Of a DNA stretch of 64,000 bases, positions 1 to 64,000 are shown piece by piece (the first letter of the stretch is position 1; each line of letters starts with the position of its first letter). A model generated the notes under the pieces. The model was not told the DNA's origin and ran no database searches. It saw nothing but the letters and a program-made list of their open reading frames with translations. This DNA comes from Herpomyces periplanetae (Eukaryota; Ascomycota; Laboulbeniomycetes; Herpomycetales; Herpomycetaceae). Where the stretch lies: positions 62,001-126,000 of the forward strand of contig WMKJ01000014.1 in assembly GCA_009733715.1 (NCBI GenBank), in the 5' to 3' direction. Both the position numbers and the translations under genes were made by a program.

Positions 1-1680
1 AGGAAAAGAGTCGCGCGAATAGAGAATCAAGTGATATTAGCAGTTAAGAGTTAACAGTTAGCGGTAAGCAGGATGCGGGAAGCGGGAAGCGGTGAAAAGC
101 TAACGTTGAAACGTTCGTATAGTTTTGCTAGATGATTTTTAATCCATTTACTGTGGTCTATGCTAGTAGTTATAAGTTAGTGAGATGAGAGTATTGTAGA
201 ATACCGCTGAGGAGAATGAAGGAGATAAGAGTTTTGTACAGTAAGGTTGGTATAATGTAGCTTCTAGTTTATCATGTACCCTATAAGTGGAAGTTATGGA
301 AAAATATTTCTAACTGGTTTTTACAATATCCTGGACCAGATTGTTTATCCTGTGAAACTGATCCTTCAGCAATTCACCATCTAAATCATCATGTAACGTT
401 AGACGATTCGGTAAGCCGATAAAATTTATCAAAATGTTTATCATCTAAGCTCTTATCGGGTTACCGAACCTTGATTATTTTATGTAGTACACGTGCACCC
501 GACTGGCAGTAGTAAATTTGACTATTTTGCACGCCAATGTTTACCGTGCCGAAGGTAATATCGGCATGATTTGTACTAGTTGGAGTTAAAGACGACCAAG
601 TAGATTTACTGAAGAAATTGGTACCCAAGTCCGCACGCCTGCCCTCCCGCCCACGCGTATGTATGCTTAACGAAAAATTTAGACATGAGTTTTGGGGAGA
701 GGGAGGATATATTCTCAAGCCGTTCACAAACTACGCAAGGTCGTCCGGGTTAACTAACGGGAAAAATCTGGTATACGTATAGTTATTAAATTTTACTAGG
801 CATAGACAGATAGTGTATACTTAGCTATTTTATAAGTAGATATGATAAGAAATGTGTGATATTATTGTTAACCAGTAGCTCGTTAAACGTTGGGTAGTAC
901 TAGGAATAAATCGTCAAAGGCATTCCCACATACTATTACATTACGATTACACATGCGCTAAGCTCGTTTTAGTAGAGACTAAACTAGCTAATGTATAACG
1001 CGCACTATTATATACCAGATACCGGATACTGTACCGTACCGCACCGCACCATACCATGCCCTACCCGTCCTGTCTTTGTCATTGCGCGCGCCATCAAAAG
1101 AACGCTTTTAATCCCTTCGCAAAGAATCCCGAACCATCTACTGCCGGCTTAATTGGTGTACCAAGCGCGTAAACTAAGCTATCGTGGAACACACCCATCC
1201 CCAACTATTCGCCACTCGTTGCTCATCCTCCCGCATTCGCCACATCTCACCCGCTCCGTAGGGCTGAACTATAGAATTATTCGGGGTATTGAACCGTAGG
1301 TTAAGGATGGAATTCTATTTAATAGATAGACTACTTACCGCATATAATCAGTACCATGCTATTATACACAATCTTATAAAGGTTATTGTATACTTAGTTA
1401 AAATTTACTACGGAGATTTTCGTGTACTTTCGCGTTGAATTGAAACATGTCTCTGCATTTTACAACTTGTAGAAATATTTTACTTTTCAAAACGTCAAAA
1501 GCTCCATCACCAATGTATCTATCATATTATCCAAAACAGCCCTCAATTGCCGCTCAATCCATCCTAAATGTAGTTGTTAGGTTTCCCTTCAATTTGCCAT
1601 TCCCATGTGTCGCCGCGGCGTTACCAGTAAATTAATAAAAATATCTTGGTGATATATGCATGCTTAAAGCAAACATTCTG
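1..1680. other. Intergenic region downstream of the purine permease
   Basis: No supported gene. Both strands hold only short open frames (the longest 88 codons) with no recognisable domain. The stretch at about 1030-1065 is an imperfect five-base repeat of the ACCGT/ACCGC/ACCAT type. A CACGTG core lies at about 490-495. The region is AT-rich and ends just past the stop codon of the minus-strand permease, so it may hold that gene's 3' untranslated region. Confidence 0.5.
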
Positions 1681-3531
1681 TTAAACTTTTCTAGATTCAC
1701 TCTTCTCGTCAATTACTTCCTTACCACCCTCCTCTTTAACTGAACTACGGCTCAAATGATCCGTCTCTTCATGCATCAATACTCCACCCTCTTCATGACT
1801 ATCTCCATCGTTCTCTCTGTTGGTCCCTTCCTCTCTATCGTGATGGTCATGAAACGTTTGGTCTGGGCGATTACTCTCCCCACACTTTCCCGATCTCTCT
1901 ATCGTACAAATATCGTGAAATGCCCTGCGCACTCGTTTACGTAGCCTCCATCGATTACCCGCTTGTGTCACTTTCCAACTCCACTCATCCTTCTCATCCT
2001 TTTTATCGGCTTTTAATCTCCCACCCGACGTCTTTTCAATTGCCCATACGCACCCGTTTATTATAATGTAACTCATAATACCTGCAATCAATCCGTATGC
2101 AATAGAGTATGTAAATGGCATTGCAGCCATCGTAACAAATGCTGGAATTGCGTCCCCCAAATATCTCCAGTTAATCTCCGCCGCTGCTTTCGCCATTAAG
2201 CATCCTACCAATATTAATGTACACCCCGTCGCCCACGGTGGTATTGACGCAAATATTGGCGCAAAAAATACCGCTACGAAAAAGAACAGCCCCGCAAATA
2301 TCGCAGTCAATCCCGTAGATCCTCCTTCTGATATACCTGCTCCAGATTCAATATACGCCGTGACAGGTGGCGTTCCCAGTAACGATCCAACTGAAATTGA
2401 TAAAGCATCCACAGAGTAAGCTATAGTCGACCTTTCGAAATCATGAGTGTCGGCGTCCACTGCTCCACAAAATTTGGCCATGCTATACAGCGTTGCTGTA
2501 CAATCCAGTATGTCAACGTAGAGAAACGTTATAAACGCTATTCCAAATTGGGCAGCGTGCCCCGACAAATTCCATTCTTGCACGGCCAAAGTTTTTTGAA
2601 TAGGCCTGAAGGCAACAATTTTGCGGAAAAATTCAAATTTACTATCTCCCAATTCCGATTGAGGAAAATACGTTAAAGGTGTTGACCTCGGCCACGAAAG
2701 TATTGACACTAGCATAATACCAATGATAATCGCCCCTTTCACACGAAACATCATTAGCAAGACTGTCAGAAACCCTCCCACAAATATCCCCAACCACATC
2801 GTTGGATTTCGCATTCGTACGCTCGATGGGCACATTCCACTCGCATTTCGCATAGATGATACACACCCTGCTAACTCCAATGGTGTACTCTGCGCCCCAG
2901 TTATCGCACCGATCCCCGCACTGTAAGTTAACCCGATCAATGCTAAATATAAGCCAATTCCTACTCCAGTTGCTAATTTAATCGATGCAGGAATTACCCT
3001 CGCCAGCCATTGACGTATTCCTAACAACGTCAGAGCGAGGAAAACAAAGCCTTCCACAAAAACTGCCGTCAACGCAATTTTGTATGGCACAGCACCTGAA
3101 CCATGGTATCCTACAACTGTATATGCGAAGTAGGCATTTAGGCCCATTCCAGGTGCTAATGCCACGGGTATATTGGCAAACAAACCCATACAAAATGTAG
3201 CTAGTGCTGATATGGCCGCAGTGGCTGTCACCAAGTCTCGACTTATCTTCTGCTTACACAGTAGATAATCTCGATCTGTATTGCAAAAGTCTTTCGAAGT
3301 AATAGGGCATACACAAGTTCCACCAGAATCGGATACTACCGCTGCATTAACTGATATAACATAGGCCATGGCAAAAAATGTCGCTAAACCAGCTCTTAGT
3401 TCCGTGAAAAAAAAAGACCCCTTGCGCTCTTTAGGGTGCCCTGAATTTTCCAGTCTAAAGTATCGACCCACGCGACTTTTAGCGACGACTAAGTTCGCAT
3501 GATTTATGCTAGATTCTAGTGAGATCACCAT
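1681..3531 (-). CDS. azgA: AzgA-type purine (adenine/guanine/hypoxanthine) permease
   Basis: A 616-residue polytopic membrane protein of the AzgA-like (NCS2-related) family, which imports hypoxanthine, adenine and guanine by proton symport across the plasma membrane. Visible support: an N-terminal RAGLATFFAMAYVISVNA segment, the family signature ALAPGMGLNAYFAY, and GTPPVTAYIESGAGISEGG followed by STGLTAIFAG, which corresponds to the substrate-binding region. About 12 hydrophobic segments alternate with short loops. A Cys-rich insertion after the first membrane segment (CVCP, CNTD, LLCKQK) is typical of fungal AzgA. The last 110 residues are hydrophilic, charged and low in complexity, so the C-tail is somewhat longer than usual. 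The frame is uninterrupted and starts at a true ATG; no intron is needed. Upstream lies a very long gene-free region. Substrate choice within the family is inferred. Confidence 0.9.
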   Translation of the reverse strand: MVISLESSINHANLVVAKSRVGRYFRLENSGHPKERKGSFFFTELRAGLATFFAMAYVISVNAAVVSDSGGTCVCPITSKDFCNTDRDYLLCKQKISRDLVTATAAISALATFCMGLFANIPVALAPGMGLNAYFAYTVVGYHGSGAVPYKIALTAVFVEGFVFLALTLLGIRQWLARVIPASIKLATGVGIGLYLALIGLTYSAGIGAITGAQSTPLELAGCVSSMRNASGMCPSSVRMRNPTMWLGIFVGGFLTVLLMMFRVKGAIIIGIMLVSILSWPRSTPLTYFPQSELGDSKFEFFRKIVAFRPIQKTLAVQEWNLSGHAAQFGIAFITFLYVDILDCTATLYSMAKFCGAVDADTHDFERSTIAYSVDALSISVGSLLGTPPVTAYIESGAGISEGGSTGLTAIFAGLFFFVAVFFAPIFASIPPWATGCTLILVGCLMAKAAAEINWRYLGDAIPAFVTMAAMPFTYSIAYGLIAGIMSYIIINGCVWAIEKTSGGRLKADKKDEKDEWSWKVTQAGNRWRLRKRVRRAFHDICTIERSGKCGESNRPDQTFHDHHDREEGTNRENDGDSHEEGGVLMHEETDHLSRSSVKEEGGKEVIDEKSESRKV

Positions 3532-6500
3532 ACTGGTTGGGGGTATATCATGAATAAGTGATGTGTATAAGTAAAAGTCAAGTTGGACTGGGTCTCACAG
3601 CAGCAAAGTGTCCGGGTATATTCGTATACCTAAAGAGCGCTTCAGGCTAGGAGTATGTTGCACCACGGCTACTCGACTACCCAGTTGGTTATGTTGAGTA
3701 TTGCAGACTGCAAATGCGGGGAAGCGTACCAAAGACAAGCATGCACTGTTGATAATAATAGCATTAAAAGACTGTATGGACAAAATAATAACTGACCAGT
3801 CGTCTCACGTTAAGCAAAAGATTTATTATGATTAAAGGTCAGTATACTTTTGTGTATGCGATGAATCGTTGACGTGAGATAAGTACGAATGTTTAGGCAA
3901 ACGTTGAGCAGTTTGTGGAGAGAGTGAACCATCAACCAGGGTGACCGTGTGGATAAGAGGAACGTTAATTGTATAAATCCAAAAAAATTAGTTAGGCGGC
4001 GCAAAAAAAACACTGAAATAGATACTAGTCGTTAATGCGAAAAAAGGTCTAGATATATGCAAAGTTAAACTAGGCCCGGGCAACTTAAGGTAAAAGGGGA
4101 AGAATCCGTCGGATATAGAATTAAGTCCAAGTCGCAGCAATCGGATAATTGCAATATAGGCGATAGGAAACGGACGTCTATAATAAAGCCAACGTTAAAG
4201 TCGTGGGATAAATAAACGTGGAGTACACCCGATGAAATAACAAATTTATCCGACAGCTCAAAACAGGATGCGGGAGGCTCTGAAATGAGTGTTTGTGATC
4301 CGATAATGCAGACCAAACTGCGCAAGACGGTATTGGAAACAAACAAGTGTAATTATCGGTAGTTAGTATTAGCGGTCCCAATATAAAGGTAAATGCAAGA
4401 CCTTCTGGATCCGATATACTTAACAAGTGGAAGCTATTCCAGTTTAACTCACTGATAACTGGTCAATGTATGAATGAGCGCTTTAAGAAGTATGACATAT
4501 ATTCGAAGAGTAAGATGCAGTCGCAGATCCGCGAATGGATTTGAGCTGGTTCCGTTATATATTTGGAATCATTAGAACAGTTATCCAGTGGATATCACGA
4601 AGGAAGAGTAAATGGTCCAATGCGGTGTTGAAAAGCAAGGGTGTGAAGTAGCTAAACGGATTGAAAAAAAGCGTGGTCGGTGCGAAGGGAATGTATGAAA
4701 ATTTGCAATATATAGTGGGCTGCAAGACTAAACAATCTTTGGGCGGTTAATAGAAAAGAGAGTGAGACATTATGCCATAGTTGGCTTTGACGTAGTAGAA
4801 AGGAGGGTCGATGAAAATTGATGTTCAGACAAGAGTAAGGGCAAATTTTGAGACAAACCGTTTGCCACCCAGATCAAGAAAATCTTTCGTAATGCGTTAG
4901 TAAATGTGAAGGGAAGATAAGAAGATGGAAGATTCATTAGACGAAATAGTAAAATCAGTATGTTAGTAAAGCAAGGGGCTCCCAAGACGGCAGCAAGTAG
5001 AAAACTAGAGTGGGAACCCATTCAAAAATGAGCTTAACTAAAATCTTCGTAGCGGTAAGTTAAGTGAGTGGTGTGGTGTGATATGACATGTAAGAGCATC
5101 GAATCATTTAAATGAAAATTGCCGACGCCACGATTGCGGGAGATATACATTAAAAGGTAGAGTAATGTCAAGAATTGCATTAAAAGAGCCAAATCAGGCA
5201 TATAAAAGAAGCCTGATGATCAATTTTCGGAGTAATCTATGGAAGCATAGGGTAGGATTGACACGACATATGAGTTGGCATTAAGATGTTAGCATTTTTC
5301 AAAGTAGTGGGAGTGTAGAGCGGGATATCTAGCCAGTCAGTCAGCCAGCCGGTTTGCTGGTCACCAATCAACAGGACATATGCAAAATATCGGAACTTGG
5401 ACTAAAGAAAACCTTACGCAACGATAATGGAATGATGAAATGCTGGCATAAGCTGCCCCTGACGTCATAAAATTAGCAGTAAGCCGGGCGGGTAGATCGA
5501 AAAAGACGGATTAAACGGTCAAGATAGAAAATGTAGATGGCGAAGTATCTCGTCTATGAGAGAAATTTCAGTAGCGGGTCAAATTGCGAAATCGTGACAC
5601 GAATTATATCACTCAGCGAGGCATGGAGGTGGAAGGATATTAAATCGATTCAGTAAACGGCCTGATCAAGAATGCGTTATGGAATATCAATCAACCAAAT
5701 TGGGTGAAAGTAATACTGTGAATAGATTAGTATGCACGAATACAAGTACGAAGGTAGGGAAGACTCGTCTAAAGGGAAAGAAAATAATGTGAAAATTTGG
5801 ATAAGGGTAGTTGAACGATAGGGAGAAGGTTGATTAGGCACAAGGATAAGTTAACGAGTGCCCACCATGATGATTCTCCACGAATAAAATAAATAAATAG
5901 CGTTGATATTAGCCGCGAAGTCGACAGCATTAAAATTAGCTATAAAAGTATCTAATATATACCGGGAAATATACCGTGAGAAGCCTCCGAGCCACTGCAA
6001 GGTGACACATAATTAAAGCAAGATTAGAGCACAACTTATTATGAACAGCAAGGCAATGATTAGGCTTGAAATGTCAAGCGCGATTGGAATAAAAGGTATT
6101 TTTTAATTTTTTCCGGTAAAAGGGACTGATTTGGGTTGTTACCCACATTTCGTATCAAGAAGGGGGAGAATGGTGTATACCAGTGGAAAATTCATATTAT
6201 CCTAGGTACAATAACATTTCATCCGGTGAAAGAAGTAGATCTGGTAGGTTAATCATTATGAGCGTACGTGTTGAATAATACCGACTAGTAGATGAAAGCA
6301 CAAACAAATGAATGAATGAGAGTGAGGGTGCGTAAGAGGGGTGACAATTGTATAGTTTTGGAAGCCTGGGAAGATGTTTATTCACGGAATATAATAAACG
6401 AAGAGTGAGCCAATTGAGGTTTATGAGAGGAAGAGTCAAGAATTGGAGATCCATCATGTAACCAATTTCATTTATGAGAAAGGGAACAAATAAGGTTAGA

Positions 6501-8116
6501 ATGAGAAATAAGAGAGAATAAAAGGCCACAAACTGTGCCGCTAGTGTAAAGATAACCACCTAACGATACTCATATGAGCAGATTAGAGGTATATGATTGG
6601 GATAGATCATTTAGAGGCTAATCATTACAGGCACTTGGTCATTTGACAGTGAAAGTTTAGTGGTTGAGTCAAATCGTGTAGATGTTTCGAGAACCTCATA
6701 TTTAACGATGGAAAGAGAGGCTCGGTTTAGCATATGGTAATGGAAAAAGCAGTTAACACCAGCAGGTGAAGTATAAGCAGTATAGAATAAAAAGCTTCGA
6801 ACTTTATATTAAAGAGGTCAAAAGAAGGCAAAAAATAATAATTGGACAATAGATGGAGCTAACCAAGTCAGGGAATGGAAAGACGGATAAATAGGCAAGA
6901 AGCAAGCATCAAGGGACGAGATAATTGAAGGGGATGACGTGAGATGTGATAAATTGGGCACTCTAGAGATGTATTAAGAAGAATGTGAGATTTAATAGAA
7001 CAAAGTAAAACAGCAAATAGAAGTTGAACCAAATTTTGTGATGCTGGAAGAAGAAAATGGAATAAATGAAGAAAAAGACCAATTTGGGGATAAAATCGCA
7101 CGAACTTTCGCTTAAAACCCACTGACGATTATATAAGCAACACGAGTTGAGGCACGTGACTTGGGGGAAGATTTGAAAATCCTCAAAGTATGGTTTAAGA
7201 AGGATTAGAGAGGTTTTGGAGCAAGAGTAGTAAAAGGTTTGTGTGGTAATGGGCGAGTTGGGGTGAAAGAGTGGTTAGAGAGGGTAGGATATGGTATGGC
7301 TTTGTGTGGAAATTTCGAGCATGGTAAATCATGTACGACGAGTGGGTGATACTTGGAGAGAATTAGCAATACGGGAAAATGATACTGCTAGTTAAGGTCA
7401 TTAAGGTCATACAAATTTTGCCGTTTAGAGCATTCAAGTTGTAGTACTTATTTGTTACATATTACACTGTGAAATTGATGGGTATAAGTTTGGTTAAACA
7501 AGTTGAAAAATTAACAATCCATTTTATGTGAATGAGAGACATGTAAACAATCATTATCACCAAACTAGTTAATGACAATGAAACGAGCTACAAGGGTAGA
7601 TCAAGAGTGCGTGAGCACAGGTGTAAATAATGTACGATTTGTCGATGAGCTACGAATAGAGGGAGATTAATGAGAGGAGTATTTTGCTGGTAAGGAGAAG
7701 GAGTAGAGGGAAATTCTTTTGAAAATATTAAAAAGATTAATTCAACGTCAGACGCATTTATGGTGAAAAGTCCTGTAAATCAATCATACCATTTACACGT
7801 GAAAGAAGACTTATGGCCAGGGAAAACCCCCCCAAAGTATTTTATAAATCGCCTTAAGGAAATTTTCCGAGTACTGTCTACCTAGTGATTGTCACGTGAT
7901 TTAACAATATGATAGGTGTTGGAACAAACTATTTTCCGGGAGACAGCAATTAAGCAGAGGGGTCGGGAGAGAGATTATCCGGAGGGTTGGGTCGGTGAGG
8001 AAGCGGTTAGAATGGGAAAGCTGGATGTTTTGGAAGTATAAATTTCTTGGTTCATGGACCAAAGTTACATGTTGTGAAAGGATAATCGGATTGTAACAAT
8101 CTATTTATTTATTGTG
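3532..8116. other. 4.6 kb gene-poor region with purine-rich plus strand
   Basis: No convincing gene was found. Scattered minus-strand frames of up to 120 codons (for example 6197-6559) read as Leu/Phe/Ser/Pro-rich peptides, which is what a pyrimidine-rich strand gives by chance. From about 4000 to 7400 the plus strand is dominated by A and G, so the sense strand for the minus-strand permease is rich in C and T. CACGTG cores occur at about 7153-7158 and, as the full palindrome TCACGTGA, at 7892-7899, about 220 bases before the ATG at 8117. The region may be a long regulatory region or host noncoding transcripts; the sequence alone does not show which. Confidence 0.5.
7892..7899. promoter_or_regulatory. 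TCACGTGA palindrome upstream of the coiled-coil gene
   Basis: Perfect eight-base palindrome with an E-box core (CACGTG), as bound by Cbf1- or TFEB-type bHLH factors in other fungi and animals. It sits about 220 bases before the proposed start at 8117. Similar sites precede many genes in this window, which suggests a promoter element. Confidence 0.5.
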
Positions 8117-9911
8117 ATGAAGGATAATATAACTACTAATGATAAAAGTGTGGAGCTGAAGCTTCAGTATGCTCGCAAAAGGGTACGCACGCGATATTTG
8201 AAAATGATTTTATTATGTGATTTGGATGATTTATATATTCATTTTACCTTGATATATTCGGGAGGAGAATTGATGTTTTAATATTTGTCGTGGCGGTTTG
8301 GGTGGTATTTTGAAGTTTATTTGGTGTATATGCTAAGAAACATTTTGTATTATCACTTTGATGGTCTTACAAATAGCTTGGCTAAAGATGAAATGGGATT
8401 TATGATAAATTAAAGAAGAGTAATTGATTGAAGTTAATGTTTCATTTAATTGAGTTAGCATAATGACAAATTTTAGTTGACATATTGGGATTTTTATTAG
8501 TTTGAAAAATTGAAGCGACAGACGTTTACCTCGTCAAGTCAAAATTCTCAAAACTCATTGGATTCTTTTGCTCGGGTTTATTTAACAGAGTCGCCAAGCG
8601 GTAGTTCAATACATTTGTTGCGAGATTCTCAAGAAGATATTCATTTAACGGAAGATGGGCCGGGAGGGGAAGGTAAACCCGATCTTTCATGGACGGAAGG
8701 GTCAAGGGAAAATTTTAATGTGTATGATAGAAAGGATATTTCAGATGAATTACCCATGTGTTATGTTGATGAAACCAATGTTCATGTGAGAGAGCGTTCA
8801 TTTGGGAAAAGGGAAGAGGAACTATTGAGCTCAGTTGATGGGGGAGTATTCAGGGAAAGCAATGAGCATTATGATCCCATTAAACTAACAGCTGGCGTAC
8901 ATGATAATAATGCAAAGGAAAAAGATGGTGTGGAAGGGAAGGTAGAATCGGCACTATTGTGCAAGGGAGATCTAAGTGAAGTTAGGGATAATTGGGATAC
9001 AAAAGATCTAATTGAACATGAAAGCAAGGATAAATTGAGCGAAGAGCGGTATATTAGATTGGAAGAGAAGTTTAGAAGAGAACGTGAACGAGCAAACATA
9101 GCGGAGTTGCGAGTATCGAGTCTTGAAAGACAAGTTTATAAACTTGAAGAAAAATTACGCGAATATGAAGGATCGAAGAAGGATATATCACAAATTGATT
9201 CAAAAGAAGGATATGTAACAGTTGAATCATTGAAGGATGTGACAAATAAACAGGGTGATATTGAAAAGACGTTAAAAGAAAATATGAAGCAAGCTAAACA
9301 TCATAACTGTGAACCCTTGATTACTAAAGATGAAATGCAAGAATTTCACGATGTTGATTTATTAACATCACCAGTTCGATCTCCAAGGCAGTTTTATACA
9401 AAGACAAAGGGTTTACAAGAGGATAATTATTTAGCAAATAATCAAGAAATAAATTGTGTGAATAAAGAAGAAGAAGAAGATGGTATTACTGAGTTGAACG
9501 ACTTTTTGGAAATCGATGAAGGTGCCTACCAAGCCGCAATACTAGCCGAGAGTAAAGCCCAGGAGATGCGAATCAATAGCGTAAAGCGTGAACTAATTAC
9601 GTGGAAAGGATGGAGGCTAGATTTACGTGAGTCTCGTCTGAGCAGCGGAGGTCTCCATCCCGTCATAGACATTTAAGTCCAATCGGCAATCCCCTTTTGC
9701 CCATTCACCCTTCGCCGAACCCTCCTTCCTCTCGGGCCGCTCACGTGATATCCCGATTCGTGGTTGCCGCGTGGCGTTTTGCTGGGGGTGGCGGAAGAAC
9801 TGGTTAGTCCGTGCAAGGTGCTGGTGTGTATAGGCGCAGCCAGCGGGGGAGCCGCCGGGGAGCCAACAAGTGCCAGTGGATCACGGAAATACAAGCTTCA
9901 CTGTCTGGTAA
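8117..9911 (+). CDS. Unrecognised coiled-coil protein, spliced model
   Basis: The central open frame (8501-9676) has no ATG near its 5' end and is preceded by TTTTTATTAG, a good acceptor, so an upstream exon is needed. I propose exon 1 at 8117-8182, giving MKDNITTNDKSVELKLQYAR then KR, joined in frame to FEKLKRQTF at 8501; the join is a smooth amphipathic helix. Exon 2 ends at a GTGAGT donor at 9627. A small exon 3 at 9871-9911 would end the protein with LPVDHGNTSFTVW; reading through the donor instead ends at 9676. The protein (about 410 residues) is acidic and Ser-rich, with a coiled coil around REERYIRLEEKFRRERERA-like heptads and a conserved-looking WKGWRLDL near the C-terminus. I do not recognise the family. 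Exon 2 is solid; exons 1 and 3 are inferred. Confidence 0.55.
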
Positions 9912-10453
9912 GCGTTAATATGTATTCGCAAAAGAGAATTGGATTGCAACTCCAACCATATCTCTACGTGTGTTGTTCCCCCTCCCTTCATTTTTACCAT
10001 TCTTTCGGCAATAACACCCTCCATGCAAACATACGATTTCTCAATTGGCTCCTTTGTTGACATTCTAAACTGTTTAATGGCCCTTTCCTTTTTATCAACA
10101 TCCACAATGCTATGCTAATCCATTTGATTCCCTTCTTCTCCTCTCCTATATTTCGATTCCTGTTAGCTAGCTTACAGTTGAACAGGTATCCTTTTATCAG
10201 TTATTTTGCATTATTCTATCATAATTTTAACAGCTTTTTCCCAATTATCCCATATATCGGATATCCTTAAGCTAATCTTAACTGTTATCCACACGTATAT
10301 TAACATTTCTTATTCTTTACCATCTAACAACCAAGTTAATCAATATAGGAAGCAGTAAAAAGATCGTGCGCTTGCTTGTATATGCATACATATGTGTGCA
10401 TGTGCGTATGTGTACGTATATACTTAATCTTATAATAAATCTTACCCATCAAG
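9912..10453. other. CT-rich 5' region of the SOD gene with an alternating purine/pyrimidine tract
   Basis: Noncoding. Pyrimidine-rich sequence from about 9960 to 10330 resembles the leaders seen before other plus-strand genes here. At about 10377-10430, immediately before the SOD start codon, lies an almost perfect alternation of purine and pyrimidine (TATATGCATACATATGTGTG and on), the type of sequence able to adopt Z-DNA. Confidence 0.4.
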
Positions 10454-11540
10454 ATGAAAGTTCCTTGGATATGGTTATTCATTTGTATCGTTAGAGTGTT
10501 GGGTGAACATAACCAAATTTGCTCCAATGATAATCAACAGAGCTTCCAAACTCCCAATAAATCAACGCAGGTCGACAAAGTTATACGTTACAAGAGTACC
10601 GAATGTGAAACGAAATTTCTCACAGAAAATGCATTGCCCCCCATAAAAGATTATATAGTGACATTATCTCCGTCATCTCGCATCAAAATCTTGAACAATG
10701 AACTTCAAAATGCCAAGACAAATTGCTCCTCTTCAACCCCATCTGCAAATAAACCTACCAAATACCCAGATGATGTAGTTGGAATGGTTCTTATATCCCC
10801 TGCAGTCCGTCAAGTCACAATAACACAAGACGGGCACGATGAAATCATTCAAATCCGCGGGGTTATATTCGATATAACCATCGGAAATATGTTATTAGAA
10901 GATGGTCCATACTGTAAGTACAATCGATTTCTCCATCAATGCCCAATTAACCATATACACAAAAACAAATCAACTCGTTTGTACAATGATTCATCACTAA
11001 TCCCCGAATTATTATCTTTATATCAGCTTACCATATTCATGAGCTGCCAATGAAACCCAATGAAACCGACTGTGAAGCTACCAAGGGCCATTTCGATCCA
11101 TTTAACACCGTGGAAAAGTTAAAAAACGGTGAACATAAATGTGATGAAAATCATCGACAGTATTGTCAAGTTGGAAATCTTAGTGGAAAGTATGGCGAAC
11201 TCACTAGGGATGATGCCAAATTGTTTCGCAACGGAACCAATGCATTTAATCCTGTTTTTATGAAGACGTAAGTTGGCAAATCATCTCTTCTCAAACCCTC
11301 TGGTAATTTAGTGCTGCACACAATGTAAAATGGCCAGATGTCCGCTCAACTATCTGTACTCACAAGTGATTACCTGCCTATGGACCTAAGCGCGCACTAA
11401 CATGTTTATATTTCAACAGGTTTTTCGATCCATTTTCATCCCTCGACTCGAGAAACCCTGCCTATATTGGAAACTTAAGCTTTGTCGTTCATGCTCCTGA
11501 TTTTACCCGCCTCGCCTGCGGTAACTTGGTTCCATTATGA
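10454..11540 (+). CDS. Secreted Cu-only superoxide dismutase (fungal SOD5-like)
   Basis: Three exons: 10454-10913, 11027-11267 and 11420-11540, giving 273 residues. Both introns have GTAAGT donors and CTAAT or CTAAC branch sites. An N-terminal signal peptide (MKVPWIWLFICIVRVLG) directs secretion. The domain is the fungal Cu-only SOD fold, which converts extracellular superoxide to hydrogen peroxide. Copper ligands are visible as YHIHE (His156, His158), GHFDPF (His175) and FVVHAPD (His258). The likely disulfide is Cys169 with Cys267 in LACGN. The family landmarks CQVGNLSGKYG and FDPFSSLDSRNPAYIGNLSF are present. No electrostatic loop is evident, as expected for Cu-only enzymes. The chain stops right after the domain, with no Ser/Thr-rich stalk and no hydrophobic GPI signal, so the product should be freely secreted. 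The link to defence against host oxidative burst is family knowledge only. Confidence 0.88.
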
Positions 11541-11939
11541 GGTAAACGGTGCACTGTAATACGAAATAATTTAATTGGATTGATTAATATGGTATTTTGC
11601 TTTACAATTTGAAGGCTCCTTAAAAAAAGATTTGAAACGACTATTGGAATTTTTGATGCGCTATAGTATGGTTATGGTTAATGGCTAGAACGGATTTGAG
11701 AGTATGTTTAGTATACAATTCTGTTACTTTCATTTATTCATTATAGTCATGAGCAGTAACAAATAAAGGCATTGTACATCTAACTCTTGTTTGTCGGTGA
11801 GGTACTACCAGATGATGGAGTTTCAGAGGGCAATTTGAACTAATAAAGAAGAAAATAATTGCGAAGAAGGGGATAAATTAGCATTCAATTATTTCATAGA
11901 ATAAACGTGTAAAATTAGCAAAAAAAGTCTGGGTTTGTT
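11541..11939. other. Intergenic, convergent 3' ends of SOD and NDUFS3
   Basis: AT-rich sequence between two convergent genes. Nothing is recognisable beyond likely 3' untranslated regions; AATAAA-like words occur (for example about 11761). Confidence 0.4.
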
Positions 11940-12882
11940 TCATGGAACAAGGTTGAACCTGCATACCTGTTCGGGGGTTAAATCTAAGCCTGGGCCAACA
12001 GGCTCCCATACCGTTGATCCTCCACGGAAATTCCGGTAAGCCTGAGTCAATTCCAATGGTTCAACCACAATACGCTTCTTTTCTTCGTCGAAACGAATTT
12101 CTGTAAAACCGGAAAGTGGAAAATCTTTGCGTAAAGGATGCCCATCAAAACCGTAATCTGTGAGAATACGACGCAAATCGGGATGCCCGACAAAGAAAAT
12201 CCCAAACATATCAAACACTTCACGTTCATACCAATTAGCACCATCATAAAGTTTTGTAATACTCGGTACAGGTGTAGACTCATTTGCATAAGTTTTAACG
12301 CGCAAACGTGAGTTATACCGAACCGACAGTAAATTATACACAACTTCAAAGCGGTATTCACGCGCAGGGTAGTCTACTGCCGTAATACAACTAACTTGTG
12401 TGTACTCAGCCGCCGTATGATACTTGAGAAAATGAAACACTGGTAGTACCGCACTAGGCGGAATGAACAATACAAGTTCATCTTTCCAAACGGAGAATTG
12501 TTGGACATACTTAGGCAGACATGACATTAAATACTGCCCATACTGATGTAACGGCGCTACCTTTTCCCGATACTTTTCAATAGGATTAGTAACCGGTTCG
12601 CGGATATGCTCACATGGTGCAGGCCGAGCCTCGAGCTAAGTAACCTTTTGTTAATGTCATTTTTCACGGTAATACTATTATCCGAACACGTGATAACACA
12701 GAACAACGTACACGGGTATTGGGAGGCAGCTTGGTGGAAGTGTGGGAGCGTTGAAGTGTGGAAGAGAACGGAGATGAGGGTATTATCGGGAGAGGGAGGA
12801 ATGTTTTTTTGACGATTGATACGCGTGGGTGAAATGTGCTGCGAAAAATCGTGTAATAGCTTTGTAAATTGGATGAAAACAT
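11940..12882 (-). CDS. NDUFS3: NADH:ubiquinone oxidoreductase 30 kDa subunit (NDUFS3/NuoC)
   Basis: Two exons, 12882-12712 and 12635-11940, with a 76-base intron, give 288 residues, close to the usual length. The product is a core subunit of the peripheral arm of mitochondrial complex I. Exon 1 encodes a basic, Ser-rich mitochondrial presequence ([20 protein letters not shown]). The mature start reads [20 protein letters not shown] and then [18 protein letters not shown], as in fungal orthologues. The family signature [20 protein letters not shown] followed by [20 protein letters not shown] is complete. The intron donor GTACGT is acceptable, and both exons join in phase 0. A CACGTGA site lies inside the intron (about 12687-12693). 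Presence of this gene shows that the organism keeps complex I. Confidence 0.93.
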
Positions 12883-13172
12883 TGTGAGATCTTTTTTGGG
12901 AAACAGTTAAGTAGATGGAAATTTAACTTAAAAAAAACCACATCTCAAGCGAACAAGTTAAATGTACTATGCATATACACTTAAGGTAAACTAATGAAAA
13001 CTTCCAATGAATAACTTTTGCCTAGTAATCATACGATTAGAATAATGGTTTAACTTTGGTCAGATTATCCATCTCTCACACTCTAAAGTCGTTTCCCATT
13101 AAAGTATACTAACAAAACTCTCCACAAAACCTGTTAACTTACCTTCTACGCGCGGGCTCATATTTATCAAAG

Positions 13173-13180
13173 TCACGTGA
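13173..13180. promoter_or_regulatory. TCACGTGA palindrome in the NDUFS3/NOT4 divergent promoter
   Basis: Perfect TCACGTGA, about 290 bases upstream of the NDUFS3 start codon. A second perfect copy lies at 13359-13366. Confidence 0.5.
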
Positions 13181-13358
13181 TTTTACAAGATTATGGAGAT
13201 GCGGAAATTTTACCGAAGTAGTTTAATAATCTATCAGGGGAGTTGGATAGCATTAATAGAAATTTCTAACGGTTCATGCTATTATATATTAATTACACTT
13301 ACCATTACTTTGGTCTATTAATCAATTCATTACCCATACTCTCCAGAATCAAGTCCCA

Positions 13359-13366
13359 TCACGTGA
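13359..13366. promoter_or_regulatory. Second TCACGTGA palindrome, NDUFS3/NOT4 promoter
   Basis: Perfect copy in the context CCATCACGTGATG. Together with the site at 13173 and the core at 13668 it forms a three-site array over 500 bases. Confidence 0.5.
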
Positions 13367-13958
13367 TGTTCCCTCAGTATTTGGTAACTTGACAACAGAG
13401 ATTTTGCGGTTGATTTTGATTAGTGGTCCGATGAACCTCAGAATGTAATAAGCTTATCAATAAATATTGAACAATAAGCTTTTGTAAGTCTTCCCTTACT
13501 CAAACTCGCCTTCAAAACACTTAACCCATTTCTTTTTCTTACAAGACTAACCATCTTTTCTCTCCCTTCCTCTGTCAACCATCGGCTATCCATCTACCCG
13601 ATTTGTAAACGGATATGGCGCAGCAACCGTATATAGCTAAGCCATTTTGATGAGTCAAGTAATAGAACACGTGACACAAGCTGATCTTGTTACTACGGAT
13701 GGCGGATTGAGTTCATGGGCTGATATTGGTTAAAGTTTAGCGTTATAACTGCGTGATCAAGTTGAAAGTTAACTATTCAAAGCTTCGTATCGTTGATTTA
13801 ATTTGTGGAAGAAGGGTTACATGAAGAAAAAAATTTAGTGCACGAATATTTTGGTTGATTTTAACGTGGAAGAATTAACGAGGGTACACGCGAAAATTTT
13901 CAGGATAGTTTATCAGTTGGTGTCGTTCTTCAGTCTCAAAATTGTATGAACAAGAGTT

Positions 13959-16288
13959 ATGTCTCGGTTGTTGCGGGACCAGTTAATCGACGATAACGAT
14001 GAGGAAACTTGCCCTCTATGTGTAGAAGAGTTTGATCTGCAGGATAAGACGTTTAAACCGTGTCCTTGCGGCTACCAGGTTAGTATACTGCTGATATGAA
14101 TGAAAGCGAATTTGGACTTAACATTATTAACAATTAAGCACGTGGTTTTAAACGAATTAGATATGCCAATTTTGCTACAATAATATTCGCACAACTCTCA
14201 ATGGTCTTTGTCCTGCCTGTAGACGTCCATATGACGAAAAGAATATAGAATGGAAATCCATCAGTCCGGAAGAGTGTGTATTCCTTTTTACTTGGTCATT
14301 TCAGCTTTAATTACTGGTCTGCATGAGCATATTAGCTAGATTAAGGGATGTTGAAAACATTTGACTAACAAGTATTCTACCAATGTAGAATGGCAAATTA
14401 TCGAGCTGATCAAGCCCAGCAGGCTAAGCGTAAGGCGGCGCTAAGGCAAAAGGAAGCGCTAAAATTACAAGCAGAAGCTGTAGGAAGAAAACATTTAGCC
14501 GGGCTACGAGTTGTGCAGAAGAATTTGGTTTATGTTACTGGACTTAGCCCAAATACTCGAGAGCCTAAACTACTTGACGTGCTACGCTCTAACGATTACT
14601 TTGGACAGTATGGAGAAATTGTTAAAATTGTGGTTAGCAAGCCTAAAGAAATGTCGAATTCCCAACCTCAGTCGGTTGGTATATACGTTACCTATAAGAG
14701 TAAAGAAGATGCAGCAAGATGTATTGCCGCGGTTAATGGGTCGAGAAATGGGGAAAAGATACTTAAGTTCGTATCTTCAATATGCAGTTAGCACATGACC
14801 AACTAGCCGTACGTACAAATCTATATATATATATGCTAACTTATCGGATGAAATTAATTATTTAGAGCACAGCATGGAACTACCAAATATTGCTCAGCAT
14901 ATCTTCGAAATGAAACCTGCACTAATCGAAATTGCATGTTTCTCCACGAAGCAGGAAATGAAAATGATACATTTACACGACATGCAGTGTCAAATTTGAA
15001 CTCGAATCAGCAAGCCAGTGGGCCCAATGCAGTTGGAACAGGAAGTGGAAGTAATGGTAATGATATTGTGGGACAGGAGCACGGACTTGTGGATGGAGTA
15101 AACAGTTTAAATGTCAAACCATTAATCAACACCACGGACATGGGAAGTAGTGGATTTGGAATGGGTTTAATTGATGGAGGGGAAGGGGGAGGCGGTGGAA
15201 GTGGTGGTGGTAGTAGTAGTGCTGATGGAGGAGGGCAGAATGAATCCCCGTTGATGTACTTGCAAAATTTCGAGGAAAACGCATCAGAGAACTCATATGT
15301 TAATGAAACAGGAGGCAGTGGAACAGTTCGATTATCTGCAGCTGAAGCCTCTGTATGCAATGGTGAAGTTCGAAATGCTGAGGGAACTACAAAAACAGCT
15401 GGTCAAAGTAGTGGAATGACATTACCAAAAGTTGGATTAACGAGTTCAGGTACCAGTGCGACGGGCGAGTCAGCTTGTACATGGATGATGAACAACTTGA
15501 AGTTGCATGAAGATGGAGAAGAGGATGATATGAAGAGCGAGAAGGGATATTATGATGAGCTAGTCAAGAAGATATGCAATGGGATATCCTTTAGATTTGA
15601 AGCACCGGATTGGCTAACGGAGGAAGAATTAATGATTGTTAAGATATTTCCCCCTTTATGGGATCCTATTGGGGCGATGCGAAAAGTTAGCTACGATGAA
15701 AATATACAGAACGCCGTATATCCGATGAATTGTCGAATTAATCTAAACGGAAACGAAGGCCCAGAAAATTCTGGAATGGGAGATGTGAACGATGTAAGAT
15801 CGATGTCTGATAACAATGGACTATCAGCAATTGGAGGTATGAGCTTTGGTGATGGAAATGAACGAATTAAAGGAATAACAGGCAATTGGAATCTTTTACA
15901 GCAGCAGCAGTATCAAATATATGGAATGGAGCGAAATGGAAGAGGAATCAATTTGAATAATTCGACCACGAAGTCTAACGGAGAAGGATCCGGGGTTGGA
16001 AGGGTTCAGGCACCTTTTCCATTTGCTCGACATGAGCAATTTTCAACACCAAATATGAAGCCCGTTTTTCGTCAAGGCGACTTGGTCGCCGAAGGGTATG
16101 CTAATTTTCAAAACTTGGCCGTTCCGTTACAAAATTTCTCCGGAAACATTCCCCGAACCGATTCAACTTCAACTCTTACTCCGTTTCCGATACCAAACTT
16201 GGCACCCGACTCAATTCCACCGTACGGTCTGACCGACGATCCGAAATATTCAACCCGACTGCCTTCTACCAAATCCAGTACAACCTAA
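13959..16288 (+). CDS. NOT4: CCR4-NOT complex E3 ubiquitin ligase Not4 (CNOT4)
   Basis: Four exons: 13959-14078, 14161-14273, 14389-14766 and 14866-16288, giving 677 residues. The N-terminal C4C4 RING is complete: CPLC (Cys18, Cys21), PCPCGYQICQFC (Cys35, Cys37, Cys42, Cys45) and LCPACRRPY (Cys57, Cys60). A basic coiled coil (QAQQAKRKAALRQKEALKL) follows, then an RRM (NLVYVTGLSP ... IYVTYKSKEDAARCIAAVNG), then a CCCH finger, KYCSAYLRNETCTNRNCMFLH. The C-terminal 400 residues are Gly/Ser/Asn-rich and disordered. Not4 ubiquitinates ribosome-associated and stalled substrates and belongs to CCR4-NOT. Branch sites CTAAC precede exons 3 and 4. The third donor (GTTCGT) is unusual but gives the exact family junction ILKAQHGTTKYC. 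Coding-like sequence continues past the stop in another frame. Confidence 0.92.
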
Positions 16289-16665
16289 TTCTCGGAAATT
16301 CGAATTTCGTTCAGACATATTGTAACCCGATTACTCCGGGAGTTTCGGGGAAGTCCAATTCTTTGTCATCGGAAATTAAATTCCCTCAATATTCCGCTAG
16401 TAATGCCGATGGTTTGGATTCCGGAGTTCAGTTATCGACTCAACGGACCGAAAATGGACCTCGGTATACTTACAGTCCAACACCCATATCGACACCGGAA
16501 ATTTTACCATCGAAAGGTCACCTTACTAATAAACGAATATTTCGGGATTCCCCGTATAATTTAACTGGAAGTACATCACCGAACCCGAGTCTCGGGCTGA
16601 TTTTGACAGCAAGCGTTACTCGACGGATCGCGAATGGTCCCGGGAGGGTACGAGAAAATATATAA
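16289..16665 (+). other. Coding-like continuation downstream of NOT4 in another frame
   Basis: After the NOT4 stop, a frame displaced relative to NOT4 stays open from before the stop to 16665, with similar Ser/Pro/Asn-rich composition (for example YTYSPTPISTPEILPS). It has no ATG at its start. It may be a C-terminal part of NOT4 reached by a missed intron or a sequencing frame error, or simply a biased 3' untranslated region. I could not find a well-supported intron of the right phase; a possible one with weak sites would run from 16222 to 16400. Confidence 0.3.
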
Positions 16666-17205
16666 CCACTTTTTTTTCTACTTCGCAACAATTGAAACCT
16701 TTTCTTGCATTTTTCGTGGATTTTCTACTGCAAGGATCGGTTCAGAGTAAGTGTATTTTTCGCTTCGTTTCCATATCGGTCGCTGTTGTCCCCACTATAA
16801 GTCTACTTGGATATGTTGAACACTTGTCAATGTCACACTTGGCAATACACATACCCGCACGCAGTTCTGTGTGATAAAGTGTCCAAAACAAATTTTATGT
16901 ATAGCTTTGTCCAGTTCGATTATCACTATCACTAGGCTTGTTCCTTTCCATAAGACGGATTGGCGTTAAAACGTCTGTTTCCCGCTTCGCACTTTGTTCA
17001 TGTGTATTTTTACTAGTGAAAAGTTTATTAGGTGATTCACACACCATACTCACTCTGTATAATACTACCAATGTATAAGGGACCTTATCAACCCATCTCA
17101 CTCTTCGGAAAGAGTTTTCTACGTTAACGTTGACAGACAGTTATAGAGCAAGACTGAGGCGTATATTGGGGTTGTACGGTGTTATACACGTGATTGAGAG
17201 ATTAT
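16666..17205. other. Intergenic, convergent 3' ends of NOT4 and NSE2
   Basis: No gene is recognisable. A CACGTGA site lies at 17187-17193, close to the 3' end of NSE2, so not every such site marks a start. Confidence 0.4.
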
Positions 17206-19053
17206 CTAACGATTCCCACCTCGAGTTCGCGTACTCATGGAATGTTGGGTACTTTCACGCTTAACATTTCGTATACTACGATGACTTACGAGTACGGGCA
17301 TTGATGAAGCTGGAGTAGCATCCATATCAATATCACCTTCGCTATCAACATTACCGCTGCTCAACCGTACATCATCGTCCATGAGTATATCGTCAATCAT
17401 TTCACCGTGCTCCGCTGCATTAAGGGTAGGGCGTACCGCGCCGGGTGAAAGGTAAGCAGTACGTGATTTAGAATGATTTTTAGTCTCACGACCATGACGT
17501 AAATTACGGTGATCCGGCGTAGATTCAATATCAATATCGTCATCAACGGGTTGCCGAGCTCGTTGTATACGGCGTATTTTACGTATGAGTATGGCATCCT
17601 GTACAAGGTCTTGGGCGCAAAATATTTTATCACATCCCGCTACAGGACACCGTACAGCTTTGGTTGGAAAACGATCATTGCCCCATTTTCGCGTTCCTGA
17701 ATCATCGATTAACTTGAGTATAACGTTGCGCTCAAAACTATGTTGGCACTTTTTACTAGTTACTGGATCGCACAGTTCTGTTAAACTGATCGGACACTTT
17801 GTACTGATGCGCATGGCTTGTATGGCAATGTCATCGTCTGAATCGTGTCCATTAATTTCACTGTCTGCAGCCCGTGTTAAGTCTGCCAGTCTTCGTCGGG
17901 TCATCGGTGCCGTATTTGTAAGCGTATTTACGCTATTCGTTGCATCAGTGCCGTTGGATTCGTTAGCTGAGCGTAAATTGGTATCACCGTTTAAGACATT
18001 GGTTACTCTACCACTTCCTGGGAGATTAAGGGTAGACTCCGTAAACCAGGTATCGGGGTGCCCTAGTGGTACGCTATCCTCTTCTGGATGTGTAGCATCG
18101 TGAACCATACGACGAAACTTCACGTAAACATCATTACGAGCGTAACGTTGACATAAAGGAGTACGAGCCCATTCTTGCATACTGGCCGACAAACTTCGGC
18201 GAAATGTGTTAACCGCACTGTTTTTCCAACCCTGCGTAGATAACGATACATTTGTGCATCCAGGAGTAGTATGATCTAATGATACGGGTGTTGGTTCAAC
18301 ACTGGATAAGGCTGATGTATCCGGTGCAGTACATTCTTCAACTTGTAATTGACTACTAATCAACGCTTCTTCATCCACATCTCCACCATCGTTTACCATG
18401 GCATTATCACTCGTGTCTAGTCCCGTCGTGCGTACCGGTAATCCATGTGAAGTGCGCGACTCTTCAAAAGTACGCCAGCATTCCGTGACCGCTAATGTTA
18501 GCGCAGTATTTGATGCATTAGCCAAGTGTGTGGCATCAATCAATGCTCGCATACCCCCTTCTAAATTCCCTGACAGCTTTTCTGCTTGTTCTTTTAAAAG
18601 TTTGACACGTACTTCCATTAATTGTTCTATTTCCCTTTGCTCATTATCTATCAAGGTGTCCTTATCGTTGACCTGGTCCTGGACATCATTCTGTCCGGTT
18701 ACTTCACGCCCTTTGACTTCTCTTCCGCTATCTCGTTCTGATATCCCATCGCTTAAATCGTCTTGTTCCTTATGTCTTTGTTGTCTTGCCTTGGCATTCC
18801 GTTCGGCTCGTTTAGCCTGTCGTTTGGCTAACCGCGACTGTTGTTCGTAAGATCGATCGTTTACTTCTCCTACTACACTAATTACTATATCCTCTGCATT
18901 TTTAACGTGCTCATTAAATCTTTTAATCCACGCTTTTGCATTTGTAACTCCTTCAAAATTTCCCAATGTTTGCCCGCTTACTCGTTCTGTTGGTTTAACG
19001 TATTCGGGTCTTCCTGTAATTTCTTCCCCGATTTTCCATAGAATTCCCTCCAT
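17206..19053 (-). CDS. NSE2: SMC5/6 complex SUMO E3 ligase Nse2/Mms21 homologue, long form
   Basis: A single 615-residue frame. The diagnostic part is the SP-RING: CPISLTELCDPVTSKKCQHS followed by FERNVILKLID and VRCPVAGCDKIF, then DLVQDAILIRKIRRIQRARQ. The Cys/His zinc ligands of the Nse2 type are all visible, as is the CPVxGC motif. Nse2 docks on Smc5 and sumoylates substrates in DNA repair and recombination. Most family members are 250-300 residues. Here a long N-terminal part carries a basic coiled coil (SRLAKRQAKRAERNAKARQQ) and a long acidic Ser/Thr-rich linker, and about 110 disordered residues follow the SP-RING. No intron is needed. A PIAS/Siz-type ligase is less likely because SAP and PINIT domains are absent and the CPVAGCDK form fits Nse2. 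Confidence 0.85.
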   Translation of the reverse strand: MEGILWKIGEEITGRPEYVKPTERVSGQTLGNFEGVTNAKAWIKRFNEHVKNAEDIVISVVGEVNDRSYEQQSRLAKRQAKRAERNAKARQQRHKEQDDLSDGISERDSGREVKGREVTGQNDVQDQVNDKDTLIDNEQREIEQLMEVRVKLLKEQAEKLSGNLEGGMRALIDATHLANASNTALTLAVTECWRTFEESRTSHGLPVRTTGLDTSDNAMVNDGGDVDEEALISSQLQVEECTAPDTSALSSVEPTPVSLDHTTPGCTNVSLSTQGWKNSAVNTFRRSLSASMQEWARTPLCQRYARNDVYVKFRRMVHDATHPEEDSVPLGHPDTWFTESTLNLPGSGRVTNVLNGDTNLRSANESNGTDATNSVNTLTNTAPMTRRRLADLTRAADSEINGHDSDDDIAIQAMRISTKCPISLTELCDPVTSKKCQHSFERNVILKLIDDSGTRKWGNDRFPTKAVRCPVAGCDKIFCAQDLVQDAILIRKIRRIQRARQPVDDDIDIESTPDHRNLRHGRETKNHSKSRTAYLSPGAVRPTLNAAEHGEMIDDILMDDDVRLSSGNVDSEGDIDMDATPASSMPVLVSHRSIRNVKRESTQHSMSTRTRGGNR

Positions 19054-19147
19054 AACCGAAATCCCAAGAAAAAATCATGACATGTTGTGGCTTTGATTCT
19101 CAACTGCACGATACCTTTCCAAAAACCATTTTCAATAAACATTAACA

Positions 19148-19155
19148 TCACGTGA
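19148..19155. promoter_or_regulatory. TCACGTGA palindrome upstream of NSE2
   Basis: Perfect copy 95 bases upstream of the NSE2 start codon. A second CACGTGA follows at 19201-19207, so NSE2 has a pair of sites within 60 bases. Confidence 0.55.
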
Positions 19156-19318
19156 TTGAACTCAGCTCAGCTTATAAATCGGACCGGGGAATTTCTGCGG
19201 CACGTGATGACATATCTTTATATAAGCTGAAAATTGCTTATATAATGCATGTCTGTGGGTGGCTTGGAAGATGTGCATTACCTAATCAGCAGAGTACGGG
19301 ACTGGGCTTATTGCCCGA

Positions 19319-22217
19319 TTAGGAAATATTTTGGTTTCTGCGACTGAATTTTAGGGAACCGGATTCGATCGAAGCTTCAAAAGGAGTACCATCGAAGACA
19401 TCACTGCATGCAACTTCTAATGCTTCAAGGGATTTAACGTAAGCTTGGTTTGCCTTGGAATTGCGTAATGCAAAGCGTAAGCAAAGATAAGCATGTTCAC
19501 GGATAAATGAATTATCATGGTCATAATTACAACAGCTTAAAATTTCATCAATTCCTCCCAACTGACCAATTTCATCGGCATATAGGGATATTTCGGCCAT
19601 CAAGTTTGTTAACACTGAAATAATGATTTTTTTGGTATTTTTCCATGGAAAGTGGCTAATACTGTCTTCCAGTGGTTCAGTCAACTCGTATTTAGAAGGC
19701 TTCCTAAACTCAAATCTATGTTTGGCAGTTGGTAGAGTGTTTAATGCTGAAAGAATCTTGATAAATTCCATGGTAAACTTGTACTTGGCCAACTTGTTTC
19801 GGAAAAGATCATTGATAAATTCACATTTCGATTCTAGTAGTATTAACATGATTTCTATAGCCAACTCAAGTCCTTGATGCGCCATGGTAAGCTCTTGAAG
19901 CATAAATTCCCGATCTTGATTGGACAATATTTTTTTCCAACTGGAACAGGATTGTAATTTGATTAAAGCATACACACGAGGACTTATGCGGGATCGGAAT
20001 TCAGTTAACAAATAGCAAACGACACTAAACATATGATGGTGTCTGTTATCGCTTAAAACATGAGAACTTGGATAATCATAAGACTTAAAGTACGCTAGAA
20101 GGATCCTTAACAGACCAACCCAAGCCTTGGGAATAATTTTACTAGAGAAACGATCAATTAAGTTAAAAAGGATAGGAAGTCCACCAATATCGATAATCTC
20201 ACGAATAATTCGTAAAAGAATTTCAAAGTACAAATCCCGATCATCCATATCTATGACAACTACCCACACAAGCATATCTCCTAGTAGTTTTATCCCTTCC
20301 TTTCTTCCTAACAAGATATTGCAAGCCCAATTCTGATAAGATGGACCCGTAGTACTCGCAAATGTATCGGCTGTTGACCCTGATTTTAAAATCGTGGAAA
20401 ATAAAAGTGAGGCCAGGGGCATATGCTCATCCGGTGTAAGAGTTTTGGTAATATCTGCCAGCAAACTGTCAAAATGATTTAATTTTGAAAGTTCAGAATC
20501 AATAGGTTCCATCTCCAAAATATTTTCACATTCTAAAATGATTTTAGAAAGATTAAAGGGTTCAGTAGTGTCATGGATATCCAAACTCATGACATTTCTT
20601 AGAACTCTGGAAACAACTGACAGTGACTTGTTTGGTTCAAGGTTTTCTAACTTTGAAACATATGCGTCAAGTACAACGAAACAATTGGCTATGCTATGAC
20701 TTGATACAAAGAGAAATTCATTAGTCTCCAATAATATATCCGGATCCGGAAAATTGGCATTTGGTAATGGTGTTGAATCACTGAACAAATTCTGCCCACT
20801 TCTTCCACCTGTGAAAATAAAGTATTCACTAATCTTATAGAACTCTAATGACGGACTTGTGCTTTGACTAATGCAATCACTAGGAAATTTAAGCCTAACT
20901 TCTGGAAAAAATGCGTTTCCAACGTGATTCATGGACTCATACGTAACCGAAGGGACTGTATCAGTTTCTTTTTCCAAATTCATCCATCGGTCGATATATT
21001 TCCGTCTTATCTCAAAGTAGAGCCGATTCCATGGCTAAAAATTCTTCAAGTCAGAAAATTGTAAATGAAAACAGTCGCATAGCTTACAGATTTCTGATAC
21101 GCATACAAACTACGCCACTGAGCAAAACAGGAATTGACAAAGTACTGAACTGCTTCTTTCCCCAAACTTTTATCCTTATCACCGATATATTGAGATAAGC
21201 ATGCGCAAAGGTACAGGATTGAAGGTGAATGATTGGAAAGGTCCCAGGCCCTATTACGTCCAAGAAGAATTGGATAATGCGGAAGCTGTTCGCTCGACAC
21301 AAAATCTAGTAGCAACTCTCTAGTTATACGAGTAAAGGTAGCGTCATCTGTGTGTAAAGGGTCAAAGACCATAGAATTCTGCGGGATCACAGTTAAATTG
21401 AACAGATGTACAAAAAGAAATTTTCTTTGTGTATCACTGCCCACAGCGAGGTTATTGAGTAGCTGTAAACACAGGACCAAGCATGTTTTAACTAAATTTC
21501 ACGGTCTCAAGTTTTAGTCAGGTTCCAAACAGAGGCCACAAATATCAACTTACCCAAACTTGCCATTTCATGATTATCAGGCTCGCTACAAGTACCAAAT
21601 TCTTGTGAAAGGTAACTATTTTGGCAAATTATTAAATTATTGAAGAGGAAAATTAAGCCTAGAATACTATCATGGAAGTAACACTTTGACAATTCACGAT
21701 GGGATGGTACACCATTGGCTAGTATTCGTGTGGCAGACTTTAATTGGGAAGCAATGTCCTCAAACAACAATTTTAGTTCAAGAACGGCTTTAACATCCAG
21801 ACTCTTAAAAGGTGCAGGTTCACCGTACTTCCAAATTGTGTACAGCGTTGACCTTACCGTAGCGTCAAGGGCAGGTGTAGATTCAGGGAGCCTGGAGAAC
21901 AAAGTTTGAGATTTAATCATAGTGTAGAAGAGGTATGAAAAGTTCCACGAGAATTTCAACCATCTGTTAGGTTCATAATCATCATCCCGGTTACAAGTCA
22001 ACTCTTTAGGGTTGTTGGAATCATCTCCTGCATTTTCGCATTTTTCATGTTCGTCACCTGGCTGCTCATGACACTCTGAATCTCGGTCAGAGTGTTTACT
22101 AATAGGTTTAGTATCCTCCCGGTAAACCAGCAAGTGTTTGACGAAAAACTGAATCTGATCCGTCTGCAAAATAGGAAACGGACACCTCGGAAAAATGAAT
22201 TGCGCTATAGCACCCAT
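19319..22217 (-). CDS. CTR86: Ataxin-10/Ctr86 homologue
   Basis: Three exons, 22217-21554, 21491-21088 and 21007-19319, join in phase to 918 residues. The C-terminal Atx10 homology domain is clear: IGQLGGIDEILSCCNYDHDN then SFIREHAYLCLRFALRNSKA, matching the usual form in which a Gly-Gly-Ile loop precedes the conserved Cys, Asn and Arg residues. The rest is armadillo/HEAT-like helices, for example LVLCLQLLNNLAVGSDTQRK created by the first splice. The second acceptor (TTTGAGATAAG) is weak, but the nearer TTTTTAG would bring a stop into frame. Ctr86 is poorly characterised in yeast; ataxin-10 works in cytokinesis and neuronal survival in animals. About 100 bases separate its stop from the paired E-boxes of NSE2. 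Confidence 0.82.
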
Positions 22218-22511
22218 TTCGAATAGAAATAATACTTTAAGAAATGGATTTTTACCAGCTAATTAGTCGAGGGATGCTGTGGACTTCGCTGATAAATGAA
22301 TTGACAGACGAAAAAAAGACCGTGGATATCAATTGGGGAAATTCGATCGTGGGTAAATTAATGAGCGTGATTTAGAACATTTGATTCGACGAAGGAACTC
22401 GCCACCGAAAGTAAAATTTAAAAATAGATTATACACATTCCCATAATTGGTGTAGAGTTGAACTATGCAGCGAGGAATTCATCTGAAAAAGGATAAAACG
22501 ATTGGTAAAGT

Positions 22512-24238
22512 TTAGAGAACTTGAACGCCACGAAATAAGCCGCGGGAAAAAACCATAAATAGCGCACGAAGAAGGTTGGAATTGTTGAGTGAAAGGTCAA
22601 AACTCAAGAATGTCATGGTGAATAGCGAAGCTAAATAGGATAAGCTAACCGAACCATGTTAAGTAATGTAAACATCATGCTTACCAAGACCGCACAGAAT
22701 AAACTTGGAGTTCCTCCAAGAAATCAAGATGGGTAGTAACAGGGTTAATGGAACACCGTAAATCGCAATCAACCAGATAGTGCTAAAAATTCGGGAGGCG
22801 CGATTAAGTAAACAGTTTATCGAATCAGCTTTTGATAAGAATCCGCCGTAAGTTTTCTCAATTTGCTCGTGTTTTTCCAACACTTGGGCCGCAGAATGCT
22901 TCATATTTTCGACGGAAGCATTGACGGAAAGCGTGAAGTTGTCAAGAATAATGTGCAAACTTTCAGCAATCATGGTCGACATTTTAATTATTTGTGACGT
23001 CATATCTTCCATCGTAGTCAATGAATTCTGAAGTTTTGAGGCAGATTCAACATTGCTGGAGAGCTCATTCTGAGCTTCTGATGCTTTGGCGGATATTATT
23101 TTTAATAAATTTTGAGTTTTTTTGGCGGAGTTCAAGTTCTATTGAATGAATTAGCTAATGGGTAGAAATTGGACGTGAATTATTAGAAAAATTGGGGAGA
23201 ACTGACCTTTTCAAGGAGAGTGTTAACTTCGATAGTACGACCGAATAATGATTCAAGACTGGTGGAGCATGACTTTAAGAAATTGTCAAACCACTCACGG
23301 TGGTTTAGACGGTCTTTTTCCATTTGGGTGTTCATTTCTCGTCTCATTCGGTGAATTGCACCCTCAAATTTGGCGATAGCTGCCACGGCATCGAAGAGAC
23401 GAGAATTTACACTGTGGCTGTTTTCAGTCAGGGCACGATAAGTATCCAGCAAATTGTCTGTATGTGTATAATCATGGGAAAAAGTAAGTTAGTAAAAGAT
23501 TGAGGATTATACAAAAGTAGAGAAGTGCCGAATAATACCTTTGTCTAGAGAGATGCGGGCAGATTGACATACAATTCCCACGTTTTGTCTGGCATTGCTG
23601 TAGCTTGTCCAAGACTGGGGGGTTTGATGCAAGCTTTCTTGGCAGGATTTTAGTCCGTCTGAGGAAGAATTGGCACATTTGTGAGGGGGCTTGTTTCCGA
23701 TGAGTCGTGATATTAAGGAGTCCTCTTTACATGTATGTCGCATATCTAACTTTGAGCAGGTATGTGGTACATTAACACCGGCAGAGGTGAGTTCACATAT
23801 AGCTAATCGAACGGCGAATTCATCATGCAAAGTCTCCAGAGTGATTTCAGGGGAGGAGGGTTTTTGAGAATTGTCATCGGAATTAACACGTAGGGAAAGC
23901 TGATTACATGATCGTATAAGCTTATCAAAAGCGATACGACTACATGATGAAGAGTCATGTAAATTGGTGATTATTCCGACGGCTTTGTCCACCAAAGATA
24001 CATCTGTGTCGGAGATTAAAGTCTTTTGCAAATTGGTGAGTAAGTCATGAACAGAGGGAGAAGAATCTATTAGAGGGAGAAGGGATTTTGTGTGAGAAAA
24101 GATATTAAAGTGAGTGTATAAAAAAGGTAGAATAAGATGGAATAATGTACCGAAAGAGTTAGGGGAAGTTCCAATGGCAATACAAGTAAGTGTATTTACC
24201 ATTAAAAGCCAAAAATAAGGATGAATTAAAGGCGACAT
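22512..24238 (-). CDS. KAR5: Nuclear fusion protein Kar5 (Tht1-like)
   Basis: Four exons, 24238-23539, 23457-23207, 23138-22685 and 22630-22512, give 507 residues, close to the length of yeast Kar5. Kar5 sits in the nuclear envelope/ER and is needed for membrane fusion during karyogamy. Support: a hydrophobic N-terminal signal (MSPLIHPYFWLLMVNTLTC), the Cys-rich luminal domain (SSCSRIAFDKLIRSC, LAICELTSAGVNVPHTC, LHQTPQSWTSYSNARQNVG), a long coiled coil (NLNSAKKTQNLLKIISAKAS), then a membrane segment IWLIAIYGVPLTLLLPILIS and a second hydrophobic stretch supplied by exon 4 (FILCGLASLFTMTFLSF). Without exon 4 the protein would end at 22659 with only one membrane segment. The start is the first ATG in frame; a longer upstream frame lacks ATG. 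It shares a promoter region with HUL4. Confidence 0.82.
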
Positions 24239-25140
24239 TGGATGAAAAGGTTTGAAATAAATCGTGAGGGGGAGTGAGAAGAGTGATGAAGAAGATGAGA
24301 TGGAAGACAACTGTCAAGTGAAAGGAAATAGCAATTGAATAGTAGAAAAATAAAATGAGCGCGTGGAAATGATAAAATCGAAAGAATATCACGATAAACT
24401 GAAATTTATAAAAGTAAAGAGAAATCTTGCAATTTTAACAAATTTGGTATCAATTTATATAAATTTTCGCTTAATATTTAACAATTAGTAATCAAGAGAT
24501 CAGGATTGTGTGGATTGGGCAAAGAAAAGGCTAAAAGGGTGAATATTGAACAAGAAAGAAATACTGAGAATTCGTCCTAAAGCGCCAATATTCCACAAGA
24601 CACACCGACGCCCCTCGGGCACGTGGCCTGCTACCCGACGGTGTATGTGCTTACTAAGTGTGTGGCGATGTGGCGGTGTGCGGGTGTATAGGTTTGCGTG
24701 GCGGTGCGGTATCGTCGTGTATTGCTGGGTATTAATGTTAATTATGGTGTTAGCATGTATTAGTTCTCCCGTTCTTCTGCGTATTTATCTGCACCTTTGC
24801 TCGTTAGTCTACTCATTTACTCTTTCAGTTAATACCTCTTCTTATATCTTACTCTTTTCATGTATGGCTAACTCACCTCCCCTCCTTGCTCTCCTATAGC
24901 TACATCCCCATATTTCCCCTGGCTTTTCTGCCAAAATACTTCTTTACCAAAATTTAATCATCCTCTTTAATATCCTCATACTCTCATACAATTTATACGA
25001 TGTACAATACTAGATAGCATCTATTTTGAAAACTTTGTCAACACACGATTTAAATGTCAAGAATATTTCAATTCACTTTACATAGCTAAAGCAAAATTGT
25101 TGTTATGCAGTAACCCAAGCCTAAAGGAATAATCTTTAAA
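24239..25140. other. Divergent promoter region of KAR5 and HUL4 with a GC-rich island
   Basis: No gene. A GC-rich island at about 24598-24720, in AT-rich surroundings, holds a CACGTG core (24620-24625) and three GTGGCG words within 70 bases. The HUL4-proximal part (24760-25130) is pyrimidine-rich on the plus strand, like leaders of other plus-strand genes. Confidence 0.5.
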
Positions 25141-28100
25141 ATGAAATCAAATCCACGATCAACTTATCAGTCTGCTAATACCAGCAACGTGGACCTTTCA
25201 TCAGCAAACGAACTTGAATTAGCTTATCATCATCGAAGTTTACTCTTCCAGAACCTTGTTCGTCGGTTTGTGCCCTCCAATCTTCCCTTATTATATCTAT
25301 ACCCTTTTACTTAAAACTTTCCATGTTAACATCTCATAGTTTCATAGTTCAGTTATACTTTGGCTGCTCCGATCAATTCTGTAAAGCCCCAGTCTGTTAT
25401 GGATTTCGCAAGAATTCAGAAAATGAAAAATTTTCTCGTCCCCCCTTACACGCTGCCCGCATGATGGCATACTGTTTGGCCACCTCGTCAAACCCCTTTC
25501 ATTATATATGCCCCTCATCTCTCATCACATCATATTTAAATTTTGCCGATGACTTAGACGTCACCCCATCAGACAGTCAAGCATTCCTAAACGAATGGCT
25601 ACAATGGCCTTCCTGTTCACCTGAAATCGGCAAAAATGGACAAAGTATCGCAAAGGTAAATATAATTTTTCGTAAGATCTTCATGAATCTTACGGACAAT
25701 CGGGTGGTAAAATCCTTTTGGCTCCCCCGAAGGGTATTTGGGTTTTCTGCTCCCACAAGACATGAACTTCTCAAACCCCTCCGTGCGTACATAAACCTTT
25801 CCCCTGATATATCCAAGGAAGATTTACCCTTTTGTTATTCCTTACTGTTTACAACCTGCTTCAAAATTTTCGAAGCAGCTTCATCATCTCATATGTCGCT
25901 AAGCTATCCTATCCACTGTAGGTTTTTCAAGTCTAACCGCAATCCAGTACTTCAATCATAAAGCTAACCAGGCCAATCCAGCACAATCTTCCATGCACAT
26001 GTCGACAATTGCTGAATCCCAAGGCAAATTCTCCGTAAACGAGATCATCAAGGAAAAAGCGTTCACAATTATTCAGAGTAGTAGGCTAACGTATCAATCT
26101 ATGATTGATCTTCGGTCAATTCTAATAAATTTGCCAACTTCCACCTGTGCAGAACGTTACTGGAGGAATACATCATCAGAAGTCCCTGCATTTTACTGGT
26201 TTACTCGATTAAGTCTCGCAGAAGATCCTAATTCGGATGAAGTAAAAAGACAAATTAACAATTTTATATTTGTGAAACTCAGTAGACCTTCCAATTTACT
26301 TGAATCTTTTTCCATTGATCCTAGCGCCCAAGAATATAATCACATCAATGAATGTGACTTGTTCCAGTGCTTTCAAGGTTGGATCGCAGTCAAAGGCCCA
26401 GCAATTTATGATTATCTGTGGCATTCTGCAGTAACTCTTCAAAATCCTCCTCCGTACATTTTTCATGGTAAATCAACCATCAAGAGTACTCATTCCATCC
26501 ATAATTCCCGCTTCTCAGATCAGGTTAACCATTCCTTGCAAAATATGGAATCAGATAACTACTGGTCCAACGAGGACGCTTATCGATTGGTTTTAATAAT
26601 CATCCATGCACTGAGTGGAAGATTTGACCCTACTATGTGGCGAAAGTACGAGCAACAGATCCACGAATTGCGCACCAACGGATTTTTTCTTCCGAATATA
26701 ACCAAAAATAATGACAATAATGAACTGCATCGCGTACTTGATGAACTGGATTACAAGCCAGCAATTCGTTTATTCGAAACGTTAATTCGAAGTCTTGCCG
26801 CGAGAAGATGTCACGATGAAATTGCTTTACACACCTTAAGAGAGAACCCTTCTCGTGAAATAACGTATAGCGACCAAAACAATTCTCCACACATACTTTC
26901 CAAGAGCCATATCATGACATTGTTAATAAAGTACTTAGCGAATGCACCCGCTACAACTACCCATCCAAAGGTAAATTTGGAAACATGGAATGACCGTCGA
27001 TTATTCCTGTTGCAAACTATAATTAGTACCCTTCATACAGTATTCTTGTCAAGTTGGAACGGAAAATTACGAGTTAATCGCTGGTCCATCCCAGGTGGCG
27101 CTGTTGAAATACTTGAAGACCTGTATGAAAATCGGCGGATACTCGGTATTCCAGAAAGTCGATTCGTCATGGTACATTTGCACAAGCGTCTTGACTTTAT
27201 TGATTCTTTACAGCGATTCATGAAACAAAAGAGGAAAAGTGTCAATCACTTGAATTTATTGGAAAAACCATTTCTATTTCCAACCAGCGTATCGTACCAG
27301 TTATTTAGGATCCTCAATTATATGAAATTATATGATGCGTACACCAGATCAGGCTGCGAAATTTTCTTTTACCGCAAAATGATGGATTTTGCATCAGGTG
27401 GCTTACTACCTGAATGTTTGCAAAATTTTCGGCATAGTATTATAGAAGAAAAAATACAAATCGCCGTAAGCAAATTTCTCGTAGTGGACTGTCGCCGGAG
27501 TTGTATGGCTGAAGATGCTCTAGACCGTTTGTGGGGACGTGAACGTCGAGAGCTAAGTCGGCCGCTTAAAGTAAATCTGGGTTACCAAGAAGGTGAAGAA
27601 GGACTGGATATTGGGGGCGTTAGCAAGGAATTTTTTAATGCGGTTTTTTCCGAGGCATTTGATGTCCGTTACGGTTATTTCATCACTTATCCTGGGAGTC
27701 ATCTCAGTTACTTCCGTCCGGATTACTTTGGTAATTTGGCCCATTATGAACTATTGGGGCTGCTAGTTGGGTTAGCTTTGCGAAACGGCTGCACCATTCC
27801 TGTTCAGTTTCCCCTTGCTTTCTACATTAGAATACTCAATGTAGTTCCCGTATCAGCTCCATTCCAAATTGAAGATTGCTGGCCCGAACTTGCACGTGGT
27901 TTGCAAAGTTTGTTAGACTGGAAAGGTAACGTGGAAAAAGATATCTCACGCGAATACATTTACAGTTACGATGGGTTACAGGGCCCTGTACACATTAATA
28001 TGATAAATGGTAAAATAATCGAAGATTCTGCCCAAGTTGATAATGATTCAACCATTATGGTCACCAATGAAAATCGGGCAAAGTTTGTCCGCGATTACAT

Positions 28101-28572
28101 CCATTGGTTAACGTATGAGAGTGTAAAAACACAATTTTCGGCGTTTCAGAAGGGTTTATTTGCCGGGGTTGACAGTAAATTTCTCTCAGTTTTCACACCT
28201 GAAAGTTTATCACTCCTCGTTTCAGGAAATCCGCAAATCTCCGTGGATAAGTTGTATCTTGCTACCACGTATGAAGATGGTTATAAAATTGATACACCAC
28301 TCATTCAATGGTTCTGGGAAATCGTGTACACATTTGAACAAGATCAATTGCGTACGTTGCTAGAATTCGTTACTTCAAGTTCTCGTGTTCCAATGGGTGG
28401 AATTGAATCAATCAAGTTCAGTGTAGTGCGGGCTGGATCTGATACTGATCGTATTCCAAGCAGTATGACATGCTTCGGCAAATTATTGCTACCTGAGTAT
28501 GTTTCTAAGGAAAAGTTGGAGATGAAATTGAAGCTCGCACTAGAAAACAGTTTCGGGTTTGGTTCACTGTAA
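25141..28572 (+). CDS. HUL4: HECT-type E3 ubiquitin ligase, Hul4/UBE3A-like with AZUL domain
   Basis: A first exon begins at ATG 25141 (MKSNPRSTYQSANTSNVDLS) and ends near LVRRF at about 25274. The next exon starts near 25348 and ends at 25917; the last is 25982-28572. The second junction is firm (GTAGGT donor, CTAAC branch, in phase); the first is unresolved by a few bases. QLYFGCSDQFCKAPVCYGF with the later Cys residues is the zinc-binding AZUL domain of Ube3a/Hul4. The C-terminal HECT domain shows EEGLDIGGVSKEFFNAVFSE, HYELLGLLVGLALRNGCTIP and the catalytic motif MTCFGKLLLPEY, with the active Cys codon at 28471-28473, 33 residues from the end, as in the family. Hul4 acts in nuclear protein quality control; the exact substrate range is unknown. 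The stop is 47 bases from the convergent TFB3 stop. Confidence 0.9.
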
Positions 28573-28619
28573 CAAGGTCAATAACGGTGAACATTCATGC
28601 CCTATATATTCATGGGTAA

Positions 28620-29820
28620 TTATTTCATTGCGGAGCATTTTCCCGTTAGTTCGTCAGATAATATAGTCCCCAGTCCCGAGAATGCATCATTTAGAGCTCG
28701 TAGGTAAAAATCGCGCACTTGGTAGCCCCCTGCTAAATATATGTTTTCATGCCGCAGGGGTTCAAGGTAATCCCAGTAATAATGATCGTGAGGAACAAAG
28801 TAATCGTGCGCGTCAATGCGCAGTCCACCGAACGGATCTTGTTGAGAGGCTTGCTCGGGCTTATTATGCTTGGATGAAGCTGTTTTTAAACCTTTGAATG
28901 TGACAACGGGTAACGAACTATCAATTGAAATGTGGGAGGAAGATGATTTTTCTCGCTCACGATGGTAGGGTTTAAATGAACCTGATGAATTAGAGGTATT
29001 GTTACGGCGAGCAGATGTACGTTTTAAACGGGCTCGTGAGACATGTTGAGGACCGTTTGCGCCATCCAAAGGGTCACCAATTGAATTAACACCAGAGCGA
29101 CCATCCACTACATCGCCATCATCATAAGCAAAGGCGGTGTCTAATGATTCCTTGTGGATGGGTGAAAATTCCGTAGTATTAAGAGTATTTGATTCATCCG
29201 TGTTGGTGGATTTTTGCGTTTGTGAAAGTAGGCCACGCCGTGTAATATTTTCGTACATAGATAATTTTTTTTCCGTTTCTTCAACGTCCACTCCGTTGAT
29301 GAGGTTAAAGCTTAAATCTTCAACTTCATTTAAATAATTATTGTAATCATCCAGTGTTTCAAAATCATCTTCACAACGATTAAAACTATGTTAGAGAAAC
29401 AAATTAGTGACAACATAAGCTTAATGTGGGAAAAAATTCCATCTTAGTCCAGCGTACATTTTAGCGAGACGTCGACGGATGTCAACTTCACGTTCAATGG
29501 CAATAGTTTCGAAGGTTTGAGGTCGAAACTTTTGTCGCCGGAGTGTACGAACACAATCGGCTATTGGGCATAATCGAGGTCCGGCGCCGAATAACCTATC
29601 CACACAAGATTCACACATTTTATGATAACATTCGGAATTAATTAAAAATCTCATGTTTCGATTCAAATAACGAGATGATTTACACACGGGGCATTCATCT
29701 AAAAGATAAAACGATGACGGTTAGCATACACAATAAATAAATTTACGGAAAAGAGCATTGCATACTTGATTTATCCTCTAAACCATCTGCTGCTTCATCA
29801 GGAGTTTTTTCCGCAGACAT
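28620..29820 (-). CDS. TFB3: TFIIH/CAK assembly subunit Tfb3 (MAT1)
   Basis: Three exons, 29820-29766, 29698-29458 and 29385-28620, give 353 residues. Tfb3/MAT1 bridges the kinase module (Kin28/CDK7 and cyclin) to core TFIIH in transcription and repair. The N-terminal C3HC4 RING reads NECPVCKSSRYLNRN, INSECYHKMCESCVDRLF and RLCPIADCVRTLRRQKF. The RRRLAKIFNRCEDDF stretch, created by the second splice, and LDDYNNYLNEVEDLSFNLIN match the MAT1 long helix. Introns have GTATGC and GTACGC donors, TTTTAG and CATAG acceptors, and a CTAAC branch site in both. The C-terminal third is Ser/Arg-rich and then hydrophobic, as in MAT1 regions that contact the kinase. A CACGTG site lies at 29936-29941, 116 bases upstream of the start. 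Confidence 0.92.
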
Positions 29821-31143
29821 GATTTTTTGTCAGTGGACTGCAAATCATAAAATATATGTTAAAAGTACACGCACACCACAAATTCACATTGTGATCTCCC
29901 TCGACAATTCATCACTTTCACGAAATTCTTTACATCACGTGCTAGGTATCACAATTGGCGCCACACTCCCACCGCCCGACATTTATCCGTCTTAGTCATT
30001 CTATTTTACTAAGCCCCAGATTAGTCGCGTGATATAGTAGAAGAGTTTGAAGGAAGGATCTTAGCAGGAAAGTATATTAGTGGGCATAAGGAAAGAATGG
30101 CATTCGAAAAATGCTTAATGATGCTTGGATAGTAAAGTGATGCTATAATCGCTGATTTAGTTTGAATAACATGATTTTAATTTGATGCAGTTAAATTAGT
30201 ACAATTTATTATAGTAAATGTTAGTGTACTGTGTGTCGATATATATGATTCAGAGAAAAGTTTAAAGGGGTATGAAGTAATTGTTTGAATACAAAATGTT
30301 ACTGTTCTATCGTGCCTCGGAAAGTTTTTTGAAAATATTCACAAGGCCTAAAGCTGCAACGGGGGTTGATTATATAATAAAGTGCAAGTATCTTTTGGAT
30401 AGTAGTACAATGGAAATTGTGTGAATTTGGGATTCTGAGGGGAAAAACTAAACGTATTATTTATAAAATAATTAATGAATATCTATGGAAGTAAAAGACA
30501 TGATTAAGCATATTTTCGAGTAAATTAGCGTGAGCAATGAATTGAGTTAGACTAAACCCAACCATTTAATTTCAAGCCCATCAAACCCAGAGCTGGGTAG
30601 AAATGGCATAGTGAATTCAAGATAATGGCTAGTAAACTATGTTGGCAAAGAAAAAATTAGTTTTCAGCAAATGTTATTTGGGATAGTAATACTGTTCTAT
30701 TAGTGAAGGATTATTTTAATGCATCATTGAATAATATTTTTAATTATTCGCAAAACTAAGAGGTATTGTTAACTAATTCAGGTTAAGTATAAATGTTTTG
30801 CTCAATATCACGTGTCCATCACCAGCCCTCGTCCATCAAGATCCAACATGTCGTGTGTAGCATAAAATATTGAATCTATGATTAACCGAACTTGTCGACG
30901 GAAGCACATAATAATAGTTAATGACTAAGCAGATAATTGTGGGGAAGTTAGGGCTAATTTTACATTGGGATGATGGCGAGTTGTTCATGTGATACGTAAG
31001 GAGGTTTTTGAAGGATCGCGAGAAAATATTATATTCAAAGTGCACAGAAATGTATTAGTGAGTTAATGGGAAAGGTTATTTTACATTAAAATTTATTTAA
31101 TTAGAAAAACAGATTTTACGAAGCTATTACTTATCTTTACATC
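29821..31143. other. Divergent intergenic region of TFB3 and the BUD27-like gene
   Basis: AT-rich, no gene recognised. E-box cores occur at 29936-29941 and 30809-30814. Confidence 0.5.
29936..29941. promoter_or_regulatory. CACGTG E-box upstream of TFB3
   Basis: In the context CATCACGTGCTAG, 116 bases upstream of the TFB3 start codon. Seven of the eight positions match the TCACGTGA palindrome. Confidence 0.45.
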
Positions 31144-32984
31144 ATGACGACGCTTGATGATTTTCAAAGTGATGAAAATACAAGTTTTGAAAATTTCGAA
31201 ATACCGGAACCTGCACAACAAGATGCGTCGTCATACAGCTTTAACAAGCTGAAACGCGAGTGTGCAAAATTTGAATCTGCTCTGAAGTCTATGAATCAAA
31301 CTTTTAAGTATTGGATTAGCCTTGAAGTAGAGTTTGAAACGTTCAAAGAGGAACTCCTGTCAGTAGAACGGTCATGCACCCGTGAGCAAATTGTATAAAG
31401 TTATTTTCACTTGGCATATCATTTAAATTTACATTTGCTACGTATAGCGTTAAGCTAACGTTCAAGGGTAGATTGAGATAGTAACGAAATTAAAGTGTAC
31501 AATTTTGGATCAACAGGGTGGGTACGCGTATTTGTCAGTACATGTGATTTATTACGGGCGGCAGATTATTGACTGAGTTAACTAAACATTAACGCGCACT
31601 TTCAACCGACTTCTGCTAATGGGTTAAACAGCTGTAGCAAATATATTCAGCTGGAATGAACCTAATCCGGGGGAATTAACTAGAGACGAATACGTGTATA
31701 GGGTGGATACCCGGATTAAATGTGAGCTAGTTATCAATGCTAAATCTGCTTATCACGTGTATATCAACGGTTAACGGGATGGGAAAAAAGTTATTCAGGA
31801 AATAATTCGAAAAATTGCCAATGAGATTTGCGAGTTGCAGGATAAACTACGCAAGTTATTAATAGTATTAGAACCGTCTCGATATGATGAACAAGGACGA
31901 GAGCTTGTAGAAATTCGAGAAGAGTTAGATGAAAATGATAATGTTATATGTAAGTTTTGCGAACATGAGGGCGGGTGATTTTTCGGCGATAATTCTAATG
32001 AATCATTTTACGCCTAAAGCTAGCTCGGTTTCACGTGAAGCCGATCGAGAGAAGTTTCTGGAGGGTATCCTGGCGAAATCTGGATTGCTCGATAGCCCAA
32101 ATGTTGATTTAGAAAAGAAGCGCTTCAAAAATGCCGATAATGTAGGTGAGGCTATAAATGGGAAAATGGAGATACAACCAAATCGGAGTAGCGCCCGTGT
32201 AGTTAGATTTGCAGATGAATGCGGGGATAATCTGCAGCTTGAGAATTCGAGTCCGCGAGGAATTGGAACTACGCCGACCAGGGCAGGATTGTCGATGTCT
32301 TCAACCAGTACCAGTTCGTCCAACACACCACAATCTATACTTAAAAAGACAAGTCAGGTGCCATTGAGTACGGGTAATTCCAATACATGTGAATCATGGA
32401 AAGGAATGTTTCCGAATGGTGCTCGAGTGTTAGAACTTGACGATAATGATAATGTTATTCGTGCTACTGGACCGATTATACCAAAGGGAGAAACACCAGG
32501 AGAAAATACAATACGAAGAGAAATGTTGGATTACTTGCGCGAATCAATTGAACCAAACGGGAAGTGCAAAAGAGTAAATGAAACGGATAATTATGATAAT
32601 GTTAAAGCAGGAAAATCGGATGCCTTTAGCATAGATAGCAGTGATACCGATAGCGATAGTTGGCTTGAAGATGATGATGATGGTGACGATGATTTTATGA
32701 GTGATTTAGCAAGTATGCCGGATGAAGAAGCAATATTGAATATGGAAATGCCCGATGACGATGATGAAATAGTGGGAGGTCTAAATTCCAACGATGTGGA
32801 ATATAATCATGAAAATGGATCGGATAATTCAGAATCGGATTCGGAAAATGAGTTTGGAATGAGTTATCGACGACAAGTATCAGATGAAATCCACAAAGAA
32901 ATGGCAGAACTTGAAAGGAAGTTACAAGGATGGCTTAAAGCCAATGGACTGGCTAATTCATCTCAGGCATCACCACCGAAATGA
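31144..32984 (+). CDS. BUD27: Bud27/URI1-like unconventional prefoldin
   Basis: Likely exons are 31144-31392, 31799-31949 and 32020-32984. The last junction is firm: GTAAGT donor, CTAAT branch, and the join gives LVEIREELDENDNVI followed by SSSVS, a stretch I recall from fungal Bud27/URI proteins. The N-terminal part (KLKRECAKFESALKSMNQTF, KYWISLEVEFETFKEELL) and exon 2 (IRKIANEICELQDKLRKL) form the two prefoldin coiled-coil arms. Downstream come VVRFADE, SILKKTSQ and long acidic tracts, also usual for URI. Bud27 helps cytoplasmic assembly of RNA polymerases through Rpb5 and affects TOR-linked translation. The first intron (about 400 bases) is long for this locus and may hide another exon; a frame around 31640-31770 reads WNEPNPGELTRDEYVYRVDT. 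Identity is a judgement from motifs, without a search. Confidence 0.6.
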
Positions 32985-33936
32985 CTACCCTAGAGTTAAA
33001 CAACACATGATATAATAATGTTGTCAGTTAAACTATACAAATTTATCTTATAGTTTAACAGAATAGCATAAAATGGATGTTTTAGAGGCCAAACTTAAGG
33101 CCGGGATAATTTGATGAGATCTGAGGAACACAACTGTCATTGACAAAGGCGAAGTTGGGTAAATTTTGGGGCACTTAATAACGGACTATGAGAAGTATAC
33201 ACAAGAGTTGTGAGCCATTCTTTGCTGGGTACATGAAGGGTTCTGTTCGTCATGCCGTCCATCTTCGGCCCCCTCTCCCGACTTCTCCATACTCCGCCGG
33301 CTCGGCATCCCGTAATTCACGTGACTACGTGCTGGATCGCGATGTGGCGGTGGTGGCTTGTTGATGTGGCGATGCATGTTTTTGGGGGTTTGAGTGGATT
33401 TGGGTGTGGTGAGACACAAGGATTTATTGGCGCAACTGGTCATCAAGGGGTACGGGAGGAAGTTTTAGTTTTTGAAAGTTTATTTTTGCTATTACCCGAT
33501 CATTTTAACGGACAAACAGACTTTTACCAATTTTGTTTTAACCTAATGGGCTTTTTGCTCATATCTATAGTTCCCGTTTCTTCCTCGCCCTCGCCGCTTT
33601 TTTGAAATCTTGAATATCGCTATTTTGTCGATATTTATTCTTCGTGTTCCAAACATTCCTTTTCTAACCAGCATGTGCCCAAGACTCTGTGTGTATGTTG
33701 GTCGGGTGGGTATTTTCTTTGGATCGTTTAATTAGCGTGCGCGTATACATTAATTTTTAAATCGTATATACTGTGTCATACGTTTATAATTTTTCACCGT
33801 CTTACCGGAAAAGAAGAAAAACAAAAATTACTTCCCATCGCGTCGTTCTTCGCACTAGACTTGTTCAGTATAAGCCAACGTTAACTGAATTACTGTCAGA
33901 AAGTTAATAATAGGTCAATTGTCTGCATATGCTAGC
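32985..33936. other. Promoter region of RIF1 with a GC-rich island
   Basis: No gene. A GC-rich island at about 33238-33420 contains TCACGTGA (33317-33324) and repeated TGTGGCG words. The 117-codon plus-strand frame at 33252-33605 crosses it but has no domain and probably reflects base composition. Confidence 0.5.
33317..33324. promoter_or_regulatory. TCACGTGA palindrome in the RIF1 upstream GC island
   Basis: Perfect palindrome within AATTCACGTGACTACGTG, about 610 bases before the RIF1 ATG and flanked by TGTGGCG words. The combination of E-box and TGTGGCG recurs elsewhere in the window. Confidence 0.5.
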
Positions 33937-36900
33937 ATGAAATCTAATTTCCCTATAAATATTGATAATGATGATGACGGTAATAATGATGGAACGGCAC
34001 CGTGTGAAACGATTGGCATGGGTTTAACTGATGCTTCTAATATTTTCCAACAAGATACCCAGTTTAATGATGTTAAATGTGTTATTCCCTCGAGGAAAAT
34101 TAAAAAAGTGGCCTTTACATCGAGAACTTGCACTTCAGATACTATTATTCGCGAATCTATACCAGACTCTTCGCCTAGCGTGAGTTTACGTCCTCCGTGC
34201 ATTCCACGCAAAGCTAAGATTAAATCGATTCTCAAACCGCGCAAGGATCCCGTTGACGGAGAACCTACTGCATCCGCGCCAAACTCATGCACAGAACTCA
34301 TGAATACCGTTACTGCACTTTTACAAGATGTTGATACCTCTCGTCGAGTTGAAGCTTATAATCTATTTATTACTTATTTTCATCAATTACCTGCGCGTAG
34401 CACTTCGGAACAGAATTTGTTAAAGGACAAACTTAACCTGATATTTACTTATATTTGCAAAGATATGAATGGATCGTGCGAATCGCGCAGCATATTAGAA
34501 CTTCGTCTTGAGCTTAACTCGTTAAAAGTATTTACTACACTACTTAAGAATAGCGATACGACCAAGTTAGTTCCGACAGAGGTTTATGCTTTGATAATTG
34601 ATGATTTTATCACGGCATTAAATGTTCGACAGACTTCCAAGCAAATGTTGTGCGCACGAATGTCAATACTTACCCAACTAAGAACTGATTCTTCAGTGCT
34701 TAATGAAAATAGGGTTAAACGTTTACTAAAGGCATTGCGCAATCTCAAATCGTTCAAGAGTAACGGTGTGATTGGTTTGGCTTTATCAGTGTACATTCAA
34801 TTACACAATTTGCTCCCTGATGTTATGGTTACATATGCCGACTTTTGGATCGAAAGCATGTTCTATGGGCTTATGAGTGCGGTTCATGAATTACGATCGC
34901 GTTCAGTAACGTTAGCTATACTTGTTGGAAAGTGCGCGAAACACAGTGCGGAAATTTATAAAAGTGTATCGAAATTTTTACAGACTACCGTTAATGATTC
35001 AATGCAACACTTTGACGTATTGAAAGATCGACTTCTCATGCTTTTGCGCTCAGATCATCGAGAATGTCGACAAGATATACCTAGAATTTGGGCAACAGTT
35101 CTATTTTTAGTACGGGGTGGTTTAACGTCAATATCTCGGTGGAAGTACTTTACATCGTGGTTATACGTGATTCAACAATGTCTTAACTCGACGGATAGTA
35201 AGACGAAAATTCGAAGTTTTTTTTCATGGAATATGCTTATTTATTTGATGAAACCAAACGTGCTAACGGATGTTAAACTGCGTAAAGTACTACTTATTCC
35301 GATCATGAGCAGGTTGTCAGCAAGTCATGATAAGAATACGCATAAAATGCGAAATTACGCATTTCATAGCTTTGTTAATCTGCTTTATTATACGTTAGCG
35401 CCAACTGCGGAGTATGAACAGATTGATGTTTATTGGATGGAGTATGTGGAAGTCTTGTACAAGGGAATCAGCAAAAGTGATGCTTTGAGTATACGGCAGC
35501 TATGTCGTATACTTATAGCACTGTTTGGAGGGTACGGTGATAAACCATGGAATGAAGAGCGTGCTGTAAAAGATTGGAGTTTTAATGGTACATTTATCAA
35601 AGCAAGTGAATTACCACCGTTAAGTTCGCATTGGTTACGAACTCGTCTGAAACGGGTGTTGAATACTTTGACATATCTATTTACACCGTATGTATGGAGT
35701 CAAAGTCAAGCTTGTGAAATTAACGTTGAACCAGATAAACGGTGTGATTTGAAATGGGTATGGATAAGTCTTGTAGACAGGATTTGGCAAGGCGAAAGTG
35801 AGAAAGAGCAAGATATAGCTATGATTACTGAGATAAGCGTATTTATTGATAAGTTGGGAAAAGCAAATCAGACTGATCAGAATGACGCATATACGGGGTG
35901 TAGAGAGTTTTTGAGTGGAAAAGTTATTGAGTTATGTTTTGATGGATTAGAACCGCGGTATAAACTGAAGGACCGGGAGATTGAAGCAAAGGAATTTGAC
36001 GCGTGGTTAGGCATTTTGAATAATTTTGTTCCAATATCGTCTATGTCATTACTATTAACGCTGGCATCAACATCGTCATCGACATCACGGCCGGGGCCGG
36101 GATCTTTGAAGCCAGGATTGCCGGCATCGGGATCATCGGCGTCGGCTCCACTTCCACACGGCGTCCCAAACCTGCGCCATGGAATCCAACTGCTCGTCAA
36201 GCAGCTGCTCGCTCCACGCCCCGAGAAAAGTGGCGGTTCATCGGAAATGGAGCGCATGATCCGAGTAATTGCAACATTAAGTCGGGCCGAAGGTGATTTT
36301 TTGGAAGTGATAGGCGATGATTCTGTGGCACGGGTGGCGGGGCAGGCCGAATCGGTTAATCTGTTGATATTTTTTATGAAGCATTTTCAGGCCATAAGGA
36401 TGTTACCGTATTTTACCAAATTGTTTCCCAAATTTTTCGATTTCACTAATCTTGATCAAGCAGAGGATTCTACAAATGATGAATCTTATTCAGCTCTCTT
36501 CAAATTACGGCTTTGCGTAAGTTATACATGCTCATTCCTTCTTACCTTCAACTATACCCGCACACGCACACCTTTTCCCCTTTTCTTACATTCATTCCCC
36601 ACGCTCTACCGAAAATTTTTCCCTGCCGACATTCGGGAAAGTCATAATCCGATACCGATCGAATTCATGTGATTTAATCGGTTGACATCCCGCTTAAATG
36701 GGCATTTTTACCTTTTTATTCAGTTTTATATTTTCAATCCACGTTTTCACATTCCTGACGAGAATTTTACACAGAAAATTGTTTATTGGCGTACCCTTGC
36801 CAGTTTAATCAAGTGGTTATTTTATCGAGATTACCTAAATCATCTAGCAAGATCTGGTCACGGTTCATCTGGTAATTTGAAAGTTTTCCCACTACTCGAA

Positions 36901-39900
36901 CCTTGTTTCATTGCAAGTTTAGCTTGTCAGTCGCGGTCTATCATTGGAATTACAATTTCTATGTGGAATTCGGTATTCTCAGAGGCGCAATTCATCCCCA
37001 TCTATTCTGCTAAGTTAATAAAATTTCTCACCGTATACCCTTTGCGAAATCGCCTATTTTTGCCTAATTTTCACACTGATCACTCGACCCTACCGCCACC
37101 ACAACTGTCCCTAAAGTTGCCCGATTCAGTCACCACATCAAAGATTAAGATTCACGAAAAGTTATCCACGTGGAATTGCCCTCTCACTTATTTTGAGCGT
37201 GAATCGGCTCATCGCACATTTTTTGAATCTACGGAGTTTACATCTTTCCTAGAATCAGGTTCGGCCACTCAACTCCCTTCATTGTTTTTCTCTTCTTTCG
37301 ATAATGATCTACTCCGAGACTTGGACTTGATCGCATCATTTACTCCCGAGGGTTCGTGTCCTCTCCTACTACCTATAATAGGAGAGTATTCTATCTGTAG
37401 TGACCATCGTTCAACTACTACTACTACGCCTGCTGCAACTAATACTAATACTACGTCTATTACTACAACCATTACGAGTACTACAACTACTGGGGTCTAC
37501 GGTAAACAGACTCACGGTAAAAGTATCGAAAAGTCCACCTGCAATAAATTGTTTGATAAGAAAAAAAATTCATCAGTGGGTTCAACCCTTCCTTCAGAAA
37601 CATTTTCTTCAGCAGCCAGTATGCTGGATGGCAACTCCCTTGAAGTTTTATCATTAACGGCCGCCGATGATCCCACGTTGGAGCCTTTCTTTCGCGATTC
37701 CCCTTACTCTTCTCCTACTAATCCGGATTATTTTTCCCATAAAAATTCTTTACTCGATTTAGAATTTTCAGACTCATGTAACCTCTCTTTTCACGTTCCC
37801 TCATCACCACCAGATCGTGTTAACGTATTCGCAACGGACTGTGCAGCAGTAGACTCAATTTTTGAGTTAACTAACGCTACTTCATCGTCGGATTTAACCT
37901 TATTTGAACCAGCTTTTGATTATCTTGCGAATAACCAAGCGTCCATGTTATTACCATTGGAGGAAGAGTTAATTCAAGCTAAAGTTAACGTGGATATTCG
38001 AACATTTGATTCTGAAAAACTTTTAAATCATGATCTTTCGGAATCCGAGTCTGCTATAGACCGAACATGCGAAAAATCCGGAAGAGTTATGTTAATGACG
38101 GATAGTTTATATGATGATACATTATCACGCGATAAATATTGTAATTTATTTCGATTGGGATCACCTATATCAGAGCCTAATCGTAGTAAATTTATCAATC
38201 CCGTGGACTTGGCTTTGTCCCCAAAATTATCTGGTGATTTAGAAGCTCCTGACAAGAATCTTGCATCGGCTATTGATATAGGTTTATCGGAAATGGATGA
38301 TGTTAATCAGGCTAATTTGGATCATGATCGATGTGACATTGTTTTGTCACGTAGAGTAAAGCATGAGGGAGACTTATGCAGGATATCATCGTTAGGGGGA
38401 GATGATGTTAAACTAGGATTTTCCGTGAGAGATCCCAATGAGAATGCAGGGACAAATTTAACGAAATCTGAAGGAGTTGCTACAGATATTGATGATAAAT
38501 CAAGTAGCTATTCCTTACGGAGTCGCAATGTTAACGTTAAGGTGGAAGACACAAATAATTTTGTTCCAAGGCCTCGACCTGGTCGGGGGAAACGGAAGCG
38601 GTGTTCATCGGGGTCAGCAATGACATTATCGCCGTCAGGAGGTATAAATAAGGGTAAGAAAGTAGCGCCGGTGCGCAAACGAAGACGAAAGGGAACGATA
38701 AGTAAGGATACTGTTCAAAAGGTTGCCATTGAATATATTGAGATATCTAGTGGATCAGAAGATGAGATTTTGGCACTTGTTCCAAAGCAAGCGGCATCTC
38801 GTACTACGATAACTATACCATCTCGGGCGATGCTTAAGCCCCCATTACCCGTACCTACACCATCAACGGCAGGGACTGCGACAGAAACAGTAACGACAAC
38901 GACAACACCTTCATTGAATTTAGATATAGTATGTGATGAACATGCAGCTGTGCCTGTTAAGCGGAAGAGGGGTAGACCACGCAGGAATCCACTTCCTGAA
39001 GTGAACAGGAGTGATGGCGTATTTAAGGATGACTTGACGGGAAATTCTGTAGAAGCGAGTCGTTCAGGAACGTTAGAAGAACGGCGTACAAATGGACTAG
39101 TGGCAGCGCCAACGTTGAATGTTGTATCAGAGAGATCAGCGGATGAACCATCCACGAATTATCGGTCAAGGACAATTCCCCGCAAGAAAGTTAGTGAAGG
39201 GGGAGGGGGAGCAGGAGGTAATAAAAGAGCATTTGAATCTATTATCGGAAGTGATGGATATGATAGTGATTTAAACTTTGGTATGAGCAAGCGAGCATGT
39301 CAAAAGTCTTACATTAATGAGAAGAGGTCTGCATACTCTACACGTTCAACGGATGAATCGTGTAGTACAATTTTACCATCTGGATTAGCATGTGAAGAGG
39401 AAAGGACTCTACCACATTTATCGATACGATACGGTAATGAATGTGACAATAATATGATTGATGAAGCATCGGAGCAGTTAATTACAACATGTGTATCTAG
39501 ACCACATTCGACGAATTCAAAAGGGAAACGTGGACGTAAAAAAAAGGAAAAACTTCCCCTTGCCGTGGTTCACCGATCAGTATCCGATGGCAATTTAGAG
39601 TTAACTAGTAATTCACATGGTGAAATACGGACAAGATCAAAATCATTACATGAACCATGGTATGATAATACTACACAAGTTAATTCAACATATAATGAAA
39701 GTGTAAATGCTGTTCCACGTCGTTCGTCTAGCAGTCCTATACCATTACGACTATTTGGAATTATTTCCAATTTGGGATCGCCTTTCAAATTTTCGTGGCG
39801 CCACAATCGCGAAGCGGCCTCCGCCACACCTCCCGCCACAGATTCCAGCGTGGCGCATCACCTCCACACCGATTTCTGTGGCGCAGCATCTACCCTGCCC

Positions 39901-40161
39901 GATATTAGTCCGACCTGCAGTCCTAGCACGGCCACAACTACCCCTGCTCTCGTTTCAGTTGTTACTTCGTCGTCTGCTCCATCGTCTGTGTGTGCGTCTG
40001 CATCTACTTCTTCCACCTCTACGCCCTTATCGTCGGCCACTACCACCGAGTATAATACGGGGGATAAATCGGGTTCCAGTTGGCTAGTTCTTCAACCTAA
40101 AAATCTTTTAGCTCGAGTTACTGGATTCGTACGGGATTATCGTGGGTTTTCAGATAAATGA
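33937..40161 (+). CDS. RIF1: Rif1, telomere/replication-timing and PP1-targeting protein
   Basis: Two exons, 33937-36516 and 36724-40161 (GTAAGT donor, TTCAG acceptor), give 2005 residues. Rif1 restrains origin firing by bringing PP1 to the replicative helicase, limits end resection and acts at telomeres. The N-terminal half is the Rif1 HEAT-repeat domain (EVYALIIDDFITALNVRQTS, LYYTLAPTAEYEQIDVYWME). Two PP1-docking motifs precede it: KKVAF (RVxF type, residues 56-60) and SILK (97-100). The C-terminal half is disordered and carries AT-hook-like elements (KRGRPRRNP near 38970 and KRGRKKK near 39530) and a possible SUMO-interacting stretch, YIEISSGSEDE, near 38735. The start is the first ATG in frame. 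Two GC-rich islands lie inside the coding sequence (about 36080-36235 and 39795-39905). Confidence 0.88.
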
Positions 40162-40728
40162 TACAATGATTTTTAATTGTCAGACCCAAAGATATACACA
40201 TACACGTACGTCGACACATTTTCCCATTCAAGCACTATGTTAGCCGTGCCATACGTGTACGAATATACATACACTTACACCTACGCTTACATCTACATAT
40301 ATACATTTACGTTTACGCATATGCATGCGCATACTCACCTCCACACACCCGCAAGCTGACGTCTACCCCCTACTACTAGCCCTCCTCTCTGCCCTTATTC
40401 CTTCCCGTGCAAACCGCGCCAACAGGATCCCTTATACTCAACCAGCTAGTCGCCAAAAGGCATAATCATTCAATTTCCTAGACTCATTCGTTCCTCATCT
40501 TTACATTTTTCACATTCCCCGTCCCCGTGCGGCCCGAAACTTCTCCCCGTTGCCCGTGGCGCAGGCCAGACTATTGTCGCCACACAAGGTCGGGCCGATA
40601 ATATTCCGCATATATCCAAACGAGATTTTGCGGCAATTTGAACGAATTTTTATTTTTTTCTCCCTCTCCTAAATTTCATCTCTTTAACTATCATTAACTT
40701 AAACTTTGTTCTATTCAATTTCGACAAT
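40162..40728. other. Intergenic between RIF1 and the epimerase, with a pyrimidine-rich leader
   Basis: Holds an imperfect six-base-period tract (about 40194-40350), then a GC-rich patch (about 40510-40600) with GTGGCG and CGCCAC words, then a CT-rich leader up to the ATG at 40729. Confidence 0.45.
40194..40350. repeat. Degenerate TACACN/TACATN hexamer tract
   Basis: Reading the tract in frame gives runs of alternating Thr-Tyr and Tyr-Ile, which shows the six-base period (TACACT, TACACC, TACATC, TACATA types). It lies just 3' of RIF1. Confidence 0.55.
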
Positions 40729-41977
40729 ATGGTTGAACGAGCTCATAAACCCGCTTCGGTTAGCATTATACCTAAAACAACCAAATCTTTGGCTGTTGTC
40801 GACCTTTCACCAGCGCGAAATCTCGTTCATGCGACGCTTCCATCCGGCGATAGTATCGATGTTAGCTTATTCGGAGCTACAATTGTTTCATGGCGTACTA
40901 AGGACCTAGAAGCTTTATGGTTCAGTGAAGCTGCCAAACTGGATGGAACAGCTCCCATACGAGGTGGTATTCCCATTGTTTTTCCTGTTTTTGGAAAACC
41001 TCCGAAAGGACATGCTACAGAGGCTTTACCTCAACATGGCTTTGCGCGTACGGCCCGTTGGGAATTTCTCGGTAGTAACACATCGGAACATATTCTCCAA
41101 AGTTGCAATACATCATCAGTTAATGTCAAACCTAGCGAAGAAATTTCTCATCTTAACAAACATGACGGTGATGATGATAATACTACTACGGTTACTGACG
41201 TGGGGGACGCCACCCATGATTCTATAAAACTGGATTTTGGCTTGTTTAGTGATGCGTTAAAAGATGATGTACGTCGAGCCTGGCCATTCCGCTTTGGTTT
41301 AGTGTACACTATTACACTATCACATTCTTCTCTTCGTACTTCACTTACCGTTCAAAATACGGGTAATGAAGTCTTTGAGTTCAATGCACTCTTTCATAAT
41401 TATCTTTGTATTAACGTAAGTTAACAAGGCTTTTTTGCATTTTCACCACATTTATTTCTTTATATTTGTACATTGTGTATCAAGCTAAGCTATTTACTTT
41501 TACATTTCATCTAACTTGAATTTAAAGGATATTTATACAACGTCAGTTTCAGGATTGGGATCGGTAACCTATATGGATAAACTTCTCACTACGAATATTT
41601 CAAATCCGTATAAAGCCGAACAGACTACACATGAACTATCCGTTGTTGGGCCTATTGATCGAGTGTACAGTCTTAACGATTCACACGTTACTTCGTCATC
41701 GCCGCGACTCATCAGTGTTAACTTCGTTAATCATGAACAAGATGGGGTAAATGAACGTAAACGTTTCGATATACACCGCTATAATTTACCCGATGTAGTC
41801 TTATGGAATCCTTGGCGTGAAGGTGCAGCAGCCATAGCTGATTTAATGCCTAAAGGTGATGCACCCACGGGTTACCGTAGTTTTTTATGCGTTGAACCTG
41901 GACACGTTCATTCATGGGTTTCCTTGGAGCCTGGTGAAAGTTGGGAAGGCTCACAAATTATTAAATACGTACAATAA
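40729..41977 (+). CDS. Glucose-6-phosphate 1-epimerase (YMR099C family)
   Basis: Two exons, 40729-41415 and 41528-41977, give 378 residues. The intron has a GTAAGT donor and CTAAC branch. The enzyme interconverts the alpha and beta anomers of hexose 6-phosphates; it is an aldose-1-epimerase-like beta-sandwich protein. Support: VSLFGATIVSWRTKDLEALW, the PIRGGIPIVFPVFGKP motif, the active-site LPQHGFARTARWEF (catalytic His), VVLWNPWREGAAAIADL and LCVEPGHV (catalytic Glu). A low-complexity, Asp/Thr-rich insertion of about 50 residues sits between the two active-site regions. The splice joins NYLCIN to DIYTTSVSGL, as in the family. The gene follows RIF1 on the same strand. Confidence 0.9.
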
Positions 41978-42159
41978 CTGAGCATGTTTTTAACGCTCTT
42001 AAATTATCCTTTACATATTTTCCCTTTACTTCCCATACTGTAAATACTTATTGTGTTAATTCCGCTCTAGATATTTGACAATTTGTTCGTCTGCCATTAT
42101 TCTCTTACCCTTTTCCGTATCACGATCCACGGCCCGCGGCCCGTCTCTCCCATTATAAA

Positions 42160-42167
42160 TCACGTGA
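42160..42167. promoter_or_regulatory. TCACGTGA palindrome upstream of VMA6
   Basis: Perfect palindrome (AAATCACGTGATAG), 118 bases before the VMA6 ATG. In animals V-ATPase genes carry GTCACGTGAC-type CLEAR elements; whether this resemblance means anything here is inference. Confidence 0.55.
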
Positions 42168-42277
42168 TAGAAGATGTTTTTCCACGACGCGGGCAAGCGT
42201 TTAACTGTTTTTCAAAGTTCAGAATTTTTAATACGCAAGAATTTTTAACATTATCATCAATTCGTTACACTCACGGG

Positions 42278-43495
42278 ATGGAAGCTGTGTCGTATAATAA
42301 ATCATACGGGTCAGTTATTATACGTGTATCATGTACTTGATATACCGGTAATGAAATAATCATACAGAACTAACGAGAAAATGGGGTACTCGGGTAAGGT
42401 TACGCGTATACGATGATCAGATATCTGGAGGGTATTGTACACGGGTACAAGAATCAATTATTAAGACGACGAGATTTTGAAAATTTAACGCAAAGTGAAA
42501 ATTTAGAAGATATTAAACTTCAATTACACGGAGCGTACGGAGACGTATTAACCGGACTAAGCAATGAAGCTTCAACGGGAGATCTGGCAGTTTTAACAAC
42601 GGAAAAGTTGGTTAGCGAATTTAAGTATTTGCGCGGAAATGCTACGGGAAGTTTGGCAAAATTTCTGGATTTTATCACGTACGCCTACATGATTGATAAT
42701 GTTATGTTACTCATAACGGGAACACTTCACGAACGAGATACTCGAGAATTACTGGACAAGTGTCATCCTCTTGGATGGTTTGAAGCTCTACCCGTATTAA
42801 CCATATCAACTAATCTACACGAGCTATACCATGCAGTACTGGTTGAATCTCCCATTGCGGAATTTTTTAGGGGATCGTTAACGCAGAATGATCTGGATGA
42901 ATTGCACGTTGAAATTATACGTAATACGCTGTACAAAAATTATTTAGAAGCATTTAATACATTTATAACAACGGATCCAGAATTGTCCCACACTCCTACA
43001 TCGGAAGTTATGCAAGAAATTTTAGCCTTCGAAGCCGACCGACGCAGTATAAGCATAACATTAAACAGCTTCGATACTGATTTATCCAAGGCGGATCGTC
43101 GTAAACTTTATCCCGCCCTAGGCCGACTTTATCCCGCGGGCACGTTAATGTTAGCCAGGGCTGATGATGTACAAAGTGTTCGTTCTGCCGTTGATCATAT
43201 ACCCGAGTACCGTAGTATATTTGAACGTGCGGGTATGTTAGCGGATTCCCGAAATTTTGATGCCGCTCTAGCCTATGATAGTTTACTTCAACCTACGGAA
43301 CGATCACTGGAAGATGTGTTTTACGAAGTAGAGATGAGCATGTACCGTTTAGCCTTTACACGACAATTTTCCCATTGTATTGTATACGCTTGGATGAAGT
43401 TAAAGGAGCAAGAAATTCGAAATATCATTTGGATTGCAGAGTGTGTTATTCAACAGCAAAAGGATCGTATTCATAATTATATATGTGTATTATAG
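42278..43495 (+). CDS. VMA6: V-type H+-ATPase subunit d (Vma6)
   Basis: Two exons, 42278-42309 (MEAVSYNKSYG) and 42421-43495, give 368 residues. The short first exon is needed because the family starts with about ten residues before YLEGIVHGYKNQLL, and the phases match exactly. Subunit d sits in the V0 sector and couples the c-ring to the central stalk in vacuolar and endosomal acidification. Support: YGDVLTGLSNEAS, FLDFITYAYMIDNVMLLITG, HPLGWFEALPVL, and the C-terminal EQEIRNIIWIAECVIQQQKD with RIHNYI, all hallmarks of the family. The intron is 111 bases with a CTAAC branch site. The stop is about 100 bases from the convergent HUB1 stop. Confidence 0.95.
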
Positions 43496-43601
43496 TATAA
43501 ACATCACCAGCGTGATTTGTGATTTAATCTCCCGTATCAAGTTCCCTAAGTATGGAAAAATGAGTAGCCATTTTCCCTTTAGCACTAAATGTTTAGCATA
43601 C

Positions 43602-44134
43602 TTACAAGTCAAGTTGAACACCGTTGCTGATCCCGTAGTCGTCTAGGGTTAGCGTGTCCTTAAAGGGTCGTTCACCCTGACGTTTTAGCATAATTTCGTG
43701 AGGTTGCCGACCGATACGGGCAGAGACGAGTTTTTTAAAGTGGCCTACCCAGTAAAAGAGGCCCGTTAGACGTGGCGTGTTGATAGCATGTGCGCGCACA
43801 TTCACATACCTATCGTATCACTCGGCAGACACGGAATCTGCGTCTTTGTACCGAGTCGATCGTTCACGTAGATTAGAATATACGTTTGTCGGGGCCTTCG
43901 CGGAGACGTGGAATTTTGTGATGGGGAGCGGGAGCGCGAACGTGAGCCCATGCGCCGCGATGAACGATGTTGTCGTCCCTGCGACAGGGACGAATTACCT
44001 TCTCTCTCTCGTGTTCGCTGCCGTCCTTCTTCCCGCCCCCTTGTTACATATTCTGTCGCATACTGCTCAGATGTGTTGCCTCGTACTGAACTTTTCCCGG
44101 ACGACTTTTTAAAGCGAAGACGATGTGAAGACAT
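43602..44134 (-). CDS. HUB1: Hub1/UBL5 ubiquitin-like splicing modifier with Arg/Ser-rich N-terminal extension
   Basis: Two exons, 44134-43810 and 43744-43602, joined in phase with a CTAAC branch site, give 155 residues. Residues from about 83 are the Hub1 fold: ILIYVNDRLGTKTQIPCLPS, then DTIGGHFKKLVSARIGRQP, then FKDTLTLDDYGISNGVQLDL. Hub1 binds spliceosomal Snu66 noncovalently and influences 5' splice-site choice. Family members are usually about 73 residues and begin right at this domain; here no Met precedes it, and the frame continues back through an 82-residue segment rich in Arg and Ser (SSRRMGSRSRSRSPSQ) to ATG 44134. The chain also stops before the usual C-terminal double tyrosine. 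The stop codon overlaps a perfect GTAAGT, so a further short exon is possible, but I see none that restores YY. Confidence 0.85.
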
Positions 44135-44313
44135 TAACGTCGTGGGGCCACAGATGTCGCCGTTTGGTTTATGCGTTGTCTCAGAACGTTCTTTTGGATG
44201 ATTTACAGTTAATTAAACCGATCGCGTCTTAATGGAAGGGCATGAAAAATGTGTTGAATAAACGACGTATATTTCAAATGTACTTAAGCTTGTGTACACG
44301 ACAAAAATCTGAC

Positions 44314-45219
44314 TTAAGCACCACTAGGTTGTAGCCATACGCTAACAATATGGTTTGAATCGGTCGGAGCATTTTGCTCTAGACAAAAGTCCCAACGGGC
44401 AAGCTTAACTATAGGCGAGAGAGACGCTGTATGCTCATCTAAGGTTTGTGAATCATCCACAGCGACAGTAGCAGATAGTGTATCGTAAACCATTTGTCGA
44501 CCGGGATGCATAAGAAGCATGTCATAGAGTAATGAAGGGCAAGCCCAGGGTGGACCACCCGTTGAAAAGGGTTTGTCTGTGGGAAATTCGGCGCAGATCA
44601 AGCGGCCTGAATCGGGATTAATGAGTTGAGCATATCGTTTGGACCAAGCCGGGCGAAGAGGGGGATTCAATGCACACAAAAACTTATAATCAAATATAAC
44701 ATCCCAAAATTTCCTTTGCGATACTAAAGAATTTTCCCATTCGCTAGAAAAGAAGTCTCCTTCAAGAAATTTGACCTCTCCACGACCATATTTGGTTAAC
44801 GGTGTCGGGTATCCATCCCAATCACTTTCGATAATACGTTGTAATTCGACATTACACGCTTCAACAGCCGATGAACTAACATCTAGGCCAAGTGCATCAT
44901 AACCCAAACATGAAAGAAAAACTGCATCATAACCACGTCCACATCCGGGTACGAGGGCTCGAAGTCTTTGACCATTAGATTGAACGGGAGGCGGAAATTT
45001 CAGGTTAGACTTTTCAGGTGAAATGTTGCTAGTATTGTTAACAAATATATCCGTTAACGCAGGATGAGGCCCACCACGATCCCAGGGTGTATAATTTTGT
45101 TGCCATAACTCGTCCCAAGCATTGTTCACCTTACCACGATCTAAGTTAGGGACGTTTTGTGAAATGAATTTAACGGCATGCTCAACCGTAGGGTCATCTG
45201 CCGAACTGCCTAGATTCAT
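44314..45219 (-). CDS. TPMT-family (thiol/thiocyanate) S-methyltransferase
   Basis: A 301-residue single-exon SAM-dependent methyltransferase. The N-terminal WDELWQQNYTPWDRGGPHPA is the substrate-side motif of the TPMT-like family. The SAM-binding loop is RALVPGCGRGYDAVFLSCLG followed by ALGLDVS, and VKFLEGDFF, WDVIFDYKFLCALNP and GRLICAEFPTDKPFSTGGPP complete the core. Fungal relatives are annotated as thiol or thiocyanate methyltransferases, probably detoxifying sulfide, thiols or halides. The substrate cannot be read from sequence. The start is the first ATG, about 36 residues before the conserved Trp. It lies upstream of HUB1 on the same strand, 179 bases away. Confidence 0.88.
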   Translation of the reverse strand: MNLGSSADDPTVEHAVKFISQNVPNLDRGKVNNAWDELWQQNYTPWDRGGPHPALTDIFVNNTSNISPEKSNLKFPPPVQSNGQRLRALVPGCGRGYDAVFLSCLGYDALGLDVSSSAVEACNVELQRIIESDWDGYPTPLTKYGRGEVKFLEGDFFSSEWENSLVSQRKFWDVIFDYKFLCALNPPLRPAWSKRYAQLINPDSGRLICAEFPTDKPFSTGGPPWACPSLLYDMLLMHPGRQMVYDTLSATVAVDDSQTLDEHTASLSPIVKLARWDFCLEQNAPTDSNHIVSVWLQPSGA

Positions 45220-45346
45220 GATTAAAATAAACTAAATGAATGGAGCGAATCAATAAAGTTTAACGTGTATAAAATCACAATTGATGAGCTCAAAAATAAT
45301 CAGTAGGTAAAGAAAATGTATGACATGGGTAGAATTGATAAGCTGT

Positions 45347-46525
45347 TCAGTCAACTTGTTCAACTAAAGCATTATAATGCTCGCCGAGACCGAATCCATG
45401 TTTGTAATAGGCTAACCAAACTTGGGGAAAACTTGCATGAGTAGATTTGGAAGATTCTTCATCCACAGCAGGTATATGATCTACACGACCGGATCCGTGT
45501 ATAATGTTAATGTTAATTAAGAATGACCGAGTAATGGCTTGTAGCTCAAGATGTCCACCCCATTCAGCAGTTGAACGAATTTTGCGTACATACGTATCCA
45601 AAGGTTCCTCTAGAAAAGGAGCAAAATCATCGGGATGATTTGATATGTAATCCGCGGCAATGTATCGTAATTTTTGGTAAGGTAATAGAGAAGAAAAAGA
45701 TGTGGATGCACAGGATGTTTTACCCGAGGTCAAAGTGGTAGATGAGGATGGTAATTCAATGGGAATGTTCATTGATTGAAGACATGTTGCAATGGATGAA
45801 TAAAGGCAATTTCCATCAGCTCCTACTTCAATTTCACGTAGACCTCGTCGAGTAAACTCAGTTTGCATAACTGATACTTCTTGTTGACGTAAATCGGGTA
45901 AATTGGCAGCTTCACGGGCAGCTTCTTCTATAGCGGCGTCTCGTTCAGCAGCCCGACGTGCTAAACGTGCACGATGTCGATTAACCTTTCGTTTACCCGA
46001 CGACGACGTTGACACTTGGGCTGATGGATTAACGGATGATGAAGTATTATCAACTGGTATATTGGTTAGCATAAGACGAGCTAAATTAGCGGTCAACGTT
46101 TGGTTACGGTCCCGCCGTTTGTCATTTAAAGGATACGTATCATTATGTACAGAACTAGTATCCGATGTGGTTGACGATGAAGATGGTGTTAAAGGTGCTA
46201 TTGTAGATTTATCTGTTTGTTCACAATTCATTATACTAACGGGCTGTACATTAGATTCATGAGATGACGGTGATAATGGTAGATTTGGATGAGCCGATTC
46301 AAACTCCCTAATCTCCCGAGCATGTCGATCCCGAAGTTCACGTTCCATAGCTTGACATTCTTCATTTATCATATCTTTATGGGACGTGTTAGATATATTA
46401 TTGTTGGAATTTTTTGAAGAATTCGTCTTTTTACTCCCCGATTTATTAGCCAGGCTAGTTTTTTTCTTAACTTCATACTTCAATTGCCGCAATTCCTTGC
46501 GGTGACGCGTCAGTAAATCATCCAT
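45347..46525 (-). CDS. OTU2: OTU-domain deubiquitinase Otu2/OTUD6B
   Basis: A 392-residue protein if it starts at MDDLLTRHRKELRQLKYEVK, where the family begins. The N-terminal coiled coil continues in EECQAMERELRDRHAREIRE. After a Ser/Thr-rich linker comes the basic KRKVNRHRARLARRAAERDA segment, then the OTU core: EVGADGNCLYSSIA with catalytic Asp and Cys, YIAADYISNHPDDFAPFLEE, WGGHLELQAITRSFLINI, and the C-terminal HYNALVE with catalytic His. Otu2 removes ubiquitin from ribosomal protein eS7 during recycling. The frame stays open upstream to an ATG at 46936, adding 137 residues with a poly-His stretch, but that start would leave only 63 bases to the divergent GPI15 ATG and would cross a GC-rich, E-box-bearing island. 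I therefore prefer 46525. Confidence 0.88.
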   Translation of the reverse strand: MDDLLTRHRKELRQLKYEVKKKTSLANKSGSKKTNSSKNSNNNISNTSHKDMINEECQAMERELRDRHAREIREFESAHPNLPLSPSSHESNVQPVSIMNCEQTDKSTIAPLTPSSSSTTSDTSSVHNDTYPLNDKRRDRNQTLTANLARLMLTNIPVDNTSSSVNPSAQVSTSSSGKRKVNRHRARLARRAAERDAAIEEAAREAANLPDLRQQEVSVMQTEFTRRGLREIEVGADGNCLYSSIATCLQSMNIPIELPSSSTTLTSGKTSCASTSFSSLLPYQKLRYIAADYISNHPDDFAPFLEEPLDTYVRKIRSTAEWGGHLELQAITRSFLININIIHGSGRVDHIPAVDEESSKSTHASFPQVWLAYYKHGFGLGEHYNALVEQVD

Positions 46526-46999
46526 ACCCCCACCCTTCTTAACATGACACGAGGATTCACTTTTTCGATTAAACGCAGACGCAAATGTAAACGTTAAAGT
46601 ATCCGGTAACGAACTATTCAGCAACGATAACCATTCTCGCGTCAAAACTTCGCATCGCAAACTTTTTACGCCACTGGCACCGCCACCGCCACACTCAGAA
46701 CACGTGCTAGGGCGGGACTGCGCCACGAGCGTGCCACGCTTCGCATATTCATTTTTCCGTGATTCCGATTCCCAAAAAGGAAATTTTTCACGAAGTGCCG
46801 ACCGGCTGTGATGATGATTTTGATGATGTTGATGATGATTTTGATGTCGATGGTGATGTCCAGGTGTTAACAAAGTGTTGAGTACGGTTGACTGTCGACA
46901 TGTTTTACACGATTTATCACGATTAAATAAATCCATGCTTCAAAGTTAGTTAATATTTATGCGCGTATGTTAACCGACTAGTGCTTCGGTTTGTTCCTA
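46526..46999. promoter_or_regulatory. Divergent promoter of OTU2 and GPI15, GC island and ATG/CAT triplet tract
   Basis: Between the preferred start codons. It contains a GC-rich island at about 46670-46745 with several CGCCAC words and a CACGTG at 46701-46706. A GATGAT/GATTTT-type triplet tract at about 46809-46860 reads as poly-His on the minus strand. If the longer OTU2 frame (to 46936) is translated, most of this would be coding. Confidence 0.45.
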
Positions 47000-47926
47000 A
47001 TGGCGGAATATTTCAGCAGTAACAACTATCGCGGTAATAAAGTAACCGCAGATACTTCTTCATTCAAAAATCCCCCTTCTTCTAATCGCGTTACTTCACA
47101 ATTCCAGAGATTCAATATACTTTATTCCCCTTCTCCAAGGTTAATCGTACACAAACCAAACGAATCCACCGTTCACTTTATCCTTTCAACCTTTCCTTAC
47201 TTTTCCTCTCGCTGGCTTAATACAGCCGTACTTACCGGCTTGTTCACTACTAGACTTCTTCTCGTGTTACTTTCTTTAACTCTACTACTCTTCAAATATT
47301 TCCATTTCACAAACTCTCCATTTACCTCACACACCCTTTCTCAGTGTCCCATTATATCACCTAATCCTCCCCTCTACGGGATCGTTGCACCTTCATACTT
47401 CATTAATTCATTTACCACACTTACTCGGTCTATTAACTCCATCCATCTCTTTATACTTTGCTGCGCTTGTATTTGGCTTGCATTATTGCGCGGTTATACA
47501 CAAGAATCAATCCTCGTTATCCAGGGTATCGGTGTTCAAGTTTCTTCATCGTCAAAATATCTCTTTCGTTCCTCCAATCGCTTTATTCCTGCTACGTCAA
47601 TTCAAGATATTTACATTTACGAAGCCTTCAAACACTTTCAAATCCGTTTCTATATGTGCGTCGTCGTGCGTGACGAAAAAAACGTCGTTGTTGTCTTCCC
47701 GGTGCGTATATACTCCTCCCGTCATATCGTGAATTATACTAATCAGTCTTCACCATACGTTTGCGTACAAACCTATAATTTACTTTCCCTTCCTCCTTAT
47801 TACTTTAATCTCCAGAAAAGTGAATCTCGTTTACACATTCTACGACAAGTTTGGTTGGGTACTCGTAAATGCCTATACCAGACCTGTCATAATTCCTCCT
47901 CCCAATTATCCCTTACTGTGTCGTGA
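47000..47926 (+). CDS. GPI15: GPI-GlcNAc transferase subunit PIG-H/Gpi15
   Basis: Two exons, 47000-47701 and 47816-47926, give 270 residues. The intron (GTGCGT donor, ACTAAT branch, CTCCAG acceptor) has no in-frame stop, but removing it restores the family junction VVFPKSESRLHILRQVWLGT. PIG-H is part of the ER complex that adds GlcNAc to phosphatidylinositol, the first step of GPI anchor synthesis. Support: two hydrophobic hairpin segments (LTGLFTTRLLLVLLSLTLLL and FILCCACIWLALL) and the conserved ESILVIQGIGVQVSSSSKYL, NRFIPATSIQDIYIYEAFKH and FQIRFYMCVVVRDE. The start is the ATG at 47000 (MAEYFSSNNY). The N-terminal 60 residues are poorly conserved. It is convergent with DEG1, 70 bases apart. 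Confidence 0.85.
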   Translation: MAEYFSSNNYRGNKVTADTSSFKNPPSSNRVTSQFQRFNILYSPSPRLIVHKPNESTVHFILSTFPYFSSRWLNTAVLTGLFTTRLLLVLLSLTLLLFKYFHFTNSPFTSHTLSQCPIISPNPPLYGIVAPSYFINSFTTLTRSINSIHLFILCCACIWLALLRGYTQESILVIQGIGVQVSSSSKYLFRSSNRFIPATSIQDIYIYEAFKHFQIRFYMCVVVRDEKNVVVVFPVRIYSSRHIVNYTNQSSPYVCVQTYNLLSLPPYYFNLQKSESRLHILRQVWLGTRKCLYQTCHNSSSQLSLTVS

Positions 47927-47995
47927 AAATCCTTCTACACTTCAAAATCGTGCTACAAGCCCACTTCACCGTATACTCAAATATCCGGTAAATGA

Positions 47996-49882
47996 TCAGG
48001 GTTTGTTTCGCATCTTATTCATTTTTTTCCCTTCGTATTTCTTAGCCCAACGCGCATTGACAACTTCTACATCATCCAGTAAATCACGCTGTAATATCGG
48101 TACATATTTACTCAAACCCTTCTTTGACCAGGGTTTTTCGCCTCCGTTAAATATCCGAATTTTTCCTGTCGTACACCTTGTCCCTAAATTATTCCACTCA
48201 CTGTGTGGTAACGGCAAACTTTGAGGCATTGTGTTGCTTGAATTTACAACCGATGCCTTCATCGCCCCTATGGCATGGGGCGAATAATCTGTTTTAGCCT
48301 TTTGCGAATTTACGTTTTTCATGTTTGATTCGTTGTATATATGGTTACTGAACTTATTTGCCACTATATCCAATAACATACCGTTGAGAATTTCTTCAAG
48401 TTTAGATTTGCGCCAATTGGACCATAAATTTTGCAGTAAACCTGCCCATGAAGTTAATGAATGACTGCGCCCGCAGGTCGGTACAATTAATTCACTACTA
48501 CACGAACTATTGTTCCGTTTGGTAGTAATATGATGCTGTTGAACATTTTCACGGATAATTTGATCAGATATATCGTTAGTGTAGACCCATTGTAACGTAT
48601 CAGTATTCGTATGTGAAACGTCATGCCACGGCGGACTGTACGGTGAGTCAGTCTGAGCCTCGTTGGGGAAACCAGGAAAGATACAATCCCATAAAACTAG
48701 AGGGGTATCAGCTGCCATTTCATAATTGGGTCGACGTGGAACTCGTTTAATATCCAGTAAATCCGAAACTAATTGTGGTGATTCAAGGCCTTGTCCGATT
48801 AAAAAAAGTATAGCAACCATATGTCTAACTTGATGGTAAAGGAAAGCTGAACCGTGTATAGATATAGCGTAAACACACGGCTGTGCAGGTATATTAGATG
48901 TGTGTAAAAAGGTGGGGAGATCAAGTTGACAAACAGGATTAATATCAATGTGAAAAATTTGTCGGGTAAAATTGGTAAGTTGCCGAGCGGGATCAATTTT
49001 ACAAAAATTTCGAAAATCGTGAACGCCAATGAAATCTTGAGCAGCCGTGCGCATAAGTTCAATGTTAAGCCATGCTTCGTTAGGCAATGGAGACTGATGG
49101 GGTGAAGAAATATCGGGTAGTAGAGCAGGCTGTGTAAAAAAGTACTTGTAACGGCGTTCCCGGCATGAGAATCGCGCGGAAAATGAATCGGGTAAGTAAG
49201 GACACCAGGCTAAAATGCGAATTTCCGGTGGTAGGACACGATTGAGTACTTGGGGGTAGCAAATTTCATCGTTAACGGGATCGAAAGTAGATTCTTGTGA
49301 CGAATCAATGGGCCTATTGCTGCGCAAGTTTAACGCGATAACTTGACCAAAGGAACTGACACCCTTGTCAGTTCGACCACATTTGGAGTAATTACACCCG
49401 GTCCAATACAGTTTAGCACAGCGTTGAAGGGGGGAAATACTTAAAGCGTCAAGGTCAACATAATCCAATGAAGACGCCAGTTCATTTGTACGCGGAAAGA
49501 TTAGACGAGTTAACGCCAAAGCTTTCCAAATTTCTTCTTCAACGGACGGAAGGCGGGTTAACGTACCATCGCTATGCTCATATCCGTTGAAAGCACTACC
49601 GATATAGGCTAATTTTAACGCCACATAACGTGTTGCATACTTGCGAGCATCAATTGAACGTGGGATAACTGTACTAGACAGTACCTGAGGCTTTGATAAC
49701 GAAGGTAAGTGTGTGCAAGTACAAGAATGATTAATTCGTTTTTCAGTTTCCACTAATTTTTCGATTAACTGTTGCTTTGTTAACTCCTCGTACGCCGTAT
49801 GTTTAACATTCCCACGCTCGGATACTTGTCCCATAACTTGCCTAATACTGCGCAATACTGTGAATCCAATTCCAAGTTTCAT
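47996..49882 (-). CDS. DEG1: tRNA pseudouridine(38/39) synthase Deg1/PUS3
   Basis: A 628-residue single-exon TruA-family enzyme that forms pseudouridine at positions 38 and 39 of tRNA anticodon arms. The catalytic Asp is in SKCGRTDKGVSSFGQVIAL, around residue 170. Other family blocks: YVALKLAYIGSAFNGYEHSD, VLNRVLPPEIRILAWCPYLP, FSARFSCRERRYKYFF, IGVHDFRNFCKIDPARQLTN and AFLYHQVRHMVAILFLIGQG. The N-terminal coiled coil (YEELTKQQLIEKLVETEKRI) is typical of Pus3 and separates it from Pus1. A long disordered C-terminal part makes it larger than yeast Deg1 (about 440 residues). It is divergent from the RING gene at 50177, with a CACGTGA between them. Confidence 0.9.
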   Translation of the reverse strand: MKLGIGFTVLRSIRQVMGQVSERGNVKHTAYEELTKQQLIEKLVETEKRINHSCTCTHLPSLSKPQVLSSTVIPRSIDARKYATRYVALKLAYIGSAFNGYEHSDGTLTRLPSVEEEIWKALALTRLIFPRTNELASSLDYVDLDALSISPLQRCAKLYWTGCNYSKCGRTDKGVSSFGQVIALNLRSNRPIDSSQESTFDPVNDEICYPQVLNRVLPPEIRILAWCPYLPDSFSARFSCRERRYKYFFTQPALLPDISSPHQSPLPNEAWLNIELMRTAAQDFIGVHDFRNFCKIDPARQLTNFTRQIFHIDINPVCQLDLPTFLHTSNIPAQPCVYAISIHGSAFLYHQVRHMVAILFLIGQGLESPQLVSDLLDIKRVPRRPNYEMAADTPLVLWDCIFPGFPNEAQTDSPYSPPWHDVSHTNTDTLQWVYTNDISDQIIRENVQQHHITTKRNNSSCSSELIVPTCGRSHSLTSWAGLLQNLWSNWRKSKLEEILNGMLLDIVANKFSNHIYNESNMKNVNSQKAKTDYSPHAIGAMKASVVNSSNTMPQSLPLPHSEWNNLGTRCTTGKIRIFNGGEKPWSKKGLSKYVPILQRDLLDDVEVVNARWAKKYEGKKMNKMRNKP

Positions 49883-50053
49883 TGAACAATATTGGTAAAT
49901 ATTGCCCTAATAACAAATAACGGTGCAAAGAATAAATTTCCGTATGAATCAGATAAAATTTTGGGTAAAAAGTCAAAAACCTATCCCCCAAACTTCCAAA
50001 ACGTGTCGAATTTTGAAAGCACCACAACCCGGGCGGGAAAACTATGTTCCTGG

Positions 50054-50060
50054 CACGTGA
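50054..50060. promoter_or_regulatory. CACGTGA in the DEG1/RING-gene divergent promoter
   Basis: In the context TGGCACGTGAGCGGCGG, 117 bases before the ATG of the RING gene and about 170 from the DEG1 start. Confidence 0.45.
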
Positions 50061-50176
50061 GCGGCGGTGCTAACGGGGAATTTTGCTTGGAGATTGCATG
50101 TGAAGATGATAAGTAGTCGATTGTTCATGTGGGTGTATATGGTAAAAAGAAGTTGAGTACTGGATGAATTGACATT

Positions 50177-51118
50177 ATGAGTAGTTACGAAGGTTAGTTT
50201 TTCCAAGGGGATTAGGAAAGGAATATGAAGATGAAGATTGTACGGCTAATATGTATAGGGAATGTGAAAGCGTTTAGAGGAGCATAATATTCCACGATAT
50301 TCGTTATCGAAGAAACCGGGGGAAAATGAGACGAATATTAGGGAACATGAAAGGCCATGGCGGCCAGATTTGTCGACATTTTACGCGAATATACGACAAC
50401 TAGACGTTTCCGGGTTACACGAACGACATGATAATCCTCATGCAGTACCGTTACCTCAGGATATTGAAGCATTATATCGGTTGTTAGCAGATGCATTGAT
50501 AGCGGTCGCTACACGAACACACCATCCTGAGAGGGCAGGCTTGATGTCGGTAGCAACTGGAATGGGAATGGGAACGGGAACTGGAACGGGAGATTGGAAT
50601 TGGCGAACAGCGTTAACAGAGGAGGGAGTGGCGAGTCGAGTACAAGTTAACATGGTTAACGAGCTACTCTCGATTGCTGAAGCACCCCCCCGAGTTATAT
50701 CGGGGGTGCCGGAAACTTATTTTGACGAGTTGGAACGAGTTGATAAAAGGGATTTAAAGTCTAGTATGCAATGCCCTATTTGCGCGAACGCATTTCTCGA
50801 TGGTAAATGAATCTACTAATTTATTCATGATGAAATATTATTTGATGGTTTATACATATATGCAAGACAAGCGTACTGAGCAAGCATGATATCTACTAAC
50901 TATATTAGCATATAGACGAATATCCTCTGGTAGTTCGATTACCTTGTCATAAGGATCACGTATTCGATTTAGAGTGTATTCGACCGTGGTTAATTCTGAA
51001 TCCAACCTGTCCGCTAGATCGAGTGAACCTTTTAAAGCCTTTACCACCGCGCATACAGCTTCGAGAACTGAACATTGATCAAGAGACTGAGGAGGATTAT
51101 GACGATTATTTTGCATGA
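50177..51118 (+). CDS. RING-type E3 ubiquitin ligase, small, unassigned
   Basis: Three exons: 50177-50192 (MSSYE), 50278-50802 and 50916-51118, giving 247 residues. The middle frame has no ATG, so the small first exon, with a GTTAGT donor, is needed; the second intron has an excellent ACTAAC branch. The RING reads MQCPICANAFLDDEYPLVV (first Cys pair, with the splice inside) then RLPCHKDHVFDLECIRPWLI and NPTCPLDR. This is a canonical RING with a CH-rich second part, in the style of fungal RING-H2 proteins with an N-terminal helical region. A Gly/Met/Thr tract encoded by a GGAATG/GGAACG hexamer repeat (about 50560-50592) sits before the RING. The C-terminus is acidic. I do not recognise a named orthologue. 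Identity as a RING ligase is firm; substrate is unknown. Confidence 0.8.
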
Positions 51119-51794
51119 AACGTGAACTTGCAGAATAAGTATGAAATGTTTGATTAAGTAGTATAAACCGGCCGGGTTACTTACGATCGTGTTACGCCAT
51201 GATAAGCTGATAGATAATTATGTGGGAAGAGGGAGACTGTACTACACTATATAGGCTAAATAACATAGCAAAGATTAGAAAAAGTCTGTATCTTTAACTT
51301 TGCGCGTCCACCTATACACTCGGCTTCCACCGGCGCCCCGGACGCGCACACGTGACAGAGTAGGACAAGTGTCACGTGCAATAGCGGAAAAAAGAGCAGC
51401 CGGCAAGTGGGAAATTTTTGGGAAAAAATTAATTTGTTAGACGAAAGAAAGGCGAAGTGGGATGGGTATGTAAAGAATTAATTAAAGCTTTTATCATCAT
51501 GTTAAGTGTAAGGTTAATGTACGGGGAAAAAGAAAGTAACTAATACTTTTGTATAAAACAAAAAGTAACGGCATTCGAGAAGTAACGGAGTGTTCTTGGG
51601 AAGGTGAGGGTTGGTAATAAAAAGATTGGAGGGAACGAAAAATACATTGTCATGAAGGTTAACAATTTATCAATATACAAATACATTTTACACATTTATC
51701 GTAGCAAGTCAAGTGTCCCAATTATATACACACAGGAAATCTTTCCAAAACATTGGTATAGGTGAGCATAGGTGTATGGGTAAAAGGAGCCATA
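51119..51794. other. Promoter region of the GMPPA-like gene
   Basis: Noncoding. A GC-rich patch at about 51318-51380 holds two E-boxes, CACGTGA at 51349-51355 and TCACGTG at 51372-51378, about 420 bases before the ATG. Confidence 0.5.
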
Positions 51795-53396
51795 ATGAGT
51801 CCGACAAATAAATTGTACAAAGCGGTGATTCTGGTACGTATAAATCATGTTAAATCAAGCCGATTGACGGCAAATTGCCAGTTTTCATTAACAGTATGTA
51901 TCTGGGAGAACATTTTTTAGGTTGGAGGTCCATCCCGTGGTACGCGCTTTCGTCCTCTATCATTAGATCTCCCCAAGGTAAATTTGCAAGAAAGACACTA
52001 AGATGTATAACATATACATGCGTACGGTTGGTTAACGATGAGAATTTAACGGAGAAAAATCTAGCCGTTATTTGAAGTCGCAGGTCATCCAATCATTGAG
52101 CATTGTCTTCGAGCTATCTCCAAAGTATCTGGGATACGTGAAGTTTTCCTTGTGGGTTATTATGATGAAAGCATATTTCGCGATTTTTTACGCAGAGCGG
52201 CCAAAACTTTTCCAGCGTTAAGCCTAAAGTATCTACGTGAGTATGAAGCTTTGGGTACAGCTGGAGGTATTTATCACTTTCGCGATGCTATACTGCAAGG
52301 GAATCCCGACGGATTTTTCGTACTGAACTGCGATGTATGCTGTTCATTTCCCTTGAGCGATATGTTAAAACTGTTTGAAGAAAAACATGCGGGCGCCGTA
52401 ATCCTGGGCACTCGAGTCTCCAACGAATATGCTAATATGTTTGGATGTATAGTGTCAGATCCTGATACTAAACAAGTTTTGCACTACGTTGAAAAGCCCG
52501 AATGTCATATTTCCAACTTGATAAATTGTGGAGTTTACCTTTTCTCGGCCAAATCTATATTTCCTGCGATTCGTGATGCCATTCAACATCATAGAACCGA
52601 TCCAACCAGTTTACCAGCCGCATCAGCTGTAAGGGATACTAATGTAACGACTACACTTACAGCAAGTAATTCTAACCTGGATGAATTTTCCGTTAAATCT
52701 CAGGTAATTCGACTAGAGCAAGACGTATTGTCCGTCTTGGTGGAAACCGGAAACTTTTTCGTCGTTGAAACCAAGGATTTCTGGCGACAAATTAAAACTG
52801 CTGGCTCTGCTATACCCGCAAATGCTTTGTATTTGCAGCAGGCCATGCAAAATGAATCCGATGAATTAGCTACTGCGTCCCCCAATATTATTCCTCCCGT
52901 TTACATTCATGAGAATGCCAAAGTTGACGCAACGGCTAAACTAGGCCCAAATGTATCAATCGGGGCTAGAGCTATTATAGGTCGAGGTGTTCGGGTTAAA
53001 GATTCCATTGTACTGGAAGATGGAAGAATTGATCATGATGCATGCGTTTTACATGCAATCGTGGGATGGAACAGTCGAATTGGTTGCTGGTCTAGAGTTG
53101 AAGGTACTGCTGTTCCTGTAAGCAGTATGAAAACCCTTATCGTGAAAAATGGCGTCAAAATTCAGAGTATATGTATTCTGGGAAAGGAGTGTAATGTGGG
53201 TGATGAGGTTCACCTACAAAATTGTGTTTGCTTACCGTACAAGGAGTTAAAGCGAGTAAGTGATAGATCACTTTGTTATAATTTTATCTGTATGCGAAAA
53301 TTGTAACAGACGCTGACGATCATGATGATGCTCCATGAACATCTCAAACTACACTATTATATCAGGATGTATACAATGAAGTTATCATGTAATTGA
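51795..53396 (+). CDS. Mannose-1-phosphate guanylyltransferase alpha-like (GMPPA) protein
   Basis: Exons 51795-51833, 51921-51977 and 52065-53255 are well supported; a fourth, 53310-53396, is tentative. The splices assemble the signature AVILVGGPSRGTRFRPLSLD then LPKPLFEVAGHPIIEH, the form found in GMPPA rather than the catalytic GMPPB. FLVGYYDESIFRDFL, YLREYEALGTAGGIYHF and DGFFVLNCDVC follow. The C-terminal left-handed beta-helix is shown by hexapeptides such as VDATAKLGPNVSIGARAIIG. In animals GMPPA is a regulatory partner that senses GDP-mannose and inhibits GMPPB; the fungal protein probably also works in GDP-mannose supply for glycosylation and cell wall. A Ser/Thr-rich insertion lies in the middle. 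At the 3' end, PYKELKR meets a perfect GTAAGT; reading through ends at 53306. Confidence 0.85.
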
Positions 53397-53694
53397 CATG
53401 CTGCCCAATAACAACGTGAATCTCATCGTACTGGCTAAAACTGTGAAGATGATTCCTCCCAAAACTTTAAATGTACCAAGCAAGGTTGGGTGATTTTGAT
53501 CTTTTAACCATAATCGAACTTCCCTCTTTTACGTTGCGCAAAAGGAAAAAAGGATCGCTTACCAAGTGAATTGAACTCATAAATTCCCTCAGAACATTAA
53601 TACTTTCTCCTGATAAAACGCGCATACACGCATAAGGAGTATACGCTGAAAATAGAGTTATGAATAGCGTTTGAAATTTCAACTTCTCCATCAT
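53362..53694 (-). CDS. Possible small two-exon secreted or membrane peptide
   Basis: Speculative. The frame starting at ATG 53694 reads MMEKLKFQTLFITLFSAYTP with a hydrophobic stretch, and reaches a GTAAGC donor after 44 codons (53563). Joining it to 53430-53362 (YDEIHVVIGQHVNYMITSLY) in phase 0 would give 66 residues. The intron would be 132 bases. I recognise no family, and the second exon lies antisense to the tentative last exon of the GMPPA-like gene. It may well be chance. Confidence 0.2.
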
Positions 53695-54451
53695 ATCAAC
53701 ATAAGATGGTGTGTGTGTGAGGGAATATTCATGATATATTTCAGTAGAGGGGAAATTTGGTTATTTACACGGTAATAGATGTTAACAAGAACCTACCTAT
53801 GCATGCATAAGTTGAACTGAATAAGTAAATAACGAAACATAATTGCCATACTCACACATGATACTGTAAGTGTGCAAAGAAATAAGTTCAGTAGGTATAA
53901 AGGAGCACGTAGTATGGTATGTAGCGAGACATTGGTGAGATTGTATGAAATTAGCCATAAAAATTCGATACATTGGACCGAACTGAAGATAAACGCGCGA
54001 AGACGTAACTGAAAATTTGATAAATGTCGAAAATTTAGATAAAAGATGAGGATATCAAACGATTTCATGAGATGATATGCAGATAAAGGGGATTGACAAG
54101 GTGAACTTAAGGTGCAAAATGCAAACCCAAAATTTTGGGCACGAGTAAACTTAGGTCGACAGATTAACCATCATCCAAAGTAGAAGGGTATATTCACGCA
54201 TGGTACGCGCGCAATAAGGTGACAAAATTCCGCCATTCACCCTAATGAAAAAGTATCCGCGGTGCGACTCAGACAATCAAACAAATCATGGTTTGATTGA
54301 ACACTGAAGCGAAGTTTGAAGCATAAAGTCTATAACATATAAAGTTGAAACACCGCTGAGACAAGTAAAAATGATAGAGCGTCGCATCGTGATTATCTTC
54401 CCCGAGACACGATGAACAAAGCCGTTGCCCTTTATGTTTAAGTGGAATCAA
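53397..54451. other. Intergenic, convergent 3' ends of the GMPPA-like and FLC genes
   Basis: Apart from the doubtful small frame noted separately, no gene is supported. A 91-codon hydrophobic minus-strand frame (53793-54068) has no family resemblance and follows the local AT bias. Confidence 0.35.
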
Positions 54452-56574
54452 TCAAGATGGTGTAGACCATACGGGAGATGGGGAATAAACACCTCCGCTC
54501 TGTAGTTTATCACCTCGTGCGGTAGCGCCGAGAGCGTCTAATTCCGTGTTGCCAAATTGAGACTGTGATTTGATAAATGAGCCGCGGTCGTCTCGCATTG
54601 GCTGATAACGGGTATCAGGATCGGAGGAAGTAAGTGCATAAGTTGATGCAAGCAATACCATTACTAGAAGAACCAGAGCGAATGCCGCGTTATAAACGAA
54701 GAATACAACCCCCATGATGCCGGTTACAAGACCCTATACAAACGTTAAAATTAAACCTTTGGAATATTATGCAAACACGGGAAAAGATAAAATAGGAATA
54801 ATGGAAGGAAAAAACTCACCGGTTGTCGAAATACGCGTGAAAACATTAAAAGGAATACTGCACTGATAAAATTAATCGAAGCGATTGAAATATTTAGCGC
54901 ATTCGTTCTACGATCCATATAGGGCCTGATCAAACAAACAGCCAAGAGGAAACAGGCTTCGATAATCAATAAAGCTATGGCCTGAGTAGTCCCATTTTTT
55001 TGGGCTAATGCGATGAATGGCCCTTTAATTAAAATGTATAAGAGACATGGAATGATAAAATAATAGGCTGACGCTTTAAACTGAACGTATAGGAAGCCCC
55101 ATTTGTTCAAAGAGAAAGGGTCAGAATAGAGAATGTAGGCAGGATTCTTATGCATGGTGATAGACCTTTGTGCAATCCGCCAAACCTTTAACGCGGCCCA
55201 TCCCAGTATCATAATCATGATTGCTATTGTAAATACAGCGAGGATAACTTCGGCAGACGAATCGCGTCTAGTTAGCTCCCAAAGGCACAATACAATCATC
55301 TGGGGAAGACCAATTAAAACGATTCTAAATAAAATTCCTTTTAACACGGTAGTCCAGCCGTGTCTAAATTCGTAGAACTTATTTCCCTTCATATGACCCG
55401 CACGAAAGAGTACTTCGCACACTAATTTAAACATGCTCACCATTAATATGATGAACATGACAAACAGAATGAAGAATGAGTAACCCGTTAAGAATATATT
55501 AGTACTTTCAATGTGTGCTTTGAAACCGACACGTAGTATACCACGTAGTGTAACAGCTTTGGAAGAGGTAGGGGGATTGGTCTTGATAATTGTTGCAGCT
55601 CTACGAAAGAGATCACGTTTTTGAATGTGGAATGAGGTGGTGGAGAGCGATGATAATAAAGTTGAAGACGAACCCCCGGTTGCACGCTGATACCAAGTGC
55701 AAAGTTTATGCAGAGGCGCTACCCTAACTAGGCCCATGCTCCACTGAAAATTTTGAGTCCAAGAAGAAACTATGGGAGGTAAATGAACGGCCGACATGCC
55801 AATGAAAGCCTGGGCCTGAAAATATCCAAACAAAGCCAGAGCGTTAGCAGCTACATGAGCAGCAGTATTGGAGTGACCCAGACCAGATGTTATGGCGGAG
55901 GCCAGTAATCCCAATCCGGCAATGACAGCAGTAGCCCAGCCTACGGCCTTTTGGTAGACCGTTTTCCCATTGGAAAGCTCAGCTTCAACACAGGCCAAGG
56001 GTCGTCGAGTTTGAGTATCGTTAATATAAATTTGGACTTTACCATCTAAATCGGGAACAGTGTAAGCTATCCCAGGAACTTGATTAACAACGGATTTTGG
56101 CAGTATAGTGTTGGAAAGGATGTTGATGGGACCGGTGTTCATGGGACATAGCCCCTCTAAGCCTTGACTGGCGCACGGGTCTAAAGGTTTGTTGAAAGCT
56201 TCAAAACCATAAGCAAAAATCCTAAGTTCAGCAGTAACATTTCCGAAGATTTCCGATACACCAACGAAGTTGAAGGTTAAAGTTTCATTATCTGGAGTGA
56301 AGATTACTTTGAATAAGGAGGCAGAAAATCCCGAACGAGCCATGCAGGGATTTAGGGAATTAGATTCGAGCAAACGGATAGCGGTGGCGAATGGAGTTAG
56401 CCATATTGTAGTAATGAGTAATAGAAAGGGTAGACGATAGGGAGCGCGTAAACGTAGAGAATGATTAGAGTAGGATGATACAGGGAAAAAAGAGTGAGAG
56501 GGTAACCAGGCTTTCAGGTGAATGAGAAAGCTGATAAAGGGACTAAACGACGGAAAGTTGAGCAAAGGGGACAT
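54452..56574 (-). CDS. FLC/TRP-like channel protein (flavin carrier family)
   Basis: Two exons, 56574-54820 and 54733-54452, give 678 residues. The GTGAGT donor and TATAG acceptor join FRQP to GLVTGIMGVVFFVYNAAFAL in frame. The N-terminus is hydrophobic and signal-like (YRLPFLLLITTIWLTPFATA). A luminal ML-like domain with paired Cys follows (SLNPCMARSGFSASLFKVIF, LDPCASQGLEGLCP), then TRP-type membrane segments: AVGWATAVIAGLGLLASAIT, SVHIPP-like loop AVHLPPIVSSWTQNFQWSMG, FILFVMFIILMVSMFKLVC and later helices. Members (yeast Flc1-3, fission yeast Pkd2/Trp1322) act in ER FAD transport, calcium homeostasis and cell-wall integrity. The C-tail is short and polar. Which paralogue this is cannot be decided here. 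Upstream lies a 5 kb gene-poor region. Confidence 0.88.
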
Positions 56575-57005
56575 AACGAGGACACGATGAAGACGCGAGT
56601 GAGGGAGAAATAAGAGCGAATAAAGTTCGAAAAGAGGGAGGTAGAGGAAGGGAGAATATTAAAAACGAGGGAAAATCATTAAAGCAGTTAAAGATAAAGT
56701 GACGAGATAAAATGGTATAACTTCATCACCACGGGTTATGAATAAATAGGGGGATGGATGGTGTAGGAATGAATTAAAGAGTGTGTGAATAAAAGGAAGG
56801 TGAAAAGGACGGGCAAAGAAGTTTGGAGGAAGAAAAGTGAGGTAGAAGCGAGAGGTGGTGGATGAATGGCCACGGCAAATATATAAGGGAAGATAGAAAA
56901 GCCGAAGTAGGGAAAGGGGGTTCGGGGTAGCGTCGGATCGCCAATTCAACCTTGCCGATGAGTATCTCGGCTGGATCAATGGGATAAAGTGGCGTTAGAA
57001 CTTGG

Positions 57006-57151
57006 CGGGGTGGGGTGAGGTGGGGTGTAGAGAGGTGAGGTGAGGTGAGGTGTGGTGAGGTGTGGTGTGGTGTGGTGTGGTGTGGTGTGGTGTGGTGTGG
57101 TGTAGTGTGGTGTAGTGTGATGGGGTGAGGTAAGGTGAGGTATAGTTAGTA
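57006..57151 (+). repeat. (TGTGG)n/(TGAGG)n pentanucleotide microsatellite
   Basis: About 145 bases of five-base units, mostly TGTGG in the centre (57051-57110) with TGAGG variants at the edges, so all G and T on one strand at its core. It is imperfect at the ends, suggesting age. Confidence 0.9.
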
Positions 57152-58995
57152 GAGTGAAGAGGGAGAGGGGTGAATAGTATGAAAGGATGTTAAAAAATGA
57201 AAAAAGTTAAAAACGACAATGAGAAGAGACAAGTGAAGGAAGGAAGTATTTGAACAGTGTATTTGAAGGTATAGAAAAAAATTAACGAGTAGTGGAAGAA
57301 AGAAAACAAAATTTAAGTAAGAGGATGTTAATCGAGCAGAAGACGTGTTGAAACGTTTCTTTTTAAACCCCTGTACAAAGCCAGGAATGGAGCGTACAGC
57401 ACAAAAATGAACAACTGATTAGTAATTGGGTATTAGGTAAGGGGTAGTAATGGGGAGAGGGGGGGTTAGTTTAGCGAGGGACAGGTGAGGAAGAGGGGAG
57501 GAAAATAAGAGAGAGGAAGGAGGAGTTAAAGTTATCAAAGAGGGGAAAATGGTGGTGGAAAAAAAACGGGAAGAAATGAGAAAACAAAAGTAGTTATATA
57601 CGAAAATTACATGAAGAAACACAAAAATGTATACAAAATATGCAAGAAAGATAATAACCCCACACTCTCTTTCAAGTACGGAATTCTGAACCCCAAACTG
57701 TATCAGAAACGCTGCTTAAATGATACCCCCAATGTTGATGACTAATCGTACACGTGCTGGGTGTGGCGGTGCGGGTTGATGGTGGTGCTGAAGCGATTGT
57801 GGGTGTGGATGGAGGGGAAGAGGTAGGAGTATTTACAAGTATATAACAGTTAATATAAATGCAATTGTAAATAGGATCTTGGTGATGAATGGGGTTGTTT
57901 TCTACATTAATTTCTGTATCATTGTTTTATATGCCTCGTTGGTATGAGTGTGACGATCAACTTGATCTTGGATAGGGTTGTGTATGTCTGTCCAAGTGTA
58001 CATCGTCATCATCTATGCATGCATTTCATTCTGACGCTTCAAGTGAGGCAGATCACTCACAACGTTTACGGGGCGATTTTCGTTAGGGCTATCTTGTTTC
58101 AAAATTTTCGAGATAAAGTATAGTGGAGTTACGGGGAAGTAGAATCATAATATTTGTACTGGGAATACTACCTAACCCCAGGCCGGTTTGAAGGGTTAAC
58201 ATGACCACCATGTCAAGTTAGAGTATCGGGTAATATGACCAGCATGGAAGTTTGATAATTCCTGGGCTGGCTTAACTAACGTGAACTCAAAGTACATCAT
58301 CACCATCACTCAAAAAAGTACAATGATTTAATATTATGTACTAGTGTTTAGCAACCCTAAATTGGACATGAGATTCCAGGGCAGAATGTATCATGAAACT
58401 TTAAAAGTCGATTCACGTATGCTTGCACATATTAACTTACGCTAACGATAGATGATAACATCACCTTGTACAAAATTATAAATACGTTTTGTTTGATACA
58501 AGAGATGCTTCGGAGTATACAAAAATCGAGCAGTCATTTCCCCGGGTTAATGGTAGACGAATATGACCCAATTACTATATTAGTATGCTATACCATTTCT
58601 ATGGAAGGTGAATGCTTTAAACTTGCACATTAAAAATTTACGTGTTCACGTTAAAAGTTGATATGATTAGCTTTGCGGGTAATGGTGAATTATTGCAGGA
58701 AAGTAAGGGCAATTTAACCGGTTTAACGTGTGGACAGATTTATCAGGTTGGATTTATAGTGAACAATTAGGCAAACCAACACTCACACATGTATTGCGTT
58801 TGACCTCGAATAGACTGTCGACGTATACATATTTAAGCGCAACAGGATTCCATGCATGAGTATACAAGAACGTGGGTTAAACGGGTGATTCACAAGATCA
58901 AAATTCCGTGTAAATGTGGAGTAAGTAATGGTTAATTGGAAACGGTGTGAGCATGGAAGAGGGCGAAGGTGCGGATGTGAGTGTGAATGTTGATG

Positions 58996-59078
58996 CGGGT
59001 ATGGGTATGGGTATGGATGTGGATATGGATGTGGATGTGGATGTGGATGTGGATATGGATATGGATATGGATATGGAT
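58996..59078 (+). repeat. (GGATGT/GGATAT)n hexanucleotide repeat
   Basis: About 83 bases of six-base units with GGTATG at the 5' edge, then GGATGT and GGATAT mixed. It yields an apparent Pro-Tyr/Pro-His frame on the minus strand, not a gene. Confidence 0.9.
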
Positions 59079-60630
59079 GAGTATGGCAATGGGTAAAGAC
59101 TGTGGAATGAATGTTATCGGATGTGGAAGGTAAGTACAAACAATAGAATTTTATGGTAGGAACAGTGAAATGTGATCACTGCCTCATATTTTCCTGGCGA
59201 TACCAATGATTGACCTATAATCCGGATGAGTGGATTTAAATGGTATACACATACGTGTGCAGGTTCATCCAACCAATTTCAAATGAATACGTAAGTGATG
59301 TTATAGTATACACTCATAACCGTATTTCTTGGGGTTTGGTTGATAGTAATACAATACTGTTAGATAGTTCCACCTTGGTTAGCGAGTATTGACTTTGCGT
59401 ATGTTTAACTAGTGAAACTTACGGCAAACATTTAACGCAATGGGTCGAGTGACACGTTATTGATAGAGTTTGTGGAAAAGTGAAATTAAAGGATGTTAAG
59501 TGTAAATAAAGAGATGAATTAGTGTACTGGTACAATAAGGTTTAAGAAGTGTACGTGAAAACAATGCAATAATTTAGGGATGGGGAATTGTTTAGGGACA
59601 TTTAACAAGTTGTAGCATGAGATTTAATTTTGGGTAGGTCGGATGGAAGGGAATGGTGTAGGTTAATGTAGCGAAATGAGACTTGGGAGTTTGGATAAAC
59701 TGGGAAGCATGAAGTAATTTGGAGGGTGTGAATCAGATGAGTTTGTACGATTGAGTAACTTGACGGAAAATTAATGCGAAGTAATATCGGGAAGGGAGGA
59801 AACCAAAGTGGATAATGGCGATAAAGGAAGGCGAAAGTTTGAGATAGCGTGGGTAAATGTATAGGGACGAATGAGGTAGCGCGGGTTGGCTTTGGAAGAG
59901 AAGTAGGTTAATGGTAAGACTTTAAAAAAGTGTATACGTGTACTTTAGAAGAGAAAGAGGGGGAGAAGGTTGGTTGGTTGGTTGGAGGGATGGAGGTATG
60001 GATGGGTTAGACAAAACCATACGATAACTTGACACAGGTGTTGCCCTAATTTGCGAGGTGGAATGAGTGATGGTAAGGTTTACTTGAAAGTATAATGTAC
60101 ACTTTTAGCTTAGTTTTAACGTGAGTTACACTTTTTATTTTTTGTATAATGTTCTGGTAAGGCAAAGAGAACGTAACTAGATTAGAATGAATTATAGGAA
60201 TGGGGTGGGTGTGAAAGGATGGACGGAAGGGTCAGGGGAATGAAATGTTGTGAAAATTTTAGTGTGATTTGAAGGTAAGTTTGGCAAAGAGATTGATTAT
60301 ATTTAGTTATGCAAATGAATGAAAGTTATAAGTCAAGTTTAACCTATAGAAATAGAAAGGAATTGGGGAGGAGTGTAGGTAAGAGAGCATAAGGAAGAGG
60401 AGGACAAAGGAGTTTGTATGATTGAATAAATTGGTTAGATTGGGGGAGGTAAGGTATGAAGGGTGTAAGTGCGGAGTAGGAAAGGAGGATGTAGAGTGAG
60501 ATATAGATAGTAACTAAATTAACAATAATTAGATGGGAAGGGAAATAAAGCCGTTATTACGTGGCAGATGAAGTTTTAAGGGGAGGAAGTAAAGGATGAT
60601 TGGTATGGGGAGGATAATGAAGGAGAGGAG

Positions 60631-60684
60631 GTGGGCGTGGGCGTGGGCGTGGACGTGGACGTGGACGTGGACGTGGACGTGGGC
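60631..60684 (+). repeat. (GTGGAC/GTGGGC)n hexanucleotide repeat
   Basis: Nine exact six-base units: three GTGGGC, five GTGGAC, one GTGGGC. It is GC-rich in AT-rich surroundings. Confidence 0.95.
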
Positions 60685-61766
60685 AAAAGAATGGGCATGA
60701 ACATTGGTATGAGAAGAGACAGAAATGCAAAGGACGCTGGAGCGCAAAACATCAGCATAAATATGGGCAACACGAACACGAACCCCATCACGAACTCAAT
60801 CATGTTTATGCGCTCAAATGTATAGCCGCGCAAACATCCCAAAACGGCAAAAGCCCAGATGTATAGCTTGTCACATGACGCAGTGAGTGGGAGCAGCACC
60901 TCGGGGCGCAATGCGCCACAGCACCAGCCACGGATGTGGCGGGCACGTGGGCGGGCAGAGTGTTGGGCACGTGACGGTGGATTAAGAGCGGGAAGCGAAT
61001 TTGGGTTTTAGGGACAAAGAATGGTTGATGGGGGTGGGAAAAAAGGATTTTCCCATGAATAAACATTCAATTACTCGTAGTGCGCATATGCGGGTATACT
61101 GAAATATACCAAACCCAAAATGACCCACTTCCCCCCAAAATCGTAAGGATAACATTAATTCCAAACACAGCGGAATTCAATACCCATCCTCCCCTTCCCC
61201 TCCCTTCCCCAATCTTCTAAACTCCCTCGTACCATTATTTTCTCCCGTAAACACCTGCTTCACAAAAACTCTACGCCGGATGCGGGGAATGGTTTATCCG
61301 ATGACCTGGAAGGGAAATTCGGAGCGAAAAAGGTACGACACGAGCAAGTGGAAACGATGGGAGTAGGTTAGCGTTTATTTCTCGAACTGGCGAGTTCTCT
61401 GTACTATTATTTCATTTATCGTACTATAAATAGTTTGGTCTGTTCAAATATCACATTCTAGACGAGTGGTTTAACAGAGTTTAGCCGGGGCATTTCCACT
61501 TTTTTTCTCTTTACTACGTCAAACTGTACTTGGGAAAAAGAATCTCTTGGTCTACCTCTTCTAAATTTCAAAATACCGTAATATAACACCTATCCATCTT
61601 ATACTCCTCTCTCTTTTTCATGCTAATGTGATATTCTATTGGAAGAGAAACTAATAATATTTAGTCAAATCTACTTACTCGGTTAATCTGAAAAAAAAAT
61701 ACTAAATTAACGGTAACTTAATTAAAAACTACTAACGACCCATCACATAAATTTTTTCAATGCACC

Positions 61767-63752
61767 ATGGAAGACAGTCTATTGGATTCAGAATGTGACG
61801 GTAGAAGCGATTCAATGGCTTCACAAATGCTCGAACATACGGAAATCTCAAGTCATACGATTACAACGTGTAACAATACACAAGTTAATGGTGAACATGA
61901 ACACTCATACAAAAAAATTCAAGGCTCCTCATGCGAGGATCAATTTAATTCCTGCCCGGAAAAACGCGTCGATATTACCCACGAACGCTACAAGCCTACT
62001 TCACAAGCCGATTACGAACCTTCTTTGGAAAATGCTAAAATCCCAAAACCCAATACGTCCATAGCCCAAAATGACGCTAAAAATCTCGCTAAACTTAACG
62101 GTAATAGACGTCCTTCAACTGTACCTTTCGGATCTGTCGGTGCTCGCTTAGCTGCACGAGCTACTGCTCGTGCTTCCCATCAAAATTCTAATGAACGGAG
62201 CAATACATGTGCCACCACTACACCTACCGGTCGTGTCAAACGTCCAAGTCCTGCTCGATCTGCCACTAGTACAGCCACTCCTACCACTAATTCGCGTGGC
62301 GCCCCCAGCGTTAAAATGAGAAATGGAACTTCAACTCCCAAACTTCCTACCGCATCTACCGCGACTCCTGTCACTTCAACCCCCATCAACAAAATCACCA
62401 CTTCGGCCAAACCTCGCTCAGGAATAACCGTTAAAACAAAGGACAATTCCAAAAACGTGAACACTTCGACAACCATTCGACATGCAACATCAAATTTTTC
62501 ATCCAAACATCGCCCTCATGTACCAGAATCTGGCGTCGTAAGAAAGCAACCAAATGAATGTGATTTAGCTAAGCATGTGGCTGGAAGCGTTAAAGAAATT
62601 GGCCATTTGCGCGAAAAAATTGAACAGTGGGGTAGGATGCATAAAGAAAAAGATTCTCCCCTGGAAGTGGAACCCTTTGAAGAATTGTTTACCGAGGAAA
62701 TGAAAAAGAATGTAGTAAACAGTATTATGGCCATCGTCAAGTGTATAGATGATGTATGGGAGGGTAAAATTTCCAATGAATATGCAATTGAGCGGGATCA
62801 AAATGAAAAAGATGTTAACGATATTAATGATTTGCGGAGTCAAATTGATCAATTGGAAATTGAAGCACGCGAAAGTAAGGAGAGAGAAAGGGGCTACTTG
62901 GATACTATGGAACAATGGCAAAGAGAGAAGAGTGAACATGAAAGTGAACTTAAAAGTCAATTGAACACGGAAATCGAGGATTTGAGAAATAAAGTAATTG
63001 AAAAAGATAATGAAATTCGGGAAAATGGTACGATTATCGAATCTTTACAGGATGTTATAAAAAATTTGGAAGGAGAACTTGCAAAAGATCAACGAACTCT
63101 TGATGCAATGCGATCAGAGATTGCTGAATTGCATCGACGTAGTGAATTGCGATCACAGGAAGAAGCCAAAAACATTGCAAGTTTAACGGAATCCTTGAAT
63201 ACTTTTACCCAGGAAAATTCCCGGTTACGAATGCTTAACGGTGAAGTTACCAAACAGTATAACGAGCATATTTTAATCAGTGAAGATTTGCGCGGGAAAC
63301 TTGATGCGGCTCGTAAAATTTGTGAGGAACAAGAAGGAGAAATCCGTGAACTAATGAAGATGGAAGCAGTAGTAGAGGAGAAACTTAGACGGAAATTAAA
63401 GATGGGTTTAGAAAAAGGTGAAACACCGGGAACCGGAAATGGGGATCTTGTGGAAATCATGCGGAGAGAGCTTCACGAGAAAGAGCAAACTATAGGACGT
63501 GAACGAATGATGCATACCGAGCGAATTGAAGATCTTGAACGACAAATTTCCCGACTCAAAGTTGAAATGGAATTAATGGCCAAAAATGAGCAATCTGCCT
63601 TGGATTTGGCATTTGGCGAATCTCGCGATCAACAATCCATCATTCGAGATCTGCAAGACGATATAATTCGCTTGAAGCATGAAAACTCCGCATTAATGAA
63701 TTCAATAAATACCGTTCAGCGTGATGCAGAACACTCTCTGTCTATGAGTTGA
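61767..63752 (+). CDS. Unrecognised coiled-coil protein
   Basis: A 661-residue single-exon protein I cannot assign. The first 110 residues are polar and acidic. Residues about 120-260 are basic and Ala/Thr/Ser/Pro-rich (SVGARLAARATARASHQNSN, ARSATSTATPTTNSRGAPS), of the kind seen in microtubule-binding proteins. From about 275 to the end is a nearly continuous coiled coil: AGSVKEIGHLREKIEQWGR, QIDQLEIEARESKERERGYL, IEDLRNKVIEKDNEIRENGT and ERIEDLERQISRLKVEME. The architecture (basic disordered head, long coiled coil) would suit a cytoskeletal, spindle-pole or tethering protein, but that is inference from composition only. The start is the first ATG, after an AT-rich leader. No signal peptide or membrane segment was seen. 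Confidence 0.75.
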   Translation: MEDSLLDSECDGRSDSMASQMLEHTEISSHTITTCNNTQVNGEHEHSYKKIQGSSCEDQFNSCPEKRVDITHERYKPTSQADYEPSLENAKIPKPNTSIAQNDAKNLAKLNGNRRPSTVPFGSVGARLAARATARASHQNSNERSNTCATTTPTGRVKRPSPARSATSTATPTTNSRGAPSVKMRNGTSTPKLPTASTATPVTSTPINKITTSAKPRSGITVKTKDNSKNVNTSTTIRHATSNFSSKHRPHVPESGVVRKQPNECDLAKHVAGSVKEIGHLREKIEQWGRMHKEKDSPLEVEPFEELFTEEMKKNVVNSIMAIVKCIDDVWEGKISNEYAIERDQNEKDVNDINDLRSQIDQLEIEARESKERERGYLDTMEQWQREKSEHESELKSQLNTEIEDLRNKVIEKDNEIRENGTIIESLQDVIKNLEGELAKDQRTLDAMRSEIAELHRRSELRSQEEAKNIASLTESLNTFTQENSRLRMLNGEVTKQYNEHILISEDLRGKLDAARKICEEQEGEIRELMKMEAVVEEKLRRKLKMGLEKGETPGTGNGDLVEIMRRELHEKEQTIGRERMMHTERIEDLERQISRLKVEMELMAKNEQSALDLAFGESRDQQSIIRDLQDDIIRLKHENSALMNSINTVQRDAEHSLSMS

Positions 63753-64000
63753 ATTGGCCTGACCTGGCTTCTTCTGGCCCAACTCGATTTGGACTGTTCC
63801 ATCATTTTATACCCTTTTCTTCATCTTACCCTGGGGCTGAGCCCTTTTATCGTTCAAGTTTACGGGCACAGATGTTAGCTTACCTGTCGTCTCTGCCAGG
63901 GGCAGACTTACAATGGTAAGTGAAAATGGTCTGCGGTATCGCCAAAGGTGTGTTGTAGACAAAGTTATGTTATGCCGTGTTGCCCAGGATAATGCAAAGT
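63753..64000. other. 3' flank to window edge
   Basis: No feature recognised. Confidence 0.3.

Follow-up and report, generated by a model that had tools for sequence, protein, structure and literature searches.

The gene described here is situated on the minus strand of the window (the whole stretch of 64,000 nucleotides that was analysed) and is, on the evidence of its sequence, Hub1/UBL5. It is predicted to comprise three exons coding for 161 residues, with a probably disordered Arg/Ser-rich extension, a ubiquitin-fold domain and the tail ELDTGD, and the product very probably acts as Hub1 does elsewhere. Most likely it is an ordinary functional Hub1 of its clade; by comparison with its relatives, the window protein is one divergent member of a widespread Hub1 variant.

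All three exons are read from the minus strand. Exon 1 (43810..44134) extends from the ATG at 44134 up to and including base 1 of the Gly codon of DTIG and contains the 84-residue extension and the beginning of the Hub1 domain. It is followed by a predicted intron of 65 nt (43745..43809, minus strand, GTATGT...GTAG), for which we recovered the coordinates given in the preliminary description and whose removal joins DTIG to HFKKLV, so that the same junction as in the relatives is formed. Exon 2 (43606..43744) carries the remaining Hub1 domain up to ...GVQLD together with two bases of the next Leu codon. The TAA at the following GTAAGT had been taken as the end of a protein of 155 residues. This TAA (43602-43604), however, belongs to a second predicted intron of 60 nt (43546..43605, minus strand, GTAAGT...CTTAG), and the 22 bases of exon 3 (43524..43545) complete Leu155 and add ELDTGD and the stop codon TAA. 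With both introns, as predicted from the sequence, removed, the product has 161 residues and ends ...GVQLDLELDTGD.

Between 30 and 200 nt from the 5' splice site of intron 2 there are two AG acceptors; the first leads precisely to the tail of the relatives (ELDTGD), the second to LNHKSRW. The third exon that had been considered was thus predicted, but a third exon restoring the Tyr-Tyr end was rejected, as both acceptors within the scanned range give other tails. We trust exon 3 because the 155-residue query, which predates it, retrieved relatives ending ...GVQLDLELDTGD or in a close variant. This query gave 1061 matches, 120 of which were listed, and all counts of relatives given here rest on those 120.

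The proposed identity as Hub1 was confirmed by the succession VNDRLG...DTIG/HFKK...FKDTLTLDDYG and by a sequence search of the PDB, in which the yeast and mammalian Hub1 chains were the best single-domain matches; polyubiquitin chains outranked them solely by summing nine weak repeats. Pfam returned only the general ubiquitin family, at 24.6 bits just below the cut-off of 25.4. A chance open frame is ruled out by the matches to Hub1 in the PDB and to the relatives, and a pseudogene was rejected because the frame is intact across three exons and the tail ELDTGD is identical in 34 of the 120 listed relatives. A search of the 13.8-Mb assembly (220 contigs) gave one Hub1 locus. An AlphaFold model of the relative P0035, hence not of the spliced window product, was based on 55 aligned sequences out of the 120 listed relatives. 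The model has the ubiquitin fold, with blocks at pLDDT 92-96, an extension at about 44-57 and an overall pTM of 0.41. When its fold was searched, ranks 1-7 were all Hub1/UBL5, with 3plv, 3plu and 4pyu first (TM by target 0.88-0.94), the first two being complexes of Hub1 with a Snu66 peptide and the third the human protein.

The window protein thus resembles the yeast and animal Hub1/UBL5 proteins (PDB 1m94, 3plu, 3plv, 4pyu) in its ubiquitin fold, the domain start NDRLG, the residues K13 and D22, and the lack of a C-terminal Gly-Gly, in place of which it ends ELDTGD. According to PMC8431670 and PMC10216172 the yeast and animal proteins have about 73 residues and end with YY plus one residue, whereas the window protein has the 84-residue extension and the ELDTGD tail. 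N7, K13 and D22 (Hub1 numbering) are all present in the window and are kept in 120, 119 and 120 of the 120 listed relatives, respectively. According to PMC10943123, in human B complexes N7 and K13 of UBL5 contact the backbone of the 5' exon and D22 meets R358 of MFAP1, both proteins forming the 5' exon channel. PMC4141198 reports that Hub1 binds the HIND of Snu66 via D22, and that it is found in nuclear speckles, which it reaches even with HIND binding broken. Domains of MFAP1, Snu66 and Prp38 were found in the genome itself. The window protein would then be bound non-covalently in the pre-catalytic spliceosome, where together with MFAP1 it may line the path of the 5' exon and so tune the use of 5' splice sites; the contacts of N7, K13 and D22 are inferred from the human structure.

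The Arg/Ser-rich extension covers residues 1-83 (about 43886..44134, minus strand), with RSRSRSPS near residues 64-71. The sequence SSRRMGSRSRSRSPSQ lies upstream of, and in frame with, the Hub1 domain. The extension had been reported as 82 residues long; its presence and frame stood, while a recount gave 84 residues. As had been noticed, there is no Met at the usual start of Hub1, this position being occupied by Tyr85. Among the first 82 residues, 38 are Arg or Ser. In a shuffle test of this segment, the enrichment of RS/SR pairs over composition that marks a classical RS domain was not seen: there are 8 such pairs against a shuffle mean of 8.9, and 72% of 20,000 composition shuffles reach 8. 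The extension is Arg/Ser-rich with one (RS)3 run and contains no long patterned RS domain. The earlier term 'RS-like segment' holds for the composition and the (RS)3 run but not for the number of pairs, and 'RS-like' is the most that can be said.

The fusion had appeared peculiar to this protein. This did not hold up, as Arg-rich N-terminal extensions of at least 30 aa occur in 119 of the 120 listed relatives. The suggestion to look for an N-terminal RS segment in relatives was fruitful, with such long Arg-rich extensions found and at least three RS/SR pairs in 98 of the 120. A Met start together with an extension of at least 60 aa was present in 102 of the 120; 93 of these 102 have at least three RS/SR pairs. 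Eight of the 120 lack a Met start and may be incomplete. Position 1 of Hub1 is Met in 77 of the listed relatives; in the other 43 a different residue stands there, in most cases Phe or Tyr, so that the absent start Met is common in the group. Named members among those listed include Aspergillus, Penicillium, Aureobasidium, Venturia, Trichoderma, Colletotrichum and lichen fungi. In the relatives' extensions (P0001-P0120) a GF[KR]WK-like block followed by an RGYR[DN]RSP-like block is recurrent. The GF[KR]WK-like pattern was matched in 90 of the 120 listed relatives and in 88 of the 102 with a Met start and a long extension; in 103 aligned full-length proteins, window included, the motif columns are occupied by G in 85%, F in 91%, W in 83% and K in 90%.

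With the databases' 'Ubiquitin-like modifier HUB1' and 'HubA' of Aspergillus, Aureobasidium, Venturia, Trichoderma and others the window protein shares the Arg-rich extension, the core QGERPFKD and the E[LVI]DTGD-like tail. Those proteins mostly start with RSRSP and carry the GF[KR]WK-like motif, whereas the window extension is shorter and shows no clear motif (a pattern test gave no match within it). Near its start it reads RLRFKK, and the RS run adjoins the domain instead of standing at the start as in the relatives. At positions 3-10 it has SH-x-x-x-F-KK, in which a degenerate GF[KR]WK-like motif may survive. As the extension contains no match to the motif, its function could be weakened. 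An upstream exon bearing the relatives' RSRSP block was rejected, none having been found in three translated frames between the neighbouring stop at 44314 and the ATG at 44134.

A query with yeast Hub1 gave 94 matches, all of at most 128 aa, while the length filter of the 155-residue query favours extended proteins. Five of the 94 have at least 20 residues before the domain (those displayed are not of the RS type), but because proteins longer than 128 aa are excluded this query does not give the frequency of extensions in other lineages. The length filters bias the contrast in extension length between the two queries and leave the contrast in the tails unaffected.

We tentatively regard the extension as a flexible, phosphorylatable arm whose contacts with RS segments or RNA may raise the local concentration of Hub1 at spliceosomes, although we would put this somewhat below an even chance. 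Close to the 5' exon such an arm would provide further contacts of the RS or RNA type, which a kinase may control; recruitment by RS segments to speckles or to the spliceosome, the effect that had been postulated, is plausible. RS-rich segments also occur in human Snu66 and human Prp38, which belong to the same neighbourhood within the spliceosome (PMC4141198, PMC5364666), but there the segment sits on a partner or neighbour of Hub1, whereas in the window it sits on Hub1 itself.

We considered two alternatives for the extension. First, it could be translated as a neutral disordered leader without a role, so that the Hub1 domain alone matters. Yeast Hub1 functions without any extension, the extensions of the relatives vary strongly in length, order and composition in the alignment, the number of RS/SR pairs in the window is at the shuffle mean and the model of P0035 is of low confidence throughout this part. 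A roleless leader fits poorly, however, with the retention of the GF[KR]WK-like motif and of at least three RS/SR pairs in most of the long-extension relatives and with the conserved motif columns given above, and we consider it rather unlikely, if still the strongest competitor. Second, translation could start at Met62, giving a Hub1 of 100 residues with a short RS segment and leaving the remaining exon 1 as 5' leader. The (RS)3 run does follow directly after Met62, the start block customary in the relatives (RSRSP, GF[KR]WK) is absent around Met1, and neither ATG has a purine at -3. Yet upstream the frame stays open as far as 44212, and Met1 is its first, and up to Met62 its sole, in-frame ATG; most of the listed relatives (the 102 of 120 mentioned above) combine a Met start with an extension of at least 60 residues; and the possibly worn motif copy at residues 3-10 would lie within the supposed leader. 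A start at Met62 is therefore very unlikely, and we keep to Met1.

The missing Tyr-Tyr end, also pointed out in the preliminary description, was borne out: the spliced protein contains no YY and ends with the acidic ELDTGD tail. Among the 120 listed relatives, 118 have an ELDTGD-like tail (E[LVI]DTGD-like), two end ...DL and none has YY. With the yeast Hub1 query the reverse was found, YY being present in 83 of 94 matches and a TGD tail in none; the 11 matches without YY include several truncated ones and two with HY or YF. The C-terminal YY is described as conserved in Hub1 in the review PMC8431670, which also reports that its removal or mutation has no effect on Hub1 adducts. Since altering the dipeptide is reported there to be harmless to the adducts, its absence is unlikely to abolish function, and on this reasoning the loss of YY is probably of little consequence. 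We treat YY as usual and not as defining, because the proteins of the clade still bear the name HUB1 in the databases.

Among the 120 listed relatives there are two, P0020 and P0070, whose sequence stops precisely at the residue where the window frame runs into intron 2; this suggests that they have an intron at the same place, which was retained or misread by annotation. That intron 2 acts as a switch, its retention ending the protein at ...VQLDL by way of the stop supplied by GTAAGT itself and Hub1 perhaps controlling this step of its own mRNA, is hardly to be expected: retention would yield a clean shorter protein like these two, one of which represents a cluster of 28 sequences, but they may be gene calls running into the same intron, and it is weak 5' splice sites that Hub1 is known to act on, while intron 2 has a strong one.

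HIND was also sought in the genome. A Snu66/SART-1 frame lies on the minus strand of contig C85 (C85:6793-7692), where the family match covers the C-terminal half only (positions 309-585). The HIND family profile gave one match in the genome, on contig C137, at 12.6 bits and below the cut-off; three of 14 control genomes, none of them fungal, were also matched, and we took the match on C137 as chance. Neither of two HIND regular expressions matched within the Snu66 locus or the 5.9 kb or so beyond it on the upstream side, a search that would overlook a motif interrupted by an intron; HIND may here be lost, divergent or interrupted in this way. It is conceivable, if quite unlikely, that filamentous ascomycetes have remodelled Hub1 into a spliceosome protein of the RS type. 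The extension and the GF[KR]WK-like block in it, perhaps together with the acidic tail, would then attach Hub1 to the pre-catalytic spliceosome under the control of phosphorylation, in addition to or instead of the HIND-Snu66 tether, HIND maybe having been lost in the lineage of the window. Should HIND really be absent, the RS arm is a possible substitute for it.

The PRP38 domain was found in an open frame of 498 aa on the minus strand of contig C131 (about 39381-40799), at residues 22-230, followed by a CCCH finger (347-369) and a RING (436-473). The two latter resemble the spliceosome protein Cwc24/RNF113, and the frame thus looks like a fusion of the Prp38 and Cwc24 genes. Its zinc-finger part had no other match in the genome, and a literature search on such a fusion gave one unrelated review.

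Upstream of the Hub1 gene, on the same strand, lie a thiopurine-methyltransferase-like frame (44314-45219) and a frame for an OTU-type cysteine protease with a long low-complexity N-terminal part (45347-46936). The neighbouring V-ATPase subunit d has a best identity of 63% among the 120 listed of 3603 matches, where the named rows are, judging by their names, filamentous ascomycetes. The genome would accordingly be placed near the filamentous ascomycetes, as a divergent Pezizomycotina-like one with no close relative among the V-ATPase subunit d matches listed. Three short tandem arrays stand within the final 7 kb of the window, a region of rising GC skew: GGTGT (57009-57131, 24.6 copies), TATGGA (59000-59078, 13.2 copies) and GGACGT (60627-60682, 9.3 copies).

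Extended proteins of this kind are already known in so far as the databases name them HUB1. In the literature covered, from which most subscription papers are absent, no description was found of a Hub1 with an RS extension or a TGD tail; closest comes a figure legend in PMC8431670, according to which the core domain of Hub1 is preceded by a few additional residues in certain species. Searches by genus name led mainly to papers on other subjects, several of them on the plant H2B ligase HUB1. In the descriptions of the family, Hub1 is strongly conserved, about 73 residues long and has a YY end. Many filamentous ascomycetes differ from this description, having a long Arg-rich arm with a recurring aromatic motif and an acidic tail. 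The variant, to which the window contributes one divergent member, is a natural test of the roles of the N-terminus and of YY in fungi that are genetically easy and rich in introns.
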